Assembly (NCBI RefSeq): GCF_002975435.1
Contig: NZ_PCPT01000006.1
Coordinates: 62,001 to 126,000, forward strand
Direction: 5' to 3'
From: Arthrobacter sp. MYb227
GTDB taxonomy: Bacteria > Actinomycetota > Actinomycetes > Actinomycetales > Micrococcaceae
DNA length: 64,000 nt
Below the pieces are notes generated by a model. That model worked only from the letters and a program-made list of their open reading frames with translations, was not told the DNA's origin and did no database searches. This document shows, one piece after another, positions 1 through 64,000 of this stretch. The first letter of the stretch is position 1; each line of letters starts with the position of its first letter. Both the position numbers and the translations under genes were made by a program.

Positions 1-1473
1 GGCGTGCGCTGCATATTGGGTTTTGACCAGTTGTTGAAGCTCTACCGTGAGTTCGTAACTGCCCAAAAGTCCACTACGGAGCACCACATAGGCCACCAGC
101 ACTTCGCCACGAAGTTCATCGGGGACGCCAATAACTGCCGATTCCAACACATCTGGATGCGCAGCTAGCACCGACTCGACCTCGAACGGACCAATCCGGT
201 ATCCGGCCATGATGATCACATCATCGTCGCGGGAGGAGAAGAAAATATAACCGTCCTCGTCCATGGTTCCGGCATCCCCGGTGTAATACCAACGGCCATC
301 GGCCGAGTAGCGTGCCGCGGTGAGCATTGGGTCTCCGGAATAACCGTTGAACCACATCATGGGTGATCCAGGAATATTAATAGCCACTCGCCCACGAGTT
401 CCCGCTGGAGCACACTCATCCTTGTCTTCAAATAGAACGCAGGCCGAATATCCAGGCATGGGTCGTCCCATGGAACCGGGCTTGATCGTATCGATGACCT
501 CTGGAGCCCAACCATTGACGATACACATGCCCATCTCGGTCTGACCATAGTGGTCACGTACCGGAACACCCAACACCGACTCTGACCAAGCAATAGTAGG
601 AGCGTCTAATGGTTCACCGGCGGAAGAAGCCCGTTTGATATTTAGCCCCGGTACGCCATTAGGATGTGAGGCACGCATCGATCGAACGATGGTGGGTGCC
701 GAAGCAAAGTTAGTGACTCCAAACTTTGCTAGTACTTGCCAGCAGAGTTCCGCACTGAAACCTGTAGTCAGCAACAGGTTACGCCTGCCCGCATAAAGTG
801 GTGCCAGAATCCCGTAGTACAGACCGTAAGCCCAACCCGGATCCGCAACGTTCCAGAAGACATCGTCTTCTTGGACATCTAGCCCGTACTGGAAATAAAC
901 ATTGAATGCTTCAAGAGCACGTACCGGAACCGGAACACCCTTAGGTGTACCTGTAGTACCGGAAGTAAAAATCTCAACGAGCGGATCATCGAGCAAACGT
1001 ACGCACGCCGTGAACCCTGCGGGTTGCTGATCAAGCAAAGGGCCAAGTTCCCCGGTGCTCAGCACCGGGTAGTCAAGTAGTTCTAACTTAGGTAGTTGGG
1101 CGTCATCGGCAATGATGAGTTTGGCTCCACCACCGGCAACCCGAACCTCAATGGCAGGGGTAGCGAAAGCCGTGAAAAGTGGTACGTGCACAGCACCTAA
1201 ACGCCAAAGGCCCAAGAGCGTATAGACAAGTTCGGCGCTCTTGGACATCAAGGTCGCTACCCGGTCTCCGGGTTTGATTCCACGGGCGGCAAAAAGTGAT
1301 GCTGCACGTTCCGAACGATCTTTGATCAGCCCATAACTCAAATCAACTGAGTCAAGGTTTGCATCAATAACTGTGAAGGCAATCTGATCCGCAGGGTGCC
1401 TATCGCACAAAAGCTGTGCAGGTTGTACCTGGGACGCCAGCGTTGAAGAAACCTGAATATTAAACGCTTGCAT
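1..1473 (-). CDS. AMP-forming acyl-CoA synthetase (partial)
   Basis: This is an ANL-superfamily acetyl/propionyl/acyl-CoA ligase, which activates a carboxylic acid with ATP to an acyl-adenylate and then to the CoA thioester in the cytoplasm. The reading frame is open from an ATG at 1473 to the window edge (491 codons), so the C-terminal end is missing. The P-loop TSGTTGTPKG lies near residue 170, the YGQTE core motif near residue 310 and the YTGDAG motif near residue 400, in the order expected for the family. About 50-60 residues should be missing, including the catalytic lysine of the small C-terminal domain. The chain-length specificity cannot be told; the sequence resembles the acetate/propionate/medium-chain group. 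No operon partner is visible upstream. Confidence 0.9.
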   Translation of the reverse strand, partial: MQAFNIQVSSTLASQVQPAQLLCDRHPADQIAFTVIDANLDSVDLSYGLIKDRSERAASLFAARGIKPGDRVATLMSKSAELVYTLLGLWRLGAVHVPLFTAFATPAIEVRVAGGGAKLIIADDAQLPKLELLDYPVLSTGELGPLLDQQPAGFTACVRLLDDPLVEIFTSGTTGTPKGVPVPVRALEAFNVYFQYGLDVQEDDVFWNVADPGWAYGLYYGILAPLYAGRRNLLLTTGFSAELCWQVLAKFGVTNFASAPTIVRSMRASHPNGVPGLNIKRASSAGEPLDAPTIAWSESVLGVPVRDHYGQTEMGMCIVNGWAPEVIDTIKPGSMGRPMPGYSACVLFEDKDECAPAGTRGRVAINIPGSPMMWFNGYSGDPMLTAARYSADGRWYYTGDAGTMDEDGYIFFSSRDDDVIIMAGYRIGPFEVESVLAAHPDVLESAVIGVPDELRGEVLVAYVVLRSGLLGSYELTVELQQLVKTQYAAHA

Positions 1474-1566
1474 TGCGCGGATGACCACCCTTGGACGAGC
1501 TCAAGAAAATTACTTTGCTTGGAGTCAAGTTATCAGGTGACCATCCGAACAACGCTCAGTGTTAAG

Positions 1567-1863
1567 TTAGCGTTTGCGGCCCACGGCCAGCGACGCCAGC
1601 ACCACACCAGCGCTAACAGTGTTAACTGCCGGCCAAGCACCAATCTTTTTGGCCAATGGATGCGAAGCGCCAAAAGCTGCAAGATAGAGCGCCGTCAGGG
1701 CAGCAGCCTTTGGAGTTCCAGCATTAGCCTTCCAAGCCAGAAAAGCACCTGTTCCCGCAACGGCAAGAACTGCTCCGCCGAGTGGTCGGTTTTTAGTTGC
1801 GCGCGCAGTGGCGAAACCACCGAGGAGTCCGGCTCCAGCCAGAGCAGAAGGTAATAGCGACAT
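1567..1863 (-). CDS. small membrane protein, about 98 residues
   Basis: The protein is rich in Ala, Gly and Leu with three to four hydrophobic stretches and a basic C-terminus (VGRKR), which suggests a small integral membrane protein. The ATG is preceded by a clear AGGAG ribosome site at about 9 bases. It is read in the same direction as the acyl-CoA synthetase downstream, with a gap of about 90 bases. I do not recognise a named family, and no catalytic motif is visible. Confidence 0.65.
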   Translation of the reverse strand: MSLLPSALAGAGLLGGFATARATKNRPLGGAVLAVAGTGAFLAWKANAGTPKAAALTALYLAAFGASHPLAKKIGAWPAVNTVSAGVVLASLAVGRKR

Positions 1864-2366
1864 GTCTTTTCTTTACTCCTAAAGTTCGTTGTTCCTCGGT
1901 AACCAGCGTAGGCCTGCGGTACCTAGATATGGGATCTTTGGGTGATTCGACGCTGAGTTGCTCAACGCCCTCATACATCGTGTCTTATCTTGGTTCCCTG
2001 ATCTGGGAAAAGACTGAGCCGAAGCTACCTGCGCTCGCCGAGGAAGGCATTGCGAATCATTGCCTCGGTTTCTGATAGACCCTCACTGGTGATCTACACG
2101 GTGAGGTATTTGACGGTGCCCCCCGAAATCGGTAACAGGTCGCGGATGAGAAGCTTTGGCGTCTTGGAGTGATGGAAGTCGAGAGTATTCATTAGAATTT
2201 TCGATGAAGTAAGTTCTCAAGGTAATATTTTCGAATATTAATTCTTTACTTCGTTGAGCCTGCGGGTTAGAAAAAAGAGCCCTTACCAAAGCTGTTCGAG
2301 GGGGAGAATTGGTAGTGCTGAGCATTCTCATACTTGGCACTCAGTGCGCATCATTAGGGTTGGTAA
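1864..2366. other. 503-base intergenic region with a nested AT-rich hairpin
   Basis: No convincing gene is seen: the short frames here have no good start site or family resemblance. Around 2212-2256 there is a nested inverted repeat, outer arms GAAGTAA/TTACTTC and an inner AATATT-TTCG-AATATT hairpin at 2224-2239. It lies upstream of the M50-like gene on the plus strand and could be an operator or promoter element. Confidence 0.4.
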
Positions 2367-3101
2367 ATGCAAGTATTAGAAATCTGGTGGCAGGCTGTCC
2401 TTCAGGGGTTCGTGCGCAGTGAACCGCTGAGCTTCACGATGTTGCCTATTCTTGCAGTGATTACCCTTTGTATGTTGTTAACAGTTCCACGGATTACCTG
2501 GAAATTCTTTGGGCTGTACGTAACATTTGTACACGAACTTGGCCATGCCTTTGCGGCGCTGATGACCGGAAGAGTCGTTCATGGACTAAAAATCGGGCTC
2601 GATCATTCGGGTGAACTCGTAAGTAGTGGAAAGCCTGGATTCTCGGCCCTCTGGAGTGGGTTTTGGGGCTATCCTGTCCCGGCGCTTGCCGGAACCTTGC
2701 TGATCGGGTCGTCGTACTTTGGTTTCGCTTCGGCTGCATTATCGGTTGGTGCACTAATCCTTTTGGTCTCACTCATTTTCCTCAGGAATTGGACTGGTAT
2801 TTTGGTTGCCGTTGCATCGGCAGCAATCGCCCAATTGCTCGTTGTTTTCACGCCAAGCGGAGCTATTGCTTGGGTAGTTTTGTCGCTGGGTCTGATGCTT
2901 CTCATCGGTGGAGTTCGTGATCTTTTCAAAGTCCTGGGCGTCCATATTAATCGACGCGAACTCATTGAAGCTTCCGACGCGTACCTCTTGTCGACTCGAG
3001 GCTGGCTACCCGCGTGGTTCTGGCTCTGCGGATTTATTGTGGTGGTTGGTAGCTGCGTCGTTGCCTCGAGTTTTTTGCTCAGGCTCATGCTACGAACCTA
3101 A
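2367..3101 (+). CDS. M50B-like membrane metalloprotease family protein
   Basis: The product (244 residues) is an integral membrane protein with about six hydrophobic segments. HELGH at residues 56-60 sits in the first part, within a membrane helix, the zinc-binding signature of the M50/site-2 protease-like group. A SDAYLL motif near residue 205 may supply the downstream acidic ligand seen in M50B-like proteins. Such proteins are widespread in actinobacteria, but their substrate is generally unknown. The gene stands alone; the next gene begins 190 bases later. Protease activity is inferred from the motif only. Confidence 0.8.
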   Translation: MQVLEIWWQAVLQGFVRSEPLSFTMLPILAVITLCMLLTVPRITWKFFGLYVTFVHELGHAFAALMTGRVVHGLKIGLDHSGELVSSGKPGFSALWSGFWGYPVPALAGTLLIGSSYFGFASAALSVGALILLVSLIFLRNWTGILVAVASAAIAQLLVVFTPSGAIAWVVLSLGLMLLIGGVRDLFKVLGVHINRRELIEASDAYLLSTRGWLPAWFWLCGFIVVVGSCVVASSFLLRLMLRT

Positions 3102-3291
3102 TCAATATATGTACCACCTATACGACCATTGGAAAGCAGACCGGAATGCGAACACACGGGTAGAACTTCGGCGAATGATTGAATCTGTGGAGGTTATTTC
3201 CTCTTGGCGAACAACGCACTGTTGCACACTTGCTCGGGTAGGTTAGAGCAATAAGAACATAAACAAACGTCGGGGTAGAGGGGGACCTGTC

Positions 3292-5043
3292 ATGGGAGCA
3301 CAAAAATGGAAGTTCTCGGGACAGGATCTTGCTCGTCATCTGCTCAACCCCCGACGGCTACACACAGTGGTCATTACTCAGAGCTTGCGTAAAGACTGTC
3401 CAAGTTTCAACGCTGATGAAATAGCCGATGAAGTCCAAGACTGGGCCGAAGTTATAGAAGTTCACTCAGGCCGTGTTACCTATGAACTACGTGATCATCT
3501 TCCCAAAGGCTGGGATGTTTTTGGGACCGCGGCCCGTGTCTATCCAATTGGCATGACCAATGATGGGTTTGCGCCGAGTAAACCGCATATTGTTCGCCCT
3601 GGGGAGCACATCGGACATCTCACTGATGAAGTAATCGACGAAGTTCTGTTTCTTCCCAATCCGCGAACACTTGTGGTTCCTACTGCCCCTATCCCTGGCC
3701 CTGGCAGACGTGCCGCCGACCCGGTGCGCACCATCGCCCCACCGGGAATGGTGCCGAACGCCTCTGGCGCTCATACGGCTTTGTTATCGGGGATCGTAAC
3801 CGAATTTACTAATGGTGGTTTCACCGCAAAGATCGCGCTGGACACTGGGGGGAGCGTGGAACTGAAAAGTGAGGACATCTATGCTGATGCACCACTATCG
3901 TGGATATTCGGTTCTAACAGTCGGCTTACCGGTGTATATGATCCGCAAACCCAGCGTTTCTCGCTCCACGATTCACTAACCCATCCTCGTTTGCTGCAAC
4001 AGTATTCATGGAACCAACTCATCTTGTGTCTGGTGTTGGAAACGGGAGCAGACACGGCCGTTCTCACTCCGATACCTGGTGAAAGAATCACGGTCGCACG
4101 GGAAGACGTTTCTTCTAACGAACTCGATGATGTTGATTCATTGTTGGCTCCGGGGCAAGTAGTCGTCGCGCGACTTGTCAATGAAAACGGCCTACGTAAA
4201 TTGCTGCTTGTCGATGTTGATGATGACGAACCAATAAGTCCTGCTCCGGCCTTAATCCGTGGGGGAACACCCTGGTTGGCTTTGGACCGTGATTTAGTAC
4301 CGGATCTCACCGATCCCGAACGAACAGCAACGGCCTACGGGTTAACGCGAATACCCACGCCAGATAAGCAACGCGAAGCACTACGTCAGGCGCTCTTGAA
4401 TATTGATTCGCTGAAATCACAATTGGATACCTTGCGTCGTCAAGAAACGAATAACAATATAGACGAACTTGCTACAGCTCTTGAGCAGGCAACTAGGTAT
4501 CGCGACGAAGCACATAAGCTGCGTATTTTATTGAAAAACAAATCCGAGGCCCTGAACGAATCGCATAAAGTAGCCCGCAAGAAAGCACGGCTGCAAAACT
4601 CCACCAGCGCGTCTGAAATACGTGAAAAATTCAGTACCCCGGAGCTTTCTCTGAGGCATGAGCTCTACATGGAATGGGTCGAACGGATTCCCTCCAATGA
4701 AAAGGCCGCCTACCCATGGAATGAAGGAGCTGTGATCTTTGGACCAAAATTTGTTGATTCGTTCTATGCTCATGGGCCGGTACTTCGTGCCAAAGCTCTA
4801 AAGGCTTTGATCCAACTTCTGACTGGTCAAGCTGAACGCATGAAAGCACGCGACATTCATCCCAAACGGATAGGCGCTGGAGGGGATAACCCTCAGTTGG
4901 TCCGTGAGGACGATGGCGCAACATGTTGGAGGATGAGTGTCGAAAGCGGCGTTGCGGCTGCACGCCGCGTCCACTACTGGAAGCATATGGACGGAAATTT
5001 AGAATTACATGAGCTTGTAGCGCACGATACTTTTGATCTTTAG
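3292..5043 (+). CDS. unrecognised 583-residue multidomain protein
   Basis: I cannot assign a family with confidence. Visible architecture: an N-terminal region (about 1-120) with a WDVFGTAARVYPIG segment, two beta-rich segments around 160-225 and 240-305 that could be OB/S1-like, a charged coiled coil around 355-435, and a C-terminal domain (about 460-583) that begins near YPWNEGAVIFGPKFVDS and ends in ARRVHYWKHMDG followed by ELHELVAHD. From memory, that ending resembles a RelE/ParE-fold-like domain found at the ends of large actinobacterial proteins, but this is inference. The start ATG follows a GGGGGACC stretch. The stop overlaps the stop of the convergent HTH gene by 4 bases. Confidence 0.75.
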   Translation: MGAQKWKFSGQDLARHLLNPRRLHTVVITQSLRKDCPSFNADEIADEVQDWAEVIEVHSGRVTYELRDHLPKGWDVFGTAARVYPIGMTNDGFAPSKPHIVRPGEHIGHLTDEVIDEVLFLPNPRTLVVPTAPIPGPGRRAADPVRTIAPPGMVPNASGAHTALLSGIVTEFTNGGFTAKIALDTGGSVELKSEDIYADAPLSWIFGSNSRLTGVYDPQTQRFSLHDSLTHPRLLQQYSWNQLILCLVLETGADTAVLTPIPGERITVAREDVSSNELDDVDSLLAPGQVVVARLVNENGLRKLLLVDVDDDEPISPAPALIRGGTPWLALDRDLVPDLTDPERTATAYGLTRIPTPDKQREALRQALLNIDSLKSQLDTLRRQETNNNIDELATALEQATRYRDEAHKLRILLKNKSEALNESHKVARKKARLQNSTSASEIREKFSTPELSLRHELYMEWVERIPSNEKAAYPWNEGAVIFGPKFVDSFYAHGPVLRAKALKALIQLLTGQAERMKARDIHPKRIGAGGDNPQLVREDDGATCWRMSVESGVAAARRVHYWKHMDGNLELHELVAHDTFDL

Positions 5044-5237
5044 TCCAATTCAATATCTGCCGCGTCTCCGACCCGACTTGGTGTCGGTAACAACGTGGTG
5101 TTTCGCAGAAAATGTTGGACAAACGCCCCACGAACACTTAACTCGCTGACCCCGTAAGTATGTGCGATTTCTTCAATGCTCCATCCCGCTATGCGCAGTT
5201 CCATCAATGTGGGGTCAGAAGGCATTCCGATAGCCAT
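5040..5237 (-). CDS. small helix-turn-helix protein, 65 residues
   Basis: The sequence around residues 13-35 (LRIAGWSIEEIAHTYGVSELSVRGA, given here only as a region) reads as a helix-turn-helix of the sigma-70 region 4 or recombinase type. The ATG at 5237 has a strong AAAGGAG ribosome site 6 bases upstream, which supports it as a real gene. It ends tail-to-tail with the 583-residue gene, with the two stop codons overlapping. It is divergent from the epimerase gene. It could be a regulator of one of these neighbours; nothing proves this. Confidence 0.65.
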   Translation of the reverse strand: MAIGMPSDPTLMELRIAGWSIEEIAHTYGVSELSVRGAFVQHFLRNTTLLPTPSRVGDAADIELD

Positions 5238-5368
5238 CGAACACTCCTTTCAATCCAGGTTGTTACGCCTAGTCCAGTACGTGGCACCGACACTTTGGCT
5301 TCGGGTAGTTTCCCCATACTTTCGCCTAAGCTGGAAGAGGGGCAACCACGGACCAAAGGATGTACACC

Positions 5369-6859
5369 ATGGCAACTTTCGAATACACCACCAGGCTTTC
5401 TTTTGATCGCGAAACGGTCTTTCAATGGTTTGAACGTCCCGGTGCCTTGCCACGGCTCTCCGCACCATTCTTAGGCAGCATTGTGCAGGAACCCACCAAT
5501 GCACTAAACGTCGGTTCACGAGCAGTACTTGAAGTATCGATGTCAGGAACCTTGGGCCTTGGCCTGGACACCGCAATTGCTGCGGGTGCGAATGCTCTTG
5601 GCCTTCCTTCTACGACCCGTGCTCGAATCCCCTGGAAAGCCAAACATATTTCCTTAGATCGGGGACGATCATTCACCGATATTATGGAGTCCGGCCCCAT
5701 CCGGCGGTGGGAGCACCAACATTTTTTCAGTGACATCATCTGCGATGGACAGCCTGGAACCCTGATGCGTGACGTTGTGGAGTTCGAACTTCCTGGACTC
5801 GGGATGTTGCCTTGGCAGAAAGCTAATAAATTAGCAGAAGATGCTTTTGCACGTGAGCTGCTCCAAGTCTTCAAATATCGTGAAAATACCTTGCGAGCAG
5901 ATCTGGGATTCCACGCCAAGTATCCCGCCAAACCGCTAACTATTGCTGTGGCTGGCGCTTCGGGAATTATTGGAAGCCAATTGTGTGCGCTACTTGCCGG
6001 GGGCGGACACCAGATTATTCGGCTGGTCAGGGATCGAAACTTCGCACGTGAGCCCGATCGAATGTACTGGAACCCCGAGAGCGGGGAACTTGATGCCACA
6101 TCACTTGCCAAAGCCGATGCAGTAATCAATTTGGCTGGGCATACCATTGGCGGACGTTTCAGCGAGGAAAACAAGAGGAAGATCCAAGAATCCCGGATCA
6201 GGTCTACGAGATTGCTTGCCGATACTCTGGCTTCGCTCGCCACTGATGGGAAAAAACGAAGTTTCATCAGTGCTTCAGCAATTGGGATTTACGGTGCGAA
6301 ACCACACCACGGGAATCCCAGCACCGCTCTTGATGAGCTGGCTCCGGTCGGAAATGATTTTTTGGCAACAGTTTGCAGGGACTGGGAAGCCGCTTGTGAT
6401 CCGGCTCGTGAAGCCGGTGTGCGAGTAGTCACCGTGCGAACCGGGTTGGTACAAACTCCTGAGACGGGGGCCTTGGCTCAACTGCTGCCACTATTTTCGC
6501 TTGGACTTGGTGGTCCGCTGGGTCATGGAGGATGGCAGTCTTGGGTGGGGATCGATGACATGGCAGGAATTTATGCGCATGCCCTATTGACCCCGGAACT
6601 TGCAGGACCCATCAATGCAGTGGCGCCAAACCCTGTGCAAGCGTGGGAGTATGCCCAGACCTTAGGCAAAGTGCTGCGCAGGCCCGCCAAGATTTCGGTC
6701 CCTGCTTTTGGACCACAGCTCATTCTAGGTACTGAAGGTGCCGAAGAATTGGCGTTTGCTTCCCAAAAGGTCTCGAACGCCAAACTCATTGCAAGCGGAT
6801 ATGAGTCTAGGCATTCAAATCTGGAGTCGGCTCTTCGGCACAATTTGGGCAAGTTTTAG
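5369..6859 (+). CDS. TIGR01777-type epimerase with N-terminal SRPBCC domain
   Basis: The product (496 residues) has two parts. Residues 1-150 resemble a START/SRPBCC ligand-binding domain (MATFEYTTRL, with a MRDVVEFELPG region). Residues 188-490 form an NAD(P)-binding extended SDR with AGASGIIGS near residue 195 and ISASAIGIYG near residue 300, typical of the TIGR01777/YfcH/SulA-homologue family. An earlier ATG at 5360 is in frame, but the AAAGGA site at 5355-5360 fits the ATG at 5369. The substrate is unknown for the family. It is transcribed alone. Confidence 0.88.
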   Translation: MATFEYTTRLSFDRETVFQWFERPGALPRLSAPFLGSIVQEPTNALNVGSRAVLEVSMSGTLGLGLDTAIAAGANALGLPSTTRARIPWKAKHISLDRGRSFTDIMESGPIRRWEHQHFFSDIICDGQPGTLMRDVVEFELPGLGMLPWQKANKLAEDAFARELLQVFKYRENTLRADLGFHAKYPAKPLTIAVAGASGIIGSQLCALLAGGGHQIIRLVRDRNFAREPDRMYWNPESGELDATSLAKADAVINLAGHTIGGRFSEENKRKIQESRIRSTRLLADTLASLATDGKKRSFISASAIGIYGAKPHHGNPSTALDELAPVGNDFLATVCRDWEAACDPAREAGVRVVTVRTGLVQTPETGALAQLLPLFSLGLGGPLGHGGWQSWVGIDDMAGIYAHALLTPELAGPINAVAPNPVQAWEYAQTLGKVLRRPAKISVPAFGPQLILGTEGAEELAFASQKVSNAKLIASGYESRHSNLESALRHNLGKF

Positions 6860-6873
6860 CCAACACCGGGAAG

Positions 6874-7734
6874 CTATCCCAACGATTTGGACGAACGGAA
6901 GCCATCGAATGCCAGCACACCGAGTGCCAAGAGAATTGGACCGTAGGTGAATGCATCGTTCAGTTGGAGGTGTTCGCCCATCATGACCGCGGCGACGAGG
7001 AGCAACACCGGTTCAACATAGCTCAAGAGCCCAAATACCGAGAGCGAAAGCGATGCCGCTGCACCCAAATACAGGAACATCGCCCCCGCTCCCAGAAGAC
7101 CGATCGCATAGACAGGCAACATCTGGGCACCGGGTTCATTAGCTCCGGTGAAGATGAAGTAAACGGCAAGTGGAGTCAAAATAGCTATTTCGAGGGTGAA
7201 TGCCGCGTTCGACTCGAACCGTGCCTTGCGTCTTGCAATGAAGTAGAGCGGGTAGCCAAGACAAATCAATAGGGTTGGCCAAGCCATACCGCCGGCAAAA
7301 ATGAGTTGGTGGACAACCCCGAGGGCAGCAAGTACAACAGCGATTTTTTGTGCGTGGGAGAGTCGTTCGGCAAAGAAGACGCCTCCTGCAACCACCATGA
7401 CCAGCGGAAGCAGAAAATAGCCTAGAGATGTTGCTAGTGCATAGCCATTCATGGGGGCATACATGAAAAGCCAAAGTTGTACGCCAACAAGTCCGCTGGC
7501 AATAATCCCGTAAAACAATAGTCCTGGCCGCGCTTTGATACGGCTTAGCAGCGAAAGCATTTCGACGCGCTTTGATGGAATGAAGCCGTAAACGGGTAGT
7601 AAGACCAAAAGCGTCAGAACTATTCGCCACCCATAGACCTCGTTGGGTCCGGTTCCATTTACGGAACCAGAGATGAGAAAAATTGTTGCAAAAAGTGCAG
7701 AGGCAACAATAGAGGCAAGAACGCCACGATTCAC
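6874..7734 (-). CDS. RarD/EamA-family transporter
   Basis: This is a ten-helix drug/metabolite-transporter-superfamily permease of about 286 residues. The sequence (WRIVLTLLVLLPVY, FYAPMNGYALATSLGYFLLPL-type segments, then SYVEPVLLLVAAVMMGE) follows the RarD layout with two EamA repeats. An in-frame TTG 36 bases upstream is possible, but the GTG at 7734 is preceded by GGAG at proper distance. Upstream, a TTGACG/TATAGG-like promoter overlaps a perfect palindrome at 7783-7797, suggesting regulation. The substrate is unknown. Confidence 0.85.
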   Translation of the reverse strand: MNRGVLASIVASALFATIFLISGSVNGTGPNEVYGWRIVLTLLVLLPVYGFIPSKRVEMLSLLSRIKARPGLLFYGIIASGLVGVQLWLFMYAPMNGYALATSLGYFLLPLVMVVAGGVFFAERLSHAQKIAVVLAALGVVHQLIFAGGMAWPTLLICLGYPLYFIARRKARFESNAAFTLEIAILTPLAVYFIFTGANEPGAQMLPVYAIGLLGAGAMFLYLGAAASLSLSVFGLLSYVEPVLLLVAAVMMGEHLQLNDAFTYGPILLALGVLAFDGFRSSKSLG

Positions 7735-7782
7735 TAGCGACGCTCCGTCTCTAAATCCTATAAATGACAATTATCAGTCTAC

Positions 7783-7797
7783 GTCAACGCCGTTGAC
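7783..7797. promoter_or_regulatory. 15-bp palindrome GTCAACGCCGTTGAC
   Basis: The arms GTCAACG and CGTTGAC are perfect inverted repeats around one central base. The element lies about 50 bases upstream of the RarD-like gene, and on the minus strand its TTGACG overlaps a plausible -35 box with TATAGG about 18 bases further on. A near-identical palindrome is found at 14404-14418. A repressor operator is inferred. Confidence 0.55.
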
Positions 7798-7906
7798 TAA
7801 AGGGTTTTGGTGCTTAATATGCACTGTAACTTTGCAAGAATGCAGGCCGAAAGACAAAAGCTACACGGTGGCGAAAGGCTCTGATCAAGGTAAATGAGCT
7901 AGCACG

Positions 7907-9118
7907 TTAGCTAACTTGGGAAGTCGAGCGCCGTGAAGCGCCGGCAGGAAGCATTGCATTGAGGTTTGCCTCGGCCAGGCCAAAGGATACTGTCATTCCA
8001 ATCCCGCTGGTGACAGAAACTAAGGTCACTGATTCGGAAATCTCCTTTACGAGTAATGGTGCAACGTCTGATGAAGCGTAGATTCCCTGCCAGCGTTCCG
8101 TGAGGGTGAACCGTTCGACATCTAGCACCTTGGCCGCGGCATCAAGCAAGGTGTCGGTAGTCGATTCGCTAAGGAATGGTGGCTGTGTCAGTTCGTAGCT
8201 GTGCGAGTCACCGAGCAACATGGTTCCATCCGGACGCTGCGTGAACATGACATTAGCTCCGATATCTAAGAGGTCTGGACGCTGGGATTCCATGTGGATG
8301 CGTAGTCGCGGAGCACTTGGCATCCGGGTGAAAGCATCGTATCGAAGCATCGAAGTAGCTGTGAGAACCGCAGGGATAATTGTTGTGCTTTCCGGTGCGG
8401 CAGCGGCGGCCATTTGCAGCGAGCAGCGAGTGATCTTATGCTCAAGGGCAACCTCGGGAAAGAGATAGTCAACGTCGTGACCCACGCAGATGAAAACATG
8501 ATCGGTTTCGTAAATGCCGCGGCTGGTCTTCACACGTGCCCGTCGGGTGGTACCGAAAGTGAAATCTACGGCCGCGGTATTGAAATGTACTTCTGCATTT
8601 TCTTGCCTATCCAACCAGCTGGCGAGTGTGCCTACGGTGGTGCGCGGATCAACCCGCAGGTCATCTGCGAGGAATGCGCCGCCACGGATGCCGTCGGTGT
8701 TTTCTCGGCCAAGTTTGGCGCGTACTTCCTCGGCATCTAGAACGCGGACCTGGCCAACTGGGCGTGATGCCGAAAATTCGCGCAGGAGCTGTAGTTCAAG
8801 TTCCGTGGCCGCAACCACCAGCGCACCAGCTTCTAACGCCCAAAATCCTGCTTTAGAAGCGAAGTCTAGCCAGTGGCGACGACCTGCTTGAGCCAAATCG
8901 TAGAGCTCTCCATGTTGGGCCGTGATGCACGCATGACCGAAGTTACGTATTGAGGCACCAATAGCCCGGTGGTCACGTTCAATAACTGTGACGCTGAACC
9001 CGGCTTGGTGAGCAATTGCAGCATGGGCTAGACCGATAATTCCTGCCCCAACGACGAGGACATCGGTGCTTGCTAGGACTTCTTCGGTGGGCTTTGAATC
9101 TATTTTGGTGTTGTTCAC
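7907..9118 (-). CDS. TIGR03364-like FAD-dependent oxidoreductase, phosphonate-type cluster
   Basis: This 403-residue DAO-type flavoenzyme carries the FAD-binding VVGAGIIGLAHA motif at residues 22-33. The following RDHRAIGASIRNFGHACITAQHG region is typical of TIGR03364 (HpnW-proposed). That family is known to occur beside phosphonatase-like HAD hydrolases and has been proposed to oxidatively deaminate an aminoethylphosphonate-like compound. Exactly that partner is found here at 10054, next to a divergent GntR regulator, which strengthens the assignment. The start is a GTG. The true substrate is not shown by the sequence. Confidence 0.85.
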   Translation of the reverse strand: MNNTKIDSKPTEEVLASTDVLVVGAGIIGLAHAAIAHQAGFSVTVIERDHRAIGASIRNFGHACITAQHGELYDLAQAGRRHWLDFASKAGFWALEAGALVVAATELELQLLREFSASRPVGQVRVLDAEEVRAKLGRENTDGIRGGAFLADDLRVDPRTTVGTLASWLDRQENAEVHFNTAAVDFTFGTTRRARVKTSRGIYETDHVFICVGHDVDYLFPEVALEHKITRCSLQMAAAAAPESTTIIPAVLTATSMLRYDAFTRMPSAPRLRIHMESQRPDLLDIGANVMFTQRPDGTMLLGDSHSYELTQPPFLSESTTDTLLDAAAKVLDVERFTLTERWQGIYASSDVAPLLVKEISESVTLVSVTSGIGMTVSFGLAEANLNAMLPAGASRRSTSQVS

Positions 9119-9167
9119 GGCAACGATACTTCTCTAAGGTCTAACGGTATTTCAAGCCAAAAACACA

Positions 9168-9181
9168 CTTGTGTAGACAAG
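9168..9181. promoter_or_regulatory. HutC-type operator CTTGTGTAGACAAG
   Basis: The palindrome contains GTGTAGAC, which matches the GT-N-TA-N-AC core recognised by GntR proteins of the HutC/UTRA subfamily. It lies in the 154-base region between the divergent flavoenzyme and GntR genes, 50 bases upstream of the flavoenzyme start. It is very likely a site for the neighbouring GntR protein (9273-10043). Confidence 0.65.
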
Positions 9182-9265
9182 TTCACCAATGGTTCATTTT
9201 GACCACCAAACGGCCGTGACTTGTTCATTTGGTGTTCACTAAATTTCCCGTTTTACCCCATTTTC

Positions 9266-9283
9266 AACTTGTATGCTCAAGTT
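9266..9283. promoter_or_regulatory. inverted repeat AACTTG-N6-CAAGTT over the GntR start
   Basis: Perfect 6-base arms flank a spacer that contains the ATG of the GntR gene. The arms resemble half of the operator at 9168, so autoregulation by binding over the start codon is a reasonable inference. Confidence 0.45.
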
Positions 9284-10043
9284 TGTGCTGCAGATATCGA
9301 ATGAACCCATGCATCACCAATTGGCCGAACTTTTTAGACAGAACATCGCTTCTGCTACGTGGTCACAAGGTGATTGCCTCCCCAGCGAGGCCGAGTTGGG
9401 TGCTGCCCATGGGGTATCCCGTGGGACGGTGCGGCATGCACTTGCATCGTTGCGTCATGAAGGGCTAATCGTGGGTGGTCGTGGCAAACCTCCAACTGTT
9501 GCCCGATCCGTTCCATCTCAACCGTTTGCAACTTTCATGTCATTTACTGAATGGGCGCAATCGATCGGAAAAGCTCCGGGACAGCAAACGTATGAGATTG
9601 CTCGTCGCAGGGCAAAGTCCGAGACCGCCGCATGCATGGGCCTAGCAGTTGGTGAACCAGTAGTGCAGCTTGTTCGGCTGCGCTTACTCGATGAAGTCCC
9701 AGTCATGCTGGAGCGTGGGACTTTTGCGTTTGAGGTTGGCCAATTGCTTTTTGAATTTGATACAGATACTGGATCGATTTTCGGCTACTTCACGGCTCAA
9801 GGTATCGAAATAAGTCGGGGAAAACACCTGATCGATGCGGTTTCGGCCGATGAAATCGATGCTTCCTTGCTTGGTATAGAAATCGGTGCTCCTTTATTGC
9901 GCGAAAGACGTGTGACATACGGGGGCGAGGGTCAAATTTTGGAATGTTCTGATGACAGATATTTGCCCCAGGCGGCAAATTTTGTGATTGAAAATACGCG
10001 GGAAGCTAGGGCCGCGCTGGCGCGCGTCCCACGCAATGCCTAA
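9273..10043 (+). CDS. GntR-family regulator with UTRA domain (HutC type)
   Basis: The protein (256 residues) has an N-terminal winged helix (about 10-75, including LPSEAELGAAHGVSRGTVRHA) and a UTRA ligand-binding domain (about 95-245, with VVQLVRLRLLDEVPVMLERG). UTRA domains bind small metabolites, and the position between a TIGR03364-type oxidase and a phosphonatase-like hydrolase suggests an organophosphonate effector. No ribosome site precedes the ATG, so the mRNA may be leaderless; an in-frame GTG lies four codons later. The following HAD gene begins 10 bases after its stop, so the two are probably co-transcribed. Confidence 0.88.
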   Translation: MLKFVLQISNEPMHHQLAELFRQNIASATWSQGDCLPSEAELGAAHGVSRGTVRHALASLRHEGLIVGGRGKPPTVARSVPSQPFATFMSFTEWAQSIGKAPGQQTYEIARRRAKSETAACMGLAVGEPVVQLVRLRLLDEVPVMLERGTFAFEVGQLLFEFDTDTGSIFGYFTAQGIEISRGKHLIDAVSADEIDASLLGIEIGAPLLRERRVTYGGEGQILECSDDRYLPQAANFVIENTREARAALARVPRNA

Positions 10044-10053
10044 CGGAAAAGAA

Positions 10054-10755
10054 ATGAGAATAAAATTGATTGAACTTGTAGTTTTGGATATGGCGGGAAC
10101 CACTGTTGACGAGCACGGAGATGTCTATCGTGCTCTCGAGGGCGCGGTCACAGCAACCGGAGCGACTGTTTCGGCCGAGGATCTGCAGACCTGGATGGGC
10201 GCGGATAAAACAGAGGCCATTGCGGCGTTGATGGAACTTGGTGGAGTGCAGCCAACCCAACAGGTGGTCGCGGCTCAATTTGACCATTTCCGTGCACTTT
10301 TGGCCGCTGCTTACAACGAAAATCCGCCGGTCGCCCTGCCTGGCGTTGAAGAAGCCTTGCGGAAGCTTAAAAATCGTGGAATAAAAGTCGCTTTGACTAC
10401 TGGATTTTCACGAGACGTAGCAAATCCGATTATTAAAACACTGGGCTGGGGCGTGGGTGAGGGAGAACTTCTTGACGCGGTTGTCACCAGCGATGAGGTT
10501 GCTGCTGGGCGTCCAGCGCCGTACATGATTCAGCGAGTCATGGAGCTGACGGCAGTGCATAATGTTCGCAACGTGGTGGCGGGTGGCGATACCGTCGTTG
10601 ATTTGCAAGCGGGACATAATGCAGGTGTTTTGCCATTGGGTGTACTGACCGGAGCATTGGGGCGTGAACAGTTAGAAGCTTATCCGCATGAGTGGGTTTT
10701 GGAAGGTGTGAAGGACCTACCCGGCATCATTGAGTCGTTGCTTGCCAACGCCTAA
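10054..10755 (+). CDS. phosphonatase-like HAD hydrolase (TIGR03351-like)
   Basis: The 233-residue protein belongs to the haloacid dehalogenase superfamily. The nucleophile motif LDMAGTTVD (Asp12) matches the phosphonoacetaldehyde hydrolase group (DxAGT) rather than the usual DxDGT. A lysine at 52 in MGADKTEAI sits where PhnX has its Schiff-base lysine, although I cannot align it rigorously. ALTTGFSR near residue 115 and GGDTVVDLQAG near residue 185 supply the later HAD motifs. The start at 10054 has GGAAAAG upstream; a further ATG at 10036 overlaps the GntR stop. A strong hairpin follows. Confidence 0.85.
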   Translation: MRIKLIELVVLDMAGTTVDEHGDVYRALEGAVTATGATVSAEDLQTWMGADKTEAIAALMELGGVQPTQQVVAAQFDHFRALLAAAYNENPPVALPGVEEALRKLKNRGIKVALTTGFSRDVANPIIKTLGWGVGEGELLDAVVTSDEVAAGRPAPYMIQRVMELTAVHNVRNVVAGGDTVVDLQAGHNAGVLPLGVLTGALGREQLEAYPHEWVLEGVKDLPGIIESLLANA

Positions 10756-10789
10756 GTAAACGCTGAAAAGTTACCGTTAGTTTGTCTGG

Positions 10790-10833
10790 ACGACGCTGTT
10801 TTGTGGCTTGGAAGAGCCACAAAACAGCGTCGT
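10790..10833. terminator. strong hairpin after the HAD gene
   Basis: A perfect 19-base-pair stem (10790-10808 with 10815-10833) closes a 6-base loop 35 bases after the HAD stop codon. The downstream sequence has only a short T run, so it is an intrinsic terminator or RNA-stabilising hairpin. Confidence 0.75.
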
Positions 10834-11884
<1,051 letters not shown>

Positions 11885-11919
11885 TTTTACTGACCTTTCG
11901 CGGTCTAAGGAGTTTCAAG

Positions 11920-11958
11920 GCTGTTTGGTGCGTCGCCGTGAGCGAAGCACCAAACAGC
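11920..11958 (+). terminator. terminator after rpf
   Basis: A 12-base-pair stem GCTGTTTGGTGC/GCACCAAACAGC, with an inner TCGC/GCGA stem in the loop, is followed by TTTCTCTT. It lies 36 bases after the rpf stop codon and reads as an intrinsic terminator. Confidence 0.8.
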
Positions 11959-12542
11959 TTTCTCTTGCCTTAACCGGGTTTTGACATTGCTACTGGTTTC
12001 AGCGCCTCTTTGGGCGAGGTGGACTGGACCCACCGCGCGGAACCATGGAACCCTACACCGTTGGCTGGGACACGCAAGGTCTCATCGCTAGGATTCCGCG
12101 GCATCGCATTATTAGTTGTGCATGCTGAGCCTTATATCTGGCGCGCAAAGACCTGGCGATAAATTCCTTAGAGATTCCCAAGATTCGGCCATGTTGCATG
12201 GCTGCCTTGTGGGTCAGCTGAGCTGCGTGATTCTGATGATGCGGGAGGCACTTTTCCACCAGCTTCCGAATTAAATCGGAAGCTGGTGCACCTTATATAC
12301 ACCTAGAGGCCCTGGCCGGCCCGCGGAGCCCTCGGAGCAAGCGGCTCTTAAGGGTCTTCCCGTTGGTAGCTTTGGGGGTCGTTCGGTGGGGCTTGATGGT
12401 TGGGCTGGTCGTAAGTTGAAAATCCGGATACGGGAAGGGCGCTGTTGCCGACTTTATCTCGGGACACTAGACATTAAAGTATTTGGGCCGGGCACCCCTT
12501 ATAGGAGGTGCCCGGCCCAAAAGCTGGTGCTACGTGGAGCGC
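11959..12542. other. 584-base region without a recognisable gene
   Basis: A minus-strand frame of 68 codons at 12053-12259 has no family resemblance and I do not call it a gene. The region holds a perfect 13-base-pair hairpin at 12257-12288 (CACCAGCTTCCGA/TCGGAAGCTGGTG) without a T run, and the tmm terminator at its right end. It could be a remnant of decayed DNA. Confidence 0.5.
12483..12520 (-). terminator. terminator after tmm
   Basis: A perfect 14-base-pair GC-rich stem (TTGGGCCGGGCACC with GGTGCCCGGCCCAA) closes a 10-base loop 22 bases beyond the tmm stop. On the minus strand it is followed by an A/T-rich stretch, consistent with an intrinsic terminator. Confidence 0.75.
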
Positions 12543-13952
12543 TTAGCGCTGACCTGCCAAGTTGCCTTCAAAGTCGATGGTTGCCATGGCATTTGTATTC
12601 ACGTTCTCCGATGGACCATTAAGGTAGCGTTCCAAGGAGTCGTCCATGGCGTTGATCCAACGCGTGTGGTGTGGTTTAGCCATAGTTCCGGTGATAACAG
12701 ACTTGTGGGTCTGATCGCGGTAGCCAAGAATATCTTCGCTCTTGTGACGCATCCAGTCCTTGAACAGGGTGCTTACTGCATCGAGATCGAACTCCGGGTA
12801 GTCGGTTGCGTTGATCAGTTCGCGCACATAATCGGTCTGGAAGTCCGCCTCTGCATCATGATCTGTCAGCGCATCCTGGCGTTCTAGCCACGCGGTGATA
12901 TCTGTTGCACGTTCGGCTTCGTTCGGCAGTTCGATCTTGCCAACCATGACGTCGCGGGCAAACCAAGCCTGAGCGTCGAACATGTTGAAGGTGTAGTACT
13001 GGTCCTGAGCGCCCAAATAGAAGAGGTTGGTGTTCTGCTGCCAGACGACGCCCTTGTATAGGTTGCCCGGGTAGAGCACATTGGGGGAGCTGATCGCCAT
13101 TTCAGATGATAAGAACGGGTACTTGTGAAGGTAGCCGGTGCACATCACTACCGCGTCGAATTCACCTGTAGTTCCATCGGCGAAGTGTGCGGTGGATCCC
13201 TCAAAGCGAGTTACCAGCGGACGCTCAACGATGGTTGACGGCCAGTCGAAGCCCATCGGGGAAGTTCGGTAACTCATGGTCACCGAGGCGGCGCCCATTT
13301 TGTGAGCCTGCATGCCAATGTCTTCGGCCGAGTATGAGGAGCCAATCATCAGCAGGTTCTTGCCGGCAAAACGTTCTGCACCACGGAAATCGTGAGCGTG
13401 CATGACTTCGCCGGGGAAGGTGTTGATTCCCTCGAACTCTGGCGTGTTCGGGATGGAGAAGTGACCCGTGGAAATGACAAGTTTGTCAAAAACGTGAGTT
13501 TCGCTCTCGCCGGTCTTGACGTCCTGGCTTGCTACGGTGAATTCCTCGGCAGCGGCATCGTAGTTTACCCAGCGCACCGCTGTGTTGAACTTGATGTATT
13601 TGCGCACGTCAGATTTCTCAACGCGACCACTGATGTAGTCAAAAAGAACTTCGCGCGGAGGGAATGAAGAAATAGGGCGGCCGAAGTGCTCATCGAAGGT
13701 GTAGTCAGAGAACTCGAGGCATTCTTTCGGACCATTTGACCAAAGGTGACGGTACATCGAAGAGTGCGCGGATTCGCCTGCGCCATCCATGCCGGTGTGC
13801 CACGTGTAGTTCCACTGGCCTCCCCAGTCTGACTGCTTTTCAAAACAAGTAATTTCGGGCATCTCTGCACCCAATGCGCGTGCTGCCTCAAATGCTCGCA
13901 ACTGTGCCATACCGCTCGGGCCCGCACCAATGATTCCGACTCGCATGCTCAT
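12543..13952 (-). CDS. tmm: trimethylamine monooxygenase (flavin-containing)
   Basis: The 469-residue protein closely follows the bacterial flavin-containing monooxygenase Tmm, which uses FAD, NADPH and O2 to make trimethylamine N-oxide. Seen in order: the FAD motif GAGPSG at 9-14, WGGQWNYTW, HSSMYRHLWSNGPKE, the FMO signature FPGEVMHAHDF (FxGxxxHxxxF), the NADPH motif GSSYSAED, and GVVWQQNTNLFYLGAQDQYY. These blocks match what I recall of Methylophaga-type Tmm, so the call is firm at family level; related N-oxygenating substrates are possible. GAGGAG lies 6 bases before the ATG. A long structured leader precedes it. Confidence 0.9.
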   Translation of the reverse strand: MSMRVGIIGAGPSGMAQLRAFEAARALGAEMPEITCFEKQSDWGGQWNYTWHTGMDGAGESAHSSMYRHLWSNGPKECLEFSDYTFDEHFGRPISSFPPREVLFDYISGRVEKSDVRKYIKFNTAVRWVNYDAAAEEFTVASQDVKTGESETHVFDKLVISTGHFSIPNTPEFEGINTFPGEVMHAHDFRGAERFAGKNLLMIGSSYSAEDIGMQAHKMGAASVTMSYRTSPMGFDWPSTIVERPLVTRFEGSTAHFADGTTGEFDAVVMCTGYLHKYPFLSSEMAISSPNVLYPGNLYKGVVWQQNTNLFYLGAQDQYYTFNMFDAQAWFARDVMVGKIELPNEAERATDITAWLERQDALTDHDAEADFQTDYVRELINATDYPEFDLDAVSTLFKDWMRHKSEDILGYRDQTHKSVITGTMAKPHHTRWINAMDDSLERYLNGPSENVNTNAMATIDFEGNLAGQR

Positions 13953-14104
13953 GCTTTCTCCTCATTTCTCGGACCGATTAGTTACTCGTGGCTATCAAGT
14001 AATTCGAAACCGCGCCATGTGGAAAGCGCAGTCGGAGACGCAACCCGGAATGGGAAGCGCACTGTGCTTCCTCCAACAACCGGTACGGCGTACTTCGCGC
14101 CGCT
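13953..14104 (-). promoter_or_regulatory. second foldable part of the tmm leader
   Basis: Between the U run and the tmm start the transcript can form GGCG/CGCC, GGAAGC/GCUUCC and an enclosing GUUGGAG/CUCCGAC stem (7 pairs including one wobble). The ribosome site GAGGAG ends the region. There is no open reading frame with a credible start. Confidence 0.35.
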
Positions 14105-14240
14105 TGGCAAAAAACTCCTAGGCCTCAATCCCTTTGGGGAGAGGCGCCGCAATGATAGAAAGGCCGAAAACAGCGGCCGTAGCGGTTTCGAGCGAGCCGA
14201 TCTTCGGTCCGATATTGGCGACCGGCTCTCTCCTATAGCA
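14105..14240 (-). promoter_or_regulatory. structured 5' leader of tmm, candidate cis-regulatory RNA
   Basis: On the minus strand the RNA can form P1 GGAGAG (14233-14228) with CUCUCC (14143-14138). P1 encloses one stem of 8 pairs (AGCCGGUC 14227-14220 with GAUCGGCU 14202-14195). It also encloses a two-part stem (CCGC 14185-14182 with GCGG 14150-14147; GGCCG 14178-14174 with CGGCC 14166-14162). The 3' strand of P1 overlaps a second hairpin (GCCUC/GAGGC) followed by GGAG and six U (14114-14109). That is the layout of a transcription-attenuating riboswitch. I cannot match it to a named class. Confidence 0.45.
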
Positions 14241-14403
14241 ACAGGAACGGGGCCTCAAGTCAAATTTTTTCAGGTAATTCACAGCTTCGGGATCATCAAT
14301 AAGAGATGTCCCAAATTGTTATAAAACATAACTTTTTCTTGTAAATGCTGGGGTATCAGGGTGCTGTAAACAGGATTTGTCTTCGTCAAGGTAACCTCTG
14401 ATA

Positions 14404-14418
14404 GTCAATGCCATTGAC
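14404..14418. promoter_or_regulatory. 15-bp palindrome GTCAATGCCATTGAC
   Basis: The perfect inverted repeat has the same layout as the one at 7783-7797 (GTCAAYGCCRTTGAC in common). It lies about 450 bases upstream of tmm and 86 bases left of the insertion element, so the gene it controls is unclear. Its resemblance to GntR/FadR-type operators is only general. Confidence 0.5.
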
Positions 14419-14496
14419 ATCTTGAGAAATTTAGCTGCCCATAATGTAAATTGCACTAACCTAAATTCTTTTCAAGATCAAGAAAAGCCGAAAGCG

Positions 14497-14504
14497 CTTT
14501 TGTG
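14497..14504. repeat. 8-bp target duplication, left copy
   Basis: CTTTTGTG directly precedes the left inverted repeat and recurs exactly at 15923-15930. Eight bases is the usual target duplication of ISL3-family elements. Confidence 0.85.
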
Positions 14505-15922
14505 GGCTCTCGGACTTTGAGCGTGGTGTCATGAATTAAGTAGGGCCCGCAGCCCTACGGAAATATGGATGTTCTCTAGACAACATATTTCCAAGGACTA
14601 CGAGCCATGTATAACGATACCGGCGCGGTTGATGCTGCGTCGATTCTGCTGAATCTTGATGACCATACGGTGCTCAGCAGTGAGCGTCACGGAGCGACTC
14701 GTTCGGTGTTGGTGGAACCGATCAGCCGCGAAGCTGCCTGCCCGGGGTGCGGGGTGCTTTCCCGGCGTATCCAGGCCCGCCCGGTGCACCGAGTCAAAGA
14801 CCTGGACACCGGCGGCAAAGACCTGGTCCTGTGGGTAAAGAAACGCAGATTGGTGTGCCTCGAAGAAGCGTGCGCGAAGAAAACCTTCGTCCAGGTCACC
14901 GCGCAGATCCCCTGACGCTCACGCCTGACCACCCGGCTCGTGGGAAAAATCGTTGAAGACTGCGTCAACGAGATCCGCACCATCACCGGCATTGCCCAAG
15001 CCAACCAGGTCGCCTGGCCCACCGTGCTGCGCAAGGCCTTCGCCACCGAACATATCCTGCTCGATGTTGACCAATGCTTGGTGCGCCGTCTCGGGATCGA
15101 CGAGCACCGCTTCCGCAGGATCCGCTACGTGCTGGGACCCACCGGGAAGAACATCCGCCTCGAGCCCTGGTCGATCGTCTTCACGGACCTAGAAACCGGC
15201 AGGATCCTTGATGTCATTGACGGACGCCGCGGCACCGCCGTCACGACCTGGATGGCTCAACGCCCAGAAAAATGGAAGCGAAACATTGAATATGTTTCGT
15301 TTCGATTTGTCCGCCGAGTTCCGTAAGGCTATCCATGAGTCTTTGCCGGAGGCGAAGATTTCGGTGGATTGTTTTCATATCGTCCAACGCGCTCACCAGA
15401 TGATCACCGCGGTGCGGCAACGCCGCGCCCACGACCTGCACGGACGTCGCGGACGGAACACCGACCCTGCCTACAAATACCGCAAACTTTTGACCTGCAA
15501 CCTCGAGAACCTCTTTCGTAAAGCAAACAGGACGCCTCAAAGAAATCCTTGAATCAGATACCGAACTCGCGATCGTCTATGCCATCAAAGAACACGTGCG
15601 GGACCTGCTGAAAACCAACACACCGGAAGCCTTCGCCACCGGCTGGGACAAGCTGCAAACCTCGGTGAAAGCCTCCGGCATGGACGAAGCCAAATCCTTG
15701 CTACGGACTTTCACTGCATGGAAGAAAGAACTCGAAACCTACTGCCTCACCCGACTGACCAACGCCCGCAGCGAGGCCGCAAACCTGACAGCCAAGAACT
15801 TCAAACGAATGGGACGCGGATACATCAACCACGAGAACTACAGACTACGGATATTATTATTTTCGGCACGCGACCTCAGACCGTGCTGAACATCCGGTCA
15901 CCACGCCCAAAGTCGAAGAGCC
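14505..15922 (+). mobile_element. complete ISL3-family insertion sequence, 1418 bp, inactive
   Basis: The ends are imperfect inverted repeats: GGCTCT..GACTTTG.GCGTGGTG at 14505-14530 matches the complement of 15897-15922 at 22 of 26 positions. CTTTTGTG flanks it on both sides. Inside lies one ISL3 transposase gene in the plus orientation, broken by one nonsense codon and two frameshifts. The length is normal for the family. The element sits between tmm and the kynA region, in DNA with no recognisable gene on either side, so no interrupted gene is evident. Confidence 0.93.
14607..15889 (+). pseudogene. ISL3-family transposase, broken
   Basis: The N-terminal part (14607-14915) has the ISL3 zinc-finger cysteines (CPGC). 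It ends at an in-frame TGA at 14913-14915 after AQIP; the same frame continues as RSRLTTRLVGK. At the TTT run near 15300-15302 one extra base shifts the frame (FDLSAEFRKAIHESLPEAKI continues in the next frame, containing the DCFHI block). A second extra base near 15510-15520 shifts it again, and QTGRLKEILESDTELA continues to ENYRLRILL and the stop at 15889. The product would be a DDE transposase if intact. It can only work if a functional copy is present elsewhere. Confidence 0.93.
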
Positions 15923-15930
15923 CTTTTGTG
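15923..15930. repeat. 8-bp target duplication, right copy
   Basis: CTTTTGTG follows the right inverted repeat and equals the left copy at 14497-14504. Confidence 0.85.
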
Positions 15931-16399
15931 GCAGCTTCCGATACGAGTATGCTCCAGAGAAGTCAGAAGGATGGGGCCACACGCCACCGGTAGATCACAG
16001 ACACTTGAGGTGTGATCAACTATCACTAAAAAGTGATGACCTTTGCTCTCGAAGATGAGAGGATATGTATTAGGGCTTGTGGCCTGCGAGAATCAACAAT
16101 GCTCGGCTTCGTGTCCGAATAGTTGGGGCTCTGACTGGTACTAAGCAAAACACATATGCACGACTCGTGATGGCCCCCGCGTTGGCGGGGAACCAAATAT
16201 CGAATCGTTGTGTTGTTGGTCAGCGCTGGCGATGAATTTCACCATGATTTTCGGATAGATGGCGCTAAGACTCCATCAATCCGGCAGAACCTAACGATGA
16301 AACCATGCGAAGGGTCAATCGGTTGGGGAACAAAGGTCGGTGAACCATTCCACTGCGGGTGGGGTTCACCGACCTGATTTGTTGAGCGCCGGTCTGATT
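15931..16399. other. 469-base region without a gene
   Basis: No credible frame is seen. It contains small hairpins: ATCACT-AAAA-AGTGAT at 16022-16037 and CCCCGC-GTTG-GCGGGG near 16175-16190. The second resembles a single type I-E CRISPR repeat but has no second copy. The right end holds the terminator of the PaaX-type gene. Confidence 0.5.
16334..16375 (-). terminator. terminator after the PaaX-type gene
   Basis: A perfect 13-base-pair stem (AGGTCGGTGAACC with GGTTCACCGACCT) lies 25 bases beyond the stop of the regulator gene. The T run is weak on either strand. Confidence 0.65.
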
Positions 16400-17224
16400 T
16401 CAAGATGCCGATCGGACAAACGCTAAAGCGGCCTCGGCATGACTCGCCTGAATACGTAAAAAGAGTTCCGCACTATGATGCCCTGGCCAGCTGGTAGGCA
16501 AAAAGTATGACGGTAATCCAGGGTCGAGATACGGAATCTGTCGCCATGAGTCGACGGCTCCTATATAGAGTACAAAGCTCTGAGCAAGTGTTGGTGCGGC
16601 CGGTTGCTCAACCACGTTATTGAGGCGGATAAAGGAGTTGTGAAGATCGGCAAGCGTATCTAAGCTCCACCAAGTACTCGCCACATCAAGTGGGGATCCA
16701 GTAGTTTCGGGTGCTGAAGCAATGAATACCGTTGCGTGATCATGCAATTCTAGCGCTTGCAGTATTTCCCAGACTTCGTCCCGAAGGTAAGCGGGAAAAA
16801 TCCAAAGCCCAGGGGAAACTAAACCGCCGCCAATTCCCGAAAGATGACGACGAAGTTGATGGCGTCGTTCCCGCTGAGATTCGGGAATTGAATAAGAAAG
16901 CAAACACCACTGATCTGTATCGCTCATGGATCGTGGATTGAAAATGCGTCGATCCCCCCTGGCGAGCATATGCTTGCCAGGAGGAGTCAAACCAAAACCC
17001 GAAGACCCTTGCAATAGTTGTGGCTCAAGGATCCCCTTCTTTTTTAGACGGCTGAGTGCTGTGCGCGTTACTTGTGCGCTGAAACCCAGTGTGTCCATTA
17101 ATGACACAAGGTGGGCGGTAGATATCCAGTCACCAAGTTCTCGAATGTAGAGCCCGACGATGGTACGCACCATGGAAGTGGTGCTTCCTGGGCGAGCATC
17201 GAGGTCTTCAAGGGTAGAGGTCAT
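16400..17224 (-). CDS. PaaX-family transcriptional regulator
   Basis: The 274-residue product has an N-terminal winged helix (ELGDWISTAHLVSLMDTLGFSAQVTRTALSRLKKKGIL) followed by PaaX central and C-terminal domains (WCLLSYSIPESQRERRHQLRRHLSGIGGGLVSPGLWIFP). PaaX proteins repress aromatic-acid degradation genes with an acyl-CoA ligand. Here the gene begins 13 bases after the kynA stop, so it probably responds to tryptophan catabolism or another aromatic compound. A TTG 42 bases upstream is an alternative start that would overlap kynA. No clear ribosome site is present, which fits translational coupling. Confidence 0.85.
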   Translation of the reverse strand: MTSTLEDLDARPGSTTSMVRTIVGLYIRELGDWISTAHLVSLMDTLGFSAQVTRTALSRLKKKGILEPQLLQGSSGFGLTPPGKHMLARGDRRIFNPRSMSDTDQWCLLSYSIPESQRERRHQLRRHLSGIGGGLVSPGLWIFPAYLRDEVWEILQALELHDHATVFIASAPETTGSPLDVASTWWSLDTLADLHNSFIRLNNVVEQPAAPTLAQSFVLYIGAVDSWRQIPYLDPGLPSYFLPTSWPGHHSAELFLRIQASHAEAALAFVRSAS

Positions 17225-17237
17225 AGAAGAAGGAGCT

Positions 17238-18107
17238 CTACTTGCCGATTTCGGTACGTACTGCAAAAAGTTCTGGGAAGAATGTTAAATCCAATGCTCG
17301 TTTGAGGAAATCAACGCCCGAAGAGCCGCCGGTGCCACGTTTGAAGCCAATGGTTCGTTGTACCACGCGCATATGGCGGAAACGCCATGCCTGGAAGTTA
17401 TCTTCTAGGTCAACGAGGTCTTCGCAGGCCTGATACAGGCTCCATACTGTGTCATCGGATTCATAAATGTCCTTGAAGACCGGAACCAGTGCTTCCTGAA
17501 ATACCCATGGTTTCGTGACATCGCGGTCGAGAATTTCTTCTGGAATCGCGTAGCCAGCACGTGATAGTGCATGCAAGAACGCATCGTAGACAGTTGGTTC
17601 TTGCAAGGTATTGCTCAGCAGTTCGTGGGCTGCTGGGTCTGATTCAAAGACCTTGAGCATTCCTTCGTGCTTATTGCCAAGGATGAATTCAACGGCACGG
17701 TATTGGAAGGATTGGAAGCCAGATGAAGATCCTAGGAAGCCACGGAACTGTGCATATTCTCGTGGAGTAAGGGTTGCCAGCACCGACCATTGCTCGGTAA
17801 GGGTCTTTTGGATGTGTTTGACACGGGCCAGACATTTCAGGGCCTTGCCCAATTCATCTTTATCCATCAGCCGACGAGATTCCACTAGCTCATGGAGCAT
17901 TAGTTTCAGCCAGAGCTCACTTGTCTGGTGCTGAATGATGAAGAGCAGCTCGTCATGGTGTTCCGGAACGCTGACCGGGTGCTGCGCGGAAAGGACCCTT
18001 TCCAAATCCAGGTAGCTTCCATACGACATGGCGTTGTGGAAGTCGGTGCGGACGGTATCTTCAATTTCGCGTGCGCCTTCGGGCGTCGATGCGTGTGGGC
18101 AGGCCAT
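17238..18107 (-). CDS. kynA: tryptophan 2,3-dioxygenase
   Basis: This haem enzyme opens the indole ring of L-tryptophan to N-formylkynurenine. The 289-residue protein shows all the family blocks in order: YLDLERVLSAQHP, FIIQHQTSELWLKL, GFLGSSSGFQSFQYR, HMRVVQRTIG with the haem-ligand histidine, and KRGTGGSSGVDFLK. The mRNA looks leaderless: a TATTCT -10 box ends about 7 bases before the ATG and there is no ribosome site. No kynureninase or formamidase gene lies next to it; only the PaaX-type gene is linked. Confidence 0.95.
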   Translation of the reverse strand: MACPHASTPEGAREIEDTVRTDFHNAMSYGSYLDLERVLSAQHPVSVPEHHDELLFIIQHQTSELWLKLMLHELVESRRLMDKDELGKALKCLARVKHIQKTLTEQWSVLATLTPREYAQFRGFLGSSSGFQSFQYRAVEFILGNKHEGMLKVFESDPAAHELLSNTLQEPTVYDAFLHALSRAGYAIPEEILDRDVTKPWVFQEALVPVFKDIYESDDTVWSLYQACEDLVDLEDNFQAWRFRHMRVVQRTIGFKRGTGGSSGVDFLKRALDLTFFPELFAVRTEIGK

Positions 18108-18557
18108 GAAATGAGAATATCAGTATTGCGACGAACGTCAAGAGAGTGAAACTGTCTGATTGTTGGATCGCTGTAGCCCTGTCGGGAAAAATTCAAGTGA
18201 GACGCGTTTGGCTGGTTCGGGATGGAACACCAGAGTACGTAAGGCATGGATTATCTAGAAAACGATGAAGCAGGAAGAAGGACAAGTACAGGAATAAACG
18301 TGTAGCACTTCGCTAACCTGAATGAGATGGGTGTGCCCTAACTTTTGTCCTCGACGAGCTGAGTGGAATATCCCCAAGCTCCGAAACACAATATAGTTTT
18401 GCCGTTATCCGATGTGCGGAGAGCCATCCAAGACGCAAGCAAAGTCCTCCCCGATATCTCAATTTGGGTCAAGGCTGCTGAATTAGAACTGTTAAGTTGG
18501 AAACCCGCCCGAACAAATCGTGAGGCGATTTAGGGATTGTGGCCTATCAACCCCTCA
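18108..18557. other. 450-base region between kynA and a membrane-protein gene
   Basis: No gene is seen; the frames are short and have no ribosome sites. The left end holds the leaderless kynA promoter. Nothing else was recognised. Confidence 0.5.
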
Positions 18558-19559
18558 TTATGCTCCGGTTAGCCAGAGCTGGATGCGTTTAAACGGCTGA
18601 AACCAAGAAACGGGTACAGCGTCCTTGGCAGATATCGGTTTCGTCAAAGCTTCCAATTCGATATCAATGAGATTGACGGTGAGCCGAGTCCAGAGGAGAT
18701 TGCGGGCAAGTACAGCGGTACGACCACGATTCGCGGAACGGGTAGCTCGAAAAATTAGTGGCGGAATGATCAGCAAAGCTACGCCAATTGACCCGATCGC
18801 GGTAGAGAGCACTGGAATATCCCTAGAATCGATGGCCAATACAACCATCCCGGTGGCCAAGAACGCCAAGATACTCAACCGAATCCAATGCGATGGATGC
18901 GACATCCAAGTTTTTTTAGCCAGTATCCGTTCTTCTCGAAGCACGGCATCGGCTGGGTGCGTATTTCTCCACGCTAAAACCAAATCCTGACGCACATTTT
19001 GCCACGGATCGCTCGGTACGGGGCAACCCAAAAGATGTTCAACTAATGCTTGATCAGTGTCATTCAAATGTTCCCACGGCTTGGTGGTGTTTTCTCGCAA
19101 TGCTAACCAACGCGCCTTGTCCATATGTTCCGGTGCGTAAAAACCGCGTTCTCGGTGTTGCAATTCGTAGAGACGTTCGCCAAGATTCGTTGGTTTCCCG
19201 GCTCCAAATCTTGCATAAGCATTGGTTAGATACGCGGTGACAGAAAAAACCGCTAGAGCAATGAGCGTGACATTGATATGGGTAGAGCTCTCGGCAAAAT
19301 GGATGGGATCGAAGTCTTGCATCAGCATGCCAACTGACCAGCCAACGATGCCAGAAATAATGAAACCAATTCCACCAAGAATGATGACGGGACCAACTAA
19401 AGACTGACCGGAAAGGCGCTCGTCCATACTTCGAGGGCTCAATTTAAGCCTTGCCAATTCCCATGTGGTTGTCAGTGGAGAAAGAAGCCACGTGATACAA
19501 AAACCGGTCAAGGCAAATAAGAAGACCGCAATGGCACTTCGTGCAAGATCTTCGAACAC
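18558..19559 (-). CDS. membrane protein of unknown function
   Basis: I do not recognise the family. The 333-residue protein has three hydrophobic segments in its N-terminal third (IAVFLFALTGFCITWLL, VGPVIILGGIGFIISGIVGW, VTLIALAVFSVTAYL). A soluble central part of about 100 residues follows, then two more helices (ILAFLATGMVVLAI, IGVALLIIPPLIF) and an amphipathic tail. The GTG at 19559 follows AAGGAG by 7 bases; the ATG 39 bases further upstream has no such site. It is a single-gene unit. Confidence 0.7.
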   Translation of the reverse strand: MFEDLARSAIAVFLFALTGFCITWLLSPLTTTWELARLKLSPRSMDERLSGQSLVGPVIILGGIGFIISGIVGWSVGMLMQDFDPIHFAESSTHINVTLIALAVFSVTAYLTNAYARFGAGKPTNLGERLYELQHRERGFYAPEHMDKARWLALRENTTKPWEHLNDTDQALVEHLLGCPVPSDPWQNVRQDLVLAWRNTHPADAVLREERILAKKTWMSHPSHWIRLSILAFLATGMVVLAIDSRDIPVLSTAIGSIGVALLIIPPLIFRATRSANRGRTAVLARNLLWTRLTVNLIDIELEALTKPISAKDAVPVSWFQPFKRIQLWLTGA

Positions 19560-19784
19560 GTAATCACTCCTTGTCACCCATGCGCTTATGAACACCATAG
19601 CGAGGTACCACCGGGGATACTTGCCCGCTAGCTATGGGCGCGTTGAAGCGGCACGCTTCGATGCCCAGTACTAGAGCCACAAAGTGCTGCTGTTCTGGTA
19701 ACGATGGGTTATCAAATTGTCGTCGACGCATGTTCTGATGGATCTTCGGCCATTGTGCCTTGTTGAGTTATTTGAAAGAGCGCC

Positions 19785-20744
19785 TTGAAATTCCTGACCT
19801 ACTTTTTATTATCGCTGCTGATTTCCGCAGGAACACTAATCACATCCCCCACCGAACAAATTTCTACTCAATTGCCCGGAATCGTGCAACAAAACGCACC
19901 TTCCTCGGCAACCAGCACTAAAGGCCAGGTAAAACCCGGCGCAAAGTTAGATGGACCTAGCGCCCTGAGTGTTCTGAATTCACTGCAGGTTAAAGGTAAA
20001 GCGCCAGCTACCGGCTATGACAGGAACGGTAAATTCGGCAACGGATGGAAGGATTTTGATGGCAATAAATGCGATGAACGCCAAGATACTTTGACTCGCG
20101 ATATGTCGAAAATTCGGTACAAAGATAACAAAAATTGCCAACTCACGTCCGGTACGCTTAGCGATGTTTACACGGGTACCACCATCAATTGGAAGGTGAA
20201 CAGCGGCTCAGTCGATGTCGATCATGTGGTTGCACTGAAAAACGTCTGGATCTCCGGCGGCCAACAATTATCGCAGGAACAGCGCCTTGCGGTAGCCAAT
20301 GATCCGCTGAACTTAATGGCCTCACAGGCCTCTGCGAATCGTTCCAAGGGTGATGCTAACGCAGCCGAATGGTTGCCAACCAACAAGTCTTTCCGCTGCC
20401 AATATGTGGCAACGCAGGTTAGCGTCAAGAAAAAGTATGCCCTTGCCGTCACTCCCGCGGAAAAAGACGCTATGAAAGATGTTCTGAACAGTTGCCCCAC
20501 CCAAAAGGCTGCCAAAACAACGCCCATCAAACTAACTGGTAAAAATCCGGTGGTTGGCCCCGCGACTAAACCGACTCCAGCCCAGAAAAATACTAGTAAG
20601 GCACCTCTGCCTAAGGCGAAGGACGTTTCTCCCGGCGCGTACTGTGCCAAGGCTGATGCTGGAACCAAAGGGATTGGAAAAAAGAACGGGAAGAGCTACA
20701 CCTGTAAGTCTTCGAGCACCGATGCAAGGTTGCGCTGGAGATAA
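19785..20744 (+). CDS. secreted HNH-type nuclease (DUF1524-like)
   Basis: The 319-residue protein starts with a signal peptide (FLTYFLLSLLISAGTLI) and holds a DUF1524/GmrSD-C-like HNH nuclease core around residues 95-215: NKCDERQDTLTRDM, the DVDHVVALKN motif with its DH pair, and NDPLNLMASQASANRSKGD. A Pro/Lys/Thr-rich linker leads to a small cysteine-pair domain (GAYCAKADAG, YTCKSS) near the C-terminus. The start is probably TTG at 19785 behind GAAAGAG. Such secreted nucleases are thought to degrade extracellular DNA; this is family knowledge, not shown here. Confidence 0.8.
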   Translation: MKFLTYFLLSLLISAGTLITSPTEQISTQLPGIVQQNAPSSATSTKGQVKPGAKLDGPSALSVLNSLQVKGKAPATGYDRNGKFGNGWKDFDGNKCDERQDTLTRDMSKIRYKDNKNCQLTSGTLSDVYTGTTINWKVNSGSVDVDHVVALKNVWISGGQQLSQEQRLAVANDPLNLMASQASANRSKGDANAAEWLPTNKSFRCQYVATQVSVKKKYALAVTPAEKDAMKDVLNSCPTQKAAKTTPIKLTGKNPVVGPATKPTPAQKNTSKAPLPKAKDVSPGAYCAKADAGTKGIGKKNGKSYTCKSSSTDARLRWR

Positions 20745-20846
20745 TCCTGAAGCCCCTAGCATAGGGCTCAGCACAGGCGTATCGTTCGAAAAGGGAGACC
20801 ACGAAGGGTCACAAGCAATCCCGGCCAGATCGAGAGCAGGTGCACG

Positions 20847-20987
20847 ATGCCGGATAAGTCACCACATAAACATGAACACAAGAAGCCACACGGCAAAACT
20901 ATCAAGGAGCGGCGAGCCGAAAAACGTTCGAAGAACGCTCCGGATGTTGACACCGATCAGGTAACCCACATCAATAAGAAGCATTGA
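20847..20987 (+). CDS. 46-residue basic protein
   Basis: This small protein is very rich in Lys and His (PHKHEHKKPHGKTIKERRAEKR near the middle) and ends in INKKH. The ATG is preceded by AGCAGG at 7 bases. I recall that similar short Lys/His-rich proteins are annotated in Arthrobacter relatives, which together with the codon pattern supports a real gene. Nucleic-acid binding is a guess from charge. A hairpin follows 26 bases after its stop. Confidence 0.65.
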   Translation: MPDKSPHKHEHKKPHGKTIKERRAEKRSKNAPDVDTDQVTHINKKH

Positions 20988-21013
20988 ATGCTCTGATGTG
21001 CATGGAAAGTAAT

Positions 21014-21045
21014 GAAGTGGGGAAGAAGAAATTCTTCTCCACTTC
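21014..21045 (+). terminator. hairpin after the small basic protein
   Basis: GAAGTGGGGAAGAA pairs with TTCTTCTCCACTTC with one wobble over a 4-base loop, followed by TTCTC. It reads as an intrinsic terminator for the 46-residue gene. Confidence 0.65.
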
Positions 21046-21124
21046 TTCTCATACCGGCGGGACGCAAACATCACTGGAGATCCGCCATGCCAAGGAACAG
21101 GTCAACCGATGCAGGTGATGAAAC

Positions 21125-22690
21125 GTGATGAGGAAAAGTGAATCACCCCAGCAATACTGGGTAGCCGCAGGATTTGCGGGGCTTGTCGCAGCTGCCTCAC
21201 TATTTTCAGTCGCCCAGCTGCTTTCGGTTTTCTTTGCCGTCCCTGCTGCACCGCTGAACTCCATGGGCAGCGCGTTCATTGATTTGACTCCGGTCTGGCT
21301 CAAAGACTTTGTCATCAGTATTTTTGGGACCAACGACAAATTGGTACTGAAGCTGTCAATGGCGCTGGTGGTAGTTATCGCAGCATTCTTGATTGGGATG
21401 CTTGCACAACGAAGCTTTACCGCAGCAGCGGGTAGCGTTGCAGTGCTTGGAATTGGTGTAGCTGCTGCAATTCTGTCGCGCACGGGCGCCAGCGCTGGGG
21501 ATCTAACCCCACTTGTTATTGGAATCATCACCGGGCTATTAGTCTTAAAATGGCTGAGCACGGTGGCTAGAAGCGTATTCGCCACGCATGAATCTACTTT
21601 CGATACCGCACGAACCACAACTACCAGACGGCAATTTGTTCTCTTCTCCTCATTGACCATCGTGGGCTCACTACTTGCCACCGGATTATCAAGGTATTTG
21701 TCGGCAGCCCGCGATCTATCCATCGCGGCACGTGAGTCTCTTCGTTTGCCAGCACCAAAGTTGAAGGCCTCACCTATTCCACGGAATGCTCAGATCGAGA
21801 TTGCTGGAATGCCACAATTTTTGACACCAAACACGGACTTCTATCGGATCGACACCGCACTTACCGTCCCACAGATTGATCCGGCCCGATGGTCGCTGAA
21901 GGTGCATGGAATGGTTGAACACGAAGTTACCTTGAGCTTCGCGCAGCTGCTTGAACAAGAGCTTGTGGAAAGCTACTTGACGCTTACTTGTGTTTCAAAC
22001 CCGGTTGGGGGAGACCTAGTGGGCAACGCAAAGTGGCTCGGTTACCCACTGCGGTTGCTCTTAGAACAAGCAGTCCCGTTACCCGGCGCCGATATGGTGC
22101 TTTCAACATCAAGCGACGGATTCACCGCATCAACTCCACTAGAAGTACTCACCGATCACCGCATGGCATTACTTGCAGTAGGGATGAATGGCCAACCGCT
22201 ACCATTTGAACATGGTTTCCCCGTCCGCATGGTGGTCCCCGGGCTTTACGGGTACGTTTCGGCTACCAAATGGGTAGTGGATTTGGAAGTCACCCGGTTC
22301 GCGGACAAAGTTGCCTATTGGAGCACAAGGGGCTGGTCGGAACACGGACCCATCAAACTTGCATCACGGGTTGATGTTCCACGGAACAACGCAACAGTTG
22401 CGGCAAATAATCTTGCCCTCGGAGGCACCGCGTGGGCACAAACCCGGGGTATCGCAGCTGTAGAACTGAGCCTTGATGATGGGCCTTGGGTCAAGACGGA
22501 ACTTGGAGACGAAGTCTCCGTGGACACGTGGCGGCAATGGCGGTACCTCTGGGAATCGGCCCCGGCAGGTCAACACTCGGTGAAAGTGCGTGCCATCGAT
22601 ACGCACGGAGAAATACAAAGCGGAGACATCGCATCCCCGGCACCCAACGGTGCCAGCGGATGGCACCAGATCCACTTCACGGTGCGCTAA
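21125..22690 (+). CDS. membrane-anchored molybdopterin-dependent oxidoreductase (sulfite oxidase family)
   Basis: The N-terminal 190 residues contain four to five transmembrane helices. A linker follows, then a sulfite-oxidase-type molybdopterin domain (about 210-410) with the Mo-ligand cysteine in YLTLTCVSNPVGG and FEHGFPVRMVVPGLYG. A C-terminal dimerisation-type Ig domain (about 420-521) completes it. Such proteins act outside the membrane on an unknown substrate. The start is GTG 21125 or ATG 21128; both follow AGGTGATG. It stands alone. Confidence 0.9.
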   Translation: MMRKSESPQQYWVAAGFAGLVAAASLFSVAQLLSVFFAVPAAPLNSMGSAFIDLTPVWLKDFVISIFGTNDKLVLKLSMALVVVIAAFLIGMLAQRSFTAAAGSVAVLGIGVAAAILSRTGASAGDLTPLVIGIITGLLVLKWLSTVARSVFATHESTFDTARTTTTRRQFVLFSSLTIVGSLLATGLSRYLSAARDLSIAARESLRLPAPKLKASPIPRNAQIEIAGMPQFLTPNTDFYRIDTALTVPQIDPARWSLKVHGMVEHEVTLSFAQLLEQELVESYLTLTCVSNPVGGDLVGNAKWLGYPLRLLLEQAVPLPGADMVLSTSSDGFTASTPLEVLTDHRMALLAVGMNGQPLPFEHGFPVRMVVPGLYGYVSATKWVVDLEVTRFADKVAYWSTRGWSEHGPIKLASRVDVPRNNATVAANNLALGGTAWAQTRGIAAVELSLDDGPWVKTELGDEVSVDTWRQWRYLWESAPAGQHSVKVRAIDTHGEIQSGDIASPAPNGASGWHQIHFTVR

Positions 22691-22703
22691 TAGTCAGGCT
22701 TTC

Positions 22704-23150
22704 CTAGGTGTAGCGCAGTGAGCCGGGAGTCGTGAGACGCTGACCTGTTTCCAACCACGTCTTCATCCCGGAAAGGATCATGGGCCAACCTCCGTAGAGC
22801 TGTGCATCGGTATCAACACGCATGCGGTCATGGGTCACCGTGAGCAAACAAGTGTCCTGAAATTGGGTGATCTGATAAGCAATCCTGCTTTCACCCTCAG
22901 CCTGCACCGACTCATCCCACAATGCGGTCATTGATAGCACCAATCGCGTCAGCTCCTGGGACTCAAGCACGGTGCCTTCGCCCAAGGGACCTTCGGCATT
23001 GGGGTTCTGCGTGGTGAAACGCGAACCAACGCTCCAATCCGTGAGGTAGCTATTGCCAAAGAAGTAGATGGCGGTCTGATCCGGATCGGTTAGCGCAGCC
23101 CAAAGCTTTTCCGGAGTGGTCTTGATATAAAACTCATAAACTTTTTCCAT
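22704..23150 (-). CDS. SRPBCC/AHSA1-family protein
   Basis: The 148-residue protein has the AHSA1 fold pattern: YEFYIKTTPEKLWAALTDPDQTAIYFFG at the start, then a TDWSVGSRF segment and a helix near the end (WPMILSGMKTWLETG). Members bind small hydrophobic ligands or act as chaperone-like proteins. The ATG at 23150 is the family start; the frame continues upstream, but that part would cross the terminator at 23197-23238. There is no ribosome site, so a leaderless mRNA is possible. Confidence 0.8.
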   Translation of the reverse strand: MEKVYEFYIKTTPEKLWAALTDPDQTAIYFFGNSYLTDWSVGSRFTTQNPNAEGPLGEGTVLESQELTRLVLSMTALWDESVQAEGESRIAYQITQFQDTCLLTVTHDRMRVDTDAQLYGGWPMILSGMKTWLETGQRLTTPGSLRYT

Positions 23151-23196
23151 GGCAATAGGGTAGACCCAGCAGTGCTCGGCAGGCGGTCTAGCGAAC

Positions 23197-23238
23197 AAAG
23201 TTTCCCCCACGAAACTTGTGTCTCGTGGGGGAAACTTT
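23197..23238 (-). terminator. terminator of the polyamine ABC operon
   Basis: A perfect 16-base-pair stem AAAGTTTCCCCCACGA/TCGTGGGGGAAACTTT with a 10-base loop lies 34 bases beyond the potC stop codon. Confidence 0.8.
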
Positions 23239-23271
23239 ATGGGGAAATAACTGGGGAAGGCAGGGAAGAAT

Positions 23272-24075
23272 CTATTTCTTATCATCTCCAGTCAGTCGTT
23301 GGCTGAGGTATACCGGAATCATTGAGGCCACGATCAGTACGGCGGCGATTACATTGACTACCGGCGCCTGGTTTGGACGAGACATATTGTTGAAGATCCA
23401 GATCGGCAGGGTCTCGGTGCCCGGTGCCGCAGTGAACGTTGTGACAACGATTTCATCGAAGCTCAGGGCGAATGCCAGCAAACCACCGGCGATGAAGGCA
23501 GAACGGAACCCCGGGAAGGTGACTTGGAAGAAGGTTTTGAACATATTTGCTCCCATATCCATGGCCGCTTCTTCAAGTCCACGGTTCATGCGTCCCATGC
23601 GTGCCTGGACGTTGTTGAACACCATCACGATTGAGAACGTCGCGTGACCAACAATGACCGAGAAGAGCCCCAAGCCAATCCCTAGGGGTTCGAGGACCGT
23701 CTTGAAGGTGTTGTTCAGTGCGACACCGGTGACGATGCCGGGCAAAGCGATCGGAAGAACCACCAAAAGGTTCACGGTATTTTTACCGAAAAATTCGTAG
23801 CGTGAAAGCGCAAAGGCAACCATGGATCCCAATACCAACGCAATGATGGTTGCCACGGAGGCTACCTTGATGGAGGTCCAGAGTGCCTCGCGGACTCCCT
23901 CATTGTGCCAGGCAGCAACCCACCATTTGGTGGTGAATTCCTTAATGGGGAAAGAACCCGAGGTTGTGGCGTTGAACGAGTTGGTGATGACCAAGGCCAG
24001 TGGCAGATAAATGGCTGCCATGACGATGCCGGCAAAGACACGCAAGGTGATTTTGGCTGGGGCTGAAAGTCTCAT
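23272..24075 (-). CDS. potC: ABC transporter permease, PotC type
   Basis: This is the second permease of a spermidine/putrescine-type importer, 267 residues with six helices. The binding-protein-dependent inner-membrane motif EEAAMDMGANMFKTFFQVTFPG lies near residue 175 and contacts the ATPase. It begins 13 bases after potB and is the last gene of the four-gene operon. The symbol names the family member; amines or a related compound may be the substrate. Confidence 0.88.
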   Translation of the reverse strand: MRLSAPAKITLRVFAGIVMAAIYLPLALVITNSFNATTSGSFPIKEFTTKWWVAAWHNEGVREALWTSIKVASVATIIALVLGSMVAFALSRYEFFGKNTVNLLVVLPIALPGIVTGVALNNTFKTVLEPLGIGLGLFSVIVGHATFSIVMVFNNVQARMGRMNRGLEEAAMDMGANMFKTFFQVTFPGFRSAFIAGGLLAFALSFDEIVVTTFTAAPGTETLPIWIFNNMSRPNQAPVVNVIAAVLIVASMIPVYLSQRLTGDDKK

Positions 24076-24088
24076 GTCTTTCCCCTCC

Positions 24089-25120
24089 TTACAGGGCCTT
24101 CAGGGCGCCGGTTTTACGGGCCAGGAAGAGGTAGATGACAACGACGATGATCGGGACAATGCCGAATGCCGCAGCCAGAGGTGGGTTGAGGTTGATGTTG
24201 GAAGCAATGACGGTGCCGATGACCTGGGTTTTACCGCCGACGAACTGAGCCGCGATGTAGTCGCCCAAGGATAGCGAGAAGGTGAAGATGGAGCCTGCGA
24301 TAAAGGCCGGCTTCAGCAGCGGGATGGCGATCGTTCGTACAGTGGCCCAGGACTTGGCTCCCAGATCCGATGAAGCGTCAAAGAGGTTGACGGGGATCTG
24401 CCGGAATGCCGAATAGACGGGAACAGCCATATAAGGGAACCACTGGTAGGTAAGGGTAATCACCAGAGCGGTGGTTCCGTAGCCCGGGCCGCTGGCACCG
24501 AAAGGTGCAAGGAGCCAATCCAGTGGGCCGCCGGTGGAGAAAATGATGCGCCAAGAGAAAACCTTGACCAGGTAGCCAGCCCACAGTGGCAGCGTGATGC
24601 CGATGGCAAGGAGAGCGCGCATCTTGGGGGAGGCGACCTTTGCCATATATAGGCCCAGGGGTAACGCGAGTGCTGCGGAGAGGACCGTCACCGCAAGTGC
24701 AATGCCAATGGTCCGCAGGGCTGTTGCTTGGTAGGCGGGTTGGGTAAGGATTTCGGTGAAGTTTTCCAAGGTGAAGGCGGGGATGACCTTGGAGGTGAAT
24801 GAATCGGTGGTCCAGAAGGCAGTGATAAAGAGCAATGCCAGGGAACCAAGATAGAGGACTCCGAGCCAGAGCAGCGGGAGCAAGAGTAGACCGGTGACTC
24901 GGACCTTGGGACGGATGTAGAGGTAGCGGGAGATCTTATCTGCCAGCGAGGAATTACGTGGTCCCTGGGTGGTGGGTATAGTGCGGGTTACCGCCGTGTC
25001 CGGCGGGGTTTTCAGTGCGGTCATGGCGGGTGCCGACGAATCTCGTCGATCCTCCTTGGAAGTGGGTGCGAAGAATGCAAAAGGGGGGAAACCCGGTGCG
25101 AGGTGATGCTTGGGGGTCAT
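24089..25120 (-). CDS. potB: ABC transporter permease, PotB type
   Basis: The 343-residue membrane protein has an N-terminal extension of about 60 residues before the first helix. Its EAA-like loop is SSDLGAKSWATVRTIAIPLLKPA, near residue 245. The ATG at 25120 follows GAGGAAG closely; a second in-frame ATG at residue 33 lacks a ribosome site. It lies between potD and potC on the same strand, so the operon order is A-D-B-C. Confidence 0.87.
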   Translation of the reverse strand: MTPKHHLAPGFPPFAFFAPTSKEDRRDSSAPAMTALKTPPDTAVTRTIPTTQGPRNSSLADKISRYLYIRPKVRVTGLLLLPLLWLGVLYLGSLALLFITAFWTTDSFTSKVIPAFTLENFTEILTQPAYQATALRTIGIALAVTVLSAALALPLGLYMAKVASPKMRALLAIGITLPLWAGYLVKVFSWRIIFSTGGPLDWLLAPFGASGPGYGTTALVITLTYQWFPYMAVPVYSAFRQIPVNLFDASSDLGAKSWATVRTIAIPLLKPAFIAGSIFTFSLSLGDYIAAQFVGGKTQVIGTVIASNINLNPPLAAAFGIVPIIVVVIYLFLARKTGALKAL

Positions 25121-25173
25121 CTTCCTCGCACCGGGTCATTGAATGGACCGAGATGGGGTAAAGCTGGGGGACT

Positions 25174-26370
25174 TTATCCCTTGACCTCGGTCCAGGCCTT
25201 GGTCCATTCCTGGTAGTTGGTGCAGGTGGCTTCGGTGCGACCATCGATGCACTGCTCAACGGGGGTGGTCCACATCCAGACCTGCTTGTAGTAGTCCTCG
25301 TCGGTGGCGTGGAAGGTCTCGCAGTGAGTTTCGTTTTCCTTGCTACCTTCACAGGCCAGCTTGTTGGCAGGTGCCATACCGAAGTTTTGTGCGATCTTGG
25401 CATTCACATCGGCACTTGAAGCCCAATCCATCCACTTGTACGCGCAGTTAGGGTTCTTAGACTTCGCCGAAATCATCCAGGTATCGGACCAGCCCGTTGC
25501 ACCTTCCTTGGGAAGGACCGATTCGACCTTGCCACCGTCGGCCTGGGCTAGGTTTACAACAACCTGCCAACCGGTACCTAGGGCGGAGGTGCCCGAGGAA
25601 ATTGAGGAGACTGCCTTCAGCGCATCGTTCCAGTATTCGCCAACCACGGTGTTTTGGGTTTTGAGTAATTCAACTGCCGCGGCGAGCTGATCCTTATCGA
25701 GTGCGTATGGGTTGGTGATGCCCAGATCTGGCTGGGTGGCCATCAGCTGGACCGCTGCATCGGCAATGAAAATTGGCGAATCGTAGGCCATGATCGAGCC
25801 CTTGTAGGGAGAATCTGCGGCCCAGGTATCGGCCCAAGACGTTGGTGCTTCCTTAACCAGATCGGTGTTGTACATCAACACGTTGGCGCCGCGGCCGATC
25901 GGTACCCCATAGGTTTTGCCGTTGAGGTTGTCGTAGATCTGTCCCTTGAGCCCGTCAACGATGTTTCCAAAGTTGGGGATCAGCTCGGTATTTACCGGGG
26001 CGACGTCGCCGCCGGCAATCAGACGCAGCGAGGCATCGCCGGAGGCGGATACTAGATCGTATTCGCCGCCGCGCATGAGTTGAACCATTTCATCGCTCGT
26101 GGCGCCGACCTTGCGGTTCACGGTGCAGCTGGTTTCCTTTTCGAAGGCGCTGACCCAGTCTGCGTTGGGGTTTGTGGAGCCGTCTTCGACGAAGCCGGCC
26201 CAGGCAATGATGTTGACTTGGCCTTCGGATTCTCCGACCTCGGTGGCCGTGGGGAGATCCGGGACCTGGATGCCGCCGCCGGTGCTGGCACCGGCGCCAC
26301 CACCACAAGCTGCAAGGACGAGGGACAAAGATGCAAGTGCTGCTAGGGGAAGTGCCTTGGTGATCTTCAT
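25174..26370 (-). CDS. potD: polyamine-type ABC substrate-binding lipoprotein
   Basis: A 398-residue extracellular solute-binding protein with a lipoprotein signal (LVLAACGGG, lipobox Cys near residue 21). The body (EGQVNIIAWAGFVEDGSTNPN, YDLVSASGDASLRLI, WADTWAADSPYKGSIMAYDS) matches the PotD/SBP_bac_8 spermidine-putrescine group. The ATG at 26370 is 8 bases from AAAGG. Binding-site residues for a given polyamine cannot be checked by eye, so spermidine, putrescine or similar cations are all possible. Confidence 0.88.
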   Translation of the reverse strand: MKITKALPLAALASLSLVLAACGGGAGASTGGGIQVPDLPTATEVGESEGQVNIIAWAGFVEDGSTNPNADWVSAFEKETSCTVNRKVGATSDEMVQLMRGGEYDLVSASGDASLRLIAGGDVAPVNTELIPNFGNIVDGLKGQIYDNLNGKTYGVPIGRGANVLMYNTDLVKEAPTSWADTWAADSPYKGSIMAYDSPIFIADAAVQLMATQPDLGITNPYALDKDQLAAAVELLKTQNTVVGEYWNDALKAVSSISSGTSALGTGWQVVVNLAQADGGKVESVLPKEGATGWSDTWMISAKSKNPNCAYKWMDWASSADVNAKIAQNFGMAPANKLACEGSKENETHCETFHATDEDYYKQVWMWTTPVEQCIDGRTEATCTNYQEWTKAWTEVKG

Positions 26371-26474
26371 GATCATGGCCTTTCTATGCGAGTCGTGCCG
26401 TGGCCGGGATTCATTGGGAGGCGAATCCCGGCCGTGGGGGGAAGGAGGGAAAAGCGAATAGCTTCGGGGGGGAG

Positions 26475-27539
26475 CTAAACGGTGTAGTTGTAGCGCGATG
26501 GCCATTCGAGACGGACAGTTGAGCCACGGGTTGCCCCGGAAGATGTTGCACCGTTTTGTTCCTGCACGATCAATTGGGTTCCATGATCGGTACGTGTCAT
26601 AAACCGGGTGGTTGGTCCGGTGTAGACGATTTCCTCGATGACCGCTGTGGCGGCTGAGGTTCCGGATTCCTGGATGGAATCTAGTGGTCGAACAACGATG
26701 TGTTCGGGACGCAATGAGAGTAGGGCAGGGGAACCGGTGAGCTGGCGGGCCAGTTCACCGTCGATGAGGTTGGTGTTTCCTAGGAAGGACGCAACAAAGC
26801 GGGTTGAAGGGCGTTCATAAAGATCCGACGGCGAACCTACTTGATCGATCTTTCCCTCGTTGAAGACTGCTACCCGGTCCGAGAGCGTGAGGGCTTCTTC
26901 TTGATCGTGTGTGACAAAGACGAAGGTGATTCCCACTTCGCGCTGGATAGCCTTGAGTTCGATTTGCATTTGTTCGCGCAGCTGCTTGTCTAGAGCTCCG
27001 AGGGGTTCGTCAAGCAGCAGCACCTGGGGACGTAGAACAAGCGCACGGGCCAGAGCGATGCGCTGGCGTTGGCCGCCGGAAAGCTGAGAAGGCAGGCGGC
27101 GAGCGACCTTGGGCAATTGGATCATTTCAAGGGCTTCGGCGACGCGTGCCGTGCGTTCGGCCTTGGGGAGCTTACGTAGTTTGAGGCCGTACTCGACGTT
27201 TTGAGCCACTGTCAGGTGTGGGAACAGAGCATAATCCTGGAACACGGTGTTGACGTCGCGTTCAAAGGGGGCAGCGTAGGTGACGTCTTGGCCACCGAGT
27301 TCGATGCGGCCTGCGGTGGGGAGCTCGAAGCCAGCGATCATGCGTAGGACTGTTGTCTTGCCCGAGCCCGAAGGGCCGAGCAGCGAGAAAAATTCTCCCT
27401 TGCGGATTTCTAGGTCCAGTCCCTTGACGGCTTCGAAGTCACCGAAGGACTTGCCGACCTGCTGGAGAGAGATCGCCGGTGTGCTGTGGTGATGCGTTGG
27501 AGCGGCACTGGCTTTGGCTTTGGTTGCGGTGGTTGGCAC
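26475..27539 (-). CDS. potA: ABC transporter ATP-binding protein, PotA type
   Basis: The 354-residue ATPase has Walker A GPSGSGKT at 55-62, the signature LSGGQRQR near 158, Walker B VLLLDEPLGALD near 177, and a C-terminal TOBE-like domain. The GTG start at 27539 is preceded by GAAAGGA at 8 bases. It is the first gene of the operon; the divergent GntR/FCD regulator starts 170 bases away, and the intergenic region should hold the promoter. Confidence 0.9.
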   Translation of the reverse strand: MPTTATKAKASAAPTHHHSTPAISLQQVGKSFGDFEAVKGLDLEIRKGEFFSLLGPSGSGKTTVLRMIAGFELPTAGRIELGGQDVTYAAPFERDVNTVFQDYALFPHLTVAQNVEYGLKLRKLPKAERTARVAEALEMIQLPKVARRLPSQLSGGQRQRIALARALVLRPQVLLLDEPLGALDKQLREQMQIELKAIQREVGITFVFVTHDQEEALTLSDRVAVFNEGKIDQVGSPSDLYERPSTRFVASFLGNTNLIDGELARQLTGSPALLSLRPEHIVVRPLDSIQESGTSAATAVIEEIVYTGPTTRFMTRTDHGTQLIVQEQNGATSSGATRGSTVRLEWPSRYNYTV

Positions 27540-27708
27540 GGTGTCCGTCCTTTCTCGGTGGTGTGTGATGGGGGTAACTTGCTTGCTGTTAACCTATGAA
27601 ACCAGATGTTAGATGTAATAGCTATCACTTTGTGAAAAAATTCTGTGAGAAGATTCTTGAGAGCGAGCCGCGAGAGGCGCGAACCCCAATGTTTGAAAGG
27701 ATGTGAGC

Positions 27709-28506
27709 ATGCCTAGAGATTCTTCACCGCACCAGCGTCAACTCTCATCAGTGTTTGCCTCCTTGGGCGACGAAGGTCGAGCAAAGCTCGTGGAGGAACG
27801 CATAGTCTCTGGAATCAGCGCCGGGATTCTGCTCGATGGTGATCGGCTACCTAGTGAGACCGAACTTGCCGCGGCACTTGGAGTTGCAACAATGACCGCA
27901 CGCGAAGCGTTGACCTCATTGCGCACCCGAGGTTTAGTGGTGACACGACGTGGGCGTGAGGGTGGAACTTTCATCACCCTGCCGCAGGGCGACCGGGCCA
28001 GCCTGCTACGCGATCGCTTGGCTTCCATGAGTCGGGTTGAGCTGCGTGACTTGGCAATTCACTACGCGGCAATTGCTGCAACGGCAGCGGAACTTGCGGC
28101 AAACGCTGCAGACGAGCAAGATATTGAAATTCTGCGCGGCTTGCTGGAAAGTGGTCCGCACCGGCTCAATACCCGTGGCACGGTGGTGGGGAATTTCCTT
28201 TTGGAGTTAGCCTCACTTAGCCAATCGGCTAGATTGACGCGTGAGCACGTCAGACTTCATACGGATTTCGGCTCGTTATTGTCTTTGGCCCACGCTGATC
28301 AAGATTTTGATGCCAAAATGATTGCCCTGTGTGGCGAAATTATTGACGCTGTAGCATCGATGGACCCCGCTAGGGCTCGTAGTCTGGTGGGGGACTACGT
28401 TAGGTCGGGGGTTACCTGGTTAATCCAAGACCAGAGCAATCCCGAAACTGACCGAATGCCACGTACCAAGGCAGTACCCGACCTACGCGTGAGGAGAACA
28501 TCATGA
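27709..28506 (+). CDS. GntR-family regulator with FCD domain
   Basis: The 265-residue protein has a winged helix (about 15-85; LPSETELAAALGVATMTAREALTSLRTRG) and a C-terminal FCD-type helical ligand domain (about 110-240). FadR-type GntR proteins bind organic acids or amino acids. An in-frame GTG 6 bases earlier exists, but AAAGGA at 8 bases favours the ATG at 27709. Its stop overlaps the start of the dCache gene by 4 bases (ATGA), a sign of tight co-expression, and it is divergent from the polyamine operon, which it probably controls. Confidence 0.87.
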   Translation: MPRDSSPHQRQLSSVFASLGDEGRAKLVEERIVSGISAGILLDGDRLPSETELAAALGVATMTAREALTSLRTRGLVVTRRGREGGTFITLPQGDRASLLRDRLASMSRVELRDLAIHYAAIAATAAELAANAADEQDIEILRGLLESGPHRLNTRGTVVGNFLLELASLSQSARLTREHVRLHTDFGSLLSLAHADQDFDAKMIALCGEIIDAVASMDPARARSLVGDYVRSGVTWLIQDQSNPETDRMPRTKAVPDLRVRRTS

Positions 28507-29240
28507 CAAGGCCCGATTCGAGTAGCTTGGATGCCGGCTGCCAGGTTGGGGAGTTCTTTTCCTCCTTACTTGGTCAGATGGAGACTTGGTCTAAGGCCAT
28601 GGGCAAGGCTTTTGAAGATTTTGGCTCACCAACTCGAGCCGAGATCGACACGGTCATTCAGCCTTTGGCCGAAGCAATGCTTGATCGCAAGGACCTGCCT
28701 CTCGTGGGTGCGGGTTTTGTTGCAGCACACAATGCGCTAAGTGATGCCGAATGGCATATGGCCTGGTGGCAAGGCGTTGCCCAGGAGCGACTGCTGATGC
28801 TCACCATGGAATCAGCGGGAGAAACTTACTCGCGCCGCGAGTGGTTCACCGTGCCGATGGAAACCGGAAGAGGACATATCACCGGTCCCTACGTCGACTT
28901 TTTATGTACAGATGAATACACTTTGACCTTATCGGTACCGGTCTTGGCGGAGGGCAAATTTGTTGGAATTGCGGGGGTCGACATGTTTGTTGAATCCGTG
29001 GAAAAGCTACTCATGGGAGAGCTGGAAAATATTGATGCTCGAGCAACGCTGATCAACGGTGGGGGACGAGTAATTCTCTCGGTTGAACCGCAACTGGCTG
29101 CCGGTAGGCTGCTGGTTCCCGGATGGAAAGAGTCAATAGAAACAATCCTGCCGGTAGCCGGAGAGGATGTTGGGTTTTCCAGAGTCGAACTGCGTCCTTG
29201 TCGAGATCTGCCATTGGCGGTAGTAATTCCCCTGTCGTAG
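28503..29240 (+). CDS. soluble dCache-domain protein
   Basis: The 245-residue protein reads as a double-Cache sensory domain but has no transmembrane helix, signal peptide or signalling domain. The distal motif YSRREWF (Tyr109, Arg112, Trp114, Phe115), then GPYVDFLCTDEYTLTLSVPV, then Asp160 in IAGVDMF follows the amino-acid/amine-binding dCache pattern known from chemoreceptors (R-x-W-Y/F plus a later Asp). It overlaps the GntR gene by 4 bases and sits opposite a polyamine importer. It may bind the transported ligand in the cytoplasm and act with the GntR protein; that is inference. Confidence 0.82.
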   Translation: MTRPDSSSLDAGCQVGEFFSSLLGQMETWSKAMGKAFEDFGSPTRAEIDTVIQPLAEAMLDRKDLPLVGAGFVAAHNALSDAEWHMAWWQGVAQERLLMLTMESAGETYSRREWFTVPMETGRGHITGPYVDFLCTDEYTLTLSVPVLAEGKFVGIAGVDMFVESVEKLLMGELENIDARATLINGGGRVILSVEPQLAAGRLLVPGWKESIETILPVAGEDVGFSRVELRPCRDLPLAVVIPLS

Positions 29241-29467
29241 TATCTCGCCACGAACCCCTGTCTAAAGACCCTAGTGCTTCGATCCGCATGGAAGTAGCGT
29301 CGAGTGTAGGCCGGTAGATTTCGATAATCTGGCGGATCGGCGATCATTGCATGGGAAGTATTGGAGGTGAGGGATGAGTCGCTTTGTTGCAGAGGTCATT
29401 CCGCGCCACGAACCTGCGTGGAATCTAGGTATCGAATCTGGTCAGTTAGGCCGCAAAGGAATGATTC

Positions 29468-29758
29468 GTGATGACACAAAATCCGCAAACTCCTCCACCC
29501 CGTCAGGTCCCGATTTCTTCTGGACATGTGCGGGCTAAGCACCATTTTAGTGGGCTAGTTCTAGGTGGGGCTCTTACTGCATTACTCTTTCTGCTCTTTA
29601 TTTTCGTCAGTGGTGTCTCGCTAGATGGGACGATTAATCCATTGTGGATTGGGGTCATCATCGGTGTCATGGTGGCAGCGCTTGGAGTCTTCCGCATCCT
29701 GCGCGGACCCGCTGCCTTTGGGCTCGGCGATGTTGAGCACAAGCATGAAAAGCCGTGA
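29468..29758 (+). CDS. small membrane protein
   Basis: The protein (95-96 residues) has a polar N-terminus, two helices (FSGLVLGGALTALLFLLFIFVSG and LWIGVIIGVMVAALGVFRIL) and a charged tail. GTG 29468 and ATG 29471 are both usable behind AAAGGA. No family is recognised. It follows the dCache gene in the same direction with a gap of about 230 bases. Confidence 0.65.
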   Translation: MMTQNPQTPPPRQVPISSGHVRAKHHFSGLVLGGALTALLFLLFIFVSGVSLDGTINPLWIGVIIGVMVAALGVFRILRGPAAFGLGDVEHKHEKP

Positions 29759-29964
29759 GAATTTCTCCAGCTCGCGGCATAGGGGACGCGAAGGCCTAGG
29801 TGAAAAGGTTAGTTGGGCCAGATCTTCGGATGATATGGCCCAACGCCTTTGATAGCAAGAATCCTGACACGGTATAGCAATTTCACGAACTAGTGGTGTC
29901 CCGAGGAACACTAGTGCTGATCAAGCTTTATGCTGTGGGGAGTCCCGAGAAAAGGAATTCCCGT

Positions 29965-30630
29965 ATGAGAAGGATCTTGGCCTACCTGTTGCGTATTGGC
30001 GGAAGCCTTGCGATCGCTGCGGCGGTAGCGGCGCAGCTGCAGCTGAGCATGCAAGTGGAAAAAGATGGCAAGGGTGAAGTTGGTTTTGTTGTACAAAACT
30101 TCTTTTCCTTTTTCACTATCGAATCAAACGTCTTGGCAGCTATAGCCCTCTTTATTGGGATCTTTACTCTTGGCTCTCGAAAAATAGATTCCATGGCCTG
30201 GACGGTTTTTCGGGCCGCGGCAACCACCTTTATGGTAACCACCGGCGTTGTTTACAATCTTCTGTTGCGGGGTATTGAATTGCCGCAAGGAACAACTATT
30301 GGGTGGTCCAACGAAATTCTGCACGTGGTGGCGCCGGCGGTGATGTTGCTGGATTGGATTATTGCCCCGGGACGTAGGGCACTGCACTCGAGAGCCTTGT
30401 GGGGTATTGTTGCTTTCCCCATTCTCTGGGCCGGATACACATTGGTGCGCGGAGCCCTGATTTCCGATCCACGAACCGGTACAGCGTGGTACCCCTACCC
30501 ATTCTTGAATCCGCATACCAGTGCCAATGGTTACTTTTCCGTGGGGTTCTATGTTCTGCTGATCGGAGTGTTGATTGGCTCGGTAGGAGCAGCTGTCCTG
30601 TGGCTCAGCCGTGTGCGACGACGCGCGTGA
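29965..30630 (+). CDS. Pr6Pr family membrane protein
   Basis: The 221-residue protein has six helices and the Pr6Pr/FAR-17a-like pattern: FFSFFTIESNVLAAI in the second helix region, TGVVYNLLLRG, LHVVAPAVMLLDWIIAPGRR and WYPYPFLNPH. The family has no established reaction in bacteria. The ATG at 29965 is preceded by AAAGGAA; the longer frame from 29893 lacks a site. Confidence 0.82.
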   Translation: MRRILAYLLRIGGSLAIAAAVAAQLQLSMQVEKDGKGEVGFVVQNFFSFFTIESNVLAAIALFIGIFTLGSRKIDSMAWTVFRAAATTFMVTTGVVYNLLLRGIELPQGTTIGWSNEILHVVAPAVMLLDWIIAPGRRALHSRALWGIVAFPILWAGYTLVRGALISDPRTGTAWYPYPFLNPHTSANGYFSVGFYVLLIGVLIGSVGAAVLWLSRVRRRA

Positions 30631-30656
30631 GTCGGGGTCCAAACCGAACTCTTGAG

Positions 30657-30672
30657 ATACCCTTAAGGGTAT
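30657..30672. promoter_or_regulatory. CsoR-like operator ATACCCTTAAGGGTAT
   Basis: This is a perfect 16-base palindrome of the TACCC-N-GGGTA type recognised by CsoR/CstR/FrmR-family repressors, which sense copper, sulfur species or aldehydes. It overlaps a TTGAGA -35-like box and lies 33 bases upstream of the small gene at 30705. No csoR-like gene lies in the window. Confidence 0.65.
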
Positions 30673-30704
30673 AGCTGGCTAAAATATTTTCCGTGGGAGG
30701 AAAC

Positions 30705-30914
30705 ATGCGAGACCGCATAATATGGACGATCCTTGCGGTAGTTTTGGCCGCATTCGCCTTGTCGCTCTGGCAGGATTCAGCAGTTGCAAGTCTTGGGTCC
30801 GGAGCAGTTGCGCTTTACGCAGCATTTTCTACGATTCGTGGACGCTGTTTTGGCGATGTTTGCGCAACGGCAGTGAACGTACCTCTCGAAGAAAGCGAAG
30901 TGCGTGAGAGGTAG
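30705..30914 (+). CDS. small two-helix membrane protein behind a CsoR-like operator
   Basis: The 69-residue protein has two hydrophobic segments (IIWTILAVVLAAFALSLW and VASLGSGAVALYAAFSTI), then RCFGDVC with two cysteines 5 residues apart and an acidic tail. GGGAGGA lies 5 bases before the ATG. Together with the palindrome upstream, the cysteine pair hints at a metal- or sulfur-stress role, which is inference. Confidence 0.7.
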   Translation: MRDRIIWTILAVVLAAFALSLWQDSAVASLGSGAVALYAAFSTIRGRCFGDVCATAVNVPLEESEVRER

Positions 30915-31016
30915 AGTTTTGCAGTAGCTATCGTGGTCGGGAATGATTTCGGGGCCTTACGTGTTTTATATGCAAAGGCATGTAACCGCCCCCCTGCGAG
31001 AGATAGAAAAACCATC

Positions 31017-31703
31017 ATGAACCAATCAATAGTTGTAGTCTCCGGTGGGCTGGGAACCCCCTCAACATCGGGACTACTAGGCCGCCAACTAGCCGAAGCA
31101 ACGGCCCAGGAAATGGCCAGCGCCGGTATTCAAGCGGATATTACCGTGCTGGAATTACGTGACTACGCAACAGATATCACCAACAACTTATTGACCGGAT
31201 ATGCCCCACCCGCACTGCAAAAAGCCATCGATGCGGTTACCGCTGCACACGGGCTGATTATGGTCTCCCCGGTCTTTACTGCCTCCGTTTCTGGGCTCTT
31301 CAAGTCCTTCATCGACGTGTTGGACCCGATATCCCTTGAAAACAAACCAGTGGTCCTTGCTGCCACCGGTGGCAGCCCACGACACAACCTAGTTATTGAT
31401 TATGCAATGCGCCCGATTTTCAGTTACCTGCGCGCATCAATCATGCCAACAAGCATCTTTGCCTCGCCCGAAGATTGGGGAGCGGATCAGGGACATGGAG
31501 CCTTGGCCGAACGCGAACGTCGTGCCGGACGCGAACTTGCCCTCTCTATGGGTGGCGCAGAGCACGGAGAGAATGCCCCGGTGTCACGAAACCTTGGGGA
31601 CACCCGTTCCATCGCCCCAAACGTCAGTGATACTGCAAATCCACGCGATGCACTGAGCTCGCTGCCTTTTGAACAATTGCTGGCTAACATTCAGTCCAGC
31701 TAA
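31017..31703 (+). CDS. NADPH-dependent FMN reductase, CE1759/TIGR04037-like
   Basis: The flavodoxin-like protein (228 residues) has the flavin-phosphate site VSGGLGTPSTSGLLG near residue 8 and the second motif SPVFTASVSGLFKSFIDVLD near residue 83. The long tail resembles the CE1759-type FMN reductases that supply reduced flavin to luciferase-like monooxygenases. No luciferase-like partner lies in the window. The ATG at 31017 gives the family start. Its stop overlaps the convergent PatB-like gene by 4 bases. Confidence 0.85.
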   Translation: MNQSIVVVSGGLGTPSTSGLLGRQLAEATAQEMASAGIQADITVLELRDYATDITNNLLTGYAPPALQKAIDAVTAAHGLIMVSPVFTASVSGLFKSFIDVLDPISLENKPVVLAATGGSPRHNLVIDYAMRPIFSYLRASIMPTSIFASPEDWGADQGHGALAERERRAGRELALSMGGAEHGENAPVSRNLGDTRSIAPNVSDTANPRDALSSLPFEQLLANIQSS

Positions 31704-32920
31704 TACACGGGGTTCTGTGTCGCGAATTCCGGGTCACTAGCGTCGAATTTGTCGCATCCATCAACGGCCGCACCCATCCGATGAATGATCCCAGCCAAAA
31801 CCGGTCGTGGTGTTGCGAAATTCAGTCGGACGAACCCATCGCTTCCTTTGCCGCAGGCGCTTCCATCCACCAATGACACCTGGGCTTCGGTAAGGAAAAA
31901 TTCGGCGGGACTGGGCAGCAGATTGAGCCGAGAAATATCAACCCATCCAAGGTAGGTTCCTTGGGGTGGCTGATATTCGGCCTGGGGGAGGTGCTCTGAA
32001 ATGAGCTCTCCGAGCAACAAGCGTGAACCGTCAAGATAATCAATGATCCCATCCAGCCATCCTGCTCCGGTACTGTAAGCCGCTGTTGTCGCAGCAAGGC
32101 CAACGTTTGCCGCTGCATGTTCGGGAACACCGCCCACAGCAGACCACACCTCCCGGTCTTCCTCATTAGTGAGTACTAGCTGTGCACATTTCAGCCCCGG
32201 GATGTTAAACGCTTTGGTTGCGGCAAACGCGGTAATTGAGTGCTGTGCAGCCGCATCATTGACTGTGGCGTAGGAGATATGGGTAGCTCCGGTAAAAACC
32301 AAGGGAGCATGAATTTCATCGGAAAAGACGCGTGAGCCGGTCTGTTCTACTAGTTCAGAGATCTTGGTAAGTTCCTCGCGCGTGTAAACCTTGCCCAAGG
32401 GGTTGTGCGGGTTCACCAACACCAAAAGTGCCCCACCCTGTAATGCTCGTTCAAGTGCAACCCAATCAAGGTCCCATCCTGTGGGGCCTTGGCGTAAGGC
32501 AACTTCAATGGAGGCGCGTCCAAAGCGCGAGCCAGCAACAACAAACGGCATGTACGCGGGAGTCAGCAGGACAATTGGCGCATTAGGTCGGTGCGTCGGA
32601 GAAAAATGAAATAGTGCTGCCTCAAAGGCCGAAATGACGCTGTTCAGGGGTCGGATCTGCTCACGCTCGAGGCTCCATGAAAACCGTTGCTGCAACCAAT
32701 GAGCGGTGGCTTCCTGCATGTCGGCTACTAGATAGTTGGGTGCATAACCGGTTAGGCCATGAGCCAGTGTTTCTTGGGCTGCTTCGATAACACCGGGGGC
32801 CGTACCAAAATCCATCTCGGCGACCCAAGCACCCAAACTATCCGGGTAGGCGCTCCACTTGAGCGATCCGCTCTGACGCAGTTGATCTACTGTAAGCAAG
32901 TCAAACGGGTGAGCAACCAT
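31700..32920 (-). CDS. PatB/MalY-type PLP-dependent C-S lyase
   Basis: The 406-residue fold-type I aminotransferase-like enzyme has the PLP lysine in ITAFAATKAFNIPGLK near residue 232 and LLVLVNPHNPLGKVY near residue 175. The features fit the MalY/PatB group, which has cystathionine beta-lyase activity and releases homocysteine, pyruvate and ammonia. A histidinol-phosphate or other aminotransferase role is less likely. The start appears leaderless. Confidence 0.88.
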   Translation of the reverse strand: MVAHPFDLLTVDQLRQSGSLKWSAYPDSLGAWVAEMDFGTAPGVIEAAQETLAHGLTGYAPNYLVADMQEATAHWLQQRFSWSLEREQIRPLNSVISAFEAALFHFSPTHRPNAPIVLLTPAYMPFVVAGSRFGRASIEVALRQGPTGWDLDWVALERALQGGALLVLVNPHNPLGKVYTREELTKISELVEQTGSRVFSDEIHAPLVFTGATHISYATVNDAAAQHSITAFAATKAFNIPGLKCAQLVLTNEEDREVWSAVGGVPEHAAANVGLAATTAAYSTGAGWLDGIIDYLDGSRLLLGELISEHLPQAEYQPPQGTYLGWVDISRLNLLPSPAEFFLTEAQVSLVDGSACGKGSDGFVRLNFATPRPVLAGIIHRMGAAVDGCDKFDASDPEFATQNPVY

Positions 32921-33073
32921 TTAGCCAGCTTAGACGCGATCGGACCCAAACGATACACAACTATTTCTCTCACCTGTCCCATAAATGCTGCCAATTCGCT
33001 AAGTTGATAGTCAGAGCCGAATCTCAGCAAAACTGGGTTGCGGGTAACTGCGCGAAAGGTACCGGTGGGCACA

Positions 33074-33595
33074 ATGATGCAGGGACGAAATGAATCAGTG
33101 GAAGAACGCCTTGACCGGAACTGGAACGACATTCTTCAAGAAATTCGAGTCATGCAAACCGGGGTACAAATTCTTGCCGCGTTCCTTGTAGTTCTACCTT
33201 TCCAAGCGCGCTTTACCATTTTGGATGACAGAGAAAGGCTCTTTTACCTCTGCCTTCTTGTATTTTCCGGGTTGCTGATCATTTTGATTATTACTCCAGT
33301 GGCAGTGCATCGGCACTTTTTTGGTCATCGAGTCAAACTGACAACAGTAAAAATGGGTCACGCGATATCCAAACTTGTCATTCTGGGTGTTGGAATCTTG
33401 GTGTCGGGGTGCGTGTGGTTTGTGGTGCTGGTGCTCGCCGGATGGCTTAGCGCCTTGATCGTTGGTGGGGCCATAGTGCTTGCCGCAGGATATTTGCTTG
33501 TTGTTTTGCCTCGCATGATCAAACCGCAATCTGCAGTATTTGGAACCCTGAAGAGTGAGCAGCAAACACCTCCAGGCGATACTGAAACCTCGTAG
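33074..33595 (+). CDS. DUF6328-like membrane protein
   Basis: The 173-residue protein has a charged N-terminus (RNESVEERLDRNWNDILQEIRVMQTGVQILAAFL) followed by four helices, the layout of the DUF6328 group. Its function is unknown. The ATG at 33074 (or 33077) is preferred over an in-frame TTG 36 bases upstream. It is divergent from the PatB-like gene and alone. Confidence 0.75.
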   Translation: MMQGRNESVEERLDRNWNDILQEIRVMQTGVQILAAFLVVLPFQARFTILDDRERLFYLCLLVFSGLLIILIITPVAVHRHFFGHRVKLTTVKMGHAISKLVILGVGILVSGCVWFVVLVLAGWLSALIVGGAIVLAAGYLLVVLPRMIKPQSAVFGTLKSEQQTPPGDTETS

Positions 33596-33635
33596 TATTT
33601 TCTGATTACTCCACTTGAACCCTGCTATTGCATTT

Positions 33636-34082
33636 TCAGTGGGTGGTGAGAATTTCGGGAACCGGCAAATCGTGGGTGCTGAGTAAATCGGTGAGGGTAC
33701 TGATCATCCGATCACTAGAAAGCGCCCGATTCCCGCGTAATAGCGGGAAAACAAAGTTGTCTTGCCCCGGATAAACTTTGGCGATTCCAGCGCGTTCCCA
33801 AAGCCACAACATATCTAGTGCCGCGCGGGCCGCGGTTCCATTTGGTTCGAGGCATAGCGAAAAACCCTTGTGCGTAGTGCGCGGCTCGGCACCCACATGA
33901 CGCAAGAGTAAGACCGCAAGTTCTTCGATGCGCACCACTTCCGGGGCACCGGAAGAGAACGCTGCAACAAAGAGTTCGGCGGCCGTATGCGCACGGTGTT
34001 CGGTCAAGAGGACATGGATCTCGTGCATGGCGGTCAGCGAATCTGATGCAGTGTTCACCGGATCACGGCGTTTCCAGAACAT
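33636..34082 (-). CDS. hypothetical protein, about 148 residues
   Basis: No family is recognised. The likely protein starts MFWKRRDPVNTASDS, is helical and soluble, and has a short hydrophobic run around LAVLLLRHVGAEPR. The frame runs on upstream to 34229, but that part has a different composition and no clear start. It is divergent from hpaH. Its start site is uncertain. Confidence 0.55.
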   Translation of the reverse strand: MFWKRRDPVNTASDSLTAMHEIHVLLTEHRAHTAAELFVAAFSSGAPEVVRIEELAVLLLRHVGAEPRTTHKGFSLCLEPNGTAARAALDMLWLWERAGIAKVYPGQDNFVFPLLRGNRALSSDRMISTLTDLLSTHDLPVPEILTTH

Positions 34083-34255
34083 GACACCAACGCTAGGGCC
34101 ACAAGGTGAATCAGGGCTTAACCCACGATAGACATGTTGCGCTGCCAAGTGTGAGATGAGCCATGAATTGGCTACCATGTTCAAGTGTGCCCCGGTATGA
34201 CTCGGTGCCATGTAGCGAATCACGACCACACTCTAGGTAAGGAAATAGGCCACGC

Positions 34256-35041
34256 ATGCTCAATGACGAGACAATCACACTCATTGCAGATGAACTAGTG
34301 AAGGCTGGCCAGGATCGTATCCCAGTCAAACGGCTCACGGCACGCTTCCCCGAGATGACGGTTGATGATTCATACAAGGTCCAAAACCTTTGGCGTCAGC
34401 GTTCCGAGGCCAACGGTCGCAAACTTGCCGGTCGCAAGATTGGCTTGACCTCCCGCGCCATGCAAATGGCCACCGGTATCACCGAACCCGATTACGGCAT
34501 CATCTTCGATGACATGGTCCTTGACTCTGGCTGCACCTTTGAATGGGATAAATACACCCACCCGCGCGTCGAGATGGAGCTTGCCTTCAAACTCAACAAA
34601 GACGTTGAAGGTCCAAACGCAAACATCTTTGACGTGCTCAACGCCACAGAATACGTCATCCCTGCCCTAGAAATTCTAGACTCCCGCATTGAAATGGAAG
34701 GCCGCACCATTGTGGATACCATTTCCGATAATGCGGCAATGGGAGCCATGGTCATTGGTGGCAACCCGATGAAACCCTCGGATATTGACCTGCGTTGGGT
34801 CTCCGGGATCCTCTTCAAGAACCAGATCGTTGAAGAAACCGGAGTTGCGGCGGGCGTACTGAACCACCCCGCGGCGGGCGTGTACTGGCTCGCAAACAAG
34901 ATTGCCGCGCACGGAGATAAGCTGAACGCCGGGGAGATCATCCTCGCTGGTTCCTTCACCCGACCCATGTGGGTTGATAAGGGAGACACCGTCTTCGCCG
35001 ACTACGGACGCATGGGAACCGTGACATGTCATTTCGCATAA
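34256..35041 (+). CDS. hpaH: 2-oxo-hept-3-ene-1,7-dioate hydratase
   Basis: The 261-residue protein belongs to the 2-keto-4-pentenoate hydratase (FAH-superfamily) group. It shows GRKIGLTSRAMQMATGITEPDYG, the metal-site block HPRVEMELAF, and ILDSRIEM. The close match to HpaH and its overlap with hpaI argue for the 4-hydroxyphenylacetate meta pathway. The stop overlaps the hpaI start by 16 bases. The earlier pathway genes (hpaB to hpaG) are not nearby. Confidence 0.9.
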   Translation: MLNDETITLIADELVKAGQDRIPVKRLTARFPEMTVDDSYKVQNLWRQRSEANGRKLAGRKIGLTSRAMQMATGITEPDYGIIFDDMVLDSGCTFEWDKYTHPRVEMELAFKLNKDVEGPNANIFDVLNATEYVIPALEILDSRIEMEGRTIVDTISDNAAMGAMVIGGNPMKPSDIDLRWVSGILFKNQIVEETGVAAGVLNHPAAGVYWLANKIAAHGDKLNAGEIILAGSFTRPMWVDKGDTVFADYGRMGTVTCHFA

Positions 35042-35841
35042 ATCCCGACCCCTCATTCAAGGACGCGCTGATAGCCGCCGACCGTTCGCTTGCAGGGATC
35101 TGGGTGTGCTCTGGGTCCCCGCTGGTAGCCGAGATTTGTGCCGGAGCCGGCTTTGACTGGATCTTCATTGACGCGGAGCATTCGCCCAATGGACTCGAAT
35201 CAATCCTGGCCCAACTGCAGGCAGTGCGCGGGTACCCGGTGATTCCTGTAGTGCGTCCACCCGTCAATGACACAGTGATCATCAAGCAGTACCTAGACGT
35301 GGGTGTGCAATCGTTGATTGTTCCCATGGTCAATAGCGCAGCGGAGGCCCGTGCAGCGGTAGCAGCCTGTCATTACCCGCCGCTGGGCGTGCGTGGTGTT
35401 GGCTCGGCGCTTGCCCGCTCGGCGCGCTGGAACCGTATTCCAGATTATTTGAACCGTGCCGGAGAAACTCTGACACTCATGGTGCAAATTGAATCCGCGC
35501 AGGCAGTGGAAAACGTTGAAGAGATTGTTCACACCGAAGGTGTTGATGGGATCTTTATTGGTCCATCGGATCTTGCCGCCTCCATGGGAGTCATTGGACA
35601 GCAAGATCACCCCGAAGTCGTTGCAGCGGTAGAAAAGAGCATTGCTGCGGGTAAATCCGCGGGCAAGTTTGTTGGAGTTAACGCATTTGCCGAGCAAAGC
35701 ATTAAACATTACATCGAGTTGGGTGCTGATTTTGTTGGTGTAGGAGCCGACGTTGCACTTCTAGCTCGTGGCTCCGAAGCACTTGCGGCAAAATTTGCTG
35801 CGGGGCATGATGCTGTTTCCGGGACCCCCGCAAGCTACTAA
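35026..35841 (+). CDS. hpaI: 4-hydroxy-2-oxoheptanedioate aldolase (HpcH/HpaI)
   Basis: This class II metal-dependent aldolase splits 4-hydroxy-2-oxoheptane-1,7-dioate to pyruvate and succinate semialdehyde. The 271-residue protein shows DWIFIDAEHSPNG with the catalytic His, VQIESAQAVENVEEI with the metal Glu, and GIFIGPSDLAASMG with the metal Asp. It overlaps hpaH in a two-gene operon. Confidence 0.9.
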   Translation: MSFRINPDPSFKDALIAADRSLAGIWVCSGSPLVAEICAGAGFDWIFIDAEHSPNGLESILAQLQAVRGYPVIPVVRPPVNDTVIIKQYLDVGVQSLIVPMVNSAAEARAAVAACHYPPLGVRGVGSALARSARWNRIPDYLNRAGETLTLMVQIESAQAVENVEEIVHTEGVDGIFIGPSDLAASMGVIGQQDHPEVVAAVEKSIAAGKSAGKFVGVNAFAEQSIKHYIELGADFVGVGADVALLARGSEALAAKFAAGHDAVSGTPASY

Positions 35842-35972
35842 TAAGAATTTTGTGTTTTGAATTGATGTGCAGCGAAATGCTGCGCATCATTGGGGGGTCT
35901 CCAAACCAATTCGAGCTACGGGGGGAGCAGTTCGAATGAGCCCAATGATGTAATACAGCTAAGCTCGTTTGA

Positions 35973-36719
35973 ATGGAACTCTCCCTTATTTTCTTGGTGC
36001 TTGGCATGGTTCTGCTTGGTGCAATAGCACAGCGAGTGGCCGGGCTAGGCTTTGCAATGCTCGTATCCCCTTTCCTCGTTCTTGCCTTAGGGGCGCACCA
36101 AGGCGTCTTCCTCGTCAACATTTGTGGAGTCGTTTCCTCGGCAATCATTGTGCCGCGCGTATGGAAAAGCATTGATTGGTCAATGTTTAGATGGCTAGTC
36201 TCCTTTAGCGTTGTCGGCTCAGTAGTCGGTGCACTCCTAGCGGGTAGTCTGCCCCAAGCCCCGCTGTCGATTGTTGTAGGCGGTGTAGTACTTTTTGCGC
36301 TATTACTTTCGCTCGTCTTGCTTCGGGCAAATGTCAGGGTGAGCGGACAAATACCTAAGGGGACAGCAGGGTTTCTCTCCGGTCTGACTAATTCCTTGGC
36401 CGGTGTGGGAGGACCTGCGGTTAGTGCCTATGCGGTCATGGCCCGCTGGCCCCAACGCCCCTTTGCCGCGACCCTACAACCATTCTTTGTAGTGACGGGC
36501 TTGGTGACTGTCGGTATGAAGTTCTTAACCACCGCCGACCAGCTTCCACATATGCCAAACTGGGCATGGATTGGTGTTGCGGTGTTCATCTGGGTAGGTG
36601 TGTTGATTGGGGAACAAGTTCAACGCGTGGTCAGCGACAAACATGCACGCATCTTTGTCTTATGTTTTGCATTCTTTGGTGCCATCACAGCCCTAGTCAG
36701 TGGCTTGCGCGCGCTGTAA
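35973..36719 (+). CDS. TSUP/TauE-SafE family permease
   Basis: The 248-residue protein has about eight helices and the TauE/SafE pattern (GLGFAMLVSPFLVLALGAHQGVFLVNI at the start and GFLSGLTNSLAGVGGPAVSAY in the middle). Members export organosulfonates or sulfur oxyanions. The substrate is unknown. The mRNA looks leaderless (no ribosome site, -10-like TAAGCT just upstream). Confidence 0.85.
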   Translation: MELSLIFLVLGMVLLGAIAQRVAGLGFAMLVSPFLVLALGAHQGVFLVNICGVVSSAIIVPRVWKSIDWSMFRWLVSFSVVGSVVGALLAGSLPQAPLSIVVGGVVLFALLLSLVLLRANVRVSGQIPKGTAGFLSGLTNSLAGVGGPAVSAYAVMARWPQRPFAATLQPFFVVTGLVTVGMKFLTTADQLPHMPNWAWIGVAVFIWVGVLIGEQVQRVVSDKHARIFVLCFAFFGAITALVSGLRAL

Positions 36720-36803
36720 AGAAGAAGACATCAAGATTGTAGGAAGCGGATCTAAACGCGTCAATCAAGGGGGAGCGGTTGGATAGGTGGCACGATTGAA
36801 TCA

Positions 36804-38132
36804 ATGAGTGAGAAGAAAAAACAGCCGCAGGCCGCAGCGGCTTTGAACGCGGCTCGTCAACGTCTGACACACGGCTGGCCAATGCCCTTGGTGCTTCAGG
36901 GTGCCTTTGAATTTCTTCAGGCGGCTCTCTTCTCGGCTTTTCTCGTGGTCATTCCTTGGTTTGCCGTCTGGTTTAGCGGGGGGTTTGCCGAGCGAACCAT
37001 TGAATCGGTGCTGAGGATGGGCGGTCAACTATGGTTATTGATCCATGGTGTGCCGCTACAGCTATTGCAGGTTGGAACCGGTACTGACCCAACAAATCTC
37101 ACCGGTGTGCTCAATATTGTGCCCTTGGGACTAACCCTCATTCCATTCTTCTTGTGCTGGCGTGCCGGACGCCGAATTGCCCGAGCCTCCTATACCGACC
37201 AACTGTGGCAAGGTATTTTAGGTGCGTTAGGCGTTTATCTGCTGTGTGGGTTATTCACAGCGTTCTTGGTAAACAACGACGAAGTCAAAATTTCGTTGCT
37301 TGCTGCAGCCTTGATTCCCATGATTTCTGCTGGTGCAGGCGTTATTATCGGTGCCCGCAGAGAAGCAGGTTCATGGGGGCGGCTGATTGGTTTTGATGCA
37401 GCAGCATGGATCGCAAAAACGTCTCAGCACTCACGTTGGGCCGGTTCCTACCTTTGGGCAGTGCTTTGCGGAGGAACACTTGCCTACGTGATGATCTTTG
37501 GTCTTGCCTCACTGGTGCTCTCAATCAACTTGGGTATTCATTGGGTCGATATTTCCAACGTTTACCAACAGCTTCGCCCAGGACCCATCGGTTCGGCCGT
37601 TTTGACCATGGGGCAACTGGGGCTCATGCCAAACCTTGTGCTGTGGACATTGTCCTGGATGAGCGGTGGCGGATTCACGTTGGGTATAGGAAGTACCATT
37701 TCCACACTAGAAACCACTGTGGGCCCACTACCTGCAATCCCGATTTTTGCGGCACTACCCGCAGGCGATCTGAACTATGCGTGGGCGTTCATGCTACTTC
37801 CGGTGCTTGCCGGATTTATGGCGGGTTGGTACTTCTTACGGGTTGGAGAAAATCACTTTGATGACTGGATCTCCCTCAAGATCCGCATCCGTTGGGTCTC
37901 TCTGGGGCTTTCAACGGTGGTGCTGGGTATCGCCATTGGCGCCACGGCTGGAATTCTTTCCTTGGCAGGAAGCTGGATTGCCGGTGGCTCGTTAGGTATT
38001 GGCCGATTTACCGAAGTCGGACCCAATATTTTGCTGACCGCCTTATTGCTTGCGGCTCAGGTGGCAGTCGGTACCGCAGTCGGATACCTAGCTTCTCCAC
38101 TGTTGGAACACGACCCCGTACTCGAAGGCTAA
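36804..38132 (+). CDS. PerM/DUF6350-type membrane protein
   Basis: The 442-residue protein has about ten helices and an Ala/Gln-rich charged N-terminus, as in the DUF6350 family that includes mycobacterial PerM, a cell-envelope/division-linked protein. In related actinobacteria this gene often precedes purN; here purN lies 6.8 kb further on. The call rests on helix layout and context, so the family name is likely rather than sure. Confidence 0.75.
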   Translation: MSEKKKQPQAAAALNAARQRLTHGWPMPLVLQGAFEFLQAALFSAFLVVIPWFAVWFSGGFAERTIESVLRMGGQLWLLIHGVPLQLLQVGTGTDPTNLTGVLNIVPLGLTLIPFFLCWRAGRRIARASYTDQLWQGILGALGVYLLCGLFTAFLVNNDEVKISLLAAALIPMISAGAGVIIGARREAGSWGRLIGFDAAAWIAKTSQHSRWAGSYLWAVLCGGTLAYVMIFGLASLVLSINLGIHWVDISNVYQQLRPGPIGSAVLTMGQLGLMPNLVLWTLSWMSGGGFTLGIGSTISTLETTVGPLPAIPIFAALPAGDLNYAWAFMLLPVLAGFMAGWYFLRVGENHFDDWISLKIRIRWVSLGLSTVVLGIAIGATAGILSLAGSWIAGGSLGIGRFTEVGPNILLTALLLAAQVAVGTAVGYLASPLLEHDPVLEG

Positions 38133-38150
38133 AGGCCCGAATCTAGGGTT

Positions 38151-38675
38151 CTAGATACCCAAATCGTAGAGATGATGCACCGCATCATGCCAAGCATATT
38201 GGGCAAGAGTCGCCGAAGTGAAGATGGCACCGTTGGAGCGGTAACCACGGCGTGGAATCTGCGAATCTTCTAGTGCTTCCAATGCGCGGACAAAATCATC
38301 GGCAGAATCGCGCAAATTTTCTGCAACGACATTTGGTGTCATCGCCGCGTACTTATTCTCAATGGCAGCCTCATCCTGATCCCAATTGGCAAACGTTGGA
38401 GAATCCTGAGTGGTGATCAGGGTGAGCCGGTGATTCATCACCGAATACATGTCGCTCACATGCGCACAATATTCCAAAGGGCTCCATACCTGCGGTGCTG
38501 GACGAACCGCAGTATCTTCGCGTTGTAGCGCGGATTCGAAACGTCCGACCGAATCACGGATGAGTCTTGCAATCTGTGTGGGGTTCAATGCACGGACATC
38601 CTGCCCACATTCCTCACACACCGAATCAAGAACTTTCGTCCAATCCTTGGTATCTGGAATTGGTTGTCGGCTCAT
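38151..38675 (-). CDS. DinB-family protein
   Basis: The 174-residue protein has a DinB-type four-helix bundle with the metal-binding histidine triad recognisable in YCAHVSDMY and YAWHDAVHHLYDL. A CEECG pair lies near residue 20. Members are metal-dependent thiol transferases or of unknown role. The start overlaps the end of the upstream membrane gene by 50 bases, in another frame. Confidence 0.8.
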   Translation of the reverse strand: MSRQPIPDTKDWTKVLDSVCEECGQDVRALNPTQIARLIRDSVGRFESALQREDTAVRPAPQVWSPLEYCAHVSDMYSVMNHRLTLITTQDSPTFANWDQDEAAIENKYAAMTPNVVAENLRDSADDFVRALEALEDSQIPRRGYRSNGAIFTSATLAQYAWHDAVHHLYDLGI

Positions 38676-39078
38676 GATGTTCTCCTAAAAACGTTGGCAT
38701 AATTTGATTTTGCAGCGTTGTCTTACACGCTGATTCGCTACGCAAAGTCAGCGCGCCGTTCCGACAATCTTGGTATTCCAGCATGGGACCCAAGAAGAGT
38801 GCCTGACCTGAGAATATAATCGCGAAAAGTCCGCATGAAAATACTGACAGGGGTGCGGCGAGCTTTAGGAACCCGGACCCCGGGGTGCGAAACGCAAGGC
38901 GCATAGTAATCACCCCAAGAACTATCCCAGCGATAGCGATTGGAAGGCCAACAATCCGCCACGGCAAGAGCAAAAACGAGGCAAGATAGGTCGCACCCAT
39001 GCACGCGACTGTCAACCAAACCCAACGAAAGAGTGGGCGCACCGTATCAGTGGTTACCTGGTACGGATCACTGGCCAT
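38626..39078 (-). CDS. hypothetical membrane protein, 150 residues
   Basis: Three to four hydrophobic stretches (WLTVACMGATYLASFLLLPW, VGLPIAIAGIVLGVITMRLAF, LAAPLSVFSCGLFAIIFSGQALFL) followed by a polar tail. No family is recognised. The last 50 bases overlap the start of the DinB-like gene, so the C-terminal part may be chance. Confidence 0.6.
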   Translation of the reverse strand: MASDPYQVTTDTVRPLFRWVWLTVACMGATYLASFLLLPWRIVGLPIAIAGIVLGVITMRLAFRTPGSGFLKLAAPLSVFSCGLFAIIFSGQALFLGPMLEYQDCRNGALTLRSESACKTTLQNQIMPTFLGEHHEPTTNSRYQGLDESS

Positions 39079-39269
39079 AGTCCCAGACTAAACCCGAAAT
39101 AGTGCTTAGCGGGTTAATAAGGCGGTACTTCTGCCCACGCCATAAGATAATGGTTTGTTGTGGTGTCAGTTCAAGACGCCAGTCCGGGCCACGGAAACGT
39201 ACCTGACGAAGATTTTTGCCTGGGTCAATCCCAAAGGTTGGGATTTAGGAAAGTGAAAGAAGAGCTACG

Positions 39270-40796
39270 ATGCAACGTTCTACCACAAGCCGTCGTGTAA
39301 GGGGCGTTGCTGTGCTCCTGCTCAGTGGGCTGCTTGCCCTGACGGGTTGTACTGCAGGCTCCACAGATAAGCCGGGGGCATCCGGTGAAAAAAATAAACT
39401 CACCGTTGCGCTGACCGGCGAACCGGTAAACCTGGATTTCACCACTACCGCTGGCGCAGCAATTCCACAAGCAATGATGTCAAATGTCTATGAGGGACTC
39501 GTCTCCGTGGACCAGACTGGCGCAATCAAACCATTGTTGGCCAAGAACTGGGTGACAAGTGCGGATAACAAGTCTTATACCTTCACACTCGAGCAGAACG
39601 TCAAATTCTCCAATGGAGCAGATTTTGATGCAAGTGATGTGAAATTCTCAATCGATCGAGTCAAATCTTCTGCCTGGCTCAACGGACTCAAAACCAAGAT
39701 GGATGTGGTTGAGAATGTTGAAGTTATTTCTCCCGACACCGTGAAGGTAAACCTCAAGCGACCATCTCAGGCATGGCTCTACTCGATGTCTACTTTAGTT
39801 GGAGCAATGTTTGACCCAAGTGGTGTTGAAGACCTAGCAAACAAGCCCATAGGAACCGGCCCATACGCACTAGAATCCTGGACCCGTGGTGATTCAATCA
39901 AACTTGCAGGCCGAGATGAGTACTGGGGATCAGCTCCCGGAATCAAGAATGTCACGCTCCGCTACTTTGCCGACGCAATTGCCACCACTAACGCACTGAG
40001 CAGTGGCGACGTTGACCTTGTTTACAATATGCAAGCTCCGGAATTGCTTTCTAGTTTTCAATCCAAGCCCGAGTATCAAGTCATTGAGGGCACCAGCAAC
40101 GGTGAAATTATCCTCTCAATGAATAACAAGGTTGCTCCATTCAATGACAAGCGTGTGCGCCAAGCAGTAATGTATGCGATCGACAGGAAGGAAGTGCGCG
40201 ACACAGCCTGGAACGGTTTGGGAACGCTTGTTGGTGGACCGGTACCACCCACGGATCCGTACTATGAAGATCTGAACGATGTTTACCCGCATGATCCGGC
40301 CAAGGCCAAGGCGTTGTTGAAAGAAGCAGGTGCCGAAAACCTCGATATCACCTTCACCGTGCCAACTCGCCCCTACGCGACTGCCGTTGCCGAAGTAGTT
40401 TTCTCACAGCTCAAAGACGTGGGAATTAACGTGAAAATCAAGAGTGCTGAATTCCCAGCAGTCTGGCTTGACGAAGTTTTCAACCGTCATGATTACCAAA
40501 TGTCTGTGGTCTTAGCCGTTGAAGCACGCGATGTGCTGACCATGTTTAACAACCCTGACTATTACATCGGTTACGACAACTCGAAGATCAAGGCCGAAGC
40601 CGCTCTTGCCGATGAATCGGATGAAACGAACTACATTGCCGGGATGAAAAACGTGGTGCGCACCATCGTTGACGATGCGGCAAGCGATACGCTCTTTATT
40701 TTCCCCAATATTTCGGTGGCTAAAGCAGGATTGAGCGGCATCGGGGCTAACTCGGTCACCGAGGCTCTTTCCCTGGCATCCATCGCCTGGTCTTAA
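39270..40796 (+). CDS. ABC substrate-binding lipoprotein, dipeptide/oligopeptide type (SBP_bac_5)
   Basis: The 508-residue protein has a lipoprotein signal with lipobox LTGC near residue 26. The SBP_bac_5 fold is shown by KPLLAKNWVTSADNKSYTFTL, VKFSNGADFDASDVKFS and KVAPFNDKRVRQAVMYAIDR. It begins a four-gene operon for a peptide, opine or nickel-like importer. The substrate cannot be told. AAGAAGAG precedes the ATG. Confidence 0.92.
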   Translation: MQRSTTSRRVRGVAVLLLSGLLALTGCTAGSTDKPGASGEKNKLTVALTGEPVNLDFTTTAGAAIPQAMMSNVYEGLVSVDQTGAIKPLLAKNWVTSADNKSYTFTLEQNVKFSNGADFDASDVKFSIDRVKSSAWLNGLKTKMDVVENVEVISPDTVKVNLKRPSQAWLYSMSTLVGAMFDPSGVEDLANKPIGTGPYALESWTRGDSIKLAGRDEYWGSAPGIKNVTLRYFADAIATTNALSSGDVDLVYNMQAPELLSSFQSKPEYQVIEGTSNGEIILSMNNKVAPFNDKRVRQAVMYAIDRKEVRDTAWNGLGTLVGGPVPPTDPYYEDLNDVYPHDPAKAKALLKEAGAENLDITFTVPTRPYATAVAEVVFSQLKDVGINVKIKSAEFPAVWLDEVFNRHDYQMSVVLAVEARDVLTMFNNPDYYIGYDNSKIKAEAALADESDETNYIAGMKNVVRTIVDDAASDTLFIFPNISVAKAGLSGIGANSVTEALSLASIAWS

Positions 40797-40834
40797 GAAA
40801 TGGGCCCGGCCAAAACCATTGGTAGGAAACCTCG

Positions 40835-41782
40835 GTGCTAGTTCGCATTGCTAAAAACCTTGCACGATTCATCGTGACTTTTTTGGTAGCAACCCTCGCA
40901 GTTTTTTCTCTGATGCGGGTCTTACCCGGAGATCCGGCGGTCATTGCCGCCGGAGAAAATGCAACCCCCGAAATCATTGCCCAATTGGCCAAGGAATTCG
41001 GCACCGATAGATCCCTTCCCGTGCAATATTGGGAATGGTTTTCCGGGATACTACGCGGAAATTTTGGGGTTTCCTATGTGACTCGTACCGATATCTCACC
41101 TCTGGTGCTCGATAAGGTTCAGGTTTCATTGATCTTAGTGGTGTTGGCGATGCTCTTAGCACTGGTTATTGCCATCCCCTTGGGAACCTTGGCCGCGGTA
41201 CGACACCGGAAACTCAGTGGTGCGCTGATTTCTGGGATAAGCCAATTGGGTATTGCGGTGCCAGGATTCTTATTGGGCATCATGCTTGTCACGCTGGTTT
41301 CTTTGCGTTTGGGGTGGCTCCCCGCCAACGGATGGACCTCCCCGGGCGATGAATTTGGTGACTTTTTACGCCGCGTGATCCTTCCAGTCACCGCGCTGGC
41401 CGGGGTTCAATCGGCAATTCTTATGAGGTATGTGCGTTCGGCTGTACTTGATGTGATGCATGAGGATTACCTGCGCACCGCTAGGGCTAAGGGTCTTTCT
41501 CCCATGAAAGCCTTGCTTAAACATGGACTGCGCAACGCTGCAATTCCGGTATTGACAGTCACCAGTGTGCAATTTGCTGCATTGATTATTGGTGCCGTGG
41601 TGATTGAACGGGTGTTTGTGATTCCGGGACTTGGTTCGATGTTGCTCACGGCCGTGGGAAACCGCGACCTGTTGACAGTACAGTCGGTGGTGATGGTGTT
41701 GGTGGCCATTACGTTGCTGATCAATTTGATGGTTGATGTGCTCTATACAATCCTTGACCCGCGTATACGTGCAGCAGAGTAG
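40835..41782 (+). CDS. ABC permease, DppB/OppB type
   Basis: The 315-residue permease has six helices and the DppB layout, with the N-terminal VLPGDPAVIAAGE motif and the later RTARAKGLSPMKALLKHGLRNA cytoplasmic loop. GTG 40835 follows GGTAGGAAAC. It belongs to the peptide-type operon and is followed at 17 bases by the second permease. Confidence 0.9.
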   Translation: MLVRIAKNLARFIVTFLVATLAVFSLMRVLPGDPAVIAAGENATPEIIAQLAKEFGTDRSLPVQYWEWFSGILRGNFGVSYVTRTDISPLVLDKVQVSLILVVLAMLLALVIAIPLGTLAAVRHRKLSGALISGISQLGIAVPGFLLGIMLVTLVSLRLGWLPANGWTSPGDEFGDFLRRVILPVTALAGVQSAILMRYVRSAVLDVMHEDYLRTARAKGLSPMKALLKHGLRNAAIPVLTVTSVQFAALIIGAVVIERVFVIPGLGSMLLTAVGNRDLLTVQSVVMVLVAITLLINLMVDVLYTILDPRIRAAE

Positions 41783-41799
41783 AGAAAGCCGCGAGATAG

Positions 41800-42675
41800 A
41801 TGAGTAAGAGACCAACCGAGCAACAAAAGCCAGTCGTTCCCACGCGCCGGGCTCGACACGATATGAACTTTAATCTCTTGGCGGGAAGCATTCTTGTGGG
41901 TTTGGTTCTGCTCACGGCCCTGATTTCGTTTGTGTGGACGCCGTTTGATCCCGTGCAGATTAATTCATCGGTCAAGCTTCAAGGACCTAGCCTCGAACAC
42001 TTATTAGGTACCGATAATTTGGGCAGGGATCTGCTCTCACGCATCCTTGTGGGTGCACGCATCACCCTGCTGGTCGGTATTGTCTCGGTGGGGATCGCGG
42101 TGCTGATTGGAACACCGCTTGGCATCTGGGCCGGCATGAAGCGCGGTGCCGTAGAAGAAATCACCATGCGTGGTGCAGATATTCTCCTAGCCTTCCCAGC
42201 ACTGCTGCTGGCAATCATGTTTGCAGCAATTTACGGTGCCTCAACCATCAGCGCCATGGCAGCCATTGGGTTAGCCTCGGTTCCAGGTTTTGCGCGCGTT
42301 GCACGTGCCGGAACCCTGCAGGTGATGAACAGTGAATATGTATTGGCAGCCCGGGCTGCCTCACAAAAACCCTTGCGCATTGCCCGCCGACATGTCTTGC
42401 CCAATCTTGCCGGAATCCTGATTATTCAATGCTCGGTCACCTTTGCTCTGGCCGTGTTGGCCGAGGCCGCGCTGTCGTTCCTTGGTTTAGGCACACCTCC
42501 TCCGGTTCCCTCGTGGGGACGGATGCTCCAAGAATCCCAACAATATTGGGGAACTTTCCCGCTCATGGCGATCTGGCCAGGAGTTGCAATTGCCGTGGCG
42601 GTCATGGGGTTCAACCTGCTGGGTGATGGACTACGCGACAAATTTGATCCAAAGGTTGGCAGGGATAGAGCATGA
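41800..42675 (+). CDS. ABC permease, DppC/OppC type
   Basis: The 291-residue permease has a polar N-terminus, six helices, the segment LLGTDNLGRDLLSRILVGARI typical of DppC, and LAARAASQKPLRIARRHVLPN as its ATPase-contact loop. The stop overlaps the start of the ATPase gene by 4 bases. Confidence 0.9.
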   Translation: MSKRPTEQQKPVVPTRRARHDMNFNLLAGSILVGLVLLTALISFVWTPFDPVQINSSVKLQGPSLEHLLGTDNLGRDLLSRILVGARITLLVGIVSVGIAVLIGTPLGIWAGMKRGAVEEITMRGADILLAFPALLLAIMFAAIYGASTISAMAAIGLASVPGFARVARAGTLQVMNSEYVLAARAASQKPLRIARRHVLPNLAGILIIQCSVTFALAVLAEAALSFLGLGTPPPVPSWGRMLQESQQYWGTFPLMAIWPGVAIAVAVMGFNLLGDGLRDKFDPKVGRDRA

Positions 42676-44417
42676 GTGAAACTTTGCTTGAGGTAAGAAA
42701 CCTCAGCATTAGTGCGGGTTCCAAGGCCTTGGTACAGAACATCGAGTTTTCCATGCAGCGAGGGGAACGCATTGGCCTGATTGGTGAGTCGGGCTCCGGA
42801 AAGTCGCTAACCGCAACCTCACTACTTGGCTTGCTTCCCGAGGAACTCGAGGTAAACGGGGATGCGCGGTTACGTGGGTTTGACCAAAACCTGCTGCGCG
42901 CTCCGGATAAACTCATGCGCGCGCTGCGCGGGGATGAAATTTCCATGGTGTTCCAAGAGCCCTTGACCGCGCTAAATCCGTTGATGCGGGTTGGAGCGCA
43001 GGTTGCCGAGGTGATGCTACAGCACGGAAAAATCTCTCATCGCTTAGCCGCCACCAAACGTTCAATTGAATTATTGGCATCGGTGAAAATCCCGGATCCG
43101 GAACTTGCCGCACGTGCCTACCCCCACCAGCTGTCTGGCGGTCAGCGTCAGCGCGTGATGATTGCAATGGCACTGGCTAACAATCCACAACTGCTTCTCT
43201 GCGACGAACCGACCACAGCGTTGGATGTGACGGTGCAACGCCAGGTGCTCGAGTTAGTCTCGGAACAAGTGCGTGAACGCGGCACCGGGCTGCTATTCAT
43301 CACCCACGATCTAGCTGTCGTTGCCAATATGTGCTCACGAGTCTTGGTGCTGAATCAAGGAAAGATTGTTGAGCAGGGAGACTTGGACCAGGTTTTTTCG
43401 GCCCCCACGCACCCATATACTCGTGCGCTTCTTGCCGCGAGTGATTTGGAGGCTACCGATGAGCGCGGCCGTCTCTTCACGGTTTCCACCGCCGGGGCCT
43501 ACCGGCCACCGGTCGTCGGTGAGGCAGCAGAAAATGCTGTTGCCTCCGCCGGGGGTGACGAAATACCCATGATGGGAGCCGCCGCCACGCCAGCTCAGAT
43601 CCCTGCTGGTAAGGCACTTATTGAGGTCTCCGAGGTCAGCCGGATCTATCATCGTGCACGTACCACCTTGTGGGGACCGCGCCCGGAGGTGCCCGCTCTT
43701 GACGGTATCTCTTTCACGGTTCGATCCGGTGAACGACTAGGAATTGTTGGCGAATCCGGTTCAGGTAAGTCAACGCTTCTCCGCATCTTGGCGGGGCTTG
43801 ATCAACCTAGCAAGGGGTCGGTACTGGTTGCTGGAACTGAGGTTGCAGGTGCCAAGGAACGTGACCTTGTGGATCTACGCAAAGAACTTCAGATCGTGTT
43901 CCAAGATCCGATGGGTTCGTTGGATCCACGGATGCGGGTACGCGATATTGTTGCCGAGCCGTTATTAATCCCGGGTGTAAACCTGAATGCGACCGAGCGC
44001 TCTGCAACGGTTTCTCGCATGCTCGAATCTGTGGGATTGGAGTCAGACTCGGCAGCTCGTTACCCACATCAGTTCTCCGGTGGTCAACGGCAACGCATTT
44101 CTATTGCGCGAGCCTTGGTGAATCGACCACGGATCTTGGTCGCCGATGAGCCGGTTTCTGCCCTTGACGTTTCGGTACGTGCCCAGGTCTTGAATCTCTT
44201 GGCAGATTTAGTTGAAGAGAATGAATTGACCTTGCTTTTTGTCTCTCACGATCTAGCAGTGGTCCGTCACCTGTGCGACAAGGTGATTGTCATGAAAGAT
44301 GGGAAAATTGTTGAGGCAGGCAACACCAAACAGATCTACACGAACCCCGCTCATCCGTACACCGCTGAATTGGTGGCAAGCTCACTGAACCTACGCGAAG
44401 AACTAGCCCGGGTGTAA
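42672..44417 (+). CDS. fused dipeptide-type ABC ATPase (DppD-DppF)
   Basis: The 581-residue protein carries two complete ATPase domains. The first has Walker A GESGSGKS near residue 37 and LSGGQRQRVMIAMALANNPQLL; the second has Walker A GESGSGKS near residue 360 and FSGGQRQRISIARALVNRPRIL, both with DEP..ALD Walker B motifs. Fusion into one chain is common in actinobacterial peptide importers. The next gene begins 7 bases after its stop but is frameshifted. Confidence 0.93.
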   Translation: MSETLLEVRNLSISAGSKALVQNIEFSMQRGERIGLIGESGSGKSLTATSLLGLLPEELEVNGDARLRGFDQNLLRAPDKLMRALRGDEISMVFQEPLTALNPLMRVGAQVAEVMLQHGKISHRLAATKRSIELLASVKIPDPELAARAYPHQLSGGQRQRVMIAMALANNPQLLLCDEPTTALDVTVQRQVLELVSEQVRERGTGLLFITHDLAVVANMCSRVLVLNQGKIVEQGDLDQVFSAPTHPYTRALLAASDLEATDERGRLFTVSTAGAYRPPVVGEAAENAVASAGGDEIPMMGAAATPAQIPAGKALIEVSEVSRIYHRARTTLWGPRPEVPALDGISFTVRSGERLGIVGESGSGKSTLLRILAGLDQPSKGSVLVAGTEVAGAKERDLVDLRKELQIVFQDPMGSLDPRMRVRDIVAEPLLIPGVNLNATERSATVSRMLESVGLESDSAARYPHQFSGGQRQRISIARALVNRPRILVADEPVSALDVSVRAQVLNLLADLVEENELTLLFVSHDLAVVRHLCDKVIVMKDGKIVEAGNTKQIYTNPAHPYTAELVASSLNLREELARV

Positions 44418-44424
44418 AGAACGG

Positions 44425-44821
44425 ATGCAACATACAAAACAGCCTCCATGGGGCCTGATGATCGTTAGCGCGCTATTCCTCTGCGGCGGTGGCGTCATGC
44501 TTGTGCTTTCGGAAGGCAAAGATCTCTTCTTAGCCCTTGGCAACGCACTTTTCGGTCTGGTTCTAGTAACCGTCGGATATTTACAATTGCGCTCTGGGAA
44601 ACGGGATGCGGGGCAAGGTCTTCCCGTGGTTCCGGTTATCCATAGTGAGTTTGCTCTTTGGTATAACTTGTTTGCTGTTGAGCGTTTTTGCTTTCATGGC
44701 AGACCCCAGTGAACTTTCATCACGTTATCCTCGCTGGGTGGGGATGCTGGTAGGACCCATTGGAACTATTTTCTTTACCAGCGCCGGTGTTTATGAGCTA
44801 CGCAAAAGCCGCAAATTTTAG
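44425..44821 (+). pseudogene. small membrane protein with a frameshift
   Basis: The frame starting at 44425 encodes two helices (WGLMIVSALFLCGGGVMLVLS, LFLALGNALFGLVLVTVGYLQL) and then runs into unrelated sequence. The next frame, from about 44606, encodes two more helices (LSIVSLLFGITCLLLSVFAF, WVGMLVGPIGTIFFTSAGVYELRK). Joining them near the GGGG run at 44610-44613 gives one four-helix protein, so one extra base in that run explains the break. It may be a true mutation or a sequencing error. Confidence 0.65.
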
Positions 44822-44908
44822 GATGATTCGTGGTGATAGGCCAAAGCGTTGTCTGGGGCGTAGGAGTTGAAGTAAGTTCCCCCCGAACGAACAACTAAAC
44901 TTGTAGCC

Positions 44909-45475
44909 ATGCGCATCGTAGTTCTTGTTTCCGGTACCGGGTCAAACCTTCAGTCAGTCATCGACGCCGTCGCCGACGGCTCACTTCCAAACGTGGAAAT
45001 CGCTGCTGTTGGTGCAGATAAACACGATACCTACGGGGTTGAGCGTTCGGCCGCCGCCGGCATTGAAACCTTTGTGGTGAACTTCAAGGACTACGCCGAG
45101 CGTTCCGAATGGAACCACGAACTGACCGAAAAATGCCTGTCCTACGAGCCCGACTATGTGGTGTCCTCGGGCTTCATGCGCATCGTTGGAGAAGAATTCA
45201 TCAACGCTTTTGATGGAACTTACATCAATACCCACCCGGCATTGTTGCCTTCCTTCCCCGGTGCCCACGGCGTCCGCGACGCCATGGCCTATGGCGTCAA
45301 GGTCACCGGCTGCACGGTGCACATCGCCGATGCCGGAGTGGACACCGGTCCAATCCTGCGCCAGGAAGCTGTGGTGATCGAGGATCACGACACCGAAGAA
45401 ACGCTTCACGAGCGCATTAAGCTAGTCGAGCGTCGCCTGCTCATTGCCACGCTTGCAGATTTGGCAGCAAAATAG
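44909..45475 (+). CDS. purN: phosphoribosylglycinamide formyltransferase
   Basis: The 188-residue enzyme formylates glycinamide ribonucleotide in purine synthesis. It shows the N-terminal VSGTGSNLQ loop, the catalytic NTHPALLPSFPGAHG block with its Asn-His pair, and the catalytic Asp in ADAGVDTGPI. The mRNA appears leaderless (TAAACT -10 box about 8 bases upstream, no ribosome site). A strong terminator follows. purH lies 12.3 kb downstream. Confidence 0.95.
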   Translation: MRIVVLVSGTGSNLQSVIDAVADGSLPNVEIAAVGADKHDTYGVERSAAAGIETFVVNFKDYAERSEWNHELTEKCLSYEPDYVVSSGFMRIVGEEFINAFDGTYINTHPALLPSFPGAHGVRDAMAYGVKVTGCTVHIADAGVDTGPILRQEAVVIEDHDTEETLHERIKLVERRLLIATLADLAAK

Positions 45476-45500
45476 CGCGCTGATAGCTCAAAAACCTACC

Positions 45501-45543
45501 AAGCAGTGATGGCAGTCGAGTATCTCATCTGCCATCACTGCTT
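45501..45543 (+). terminator. terminator after purN
   Basis: A perfect 15-base-pair stem (AAGCAGTGATGGCAG with CTGCCATCACTGCTT) is followed by ATTTTTAT, a clear Rho-independent terminator 25 bases after the purN stop. Confidence 0.9.
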
Positions 45544-45623
45544 ATTTTTATGCTTGAAAATGAGCCAGTAGAGGATCCCGTGGGGTGGTCCCCATACTTG
45601 TTAGCGGCCCTAGGAATAAGTGG

Positions 45624-46784
45624 CTAGGAAAAGATGACGAGGCCGTACACGGCAAAGAGCACTAGATGCGTTGCGCCGTGCATGGCGGTTACCTTTTTTG
45701 CCGAGAATGTGGCGACCGAGAGTAATAGCGTTACGCCAAGTAGGAGCAAATTGGCCCGTGATTCGGCCAAAATAATGGGTTGGTTGGTGAGCATCCCAAT
45801 GAGTAGAACCGCCGGAATGGTAAGTCCCACGGTGGAAACTGCTGCACCATGGCAGAGATTTGTGACCCGCTGCCCTTCCCCGCCCAATGCTGCACGTACC
45901 GTTGTGATCGATTCCGGTAGGAAAACAATCATGGCGATCAGCACTCCGGAAAGTGCTACGGGGGCACCCAAACGGCTCAGACCGTCATCGAGTAGGGCCG
46001 CCATATTGTGCGAGAGCAAGACAATGGGCAGCACCGTGACAACGAGCAATCCCAGACGAAGCAAGACCTCGGTCCGATGCTCACGCAGAATTTCGTCAAT
46101 GGGCTGACGCTCGGTAGTTATTTCGCTGTTGGGACCGGTTTCTGAATTCAGTAAGAAACGCGGATCTACCTCACGGAAAACCACGGCCTGCTTACCCATT
46201 TGCTGGGCCAGGAAGAAAGCATACACACTCAAGGTCAGCACGATAATCGGAACCGCCTGACCCACCGTGTAAGACCCATTGACACCGATGAGAGCCGGTA
46301 ACGCGAACGCCAAGGAAGCTAAGACGATAATCATGGCCATGTAGGAAGAAGTGCCGGTGCGATTATGCGCTAGGTAGCCGTGTTTGAGACCGCCCACAAG
46401 CAGGGCTAGCCCAACGACAGCGTTGAGAATGATCATCGAGACGGCCATGACGGAGTCGCGGGCGATCGTTGCATGTTCTCCGGGCCCCAACAAGATCGCC
46501 GAAATCAACACCACTTCAATCAAAACGATCGAGAGCGTCAGGACCAATGATCCATAGGGGTCACCCAGACGCCGTGCAAGATGCTCGGCCTCATGCACCA
46601 CGCCAAAAGAACATACCAAGATCACTGCAATGATCAGCCCGAGGAATGTGATCAACAAGAAACCCGGAATCGGAGGTTCAAGGAGTGGGGCCGCAATGGC
46701 CAAACCTAGAACCGCGCCCCAACCGATTAGTAGGCGTGCGATGGCAGCCCGAGAGAAGATGAGATTTTTAGTGCTGGAAACCAT
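45624..46784 (-). CDS. chaA: Ca2+/H+ antiporter (ChaA-like)
   Basis: The 386-residue protein has eleven or so helices in two repeats, with VVHEAEHLARRLGDPYGSLVLTLSIVLIEV in the first and FLPESITTVRAALGGEGQRVTNLCHG in the second, the charged helix motifs of the CaCA cation exchanger superfamily. ChaA-type members exchange Ca2+ or Na+ for protons. It is convergent with purN and divergent from the monooxygenase. Confidence 0.88.
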   Translation of the reverse strand: MVSSTKNLIFSRAAIARLLIGWGAVLGLAIAAPLLEPPIPGFLLITFLGLIIAVILVCSFGVVHEAEHLARRLGDPYGSLVLTLSIVLIEVVLISAILLGPGEHATIARDSVMAVSMIILNAVVGLALLVGGLKHGYLAHNRTGTSSYMAMIIVLASLAFALPALIGVNGSYTVGQAVPIIVLTLSVYAFFLAQQMGKQAVVFREVDPRFLLNSETGPNSEITTERQPIDEILREHRTEVLLRLGLLVVTVLPIVLLSHNMAALLDDGLSRLGAPVALSGVLIAMIVFLPESITTVRAALGGEGQRVTNLCHGAAVSTVGLTIPAVLLIGMLTNQPIILAESRANLLLLGVTLLLSVATFSAKKVTAMHGATHLVLFAVYGLVIFS

Positions 46785-47118
46785 GAGGAGAAAAACACTT
46801 TTCTGCGGGGTCGTCCCCGAGTCTGATGAAACGAACGGGCCGTCCCGCTCGTTGCACTGCGCGTGTGACTCACGATCTCAGATAATGCAGATCGGCACAC
46901 GTTCGGCAGATGATTTCTACCCCTGAGGTTACTGTATTGCTGCTCCAGCTGGGTAATCGGTGCCAAAGAGCCACTACCTCAAAGCATTGTTTTGATTCCT
47001 CTTGCATTTTCTACGATAGCGCGTCCCTGGGGGCTTGCCGCAAGTACCCAGGGCAGTCCTAAACTGCTGATGAGAGTTGCTCGGTATGGGCGCTTAGTGT
47101 GCTGTGTGAAAGGCAAAA
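46785..47118. other. 334-base intergenic region between divergent chaA and monooxygenase
   Basis: No gene or clear element was recognised; the short frames here are not credible. The promoters of both neighbours should lie here. Confidence 0.4.
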
Positions 47119-48576
47119 ATGAGCAAGGCAGTTATTGTTGGCGCCGGACCGGCAGGCATGATGCTTGCCGCAGAACTGAAACTCGCAGGAATTGATGTCC
47201 AAATTGTAGAGAAACGCTCAGTAGGGGAACTTATTGAATCTCGTGCGGGAGGGATTCACTGCCGCACCATCGAGACTTTCGATCAGCGGGGAATAGCAGA
47301 GCGATTCCTGAACGCCGGGACCAAGGCACAAACCGCGCGCTTTGGCGGCTCGGTCCTCGATATTAGTGACTTCCCTACTCGGCACCCATACGGGCTTGGG
47401 CTGTGGCAAAGTCATCTGCAACCAATCCTTGAAGAATGGATCACCGAATTAGGGGTCTGGATTCGATATGGCGTTGAAGTTACTGGCTTCACTCAGGATG
47501 AATCCGGCGTCACCATTGAAACCGCAGAGGGTGAAAAGCTCCACAGTAGTTATCTGATTGGTGCAGATGGCGGCCGAAGCCTGATTCGCACCATGGCAGG
47601 AATCGATTTTCCGGGATGGGCTGCAATGCGCAGCAACCTGATTGCCGAGGTGGAGATTTCCAGGGACGCACCAGTGGGCATGTTGCAGGATCAATCAGGT
47701 GTCCATGGTTTCACCTTGATGGAAAATGGTCACAGCTACCGCGTCGTTACCACCGAACCCGCACTCGGCTCCCGAACAGAGCCAACACTCGAGGACTTGC
47801 GTAGCTCGTTGCTGGCCGCCTACGGAAGCGACTTTGGTGTACACAACCCAACATCGCTTTCACGATTCACCGATGCCACCAGGCAGGCAACAACCTATAG
47901 AAAGGACCGGATCTTACTGGTTGGAGATGCAGCACATATCCATTACCCGGCAGGTGGACAGGGCATAGGGCTTGGAATACAAGATGCGGTAAACCTGGGT
48001 TGGAAACTAGCCCAAGTCATCGAGGGACGATCGCCCGAATCATTATTGGATACCTACACCGCAGAACGCCACCCGGTGGAATTGCGCGCTTTGAAGCACT
48101 CCATGGCGCAAACGGTCCTGCAACGCAATGACCCGCGAACCTCAGCGCTCGCCGAGAGCCTTGGTGAGCTCATGGTGATGGACGAACCACGAAAGCATAT
48201 TGCTGCGCTGATTCACGGGCTGGATATTACCTACGATCTGGGTGCGGGGCACCCTATGGTGGGACGACGCATGCCGGATCTAGATCTTGAAACCGCAGAT
48301 GGTCGGACACGGGTCTACACGTTATTGCACGCTGCCAAGCCGGTTCTGCTGAACTTTCAGGAATTGAATCACATAGATATTGGCAAGGGTAGAACGCACA
48401 TACAAAATATGAGTGTGCGGCTCCTGGGAGATATCGAGCTGCCACTTCTTGGACGTGTAACTTCACCCGGCGCGGTATTGATCCGCCCTGATGGCTATGT
48501 TGCATGGGCTGGCGAAGGCAACGAACAAGGTCTAGAGGATGCGTTGGCGTACTGGTGTGGTCAGGTCACTAAGTAG
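47119..48576 (+). CDS. FAD-dependent aromatic-ring monooxygenase
   Basis: The 485-residue flavoprotein hydroxylase has the FAD motif VGAGPAGMMLAAELKLAG at residues 7-24, the ADGGRS motif near residue 150, and LLVGDAAHIHYPAGGQGIGLGIQDAVNLGWKL near residue 270 (GD motif), then a C-terminal thioredoxin-like tail. The layout resembles the pentachlorophenol/rifampicin monooxygenase group. The substrate is unknown. AAAGGC precedes the ATG. Confidence 0.88.
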   Translation: MSKAVIVGAGPAGMMLAAELKLAGIDVQIVEKRSVGELIESRAGGIHCRTIETFDQRGIAERFLNAGTKAQTARFGGSVLDISDFPTRHPYGLGLWQSHLQPILEEWITELGVWIRYGVEVTGFTQDESGVTIETAEGEKLHSSYLIGADGGRSLIRTMAGIDFPGWAAMRSNLIAEVEISRDAPVGMLQDQSGVHGFTLMENGHSYRVVTTEPALGSRTEPTLEDLRSSLLAAYGSDFGVHNPTSLSRFTDATRQATTYRKDRILLVGDAAHIHYPAGGQGIGLGIQDAVNLGWKLAQVIEGRSPESLLDTYTAERHPVELRALKHSMAQTVLQRNDPRTSALAESLGELMVMDEPRKHIAALIHGLDITYDLGAGHPMVGRRMPDLDLETADGRTRVYTLLHAAKPVLLNFQELNHIDIGKGRTHIQNMSVRLLGDIELPLLGRVTSPGAVLIRPDGYVAWAGEGNEQGLEDALAYWCGQVTK

Positions 48577-48718
48577 CTTGCTCTCGGTCAGCCAATGCCT
48601 AGCTGGAAAACGTATGGCGTTTTCGTTCGATCAATAGCCAAAATAGCTGTGCAACTACGGGAAGCCGGAAAACTTCCGCCTTCCATAGAAGCTTGTGATT
48701 AGGTGTCAGATTGCTGTT

Positions 48719-48808
48719 CTAAATACTCACCAAGACACCAATGAATATTGCGAAGGCACCCACAGTGATACTGATGCCGATCATGACGAAAGGTGGGTCG
48801 GTAACCAT
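48719..48808 (-). CDS. possible 29-residue membrane peptide
   Basis: A short frame begins MVTDPPFVMIGISIT and continues as one hydrophobic helix to its stop (TVGAFAIFIGVLVSI). CGGAG lies about 6 bases before the ATG. It is read in the direction of, and 82 bases after, the MFS gene at 48891. Small single-helix partners of transporters are known (for example MetS for NSS transporters), so a partner role is possible but not shown. Confidence 0.5.
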   Translation of the reverse strand: MVTDPPFVMIGISITVGAFAIFIGVLVSI

Positions 48809-48890
48809 CGGTTCTCCGATGATGGGCGTTGCGCTAAAGCTAGCTCAATCTCAATATCGTTTTCCAAAGTTTGACCAAGCCAAATAGGGT

Positions 48891-50240
48891 TTAGTGCAAG
48901 GCTCGCCCCTTGGTTTCGGGTGCAAATAGTGCCATCAAGATGACCGAAACCAGCACCAGCACCCCTGCTGCCATGAATAGATTTGCCACACCGACAACTG
49001 GCCACAAAGCAGCGAAAATTAGTGGCCCGAAGCCCGCTCCCAAACGGCTAAATGAGGAAGCCCAGCCAAAGCCAGAGCCGCGAAGTTCTGTCGGGTATAG
49101 CTCCGAAACGTAGGTGTAGAGCACCGGGATTGCTATTTGAACGACAACACCGAAGACCAGTAACCAAGCAACGGCAGTTGTTGGGACCTTCAACGTCACG
49201 GCAACCAAGAGCAATACAGCAGCTGAGAGCGGTCCCGTCACGGCGAGCAACCATTTGCGGCCTACCCGTTCAACGAGGAGCGCTGCAATGATGACGCCCA
49301 GAAGGCCCATCAGGGCCATCACCGAGGTCATGAAGAATGCCGAGGATTGGGCCATTCCTGCCTCGGCAAGAATCGATGGCATCCAAGTCAACGCCAGGTA
49401 GTAGACCAAAAGAATCGTCAGGAACAATGACCAGGAGACCATGGTGATCCTGGGACTGAATTTCCATACCTTGAGCAGCTGTTCCCACCAGGAACCGGGG
49501 GATAGGCGTGGTGCGGCTTCGGGTTCGGGCAGGGTGTACGGCTGCGGCTTTGCGCCGGTACTTGCAACAAGATCATCAATGACTTTAGCTGCAGCTTCGC
49601 GTTGACCCGATCGGAGCAGATACAGAGGGGACTCGGGAACACTGCGGCGCACCCAGAACACCAGCAATGCGGGGAGCACCATGACGGCAAGAATTAGCCG
49701 CCAGTTGCCGGTGGTGGCTTGGACCCAACCAGAAACAAAGAACGATAGTGCAGCCCCTACCGGCCACCATCCGTCCATGGCAGTAAGCACGCGCCCACGT
49801 TGTTTAGCAGGAGTGAATTCCCCAACCAATGCGTAGTCCACGGGAATACAACCACCAAGTCCAACGCCTGCCAAGAAACGGCATGCAACAAACCACGCAA
49901 AGTTGGGGGCCAAGGCGCCGGCAACGGTAAAGATTGAGAAAATCAGCAGTGTCCAGGTGAAAGCCTTTTTGCGGCCTATCTTGTCGGCTATGGTTCCCCA
50001 CATGAATGCACCCAATGCCATACCAATAAGGTTTCCGGTACTCAACAATGCTGCAGTGGTCCGGTCAAGGCCCCACTCGGCCGCTACCAAAGGAATGAGC
50101 GCTCCATTGAGCGTGACATCCCACGCATCAAACATGAAACCGAGTCCGCCGATGATAAAAATTTTGCCCTGAACACCCCATTTCCAGGGGAGGTTCTGAA
50201 CGATTGACTCACCGGTAGGTAACTTCAAGGAATTGCTCAT
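48891..50240 (-). CDS. MFS transporter, aromatic acid/sugar-type symporter
   Basis: The 449-residue protein has twelve helices, the loop 2-3 motif GTIADKIGRKKA and the segment ACRFLAGVGLGGCIPVDYALVGEFTP, typical of the metabolite:H+ symporter group (aromatic acid or sugar). The ATG at 50240 has AAAGG 10 bases upstream; the frame is open further upstream. The neighbouring monooxygenase (47119) suggests an aromatic substrate, an inference only. Confidence 0.85.
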   Translation of the reverse strand: MSNSLKLPTGESIVQNLPWKWGVQGKIFIIGGLGFMFDAWDVTLNGALIPLVAAEWGLDRTTAALLSTGNLIGMALGAFMWGTIADKIGRKKAFTWTLLIFSIFTVAGALAPNFAWFVACRFLAGVGLGGCIPVDYALVGEFTPAKQRGRVLTAMDGWWPVGAALSFFVSGWVQATTGNWRLILAVMVLPALLVFWVRRSVPESPLYLLRSGQREAAAKVIDDLVASTGAKPQPYTLPEPEAAPRLSPGSWWEQLLKVWKFSPRITMVSWSLFLTILLVYYLALTWMPSILAEAGMAQSSAFFMTSVMALMGLLGVIIAALLVERVGRKWLLAVTGPLSAAVLLLVAVTLKVPTTAVAWLLVFGVVVQIAIPVLYTYVSELYPTELRGSGFGWASSFSRLGAGFGPLIFAALWPVVGVANLFMAAGVLVLVSVILMALFAPETKGRALH

Positions 50241-50571
50241 GAGGTGGTGGCCTTTAGACAGTTGCATGTGGATCATGCCGGGTTACGGGGGGTGGTATCG
50301 CAAGGGGAAAACCCCCAGCCGAACCGTGCTCTACGTTATCGGGTTAGAGGAGAATCTACTGAATATGTACCGACAATTTTGTGGCCGCGGCAGTTTGCTC
50401 CGGCACTCGGTGCAGCCAAGGACTGTTTCAATGTCGCGGCTCCGTGCTGGGTAGCGTGGATATTCGGGTCCGCCGCAATATCGAAGAATCCCCGAAAGCA
50501 TGTTTTGGGGATTCTTCGATATTGCAGCTAGCACTACCTGTTTGCTGTGCTTGGAAAGCCTATGGCTTCCT
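50241..50571. other. 331-base region between MFS and alpha-mannosidase genes
   Basis: No gene is seen. It contains the 18-base-pair hairpin at 50476-50524, which ends the alpha-mannosidase transcript. Confidence 0.5.
50476..50524 (-). terminator. terminator after the alpha-mannosidase gene
   Basis: A perfect 18-base-pair stem (CAATATCGAAGAATCCCC with GGGGATTCTTCGATATTG) closes a 13-base loop about 50 bases beyond the mannosidase stop. Confidence 0.75.
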
Positions 50572-53500
50572 TTAATCCTTGAGCTTGAAGCGCAGGGTCC
50601 GAACCTCAAAGGCGGTCAAGGAGACTGACACCGTATCGCCGGTGAGCTCGGCAACTCCGGAGGAGCCCTCGAGGGGGTCTTCCAGCAAAGAGATCGCTGA
50701 AGCGTGTTCCACTCCACGATGCACACGCACGGTGCCCCTGGCTCGGCGTCCCAGAGACTCATAGACGCGCACCACAAGGTCGCCGCTCTGATCCCCGGCC
50801 AACTTCACGTTGGAGAGCACAATTCCTTCACCCTCAACGGTGACCAGCGGGTCAAACCCGTGGGCACCCTTGATGATGCGTGCGTCGGAATTTAGCAACG
50901 CACCAGCCTCGGTGGCAGCGGCGATGTCCGCTCCAATGACCAAGCCGTAGCGGTGCGTTTGGATGCCTTGATCAGTTTCCGGATCCGGGAAGCGCGGGGC
51001 ACGCAGTAACGATAGACGCATGGTGGTGGTGACTCCGGCCTCGGTGGAGTCGCGGGTGACATCGAAACCGTAGATGGAATCGTTGATCAACGCGGCGCCG
51101 AAGCCCGGTTCCTCGGCCAGCACGAAGCGGTGCATCGAGGTCTCGAACTTTGCCGCCTCCCAGCTGGTGTTCACGTGGGTGACGCGCTTGTGGTAACCGA
51201 ACTGGGTCTCGGCGATCGCATGTTCGGCGCGGATATCGAGCGGGAACGCAACCTTGAGGAACTTCTCGGTCTCGTGCCAGTCGGTGACCTGCTCAATATG
51301 CAGAACCTTGGAACCCGGGGCCAAGGTCAGTTCTTGGCGCACGGTGGAGGCAGAGAAGCTGCGCTCGATGACCACGCGTGCGGCACCGTCGGCATCGGTG
51401 GACAGCGTCAGGGAGTCTAGATCACGCAGGTCGGTGACCTGATTGCGGTAGTACTTATCCACATCCCAGGCATCCCACATGTTTGGGAAGTCCTGGTGCA
51501 GCTGCAACAGGTTGGCCTCGGCGCCTGCGGCAATACTCTCGCGCCCGGTTCTCTGATCCACCGCCGAGGTGACCAGACCTTCGGAAGAGATGGTGATGGT
51601 GACTAACGCATTGGACAGCACGACGCCGTCTGCCGATTCGGTGGCGGTGACCGTATCGGTGACTGGGGCCAGCTCGGTGACCGCTGCCGCCGAACCGGTG
51701 CGCAGACCCGAGCGGGCGAACGAAGCCGCATTTAGTTCTATCGGGATCTCTCCCGCACCAACTAGCAATGTCTGGGCTGCGGCGATAATTGCCTGCGCCG
51801 CGGTGGTGACCCGCGCGTACTGGAGAACTGCCTCACGGTGCACCCAAGCGATAGAAGTACCCGGCAGGATGTCGTGGAACTGGTGTAACAAAACCTGCTG
51901 CCATAGCTCATCGATTTCCTCGTATGGGTACTCAAAGTCGGCGTAGATGGCAGCCGTGGCAGCCCAGAGTTCGGCCTCCACCAAGAGCTGTTCGGTACGG
52001 CGGTTGCCCTGCTTGGTCTGGTGCTGGGAAGTCAGCGTGGCGCGGTGCAGCTCTAGGTAGAGTTCGCCAACCCAGACAGGAGGGGTAGGCAGCTCGGTCT
52101 TGGCACGGGCAAAGAACTTATCCGGGTGCTCCCACTTGACGGTGGCGCTGCCTTCGAGGTCTGCCAGACGACGTGCCTTGCCGGTCATTTCACGGGTGGT
52201 GCCGCCGCCACCATCTCCCCAGCCCACCGGGGCGATGGAGCCTGAGGCATGGCGGGATTCGCGGAACTGACGCGAAGCAAGAGCTACCTCTTGACCGGAA
52301 AGCTGCGAGTTGTAGGTGTCCATGGAGGGGAAGTGGCTAAAGACGCGTGAACCGTCGATGCCTTCCCAATTAAAGGTGTGGTGTGGGAATTTGTTTTGCT
52401 GGTTCCAGGAAATCTTTTGCGTGAAGAACCATTCGAAGCCGGCCCGGCGCATCAGTTGCGGTAGTGCGGGGGAGTAACCAAACGAATCTGGCAGCCAGAC
52501 ACCGGCACAGGTAATCCCAAATTCTTCGCGGAAGAACTTCTGGCCGTAGTAGAACTGGCGGATCATTGATTCGCCCGAGGGCATGACCGTATCGGATTCG
52601 ACCCACATGCCACCCAGCGGCAGGAAGCGCCCGGCAGCGACTGCCTCCTTGACGCGGGCGTAGACCTCTGGGCGGTTTTCTTTCATCCAGGCGTATTGCT
52701 GGGCGCTGGACATACCGTAGAGGAAATCTTCGTCGTAGCCGAGCAGCTCAACCATTGAGGATGCGGTGCGAGAGACCTTGCGGATGGTTTCCCGGACCGG
52801 CCAGAGCCAGGCCGAGTCGATGTGGGCATGACCCACCGCGGAGATCCGGTGCGCGGATTCCTCGGCGCGCTTGGAGAGTACCTCAACTAGTGCGGCGCGA
52901 GCATCCGATGCGGTCTGGGTAATCCGCTGTAGATCCAGCACATCCAAGGAATTATCAAGGGCCTGCAGGATGCGCATGCGGCGCGGCCCGGCGGGCAACT
53001 CGGCCTGGAGTTCAAGCAGGACTTCAAGGTCAAGGGCTAGCTCGTGAACCTCGGGTTCGAAGATGGCAAGGTCCATGCGGGCGGTCGTGTAGAGCTTGCG
53101 CGAGGAGGACGTTTGGATGTCTCCCTCGGCGGTGGGCAAAAACGGGTGGTAGTCAAGTAGCACCGGGTTTGCTGCGGCTTCGATGAAGTAATCGATTTCT
53201 TCCCCGCCTGCGGCATTATCCGAACCGGGGATCCACTGGTTGCGTGGGTTGATGGATTTCACGGTAATGCCATCTGCCCCGTAGACAAGACCTTCACATT
53301 GGAAGCCAGGCATGTTTTTATCGAAGCCTAGGTCCACGAGGACCTCGACGCGTTTGCCGGCCCATGCCTGGGGGATGGTGCCTTGGACACGGAACCAGGT
53401 GGTGCCCCAGGCGGCGCCCCAACTGGTGCCCACCGAGTAATCAGTGTAGTCCTTGGCCATGGCCTGAGCCGGTGCGATGGGTTCGCCGGGGAGTTCATGC

Positions 53501-53604
53501 CACCGCACCCGTAGCGGGGCGGAAACCGGGTGGATCGCCGGGCGGATACGTTCTTCGAGGACCCGCTTGACACGTCCGAGTGTCAAGGGAATGTCGTCGT
53601 GCAT
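50572..53604 (-). CDS. GH38 alpha-mannosidase
   Basis: The 1010-residue enzyme removes alpha-linked mannose. It shows the GH38 zinc/active-site blocks: GHAHIDSAWLWPVRET with the metal His-x-Asp, and GVWLPDSFGYSPALPQLMR with the nucleophile Asp; the C-terminal beta domains follow. The ATG at 53604 is preceded by AAAGG at 6 bases. It is divergent from a sugar-kinase gene, which suggests a glycan-degradation role together. Confidence 0.92.
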   Translation of the reverse strand: MHDDIPLTLGRVKRVLEERIRPAIHPVSAPLRVRWHELPGEPIAPAQAMAKDYTDYSVGTSWGAAWGTTWFRVQGTIPQAWAGKRVEVLVDLGFDKNMPGFQCEGLVYGADGITVKSINPRNQWIPGSDNAAGGEEIDYFIEAAANPVLLDYHPFLPTAEGDIQTSSSRKLYTTARMDLAIFEPEVHELALDLEVLLELQAELPAGPRRMRILQALDNSLDVLDLQRITQTASDARAALVEVLSKRAEESAHRISAVGHAHIDSAWLWPVRETIRKVSRTASSMVELLGYDEDFLYGMSSAQQYAWMKENRPEVYARVKEAVAAGRFLPLGGMWVESDTVMPSGESMIRQFYYGQKFFREEFGITCAGVWLPDSFGYSPALPQLMRRAGFEWFFTQKISWNQQNKFPHHTFNWEGIDGSRVFSHFPSMDTYNSQLSGQEVALASRQFRESRHASGSIAPVGWGDGGGGTTREMTGKARRLADLEGSATVKWEHPDKFFARAKTELPTPPVWVGELYLELHRATLTSQHQTKQGNRRTEQLLVEAELWAATAAIYADFEYPYEEIDELWQQVLLHQFHDILPGTSIAWVHREAVLQYARVTTAAQAIIAAAQTLLVGAGEIPIELNAASFARSGLRTGSAAAVTELAPVTDTVTATESADGVVLSNALVTITISSEGLVTSAVDQRTGRESIAAGAEANLLQLHQDFPNMWDAWDVDKYYRNQVTDLRDLDSLTLSTDADGAARVVIERSFSASTVRQELTLAPGSKVLHIEQVTDWHETEKFLKVAFPLDIRAEHAIAETQFGYHKRVTHVNTSWEAAKFETSMHRFVLAEEPGFGAALINDSIYGFDVTRDSTEAGVTTTMRLSLLRAPRFPDPETDQGIQTHRYGLVIGADIAAATEAGALLNSDARIIKGAHGFDPLVTVEGEGIVLSNVKLAGDQSGDLVVRVYESLGRRARGTVRVHRGVEHASAISLLEDPLEGSSGVAELTGDTVSVSLTAFEVRTLRFKLKD

Positions 53605-53985
53605 GAATGCCTTTCGCCGGGCCGTGGCCCGGTGGGCCAAAGTCAGTGGATACTGCGGGCAATGATATTTCTAGAAGTCAGCACCGTTGTATTTCAGAGT
53701 GCAGACGTAAAAGTCATATGGCTTGCCTGTGAAGCTAGGATAACCGAAGGATGCATCCGGCCACCCGATAAGAACGGGATGTAACGCGAAGGAGTCGCTG
53801 CGGAACTCACCGGAAGATAAACCAAGACATGAAAATTCGGATGACTTGGCCGCTGCGGATACCGGGGGTGAGAAGCTTAGTATTGCTCTGGCAGTGAGCT
53901 CACCGAGTCAAAGCAGCAGAACTTCCCGAGCCGGCCTCAATATCATCGATCCGATGCGTTGGCATCACGCAGGACAGGAACACTC
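53605..53985. other. 381-base region between divergent mannosidase and kinase genes
   Basis: No gene is seen; short frames are not credible. It should hold the promoters of both genes. No operator was recognised. Confidence 0.4.
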
Positions 53986-54915
53986 ATGGGCAGCGCCCCA
54001 CAGAAACAGTTGGCTCTGATCGGCCTAGACATTGGTGGTACCAAGACCCACGCAATGCGCTGGAATGGTGATGCACAGGTGGCCGAAGCAAAAAGTGGCA
54101 GCGCCAATGTACAAAACGTCAGTGTCACAACCGCTCGGGCCAACATCGCGGAGGTATTTGCGGTGTTGGGTGGTGGGCATATTGACCGGGTGGTTGCCGG
54201 AGCCGGTGGCATCGACACCGAAGCCGATGCGCAGTTCCTGCGCTCGCTGATTGCCGAGCATGCGCCTTCCGCACAGATTCTTGTAGTTCATGACAGCAAA
54301 TTGATCTTGGCAGCGGGGCGAGCAACGCAAGGCATGGCGGTCATCTTGGGCACCGGATCTGCTGTCTGGGGTGTAAATACTGCGGGACAGGAGGCACGGG
54401 CCGGCGGCTGGGGATATCTGCTGGGTGATGAGGCAAGCGGATATTGGATGGCACGTGAGGCGGTGCGCCACACACTGCGGGAATTCAACAGGGGAAAGGC
54501 CCCCGGGGAGTTGGGGCGCCGGGTGCTTGACACAAATAATGTTTCTTCTCCCGAAGAGCTCATAGCGCTTTTCCACGGTGCTACGGACCGTCGGTATTGG
54601 GCTGAACAATCGCCAGTGGTTTTTGAGGCCCTGGCCGCCGGGGATTCTGGTAGCGCCGCAATTGTTCACGATGCGGTGAGCTATGTAAATGATGTTCTAG
54701 CAAATCTTGCCGGGCTCTTGGGAATCACGGGTCCGGTCATCATTGGTGGAGGTTTGGGCATGCACCAACACGATTATCAGCGGCTGCTGCGGGTTGCCTT
54801 AGAAGCCGAAGGGCTCAACGATATTCGTTTTCTCGAGGTTGACCCGGTGCAGGGAGCTAAGTTCATTTCTGATCAGCTGGCGCAGCTTTCAAACATGACC
54901 GGCAAACAAAATTAG
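53986..54915 (+). CDS. N-acetylglucosamine-kinase-like BadF/BadG-type ATPase
   Basis: The 309-residue protein of the acetate/sugar kinase-Hsp70-actin fold shows LIGLDIGGTKTHAMRW at residues 9-24 (phosphate 1), ILGTGSAVWGV near residue 122, GGWGYLLGDEASGYWMAREA and IIGGGLG near residue 257 (adenosine). The group phosphorylates N-acetylglucosamine or related amino sugars. The ATG at 53986 follows CAGGA; an in-frame TTG at 53959 is less likely. Confidence 0.85.
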   Translation: MGSAPQKQLALIGLDIGGTKTHAMRWNGDAQVAEAKSGSANVQNVSVTTARANIAEVFAVLGGGHIDRVVAGAGGIDTEADAQFLRSLIAEHAPSAQILVVHDSKLILAAGRATQGMAVILGTGSAVWGVNTAGQEARAGGWGYLLGDEASGYWMAREAVRHTLREFNRGKAPGELGRRVLDTNNVSSPEELIALFHGATDRRYWAEQSPVVFEALAAGDSGSAAIVHDAVSYVNDVLANLAGLLGITGPVIIGGGLGMHQHDYQRLLRVALEAEGLNDIRFLEVDPVQGAKFISDQLAQLSNMTGKQN

Positions 54916-55066
54916 TGAAAGAAAGATGCTTGGACGCCCTCAAAAGCATTGACTTTTTCGCAGTTATGGTCAGAAAAACCTCTGGAGTGCTGCAACAAAT
55001 CTGCGGGAATAACTCACGGTAACCGGTGCTGTTCCACTGTGAGGAATCACGGGGTAGGCTCTGGAT

Positions 55067-55807
55067 ATGGGAGTAGATTGGACCGCTCTCGAAGAGGCGA
55101 TACGGGTGTCGGCTCTTCGCCAGGCGGAAGAAATTATTGACCGTCACCCGAACGAGGTTTTCTATGCGATAGCCCTTGACGGGGTCACCGCCGATGAAAC
55201 CGATCATATTGACCTTCCGGTTCTTGCCCTCAATACGATCCAGGCTCTCGAGCGGATCGCTAAAGAGGAAGAGGACGAAGAAATCATCCCCATCGAGGAT
55301 TTCGATGAGGACGAAGAAGAAGGCTACGAAGAACGCCCCGATGCCGATGACGATGGTTCGGATAGAGACCAACATCAGGATTCGCCACGTGGCGAGGACG
55401 ATGACGAGGAATCGGATCAAGACGACGACGAGGACGACATTGACCTCGACGAAGTCCTGCGAGATTTAGAAGCCATGAATCGTGCCCAAGAGGAAGGATT
55501 CTACTCATCAAAGTGGAATCCACCGGATTGGCATTGGTGTTCCATCGAGCTCTTCGACGAATCGGCAAGTGACTTGTGGTCTCAGGCCTTGACCGGTGTT
55601 GCCAAACATCATGGGTGGGAAACAACTAATCGTCTTTACTATGAAATGTTGATCCGAGTCACCGATTCGCTACGCCACATCCTCGCCACGGGACGCAATG
55701 CGGACTTGGTCGTTTATCTTTCGGATGATGAGCATGCAGACGAAATTCTGCGCAGGTGCCTCACCGAAGATCAACTAGCCAAACATTTCCCGGAGCTTGC
55801 CCACTAG
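55067..55807 (+). CDS. DUF4303-like protein with acidic insertion
   Basis: The 246-residue protein starts like DUF4303 (EAIRVSALRQAEEIIDRHPNEVFYAIALDG) and ends like it (WETTNRLYYEMLIRVTDSLRHI). Residues about 75-135 are an Asp/Glu-rich low-complexity insert (DDDEESDQDDDEDDIDLDE and others). Function is unknown for the family. The mRNA seems leaderless: TAGGCT lies about 6 bases before the ATG. Its stop overlaps the convergent anti-sigma gene by 4 bases. Confidence 0.75.
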   Translation: MGVDWTALEEAIRVSALRQAEEIIDRHPNEVFYAIALDGVTADETDHIDLPVLALNTIQALERIAKEEEDEEIIPIEDFDEDEEEGYEERPDADDDGSDRDQHQDSPRGEDDDEESDQDDDEDDIDLDEVLRDLEAMNRAQEEGFYSSKWNPPDWHWCSIELFDESASDLWSQALTGVAKHHGWETTNRLYYEMLIRVTDSLRHILATGRNADLVVYLSDDEHADEILRRCLTEDQLAKHFPELAH

Positions 55808-56511
55808 TCTTTCGATAAGCGCGCATCGAGCTTTACTAGGACCTTGGCCTCGGGATCACGCAACTCTAGACTCCTGATTTCTTTCAAGGGTGTGGGAGTT
55901 GCTCCGGTAAGTTTGGTGCTTCCCGTTGTTGTCGCTTGCCATGATCCGGCTTTTTCGGCTGCCCCTTGACTGTCGATAACCCAGAGCGAAAGCAGACCAG
56001 AAGTGGGAAGCTTGTTCCCCCTGAACTGCACTTCGGTTCCCCACGCTTTCGCGTTCATTCCTATGTTGATCTGGGTACCAATATCGTTAACCGCGGAGTA
56101 GCTGACATCCGGTCTGGCCTCCGGGGCAAATATTGGGGCAATGAAAACGCCTAAAACTACCGATGCCGCAATGCTTCCAAACGCTATGGCACCTAGGGCG
56201 GCACGTTTACGCCGTCGCACCGATGCCAGCTTGGAGAGTAAGGAGATGGTTCCCGCAGGCTCTTGGAATGATTCTTGGCTTGGCGCAGCGGAAATCAGTT
56301 CTGGCTCGGGTATCAGTGCTAGGTGTGCTTCCTTGGTGTCTAGGGTATTCAGTATTGAAGGGATAGTTGAAGTCGCGTGTAGTTCTACCTGACATTGCGC
56401 ACACGAGGCAAGATGTTCTTCAAAAATCTGGCGTTCGGAATCATGCAGACCCCCGAGGAGATAAGCGCCCAATAATATATGTGTGTCATTGGCTCCAGTA
56501 TTTTCTTTCAC
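55804..56511 (-). CDS. anti-sigma factor (RskA-type)
   Basis: The 235-residue membrane protein has an N-terminal zinc-finger-like ASD motif (ERQIFEEHLASCAQC, with a HxxxCxxC arrangement), one transmembrane helix near residue 115 (ALGAIAFGSIAASVVLGVFIA) and an extracytoplasmic RskA/DUF2345-like C-terminal domain. It overlaps the sigma gene by 4 bases. It holds the ECF factor inactive until a signal causes proteolysis, by family knowledge. Confidence 0.88.
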   Translation of the reverse strand: MKENTGANDTHILLGAYLLGGLHDSERQIFEEHLASCAQCQVELHATSTIPSILNTLDTKEAHLALIPEPELISAAPSQESFQEPAGTISLLSKLASVRRRKRAALGAIAFGSIAASVVLGVFIAPIFAPEARPDVSYSAVNDIGTQINIGMNAKAWGTEVQFRGNKLPTSGLLSLWVIDSQGAAEKAGSWQATTTGSTKLTGATPTPLKEIRSLELRDPEAKVLVKLDARLSKD

Positions 56512-57041
56512 CGTTCGATCCCCATTTCTTCGAGTGTTTGGCGTAGCGACCGAATCGCATAGTAGGCGCGAGATTTAACTGTTCCCTCGGGAACTCCGAG
56601 CATGATTGATGTTTGGGCCACAGTGGCGCCCAAATAGTGTAATTGCCATACCACCTCGCGATGGTCCGGCGACAGCGACTTGAGAGCCTCTTCCAGTAGT
56701 ACCTTGTCCAAAACGGCATCGAAGCTTGTCGTATTCGACGTGCTTTCCTGCATGGAATCGCTGAGACTTGTGGCATTGATTCTGCTGGAGGCACGCCGGT
56801 ACCTATCAATGAGAACGTTCCGGGCGGTGGCATAAAGGTAGCTGCGTAGCGAACCGGTAATGTGCGGTGCCGCCTGCCATGCCTTGATCACAGTTTCTTG
56901 CAAGATATCTTCGGCAGCATCCCGATCATCGGCCACCCGATTGAGAAAGCGCCGCAGCTCCGGGGCATGTAACCGATAGATATCGGATACAACGCTGGCA
57001 TCCAATGGCACCTTGGCTCCATCTTTTTCGTTTGAGGACAT
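56508..57041 (-). CDS. ECF-subfamily RNA polymerase sigma factor
   Basis: The 177-residue sigma factor shows region 2 (DRDAAEDILQETVIKAWQA and RSYLYATARNVLIDRYRR) and region 4 (LSPDHREVVWQLHYLGATVAQTSIMLGVPEGTVKSRAYYAIRSL), with no region 1 or 3. This is the SigK/SigL-like group linked to RskA-type anti-sigma factors. A matching promoter (TGAACC-N16-CGTC) lies just upstream on the same strand, which suggests autoregulation. Confidence 0.92.
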   Translation of the reverse strand: MSSNEKDGAKVPLDASVVSDIYRLHAPELRRFLNRVADDRDAAEDILQETVIKAWQAAPHITGSLRSYLYATARNVLIDRYRRASSRINATSLSDSMQESTSNTTSFDAVLDKVLLEEALKSLSPDHREVVWQLHYLGATVAQTSIMLGVPEGTVKSRAYYAIRSLRQTLEEMGIER

Positions 57042-57057
57042 TTCCTTAACCCGCTAA

Positions 57058-57083
57058 GACGTATGAGAGCTGAGAGTGGTTCA
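57058..57083 (-). promoter_or_regulatory. ECF-type promoter for the sigma/anti-sigma operon
   Basis: Reading the minus strand, TGAACC (57083-57078) and CGTC (57061-57058) are separated by exactly 16 bases, the -35 and -10 pattern of the SigK/SigL-type ECF group. The start point would fall about 11 bases before the sigma ATG. The same spacing and boxes recur on the plus strand at 57123-57148. Confidence 0.75.
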
Positions 57084-57122
57084 CTGCTGTTTAGAGTATG
57101 GGGCAGAAAATTAGGTTTTCAA

Positions 57123-57148
57123 TGAACCAAGGGCCAACTATTTGCGTC
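57123..57148 (+). promoter_or_regulatory. ECF-type promoter for the lipoprotein gene
   Basis: TGAACC (57123-57128) is followed after 16 bases by CGTC (57145-57148), the same two boxes and spacing as the sigma-operon promoter, in opposite orientation. The lipoprotein ATG is about 50 bases downstream. Control by the neighbouring sigma factor is the simplest reading. Confidence 0.75.
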
Positions 57149-57197
57149 TTACCTTCAAGAGCCGACACCAGAACCACAACGAAGAAGGATGAATACG

Positions 57198-57731
57198 ATG
57201 AATCGGAACACACGCAGAAACTTTGCTGGATCCGCAGCGCTTATCACCGCTGCGGCTCTGTTGCTTTCGGGATGTGCGGGCAATAGCCCGAGTAATTCCT
57301 CCAGCACGCCGGCGGCAAGTAGCAGCGCTGCAAGCCCCAGCGCTTCCAGCTCGGCCACAACTGCTTCTCCGAACAGCTCCGCCGTTGACTTGAAGACTGC
57401 AACGAGCAGCCTGGGGAACATTGTTGTTGATGGCAAGGGAATGAGCCTGTATTTCTACACCTTGGACACCAAGGGAACCACCACCAGTGCGTGCACCGGA
57501 GCGTGTCTTGAGGCCTGGCCCATTGCGGTAGCCAGCAGCGCAACCCCCAAGATTGAGGGCGTGACCGGGACGGTTTCAACCATCACGAGCCCGGATGGAA
57601 AGTTGCAGCTGACTCTTAATGGAATGCCGCTGTACAACTTTGTGCAGGACAGCAAACCCGGTGATGTGCTGGGCCAAGGCGTCAAAGATGTTTGGTACCT
57701 TTCAACTCCTGCCGGCGAAATGATTAAGTAA
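57198..57731 (+). CDS. secreted lipoprotein with COG4315-type repeats
   Basis: The 177-residue protein has a lipoprotein signal with lipobox LLSGC near residue 25, a Ser/Ala-rich linker and a COG4315 domain: GMSLYFYTLDTKGTTTSACTGACLEAWP, ending YNFVQDSKPGDVLGQGV. The cysteine pair CTGAC is conserved in the family. It is divergent from an ECF sigma factor and has a matching promoter. The ATG at 57198 has GAAGGA at a good distance; one 9 bases earlier is less likely. Confidence 0.85.
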   Translation: MNRNTRRNFAGSAALITAAALLLSGCAGNSPSNSSSTPAASSSAASPSASSSATTASPNSSAVDLKTATSSLGNIVVDGKGMSLYFYTLDTKGTTTSACTGACLEAWPIAVASSATPKIEGVTGTVSTITSPDGKLQLTLNGMPLYNFVQDSKPGDVLGQGVKDVWYLSTPAGEMIK

Positions 57732-57827
57732 CCGTGTGTGAGCTAGCTCAAGGAGACGGTTTGGCCCACACCCTGAGCCGGTAGAATGGGGAAAACACCC
57801 CCCTCAACCGCACCCTGGGAGACTTCT

Positions 57828-59498
57828 GTGAGCCAGACCGTCCTTGATCGCGTGCCGATTCGTCGCGCCCTGATTTCCGTTTACGACAAGACCGGTCTGG
57901 AGGAACTTGCAGCCGGACTGCACGCAGCAGGAGTCAAGCTGGTATCCACCGGATCCACCGCCAAGCGCATTGCCGCAGCGGGTATCCCGGTCTCCGAGGT
58001 CGAGGAAGTTACCGGTTCCCCGGAAATGCTTGACGGTCGCGTCAAGACCCTGCACCCGCGCGTGCACGGCGGTATCCTTGCCGACCGTCGCGTCCCGGCG
58101 CACATGGAAACCCTGTCCGAGATGGACATTGAGACCTTCGATCTGGTGGTCGTAAACCTCTACCCATTCGTTGAGACAGTGCGTTCCGGCGCGCAGGGCG
58201 ACGACGTTGTTGAGCAGATCGACATTGGCGGACCGGCGATGGTTCGCTCCGCGGCCAAGAACCACGCTGCGGTATCGATCGTTGTTGACCCGGCAGCCTA
58301 CGGTGCGGTTGTCACCGCTGCTGCCTCCGGTGGCTTCGATCTGAAGACCCGCCAGCGCCTAGCGGCGAAGGCCTTCGCGCACACCGCTGCCTATGACACC
58401 GCTGTTGCTTCGTGGACCGCTGCCCAGTTCCTTGACGAAGACGGCGACGGACTCATCGATTGGCCGGCCTACACCGGTCTGGCTTTGGAGCGTTCCGAGG
58501 TTCTGCGCTACGGCGAAAACCCGCACCAGCAGGCAGCAATGTACGTGGACAAGTCTGCTCCGGCTGGCATCGCCCAGGCCGATCAGCTGCACGGCAAGGC
58601 CATGAGTTACAACAACTACGTCGATGCCGATGCCGCACTGCGTGCAGCCTTCGACTTTGATACCCCTGCCGTAGCAGTCATCAAGCACGCCAACCCGTGC
58701 GGCGTGGCAGTTGCTTCGGCAGATGCCGCAGACCCGATCGCCGATGCGCACGCCAAGGCACACGCAACCGATCCGCTCTCCGCCTTCGGTGGCGTTATTG
58801 CCGCAAACCGCACGGTCACCGCGGGCATGGCAAATTCCGTGAAGGACATCTTCACCGAAGTTGTTATTGCTCCTGACTTTGAGGCGGAAGCAGTTGAGAT
58901 TCTTTCCAAGAAGAAGAACATTCGCCTGCTGGCACTGCCCGAGGGCTACGGCCGCTACCCGAGCGAAATTCGTCAGGTTTCCGGCGGCGTGCTGGTCCAG
59001 ATGAGCGACAAGGTTGACGCCGACGGCGATAACCCGGCGAACTGGACCCTGGCAGCCGGCGAAGCCGCAGACGCTGCAACCCTTGCCGATCTGTCCTTCG
59101 CCTGGACCGCGGTGCGCGCCGCGAAGTCTAACGCCATCCTGCTGGCCAAGAATGGTGCAGCGGTAGGCATTGGCATGGGCCAGGTCAACCGCGTGGATTC
59201 CTGCAAGCTCGCAGTAGAGCGCGCAAACACCCTGGGTGTCACCATCGAATCCACGGTTGATGCGGCCGGCGGTGCCTCAGGTACCGGAGACGCGGTTTCC
59301 GAACAGCGCTCGCACGGTGCCGTTGCGGCATCCGATGCATTCTTCCCGTTCGCCGATGGCCTGCAGATCCTCCTGGACGCCGGCGTGCGCGCCGTTGTAC
59401 AGCCAGGCGGTTCGGTGCGCGATGAAGAGGTCATTGCCGCGGCCAACGAAGCTGGCATCACCATGTACTTCACCGGTGCGCGTCACTTCTTCCACTAG
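57828..59498 (+). CDS. purH: bifunctional AICAR formyltransferase / IMP cyclohydrolase
   Basis: This enzyme performs the last two steps of purine synthesis. The N-terminal MGS-like IMP cyclohydrolase domain ([27 protein letters not shown]) is followed by the AICAR formyltransferase domain ([32 protein letters not shown]). The protein is 556 residues, as expected. GTG 57828 follows GGGAG at 8 bases; a longer frame runs upstream without a site. It ends in a strong terminator. Confidence 0.96.
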
Positions 59499-59524
59499 GA
59501 AAAGCTCTACTGGCTAAGCCAGTG

Positions 59525-59576
59525 AAAAGGCTGCCTCCGGCATTCCCTGCAAGGGGAACGCCGGAGGCAGCCTTTT
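59525..59576 (+). terminator. terminator after purH
   Basis: A 17-base-pair stem (AAAAGGCTGCCTCCGGC with GCCGGAGGCAGCCTTTT), with ATTCCC/GGGGAA able to pair inside its loop, lies 26 bases after the stop. It is a clear Rho-independent terminator and may also serve the convergent MFS gene. Confidence 0.9.
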
Positions 59577-59633
59577 CGTTAACTGCGGATACTTCGCGCC
59601 TTCCTTAGCCATGGGATTTGGGCGTGGGGCCGA

Positions 59634-61094
59634 TCAGTGCTGCTTGTCGAGATTGACGAAGAACGCCATGACCACGCCGACGGTGGCCAGTAGAGCACCG
59701 ACGATGAAGGAAACATGAGCTCCGGAGAACAGTGCGTGAGCTACATCCGATCCGGACTCAAGCTTTGCGGTGGAGAGCAGGGACATGATGGTCACGAAGA
59801 TGGTGGTGCCGATGGCGCCACCGAGTTGCTGTCCGGTATTGAATAGTGCAGATCCGTGGCCGTAGAGGCGGGGCTCAACGGTGGACAGCGCCGATGACAT
59901 CAACCCCGTCATCAGCAGCGCCAGGCCAATGGAGAAGATGACGTGGTTGATCATGAACATCCATAGAGCGGTGTCCGCATCCACACTGACATACAGCCAC
60001 TGGCCAGCGGCCAGCATTGCAGCACCGGGGATCAGCACCGGTCGGGGGCCGAAGCGATCAAAGACGCGACCAAAAATTGGTGAGACGATCGCCTGGGCCA
60101 GACCTCCGGGCAATAACATCATGCCGATGGACAGCGTGCTGAAGCCCGCCCCGGATTCCAGGATGATCGGTAACATCACGATGGTGCCCAACAGGGTGCC
60201 AAAAGCGATCATGATCAGTAGCAAGGAAAGGGTGAAGGTGCGGGATTTGAAGGGGGTCAGGTTCAGCAATTCCTTGCCGTCCCGGGTCAGCCGAACCTGC
60301 CGCTTGATGAACAAGGCCAGCGCGAGCAGAGCAATGACGAAGCAGGAGATGGTTAGCGCGGGATTGTCACCGAGGTGTTCAAGCGTGGAAATGCCGTAGA
60401 CCAGCAGGCCGAAAGCGAGTGCGGAGAGCACTACCGAAAGTACGTCGAGCGGAATCTTGCGGGCTTGGAACGGGACCTTGATGAAGATGATGCCTAGGGC
60501 AAGGATGATCACGGCCAGTGGGGCCATCAGGATGAAGATGTAGTGCCAGGAAAAAGAGTTGACGATGGCGCCGGAAACCGTCGGACCGATGGCCGGGCCC
60601 ACGGAGATAACGATGGCGTTCAAGCCCATGATTGCCCCGCGTTTGTGCCTGGGCACCAACTGTAGGGTGGTGGTCATCAGCAGTGGAAGCACGATCGCGG
60701 TGCCGACGGCTTGGATCACGCGGGCCACCAGCAGGAACGCGAAGGTTGGCGCGAAAATGGCCAGAACCGTGCCGAGGATAAAGCTGGATAATGCGAAAGT
60801 GAACAGGCTCCGGGAGCTGAAGCGCTGCAGCAGGTAACCGGTCATCGGGATGATGACCGACATGGTCAGCAGGAACCCGGTGGTTAACCACTGTCCCGCG
60901 GATGCAGAGATCGAGAGGTCTGCCATGACCGCCGGCAGGGCGACGCTGAGCACCGTTTCATTCAAGATCATGAGGAATGCGGCAAGAGCCATGGCTCCGA
61001 TAATGCCGACTAACTGCCGGGTCGGCAGCGCCGGGGCTGATTTTTGGGGTGGGGCTGCGGATTCAGAAAGTGTTTCTGAGACGGGAATGGCCAT
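59634..61094 (-). CDS. DHA2-family MFS multidrug exporter (EmrB/QacA type)
   Basis: The 486-residue protein has about fourteen helices. Motif D1-like LNETVLSVALPAVMADL in helix 1 and WLTTGFLLTMSVIIPMTGYLLQRFSSR are typical of the 14-TM DHA2 group, which expels drugs by proton antiport. The ATG at 61094 has AAGAGGT about 10 bases upstream. Its promoter region holds two palindromes for the divergent TetR protein, so it is likely repressed by it. Drug range is unknown. Confidence 0.88.
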   Translation of the reverse strand: MAIPVSETLSESAAPPQKSAPALPTRQLVGIIGAMALAAFLMILNETVLSVALPAVMADLSISASAGQWLTTGFLLTMSVIIPMTGYLLQRFSSRSLFTFALSSFILGTVLAIFAPTFAFLLVARVIQAVGTAIVLPLLMTTTLQLVPRHKRGAIMGLNAIVISVGPAIGPTVSGAIVNSFSWHYIFILMAPLAVIILALGIIFIKVPFQARKIPLDVLSVVLSALAFGLLVYGISTLEHLGDNPALTISCFVIALLALALFIKRQVRLTRDGKELLNLTPFKSRTFTLSLLLIMIAFGTLLGTIVMLPIILESGAGFSTLSIGMMLLPGGLAQAIVSPIFGRVFDRFGPRPVLIPGAAMLAAGQWLYVSVDADTALWMFMINHVIFSIGLALLMTGLMSSALSTVEPRLYGHGSALFNTGQQLGGAIGTTIFVTIMSLLSTAKLESGSDVAHALFSGAHVSFIVGALLATVGVVMAFFVNLDKQH

Positions 61095-61132
61095 TGGATG
61101 AGTACCTCTTTCAGGGGGAAGCAACCAAATAG

Positions 61133-61147
61133 TGTCACACCATGACA
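61133..61147. promoter_or_regulatory. TetR operator candidate 1, TGTCACACCATGACA
   Basis: This imperfect 15-base palindrome (TGTCA/TGACA arms) lies in the region between the MFS and TetR genes, 39 bases upstream of the exporter ATG. It shares its arms with the second site at 61167. Confidence 0.55.
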
Positions 61148-61166
61148 TCTTTTCGTAAGCCAAACA

Positions 61167-61181
61167 TGTCACGATGTGACA
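61167..61181. promoter_or_regulatory. TetR operator candidate 2, TGTCACGATGTGACA
   Basis: This perfect 15-base inverted repeat (TGTCAC-GAT-GTGACA) lies 19 bases from site 1, between the divergent genes. The pair is the expected binding region for the TetR regulator next to it. Confidence 0.65.
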
Positions 61182-61257
61182 AGATGCATACGGGGTGCTG
61201 GCATTCGGCCCGGTTTGGGACTGCTGCCGTACCAGTGGTTTTTGGAGGGTAATTGTT

Positions 61258-61842
61258 GTGGGTATTCGTGAACGTCACCGCACCCAAATGCTCAATGAGA
61301 TTCAGGCAGCGACCCTGGATCTCATTGAAGCCAAGGGCTTGGCTGCCACGACGGTCGGGCAGATTGCCGAGCGCGTAGGAATCTCCGAACGCACGTTCTT
61401 CCGCTATTACCAGTCCAAGGAGCACGCACTCATGCCGGGACAAGCGGGGCTGGCGGATTCCCTCAGGCGTTATGAGCCAGCTGCCGATAATGCTGCCGAA
61501 ATCCTTCTGGAACTGATCGGGGCGTGCCGGGAGAATTTTGCCTTCGAGATCGAACATCGAGATTTTCGCAGGATCTCCCGACTACTCATTAAGGAGCCGG
61601 GGCTCAGGAGTTTTGTGGCGGGGCAGGAGCAAGAGCTGGTTCAGCTTTTGAGTGCGGAACTGGTGAAAAGTGGTCTCGTGCAGGCGGTCCAGGCAGTGCT
61701 CATAGCTGAGTTGACCGCTACTATCTGGCGGGTGTCGTGGCAGGCTTTTGGGCAGGCCGAGCTCGATAGCGTCGTTTCAAGCCCGTTGGAGCATTTTGAC
61801 CGGGCCGCTTCTGCCCTCAGAGGGCTCTTCGTGCAGCCCTGA
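61258..61842 (+). CDS. TetR-family repressor
   Basis: The 194-residue protein has a TetR helix-turn-helix near residues 10-55 (ATTVGQIAERVGISERTFFRYYQSKEHAL) and a helical ligand domain. GTG 61258 follows GGAGGG at about 8 bases; the frame continues further upstream without a site. It is divergent from the DHA2 exporter and is very likely its regulator. Confidence 0.85.
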   Translation: MGIRERHRTQMLNEIQAATLDLIEAKGLAATTVGQIAERVGISERTFFRYYQSKEHALMPGQAGLADSLRRYEPAADNAAEILLELIGACRENFAFEIEHRDFRRISRLLIKEPGLRSFVAGQEQELVQLLSAELVKSGLVQAVQAVLIAELTATIWRVSWQAFGQAELDSVVSSPLEHFDRAASALRGLFVQP

Positions 61843-61908
61843 GGGGTGGCTGGCCGCGGCCGGTTTGTGCGTGGCGAGCCATGGCTAGAACCTGCTCTGC
61901 GCCGAATC

Positions 61909-61930
61909 TCAGTTACGCATCAGTAACTGA
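61909..61930. promoter_or_regulatory. inverted repeat TCAGTTAC-N6-GTAACTGA
   Basis: Perfect 8-base arms flank a 6-base spacer about 180 bases before the isocitrate dehydrogenase start. It could be an operator for icd. The protein that binds it is unknown. Confidence 0.5.
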
Positions 61931-62055
61931 AGTGCTTTATCGTCGAGTTAATGTATCTTCACTCACATTGGGTGCATGTTCCGTGTTGTTCAACGGTTTG
62001 CTTCGCTACTTAAAGGTGGATTTGGGGCCAAATTCGGGTAAGTTGGGGATGTTGA

Positions 62056-64000
<1,945 letters not shown>

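Follow-up and report, generated by a model that had tools for sequence, protein, structure and literature searches.

The best solved relative of both regulatory proteins of the locus described here is the SigL/RslA pair of Mycobacterium tuberculosis (Mtb). As far as the openly accessible parts of the published accounts show, the two systems have in common a sigma/anti-sigma operon, an HxxxCxxC anti-sigma factor and the reading of the sigma promoter by its own product, which for our locus is predicted. Mtb RNA polymerase with SigL initiates at the sigL promoter in vitro (PMC6372665), RslA binds SigL and upon oxidation loses both its zinc and its affinity (PMC2877774), and the promoters named in these two sources are those of sigL, pks10 and Rv1139c (PMC6372665, PMC2877774). 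Lipoproteins of the family found at our locus have been connected with other sigma factors. The accessible text on Sinorhizobium meliloti describes an ECF26 sigma factor, RpoE1/EcfR1, that autoregulates its operon and controls the secreted lipoprotein 15 SMc01418 (PMC3511301, PMC6180224); the system is active with sulfite-generating compounds and in stationary phase, and the authors suggest a possible role of SMc01418 in the control of the sigma factor and point out that its homologues are often encoded with such sigma factors, also in distant bacteria (PMC3511301). That system has a GGAAT-type -35, a sulfite-linked signal and the lipoprotein gene in first position of the sigma operon (PMC6180224), whereas our locus has a divergent lipoprotein gene and a TGAACC -35. 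For Streptomyces coelicolor, SCO0930 is among the listed members of the SigU regulon (PMC6295645); our lipoprotein matches the NCBIfam SCO0930 lipoprotein model with 107.6 bits, under its cut-off of 275, and the sigma factor is a different one. Mtb SigK and RskA, with MPT70 and MPT83, likewise represent an ECF sigma factor and a membrane anti-sigma factor controlling surface proteins (PMC7509140), with another sigma factor and other targets, SigK being a weaker match (4nqw, E 1.2e-5). ECF control of the Lipoprotein_15 family is thus precedented by RpoE1-SMc01418 (PMC3511301) and SigU-SCO0930 (PMC6295645). We found no description of a SigL-type sigma factor together with Lipoprotein_15 in the open-access literature searched. 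None of sigL, pks10 and Rv1139c is known to be a Lipoprotein_15 gene. As far as the open-access literature shows, a SigL-type sigma factor with mirrored promoters for a Lipoprotein_15 gene would be new, ECF control itself being known.

We analysed a 64-kb stretch of DNA from Arthrobacter sp. MYb227 (64,000 nucleotides; the window). Judged by sequence, the locus encodes a SigL-like ECF sigma factor (56508..57011, minus strand), a membrane-anchored, zinc-type, RslA-like anti-sigma factor (55804..56511, minus strand) and, as the predicted target, a lipoprotein of the Lipoprotein_15 family (PF03640; 57198..57731, plus strand). The sigma ORF is readable from ATG 57041 (177 aa), and only the Sigma70_r2 and region-4 models match it, as for an ECF (group IV) sigma factor. 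We take GTG 57011 as the probable start (167 aa), since the VPLD... beginning at this codon, written MPLD... at the same residue in other genera, and the upstream GGAG (57017-57020) are conserved in relatives. The best solved relative of this protein is Mtb SigL (6dv9_F, E 1.7e-31), the next other full-length chain being 5uxx_A at E 5.5e-10; the closest NCBIfam model is PRK09645, presumably the SigL model, with 156.1 bits, below the curated cut-off of 202. The anti-sigma gene, which has a zf-HC2 match, overlaps the sigma stop codon by 4 nt (GTGA), and its product matches Mtb RslA over residues 7-78 (3hug_B, E 3.6e-6); the membrane helix was read by eye. The predicted HxxxCxxC zinc motif is HLASCAQC at residue 33 (56392..56415, minus strand), placing a putative zinc-type anti-sigma factor inside the operon of the sigma factor, as in SigL/RslA. 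HxxxCxxC recurs in the anti-sigma factor of 78/80 named relatives, which are the best 80 of 360 by sigma similarity; for the remaining 2 no ORF was readable. Compared by eye with the quoted consensus, HILLGAYLLGGL and HDSERQIFEEHL of our anti-sigma factor agree with the ECF19/AS19-1 anti-sigma helix motifs HTLAGAYALDAL and LDDERAAFERHL at 7/12 positions each. For the lipoprotein, ATG 57198 is a better-spaced start than 57189. Its PF03640 match (E 1.7e-30; 104.7 bits against a cut-off of 24.4) falls into two repeats with YxFxxD-like motifs, and the protein has a lipobox, LLSGC (by eye), and one CTGxC cysteine pair. The sequence-only reading had termed the lipoprotein COG4315-type, an assignment that we examined through the PF03640 profile only. 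This gene is the sole place in the genome with PF03640 matches, one for each repeat.

Between the two transcription units lie two mirrored promoter-like sites. The predicted ECF promoter of the sigma/anti-sigma operon (57058..57083, minus strand) consists of a -35 box TGAACC (57078-57083), a spacer of 16 nt and a -10 box CGTC (57058-57061), and that of the lipoprotein gene (57123..57148, plus strand) of the same -35 box (57123-57128), a spacer of 16 nt and the same -10 box (57145-57148). TGAACC is also the -35 of the Mtb SigL promoter. The -35 boxes face inward with 39 bp between them, and the -10 boxes face outward toward the two genes. The sequence-only reading had placed TGAACC-N16-CGTC once on each strand, before the sigma operon and before the lipoprotein gene, and both copies are indeed exact (0 mismatches); its observation that boxes and spacing are identical extends further than first noted, as the sequence common to both strands is TGAACC-N16-CGTCTTA. 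Its intergenic gap of 147 bp is correct for starts at 57041 and 57189 and does not hold for the conserved starts GTG 57011 and ATG 57198, which would give 186 bp. There is no further exact TGAACC-N16-CGTC in the 64-kb window. Allowing up to one mismatch yields 6 matches, two of which are the pair itself; shuffled sequence has 4.6 on average, and since 32/100 shuffles also reached 6 or more, only the exact pair stands out. A naive estimate with uniform bases puts the chance of one exact 10-base match per strand in 147 bp at about 2e-8, and conservation is the better evidence. By analogy with Mtb SigL numbering, transcription is predicted to start at about 57047 (sigma operon) and 57159 (lipoprotein), which would make the leaders about 36 and 39 nt long.

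We compared the locus across related bacteria, where all counts come from related, non-independent genomes. Our genus sample held 15 genomes, 11 of them (the window's own included) with a close ortholog of the sigma factor and 4 with only distant matches. Both promoters are present at all 11 loci, with 39-41 bp between the -35 boxes; at one locus (L016) the sigma-side box reads TGAACT, and two (L024 and L025) are nearly identical in sequence. At family level, the best 80 of the 360 relatives are not a random sample, having been ranked by sigma similarity, and their genomes are related. Among these 80 named loci TGAAC[CT]-N16/17-CGTN is found at 80/80 on the sigma side and 79/80 on the lipoprotein side (L336 is without it), and all 80 have a divergent lipoprotein gene. 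Of the 159 promoters, 157 have a 16-nt spacer and 2 a 17-nt spacer, a count that admitted these two lengths only, with one locus alone needing anything else. The fourth base of the -10 is C in 70/80 promoters on the sigma side and 76/79 on the lipoprotein side. The distance between the -35 boxes ranges from 2 to 78 bp, and we discarded a fixed promoter-to-promoter distance as a functional feature: it is nearly true in the genus and false across the family. In L283, L304, L313, L324 and others the -35 boxes stand just 2-3 bp apart, so that two polymerases could hardly bind together and the promoters may be mutually exclusive.

Counting instead 33 distinct family loci (window included), both promoters with a spacer of 16/17 are present in 29, the exceptions being L050, L053, L064 and L153; a divergent lipoprotein gene lies in the stretch examined in 29/33, with L051 (at a contig edge), L053, L057 and L064 as exceptions. 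L057, from family genome G075, keeps both mirrored promoters, and no Lipoprotein_15 gene was found in that genome. Another family genome, G145, has the sigma factor and is without both the lipoprotein and the second promoter. A survey of 197 family genomes found the sigma factor in 37 (cut-off E <= 1e-40) and the lipoprotein in 72. The lipoprotein was present in 35/37 genomes with the sigma factor versus 37/160 others (Fisher p ~2e-16, uncorrected for relatedness), and the sigma cut-off misses some weaker sigma factors, which works against the association. Since both promoters are kept in the genus and family loci, their mirrored arrangement is not due to chance.

Beyond the family, we surveyed 394 genomes of the class with cut-offs of E <= 1e-30 for the sigma factor (183 genomes) and E <= 1e-8 for the lipoprotein (133 genomes); the lipoprotein occurred in 105/183 genomes with the sigma factor versus 28/211 without, again non-independent counts. 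TGAAC[CTA]-N16/17-CGTN stands within 350 bp upstream of the sigma gene at 66/83 distinct loci from outside the family, and at 97/116 with the family included, the 116 being best-scoring matches plus hand-picked loci, one or a few per genus. We also inspected 118 lipoprotein loci (58 search matches and 60 chosen, one with just 157 bp upstream), before which two control motifs were found at 0/118. The motif with a 16/17 spacer precedes the lipoprotein gene at 30/31 loci in the family, at 25/32 loci (21/25 genera) in other genomes bearing the sigma factor and at 3/18 loci (3/10 genera) in genomes scored as sigma-less. The large genus g64, whose proteins of this family are SCO0930-like, is a clear counter-example, with 0/37 lipoprotein loci carrying the motif with a 16/17 spacer (one has a 15-bp spacer), so the lipoprotein is not always under such a promoter. 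At 17 of the 25 positive loci from other sigma-bearing genomes no SigL-like sigma gene lies in the 0.9-1.5 kb examined upstream, and some of these may still adjoin one. L141, L145 and L091 have a lipoprotein gene with its own promoter downstream of the anti-sigma gene, and other genera have single, unmirrored copies before sigma and before lipoprotein genes. As the motif is kept before lipoprotein genes in these other arrangements, the link between sigma factor and lipoprotein survives changes in gene order. L070 and L075 carry a third site, TGAACC-CGTA, before another secreted-protein-like ORF beyond the lipoprotein, and the regulon may thus be larger in some lineages. At L117 mirrored CGTG promoters face a different divergent secreted-looking protein, with no lipoprotein in the stretch examined, so mirrored promoters are not confined to Lipoprotein_15 genes.

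One genome of the genus sample is without the sigma operon. G010 (L183) shares with the window the gene order DUF4303, lipoprotein, purH, and has no sigma operon between the first two and no close sigma factor elsewhere in the genome; the promoter TGAAC[CT]-CGT, looked for upstream of its lipoprotein gene, is absent. This is the one exception among the family lipoprotein loci mentioned above, and the lipoprotein is presumably expressible otherwise, given that here it occurs without the motif. G003, also without the sigma factor, has a partial lipoprotein match only (positions 48-115 of 115). The DUF4303 gene (55067-55807, plus strand), which contains a long Asp/Glu-rich stretch, adjoins the locus in the window and also in G010.

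The -10 box provides a further point of comparison with Mtb. There, G is the base preferred by SigL at '-11' (T-G-N-C/A-A-G), and the accessible text connects this choice with the L3 loop of the sigma factor (PMC6372665). The window has C at this position on both sides, and its L3 loop, QAAPHITGSLR in region 2 (56844..56876, minus strand), has 11 residues versus 14 in Mtb SigL (the latter counted by hand). Across the 89 of 116 sigma loci that could be scored (27 were dropped because loop or promoter was unreadable), C was found in 29/43 loci with loops of 12 residues or fewer versus 1/46 with 14 or more. The members of a second group, L101, L110, L115 and L121, have 12-residue loops ending in SIR together with C. 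In the set of 80 named family loci, a TGSLR loop ending goes with C in 60/65 and T in 5/65, and an NGSFR ending with G in 3/5 and C in 2/5; the loop ending alone therefore does not fix the -10 base. The base appears to vary together with the L3 loop, with exceptions both ways, and because the relation comes largely from one clade we regard it as suggestive, a lead and not a code.

We consider it about 90% probable that the mirrored sites are divergent ECF promoters read by the adjacent SigL-like sigma factor, one serving its own operon and the other the lipoprotein gene. Autoregulation and control of the divergent lipoprotein, as the sequence-only reading had suggested, are favoured by the joint conservation of the two sites, by the kept spacer and free gap, by the absence in G010 and by the presence of this promoter type, in other genera, before lipoprotein genes with no sigma gene seen beside them. 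It is improbable, in our estimation, that they are ECF promoters read mainly by another ECF sigma factor while the adjacent one has other targets. Cross-reading by a paralog is possible, because many ECF sigma factors share the GAAC core and the genome holds 10 other sigma-type matches (E 0.001 or better), and the 3/18 motif-bearing loci in genomes scored as sigma-less fit such a reading; yet the promoter accompanies this particular sigma factor over many genera, is missing where its operon is missing, in G010, and has a -10 base that tracks this sigma factor's L3 loop, with the exceptions given. An equally slim chance attaches to a circuit in which only the sigma operon is autoregulated, the box on the lipoprotein side being a functionless duplicate and a housekeeping promoter driving the lipoprotein. 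The motif-free lipoprotein genes of G010 and g64 and the box without a lipoprotein in G075 would all agree with this, but conservation is equally good for the box on either side (79/80 for the lipoprotein, 80/80 for the sigma operon), and the lipoprotein-side box is found again before lipoprotein genes that are arranged otherwise. Least credible is a single palindromic operator for a dimeric transcription factor, with incidental CGTC boxes, which we rejected even though GGTTCA-N-TGAACC is itself an inverted repeat and its halves lie 2-8 bp apart in part of the relatives, because the CGT box keeps its distance of 16/17 bp and the -35 boxes stand anywhere from 2 to 78 bp apart, as two promoters and not one operator would, and because other genera have the unmirrored single copies.

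With two divergent promoters read by the adjacent sigma factor, regulation would proceed as follows. At rest, the membrane-bound zinc anti-sigma factor would sequester the sigma factor, both being supplied at a low level, probably from a weak basal promoter. A signal, which we infer to be of a cell-envelope or thiol/oxidant kind, would release the sigma factor. Once freed, it would transcribe its own operon, a positive feedback with the anti-sigma factor made alongside as a brake, and would also transcribe the surface lipoprotein from the second promoter. Such a mechanism would be conventional ECF autoregulation with a neighbouring target, and we regard the circuit as real but conventional since many related bacteria retain this pairing. 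For the basal supply, TTGAAA-N16-CATACT (57095..57122, minus strand) is a candidate housekeeping promoter directed toward the sigma operon. In an alignment of 10 sequences (the window and 9 relatives, from two genera) conservation is highest in the two ECF promoters and in a central ATACT, which is invariant in 10/10, and the -35 of the match is not conserved; the element may weakly be read as a possible basal promoter or as a factor site. The CATACT block stands 11 nt before the -35 of the sigma-side promoter.

A scan of the whole genome with the motif, proposed by the sequence-only reading as a way to the rest of the regulon, gave no informative targets: the 10-base motif has 14 matches versus 13 for a backwards control, so that the motif alone is uninformative elsewhere in the genome. 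A stricter pattern has 5 matches, 2 of them at the locus, versus 10 for its control. Elsewhere than at the locus there are 12 exact matches, of which 10 are internal to ORFs of at least 192 aa and L002 is ambiguous; the last, L005, continues as CGTCC and sits between ORFs, the next one beginning about 110 bp further on. The proposal that the lipoprotein is the one target stays plausible in the light of the 10/12 matches inside ORFs, and unproven; we neither claim nor exclude further targets.

Regarding the lipoprotein itself, C37, C41, W45, Y23, D28, Y84, D89 and W104 are among the residues that are invariant in the domain. AlphaFold2 predicted the domain from 37 rows with a pLDDT of 96.7. By sequence search it has no PDB relative (best E 0.47), and Foldseek with the predicted domain returned no relative (best E 1.6); a second look at the Foldseek hits gave no Z of 2 or more among 321 chains, and the fold pointed to no function. 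Absence of a structural match for the predicted domain is not proof of a new fold. A more doubtful idea is that the lipoprotein, made from its mirrored promoter, serves as a sensor part as well as a target: on the outer side of the membrane, next to the anti-sigma factor's outer domain, it would read the thiol/disulfide or sulfur-oxidant state through the invariant CxxxC and so close the feedback loop; the promoters would also be mutually exclusive in relatives whose -35 boxes stand as little as 2 bp apart, with sensor and sigma factor made in alternation. If this were true, the loop would be found with at least two different ECF sigma factors, the SigL-like one and RpoE1 of Sinorhizobium.

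Related bacteria supply natural material for following up the locus: a series of loci whose key -10 base varies along with the L3 loop of the sigma factor, exceptions included, and a case, G010, in which the sigma operon and the target promoter are both missing. The finding would supply Lipoprotein_15, a surface family annotated as of unknown function, with a conserved and testable regulator, and its moderate interest lies in this link to a defined sigma factor.
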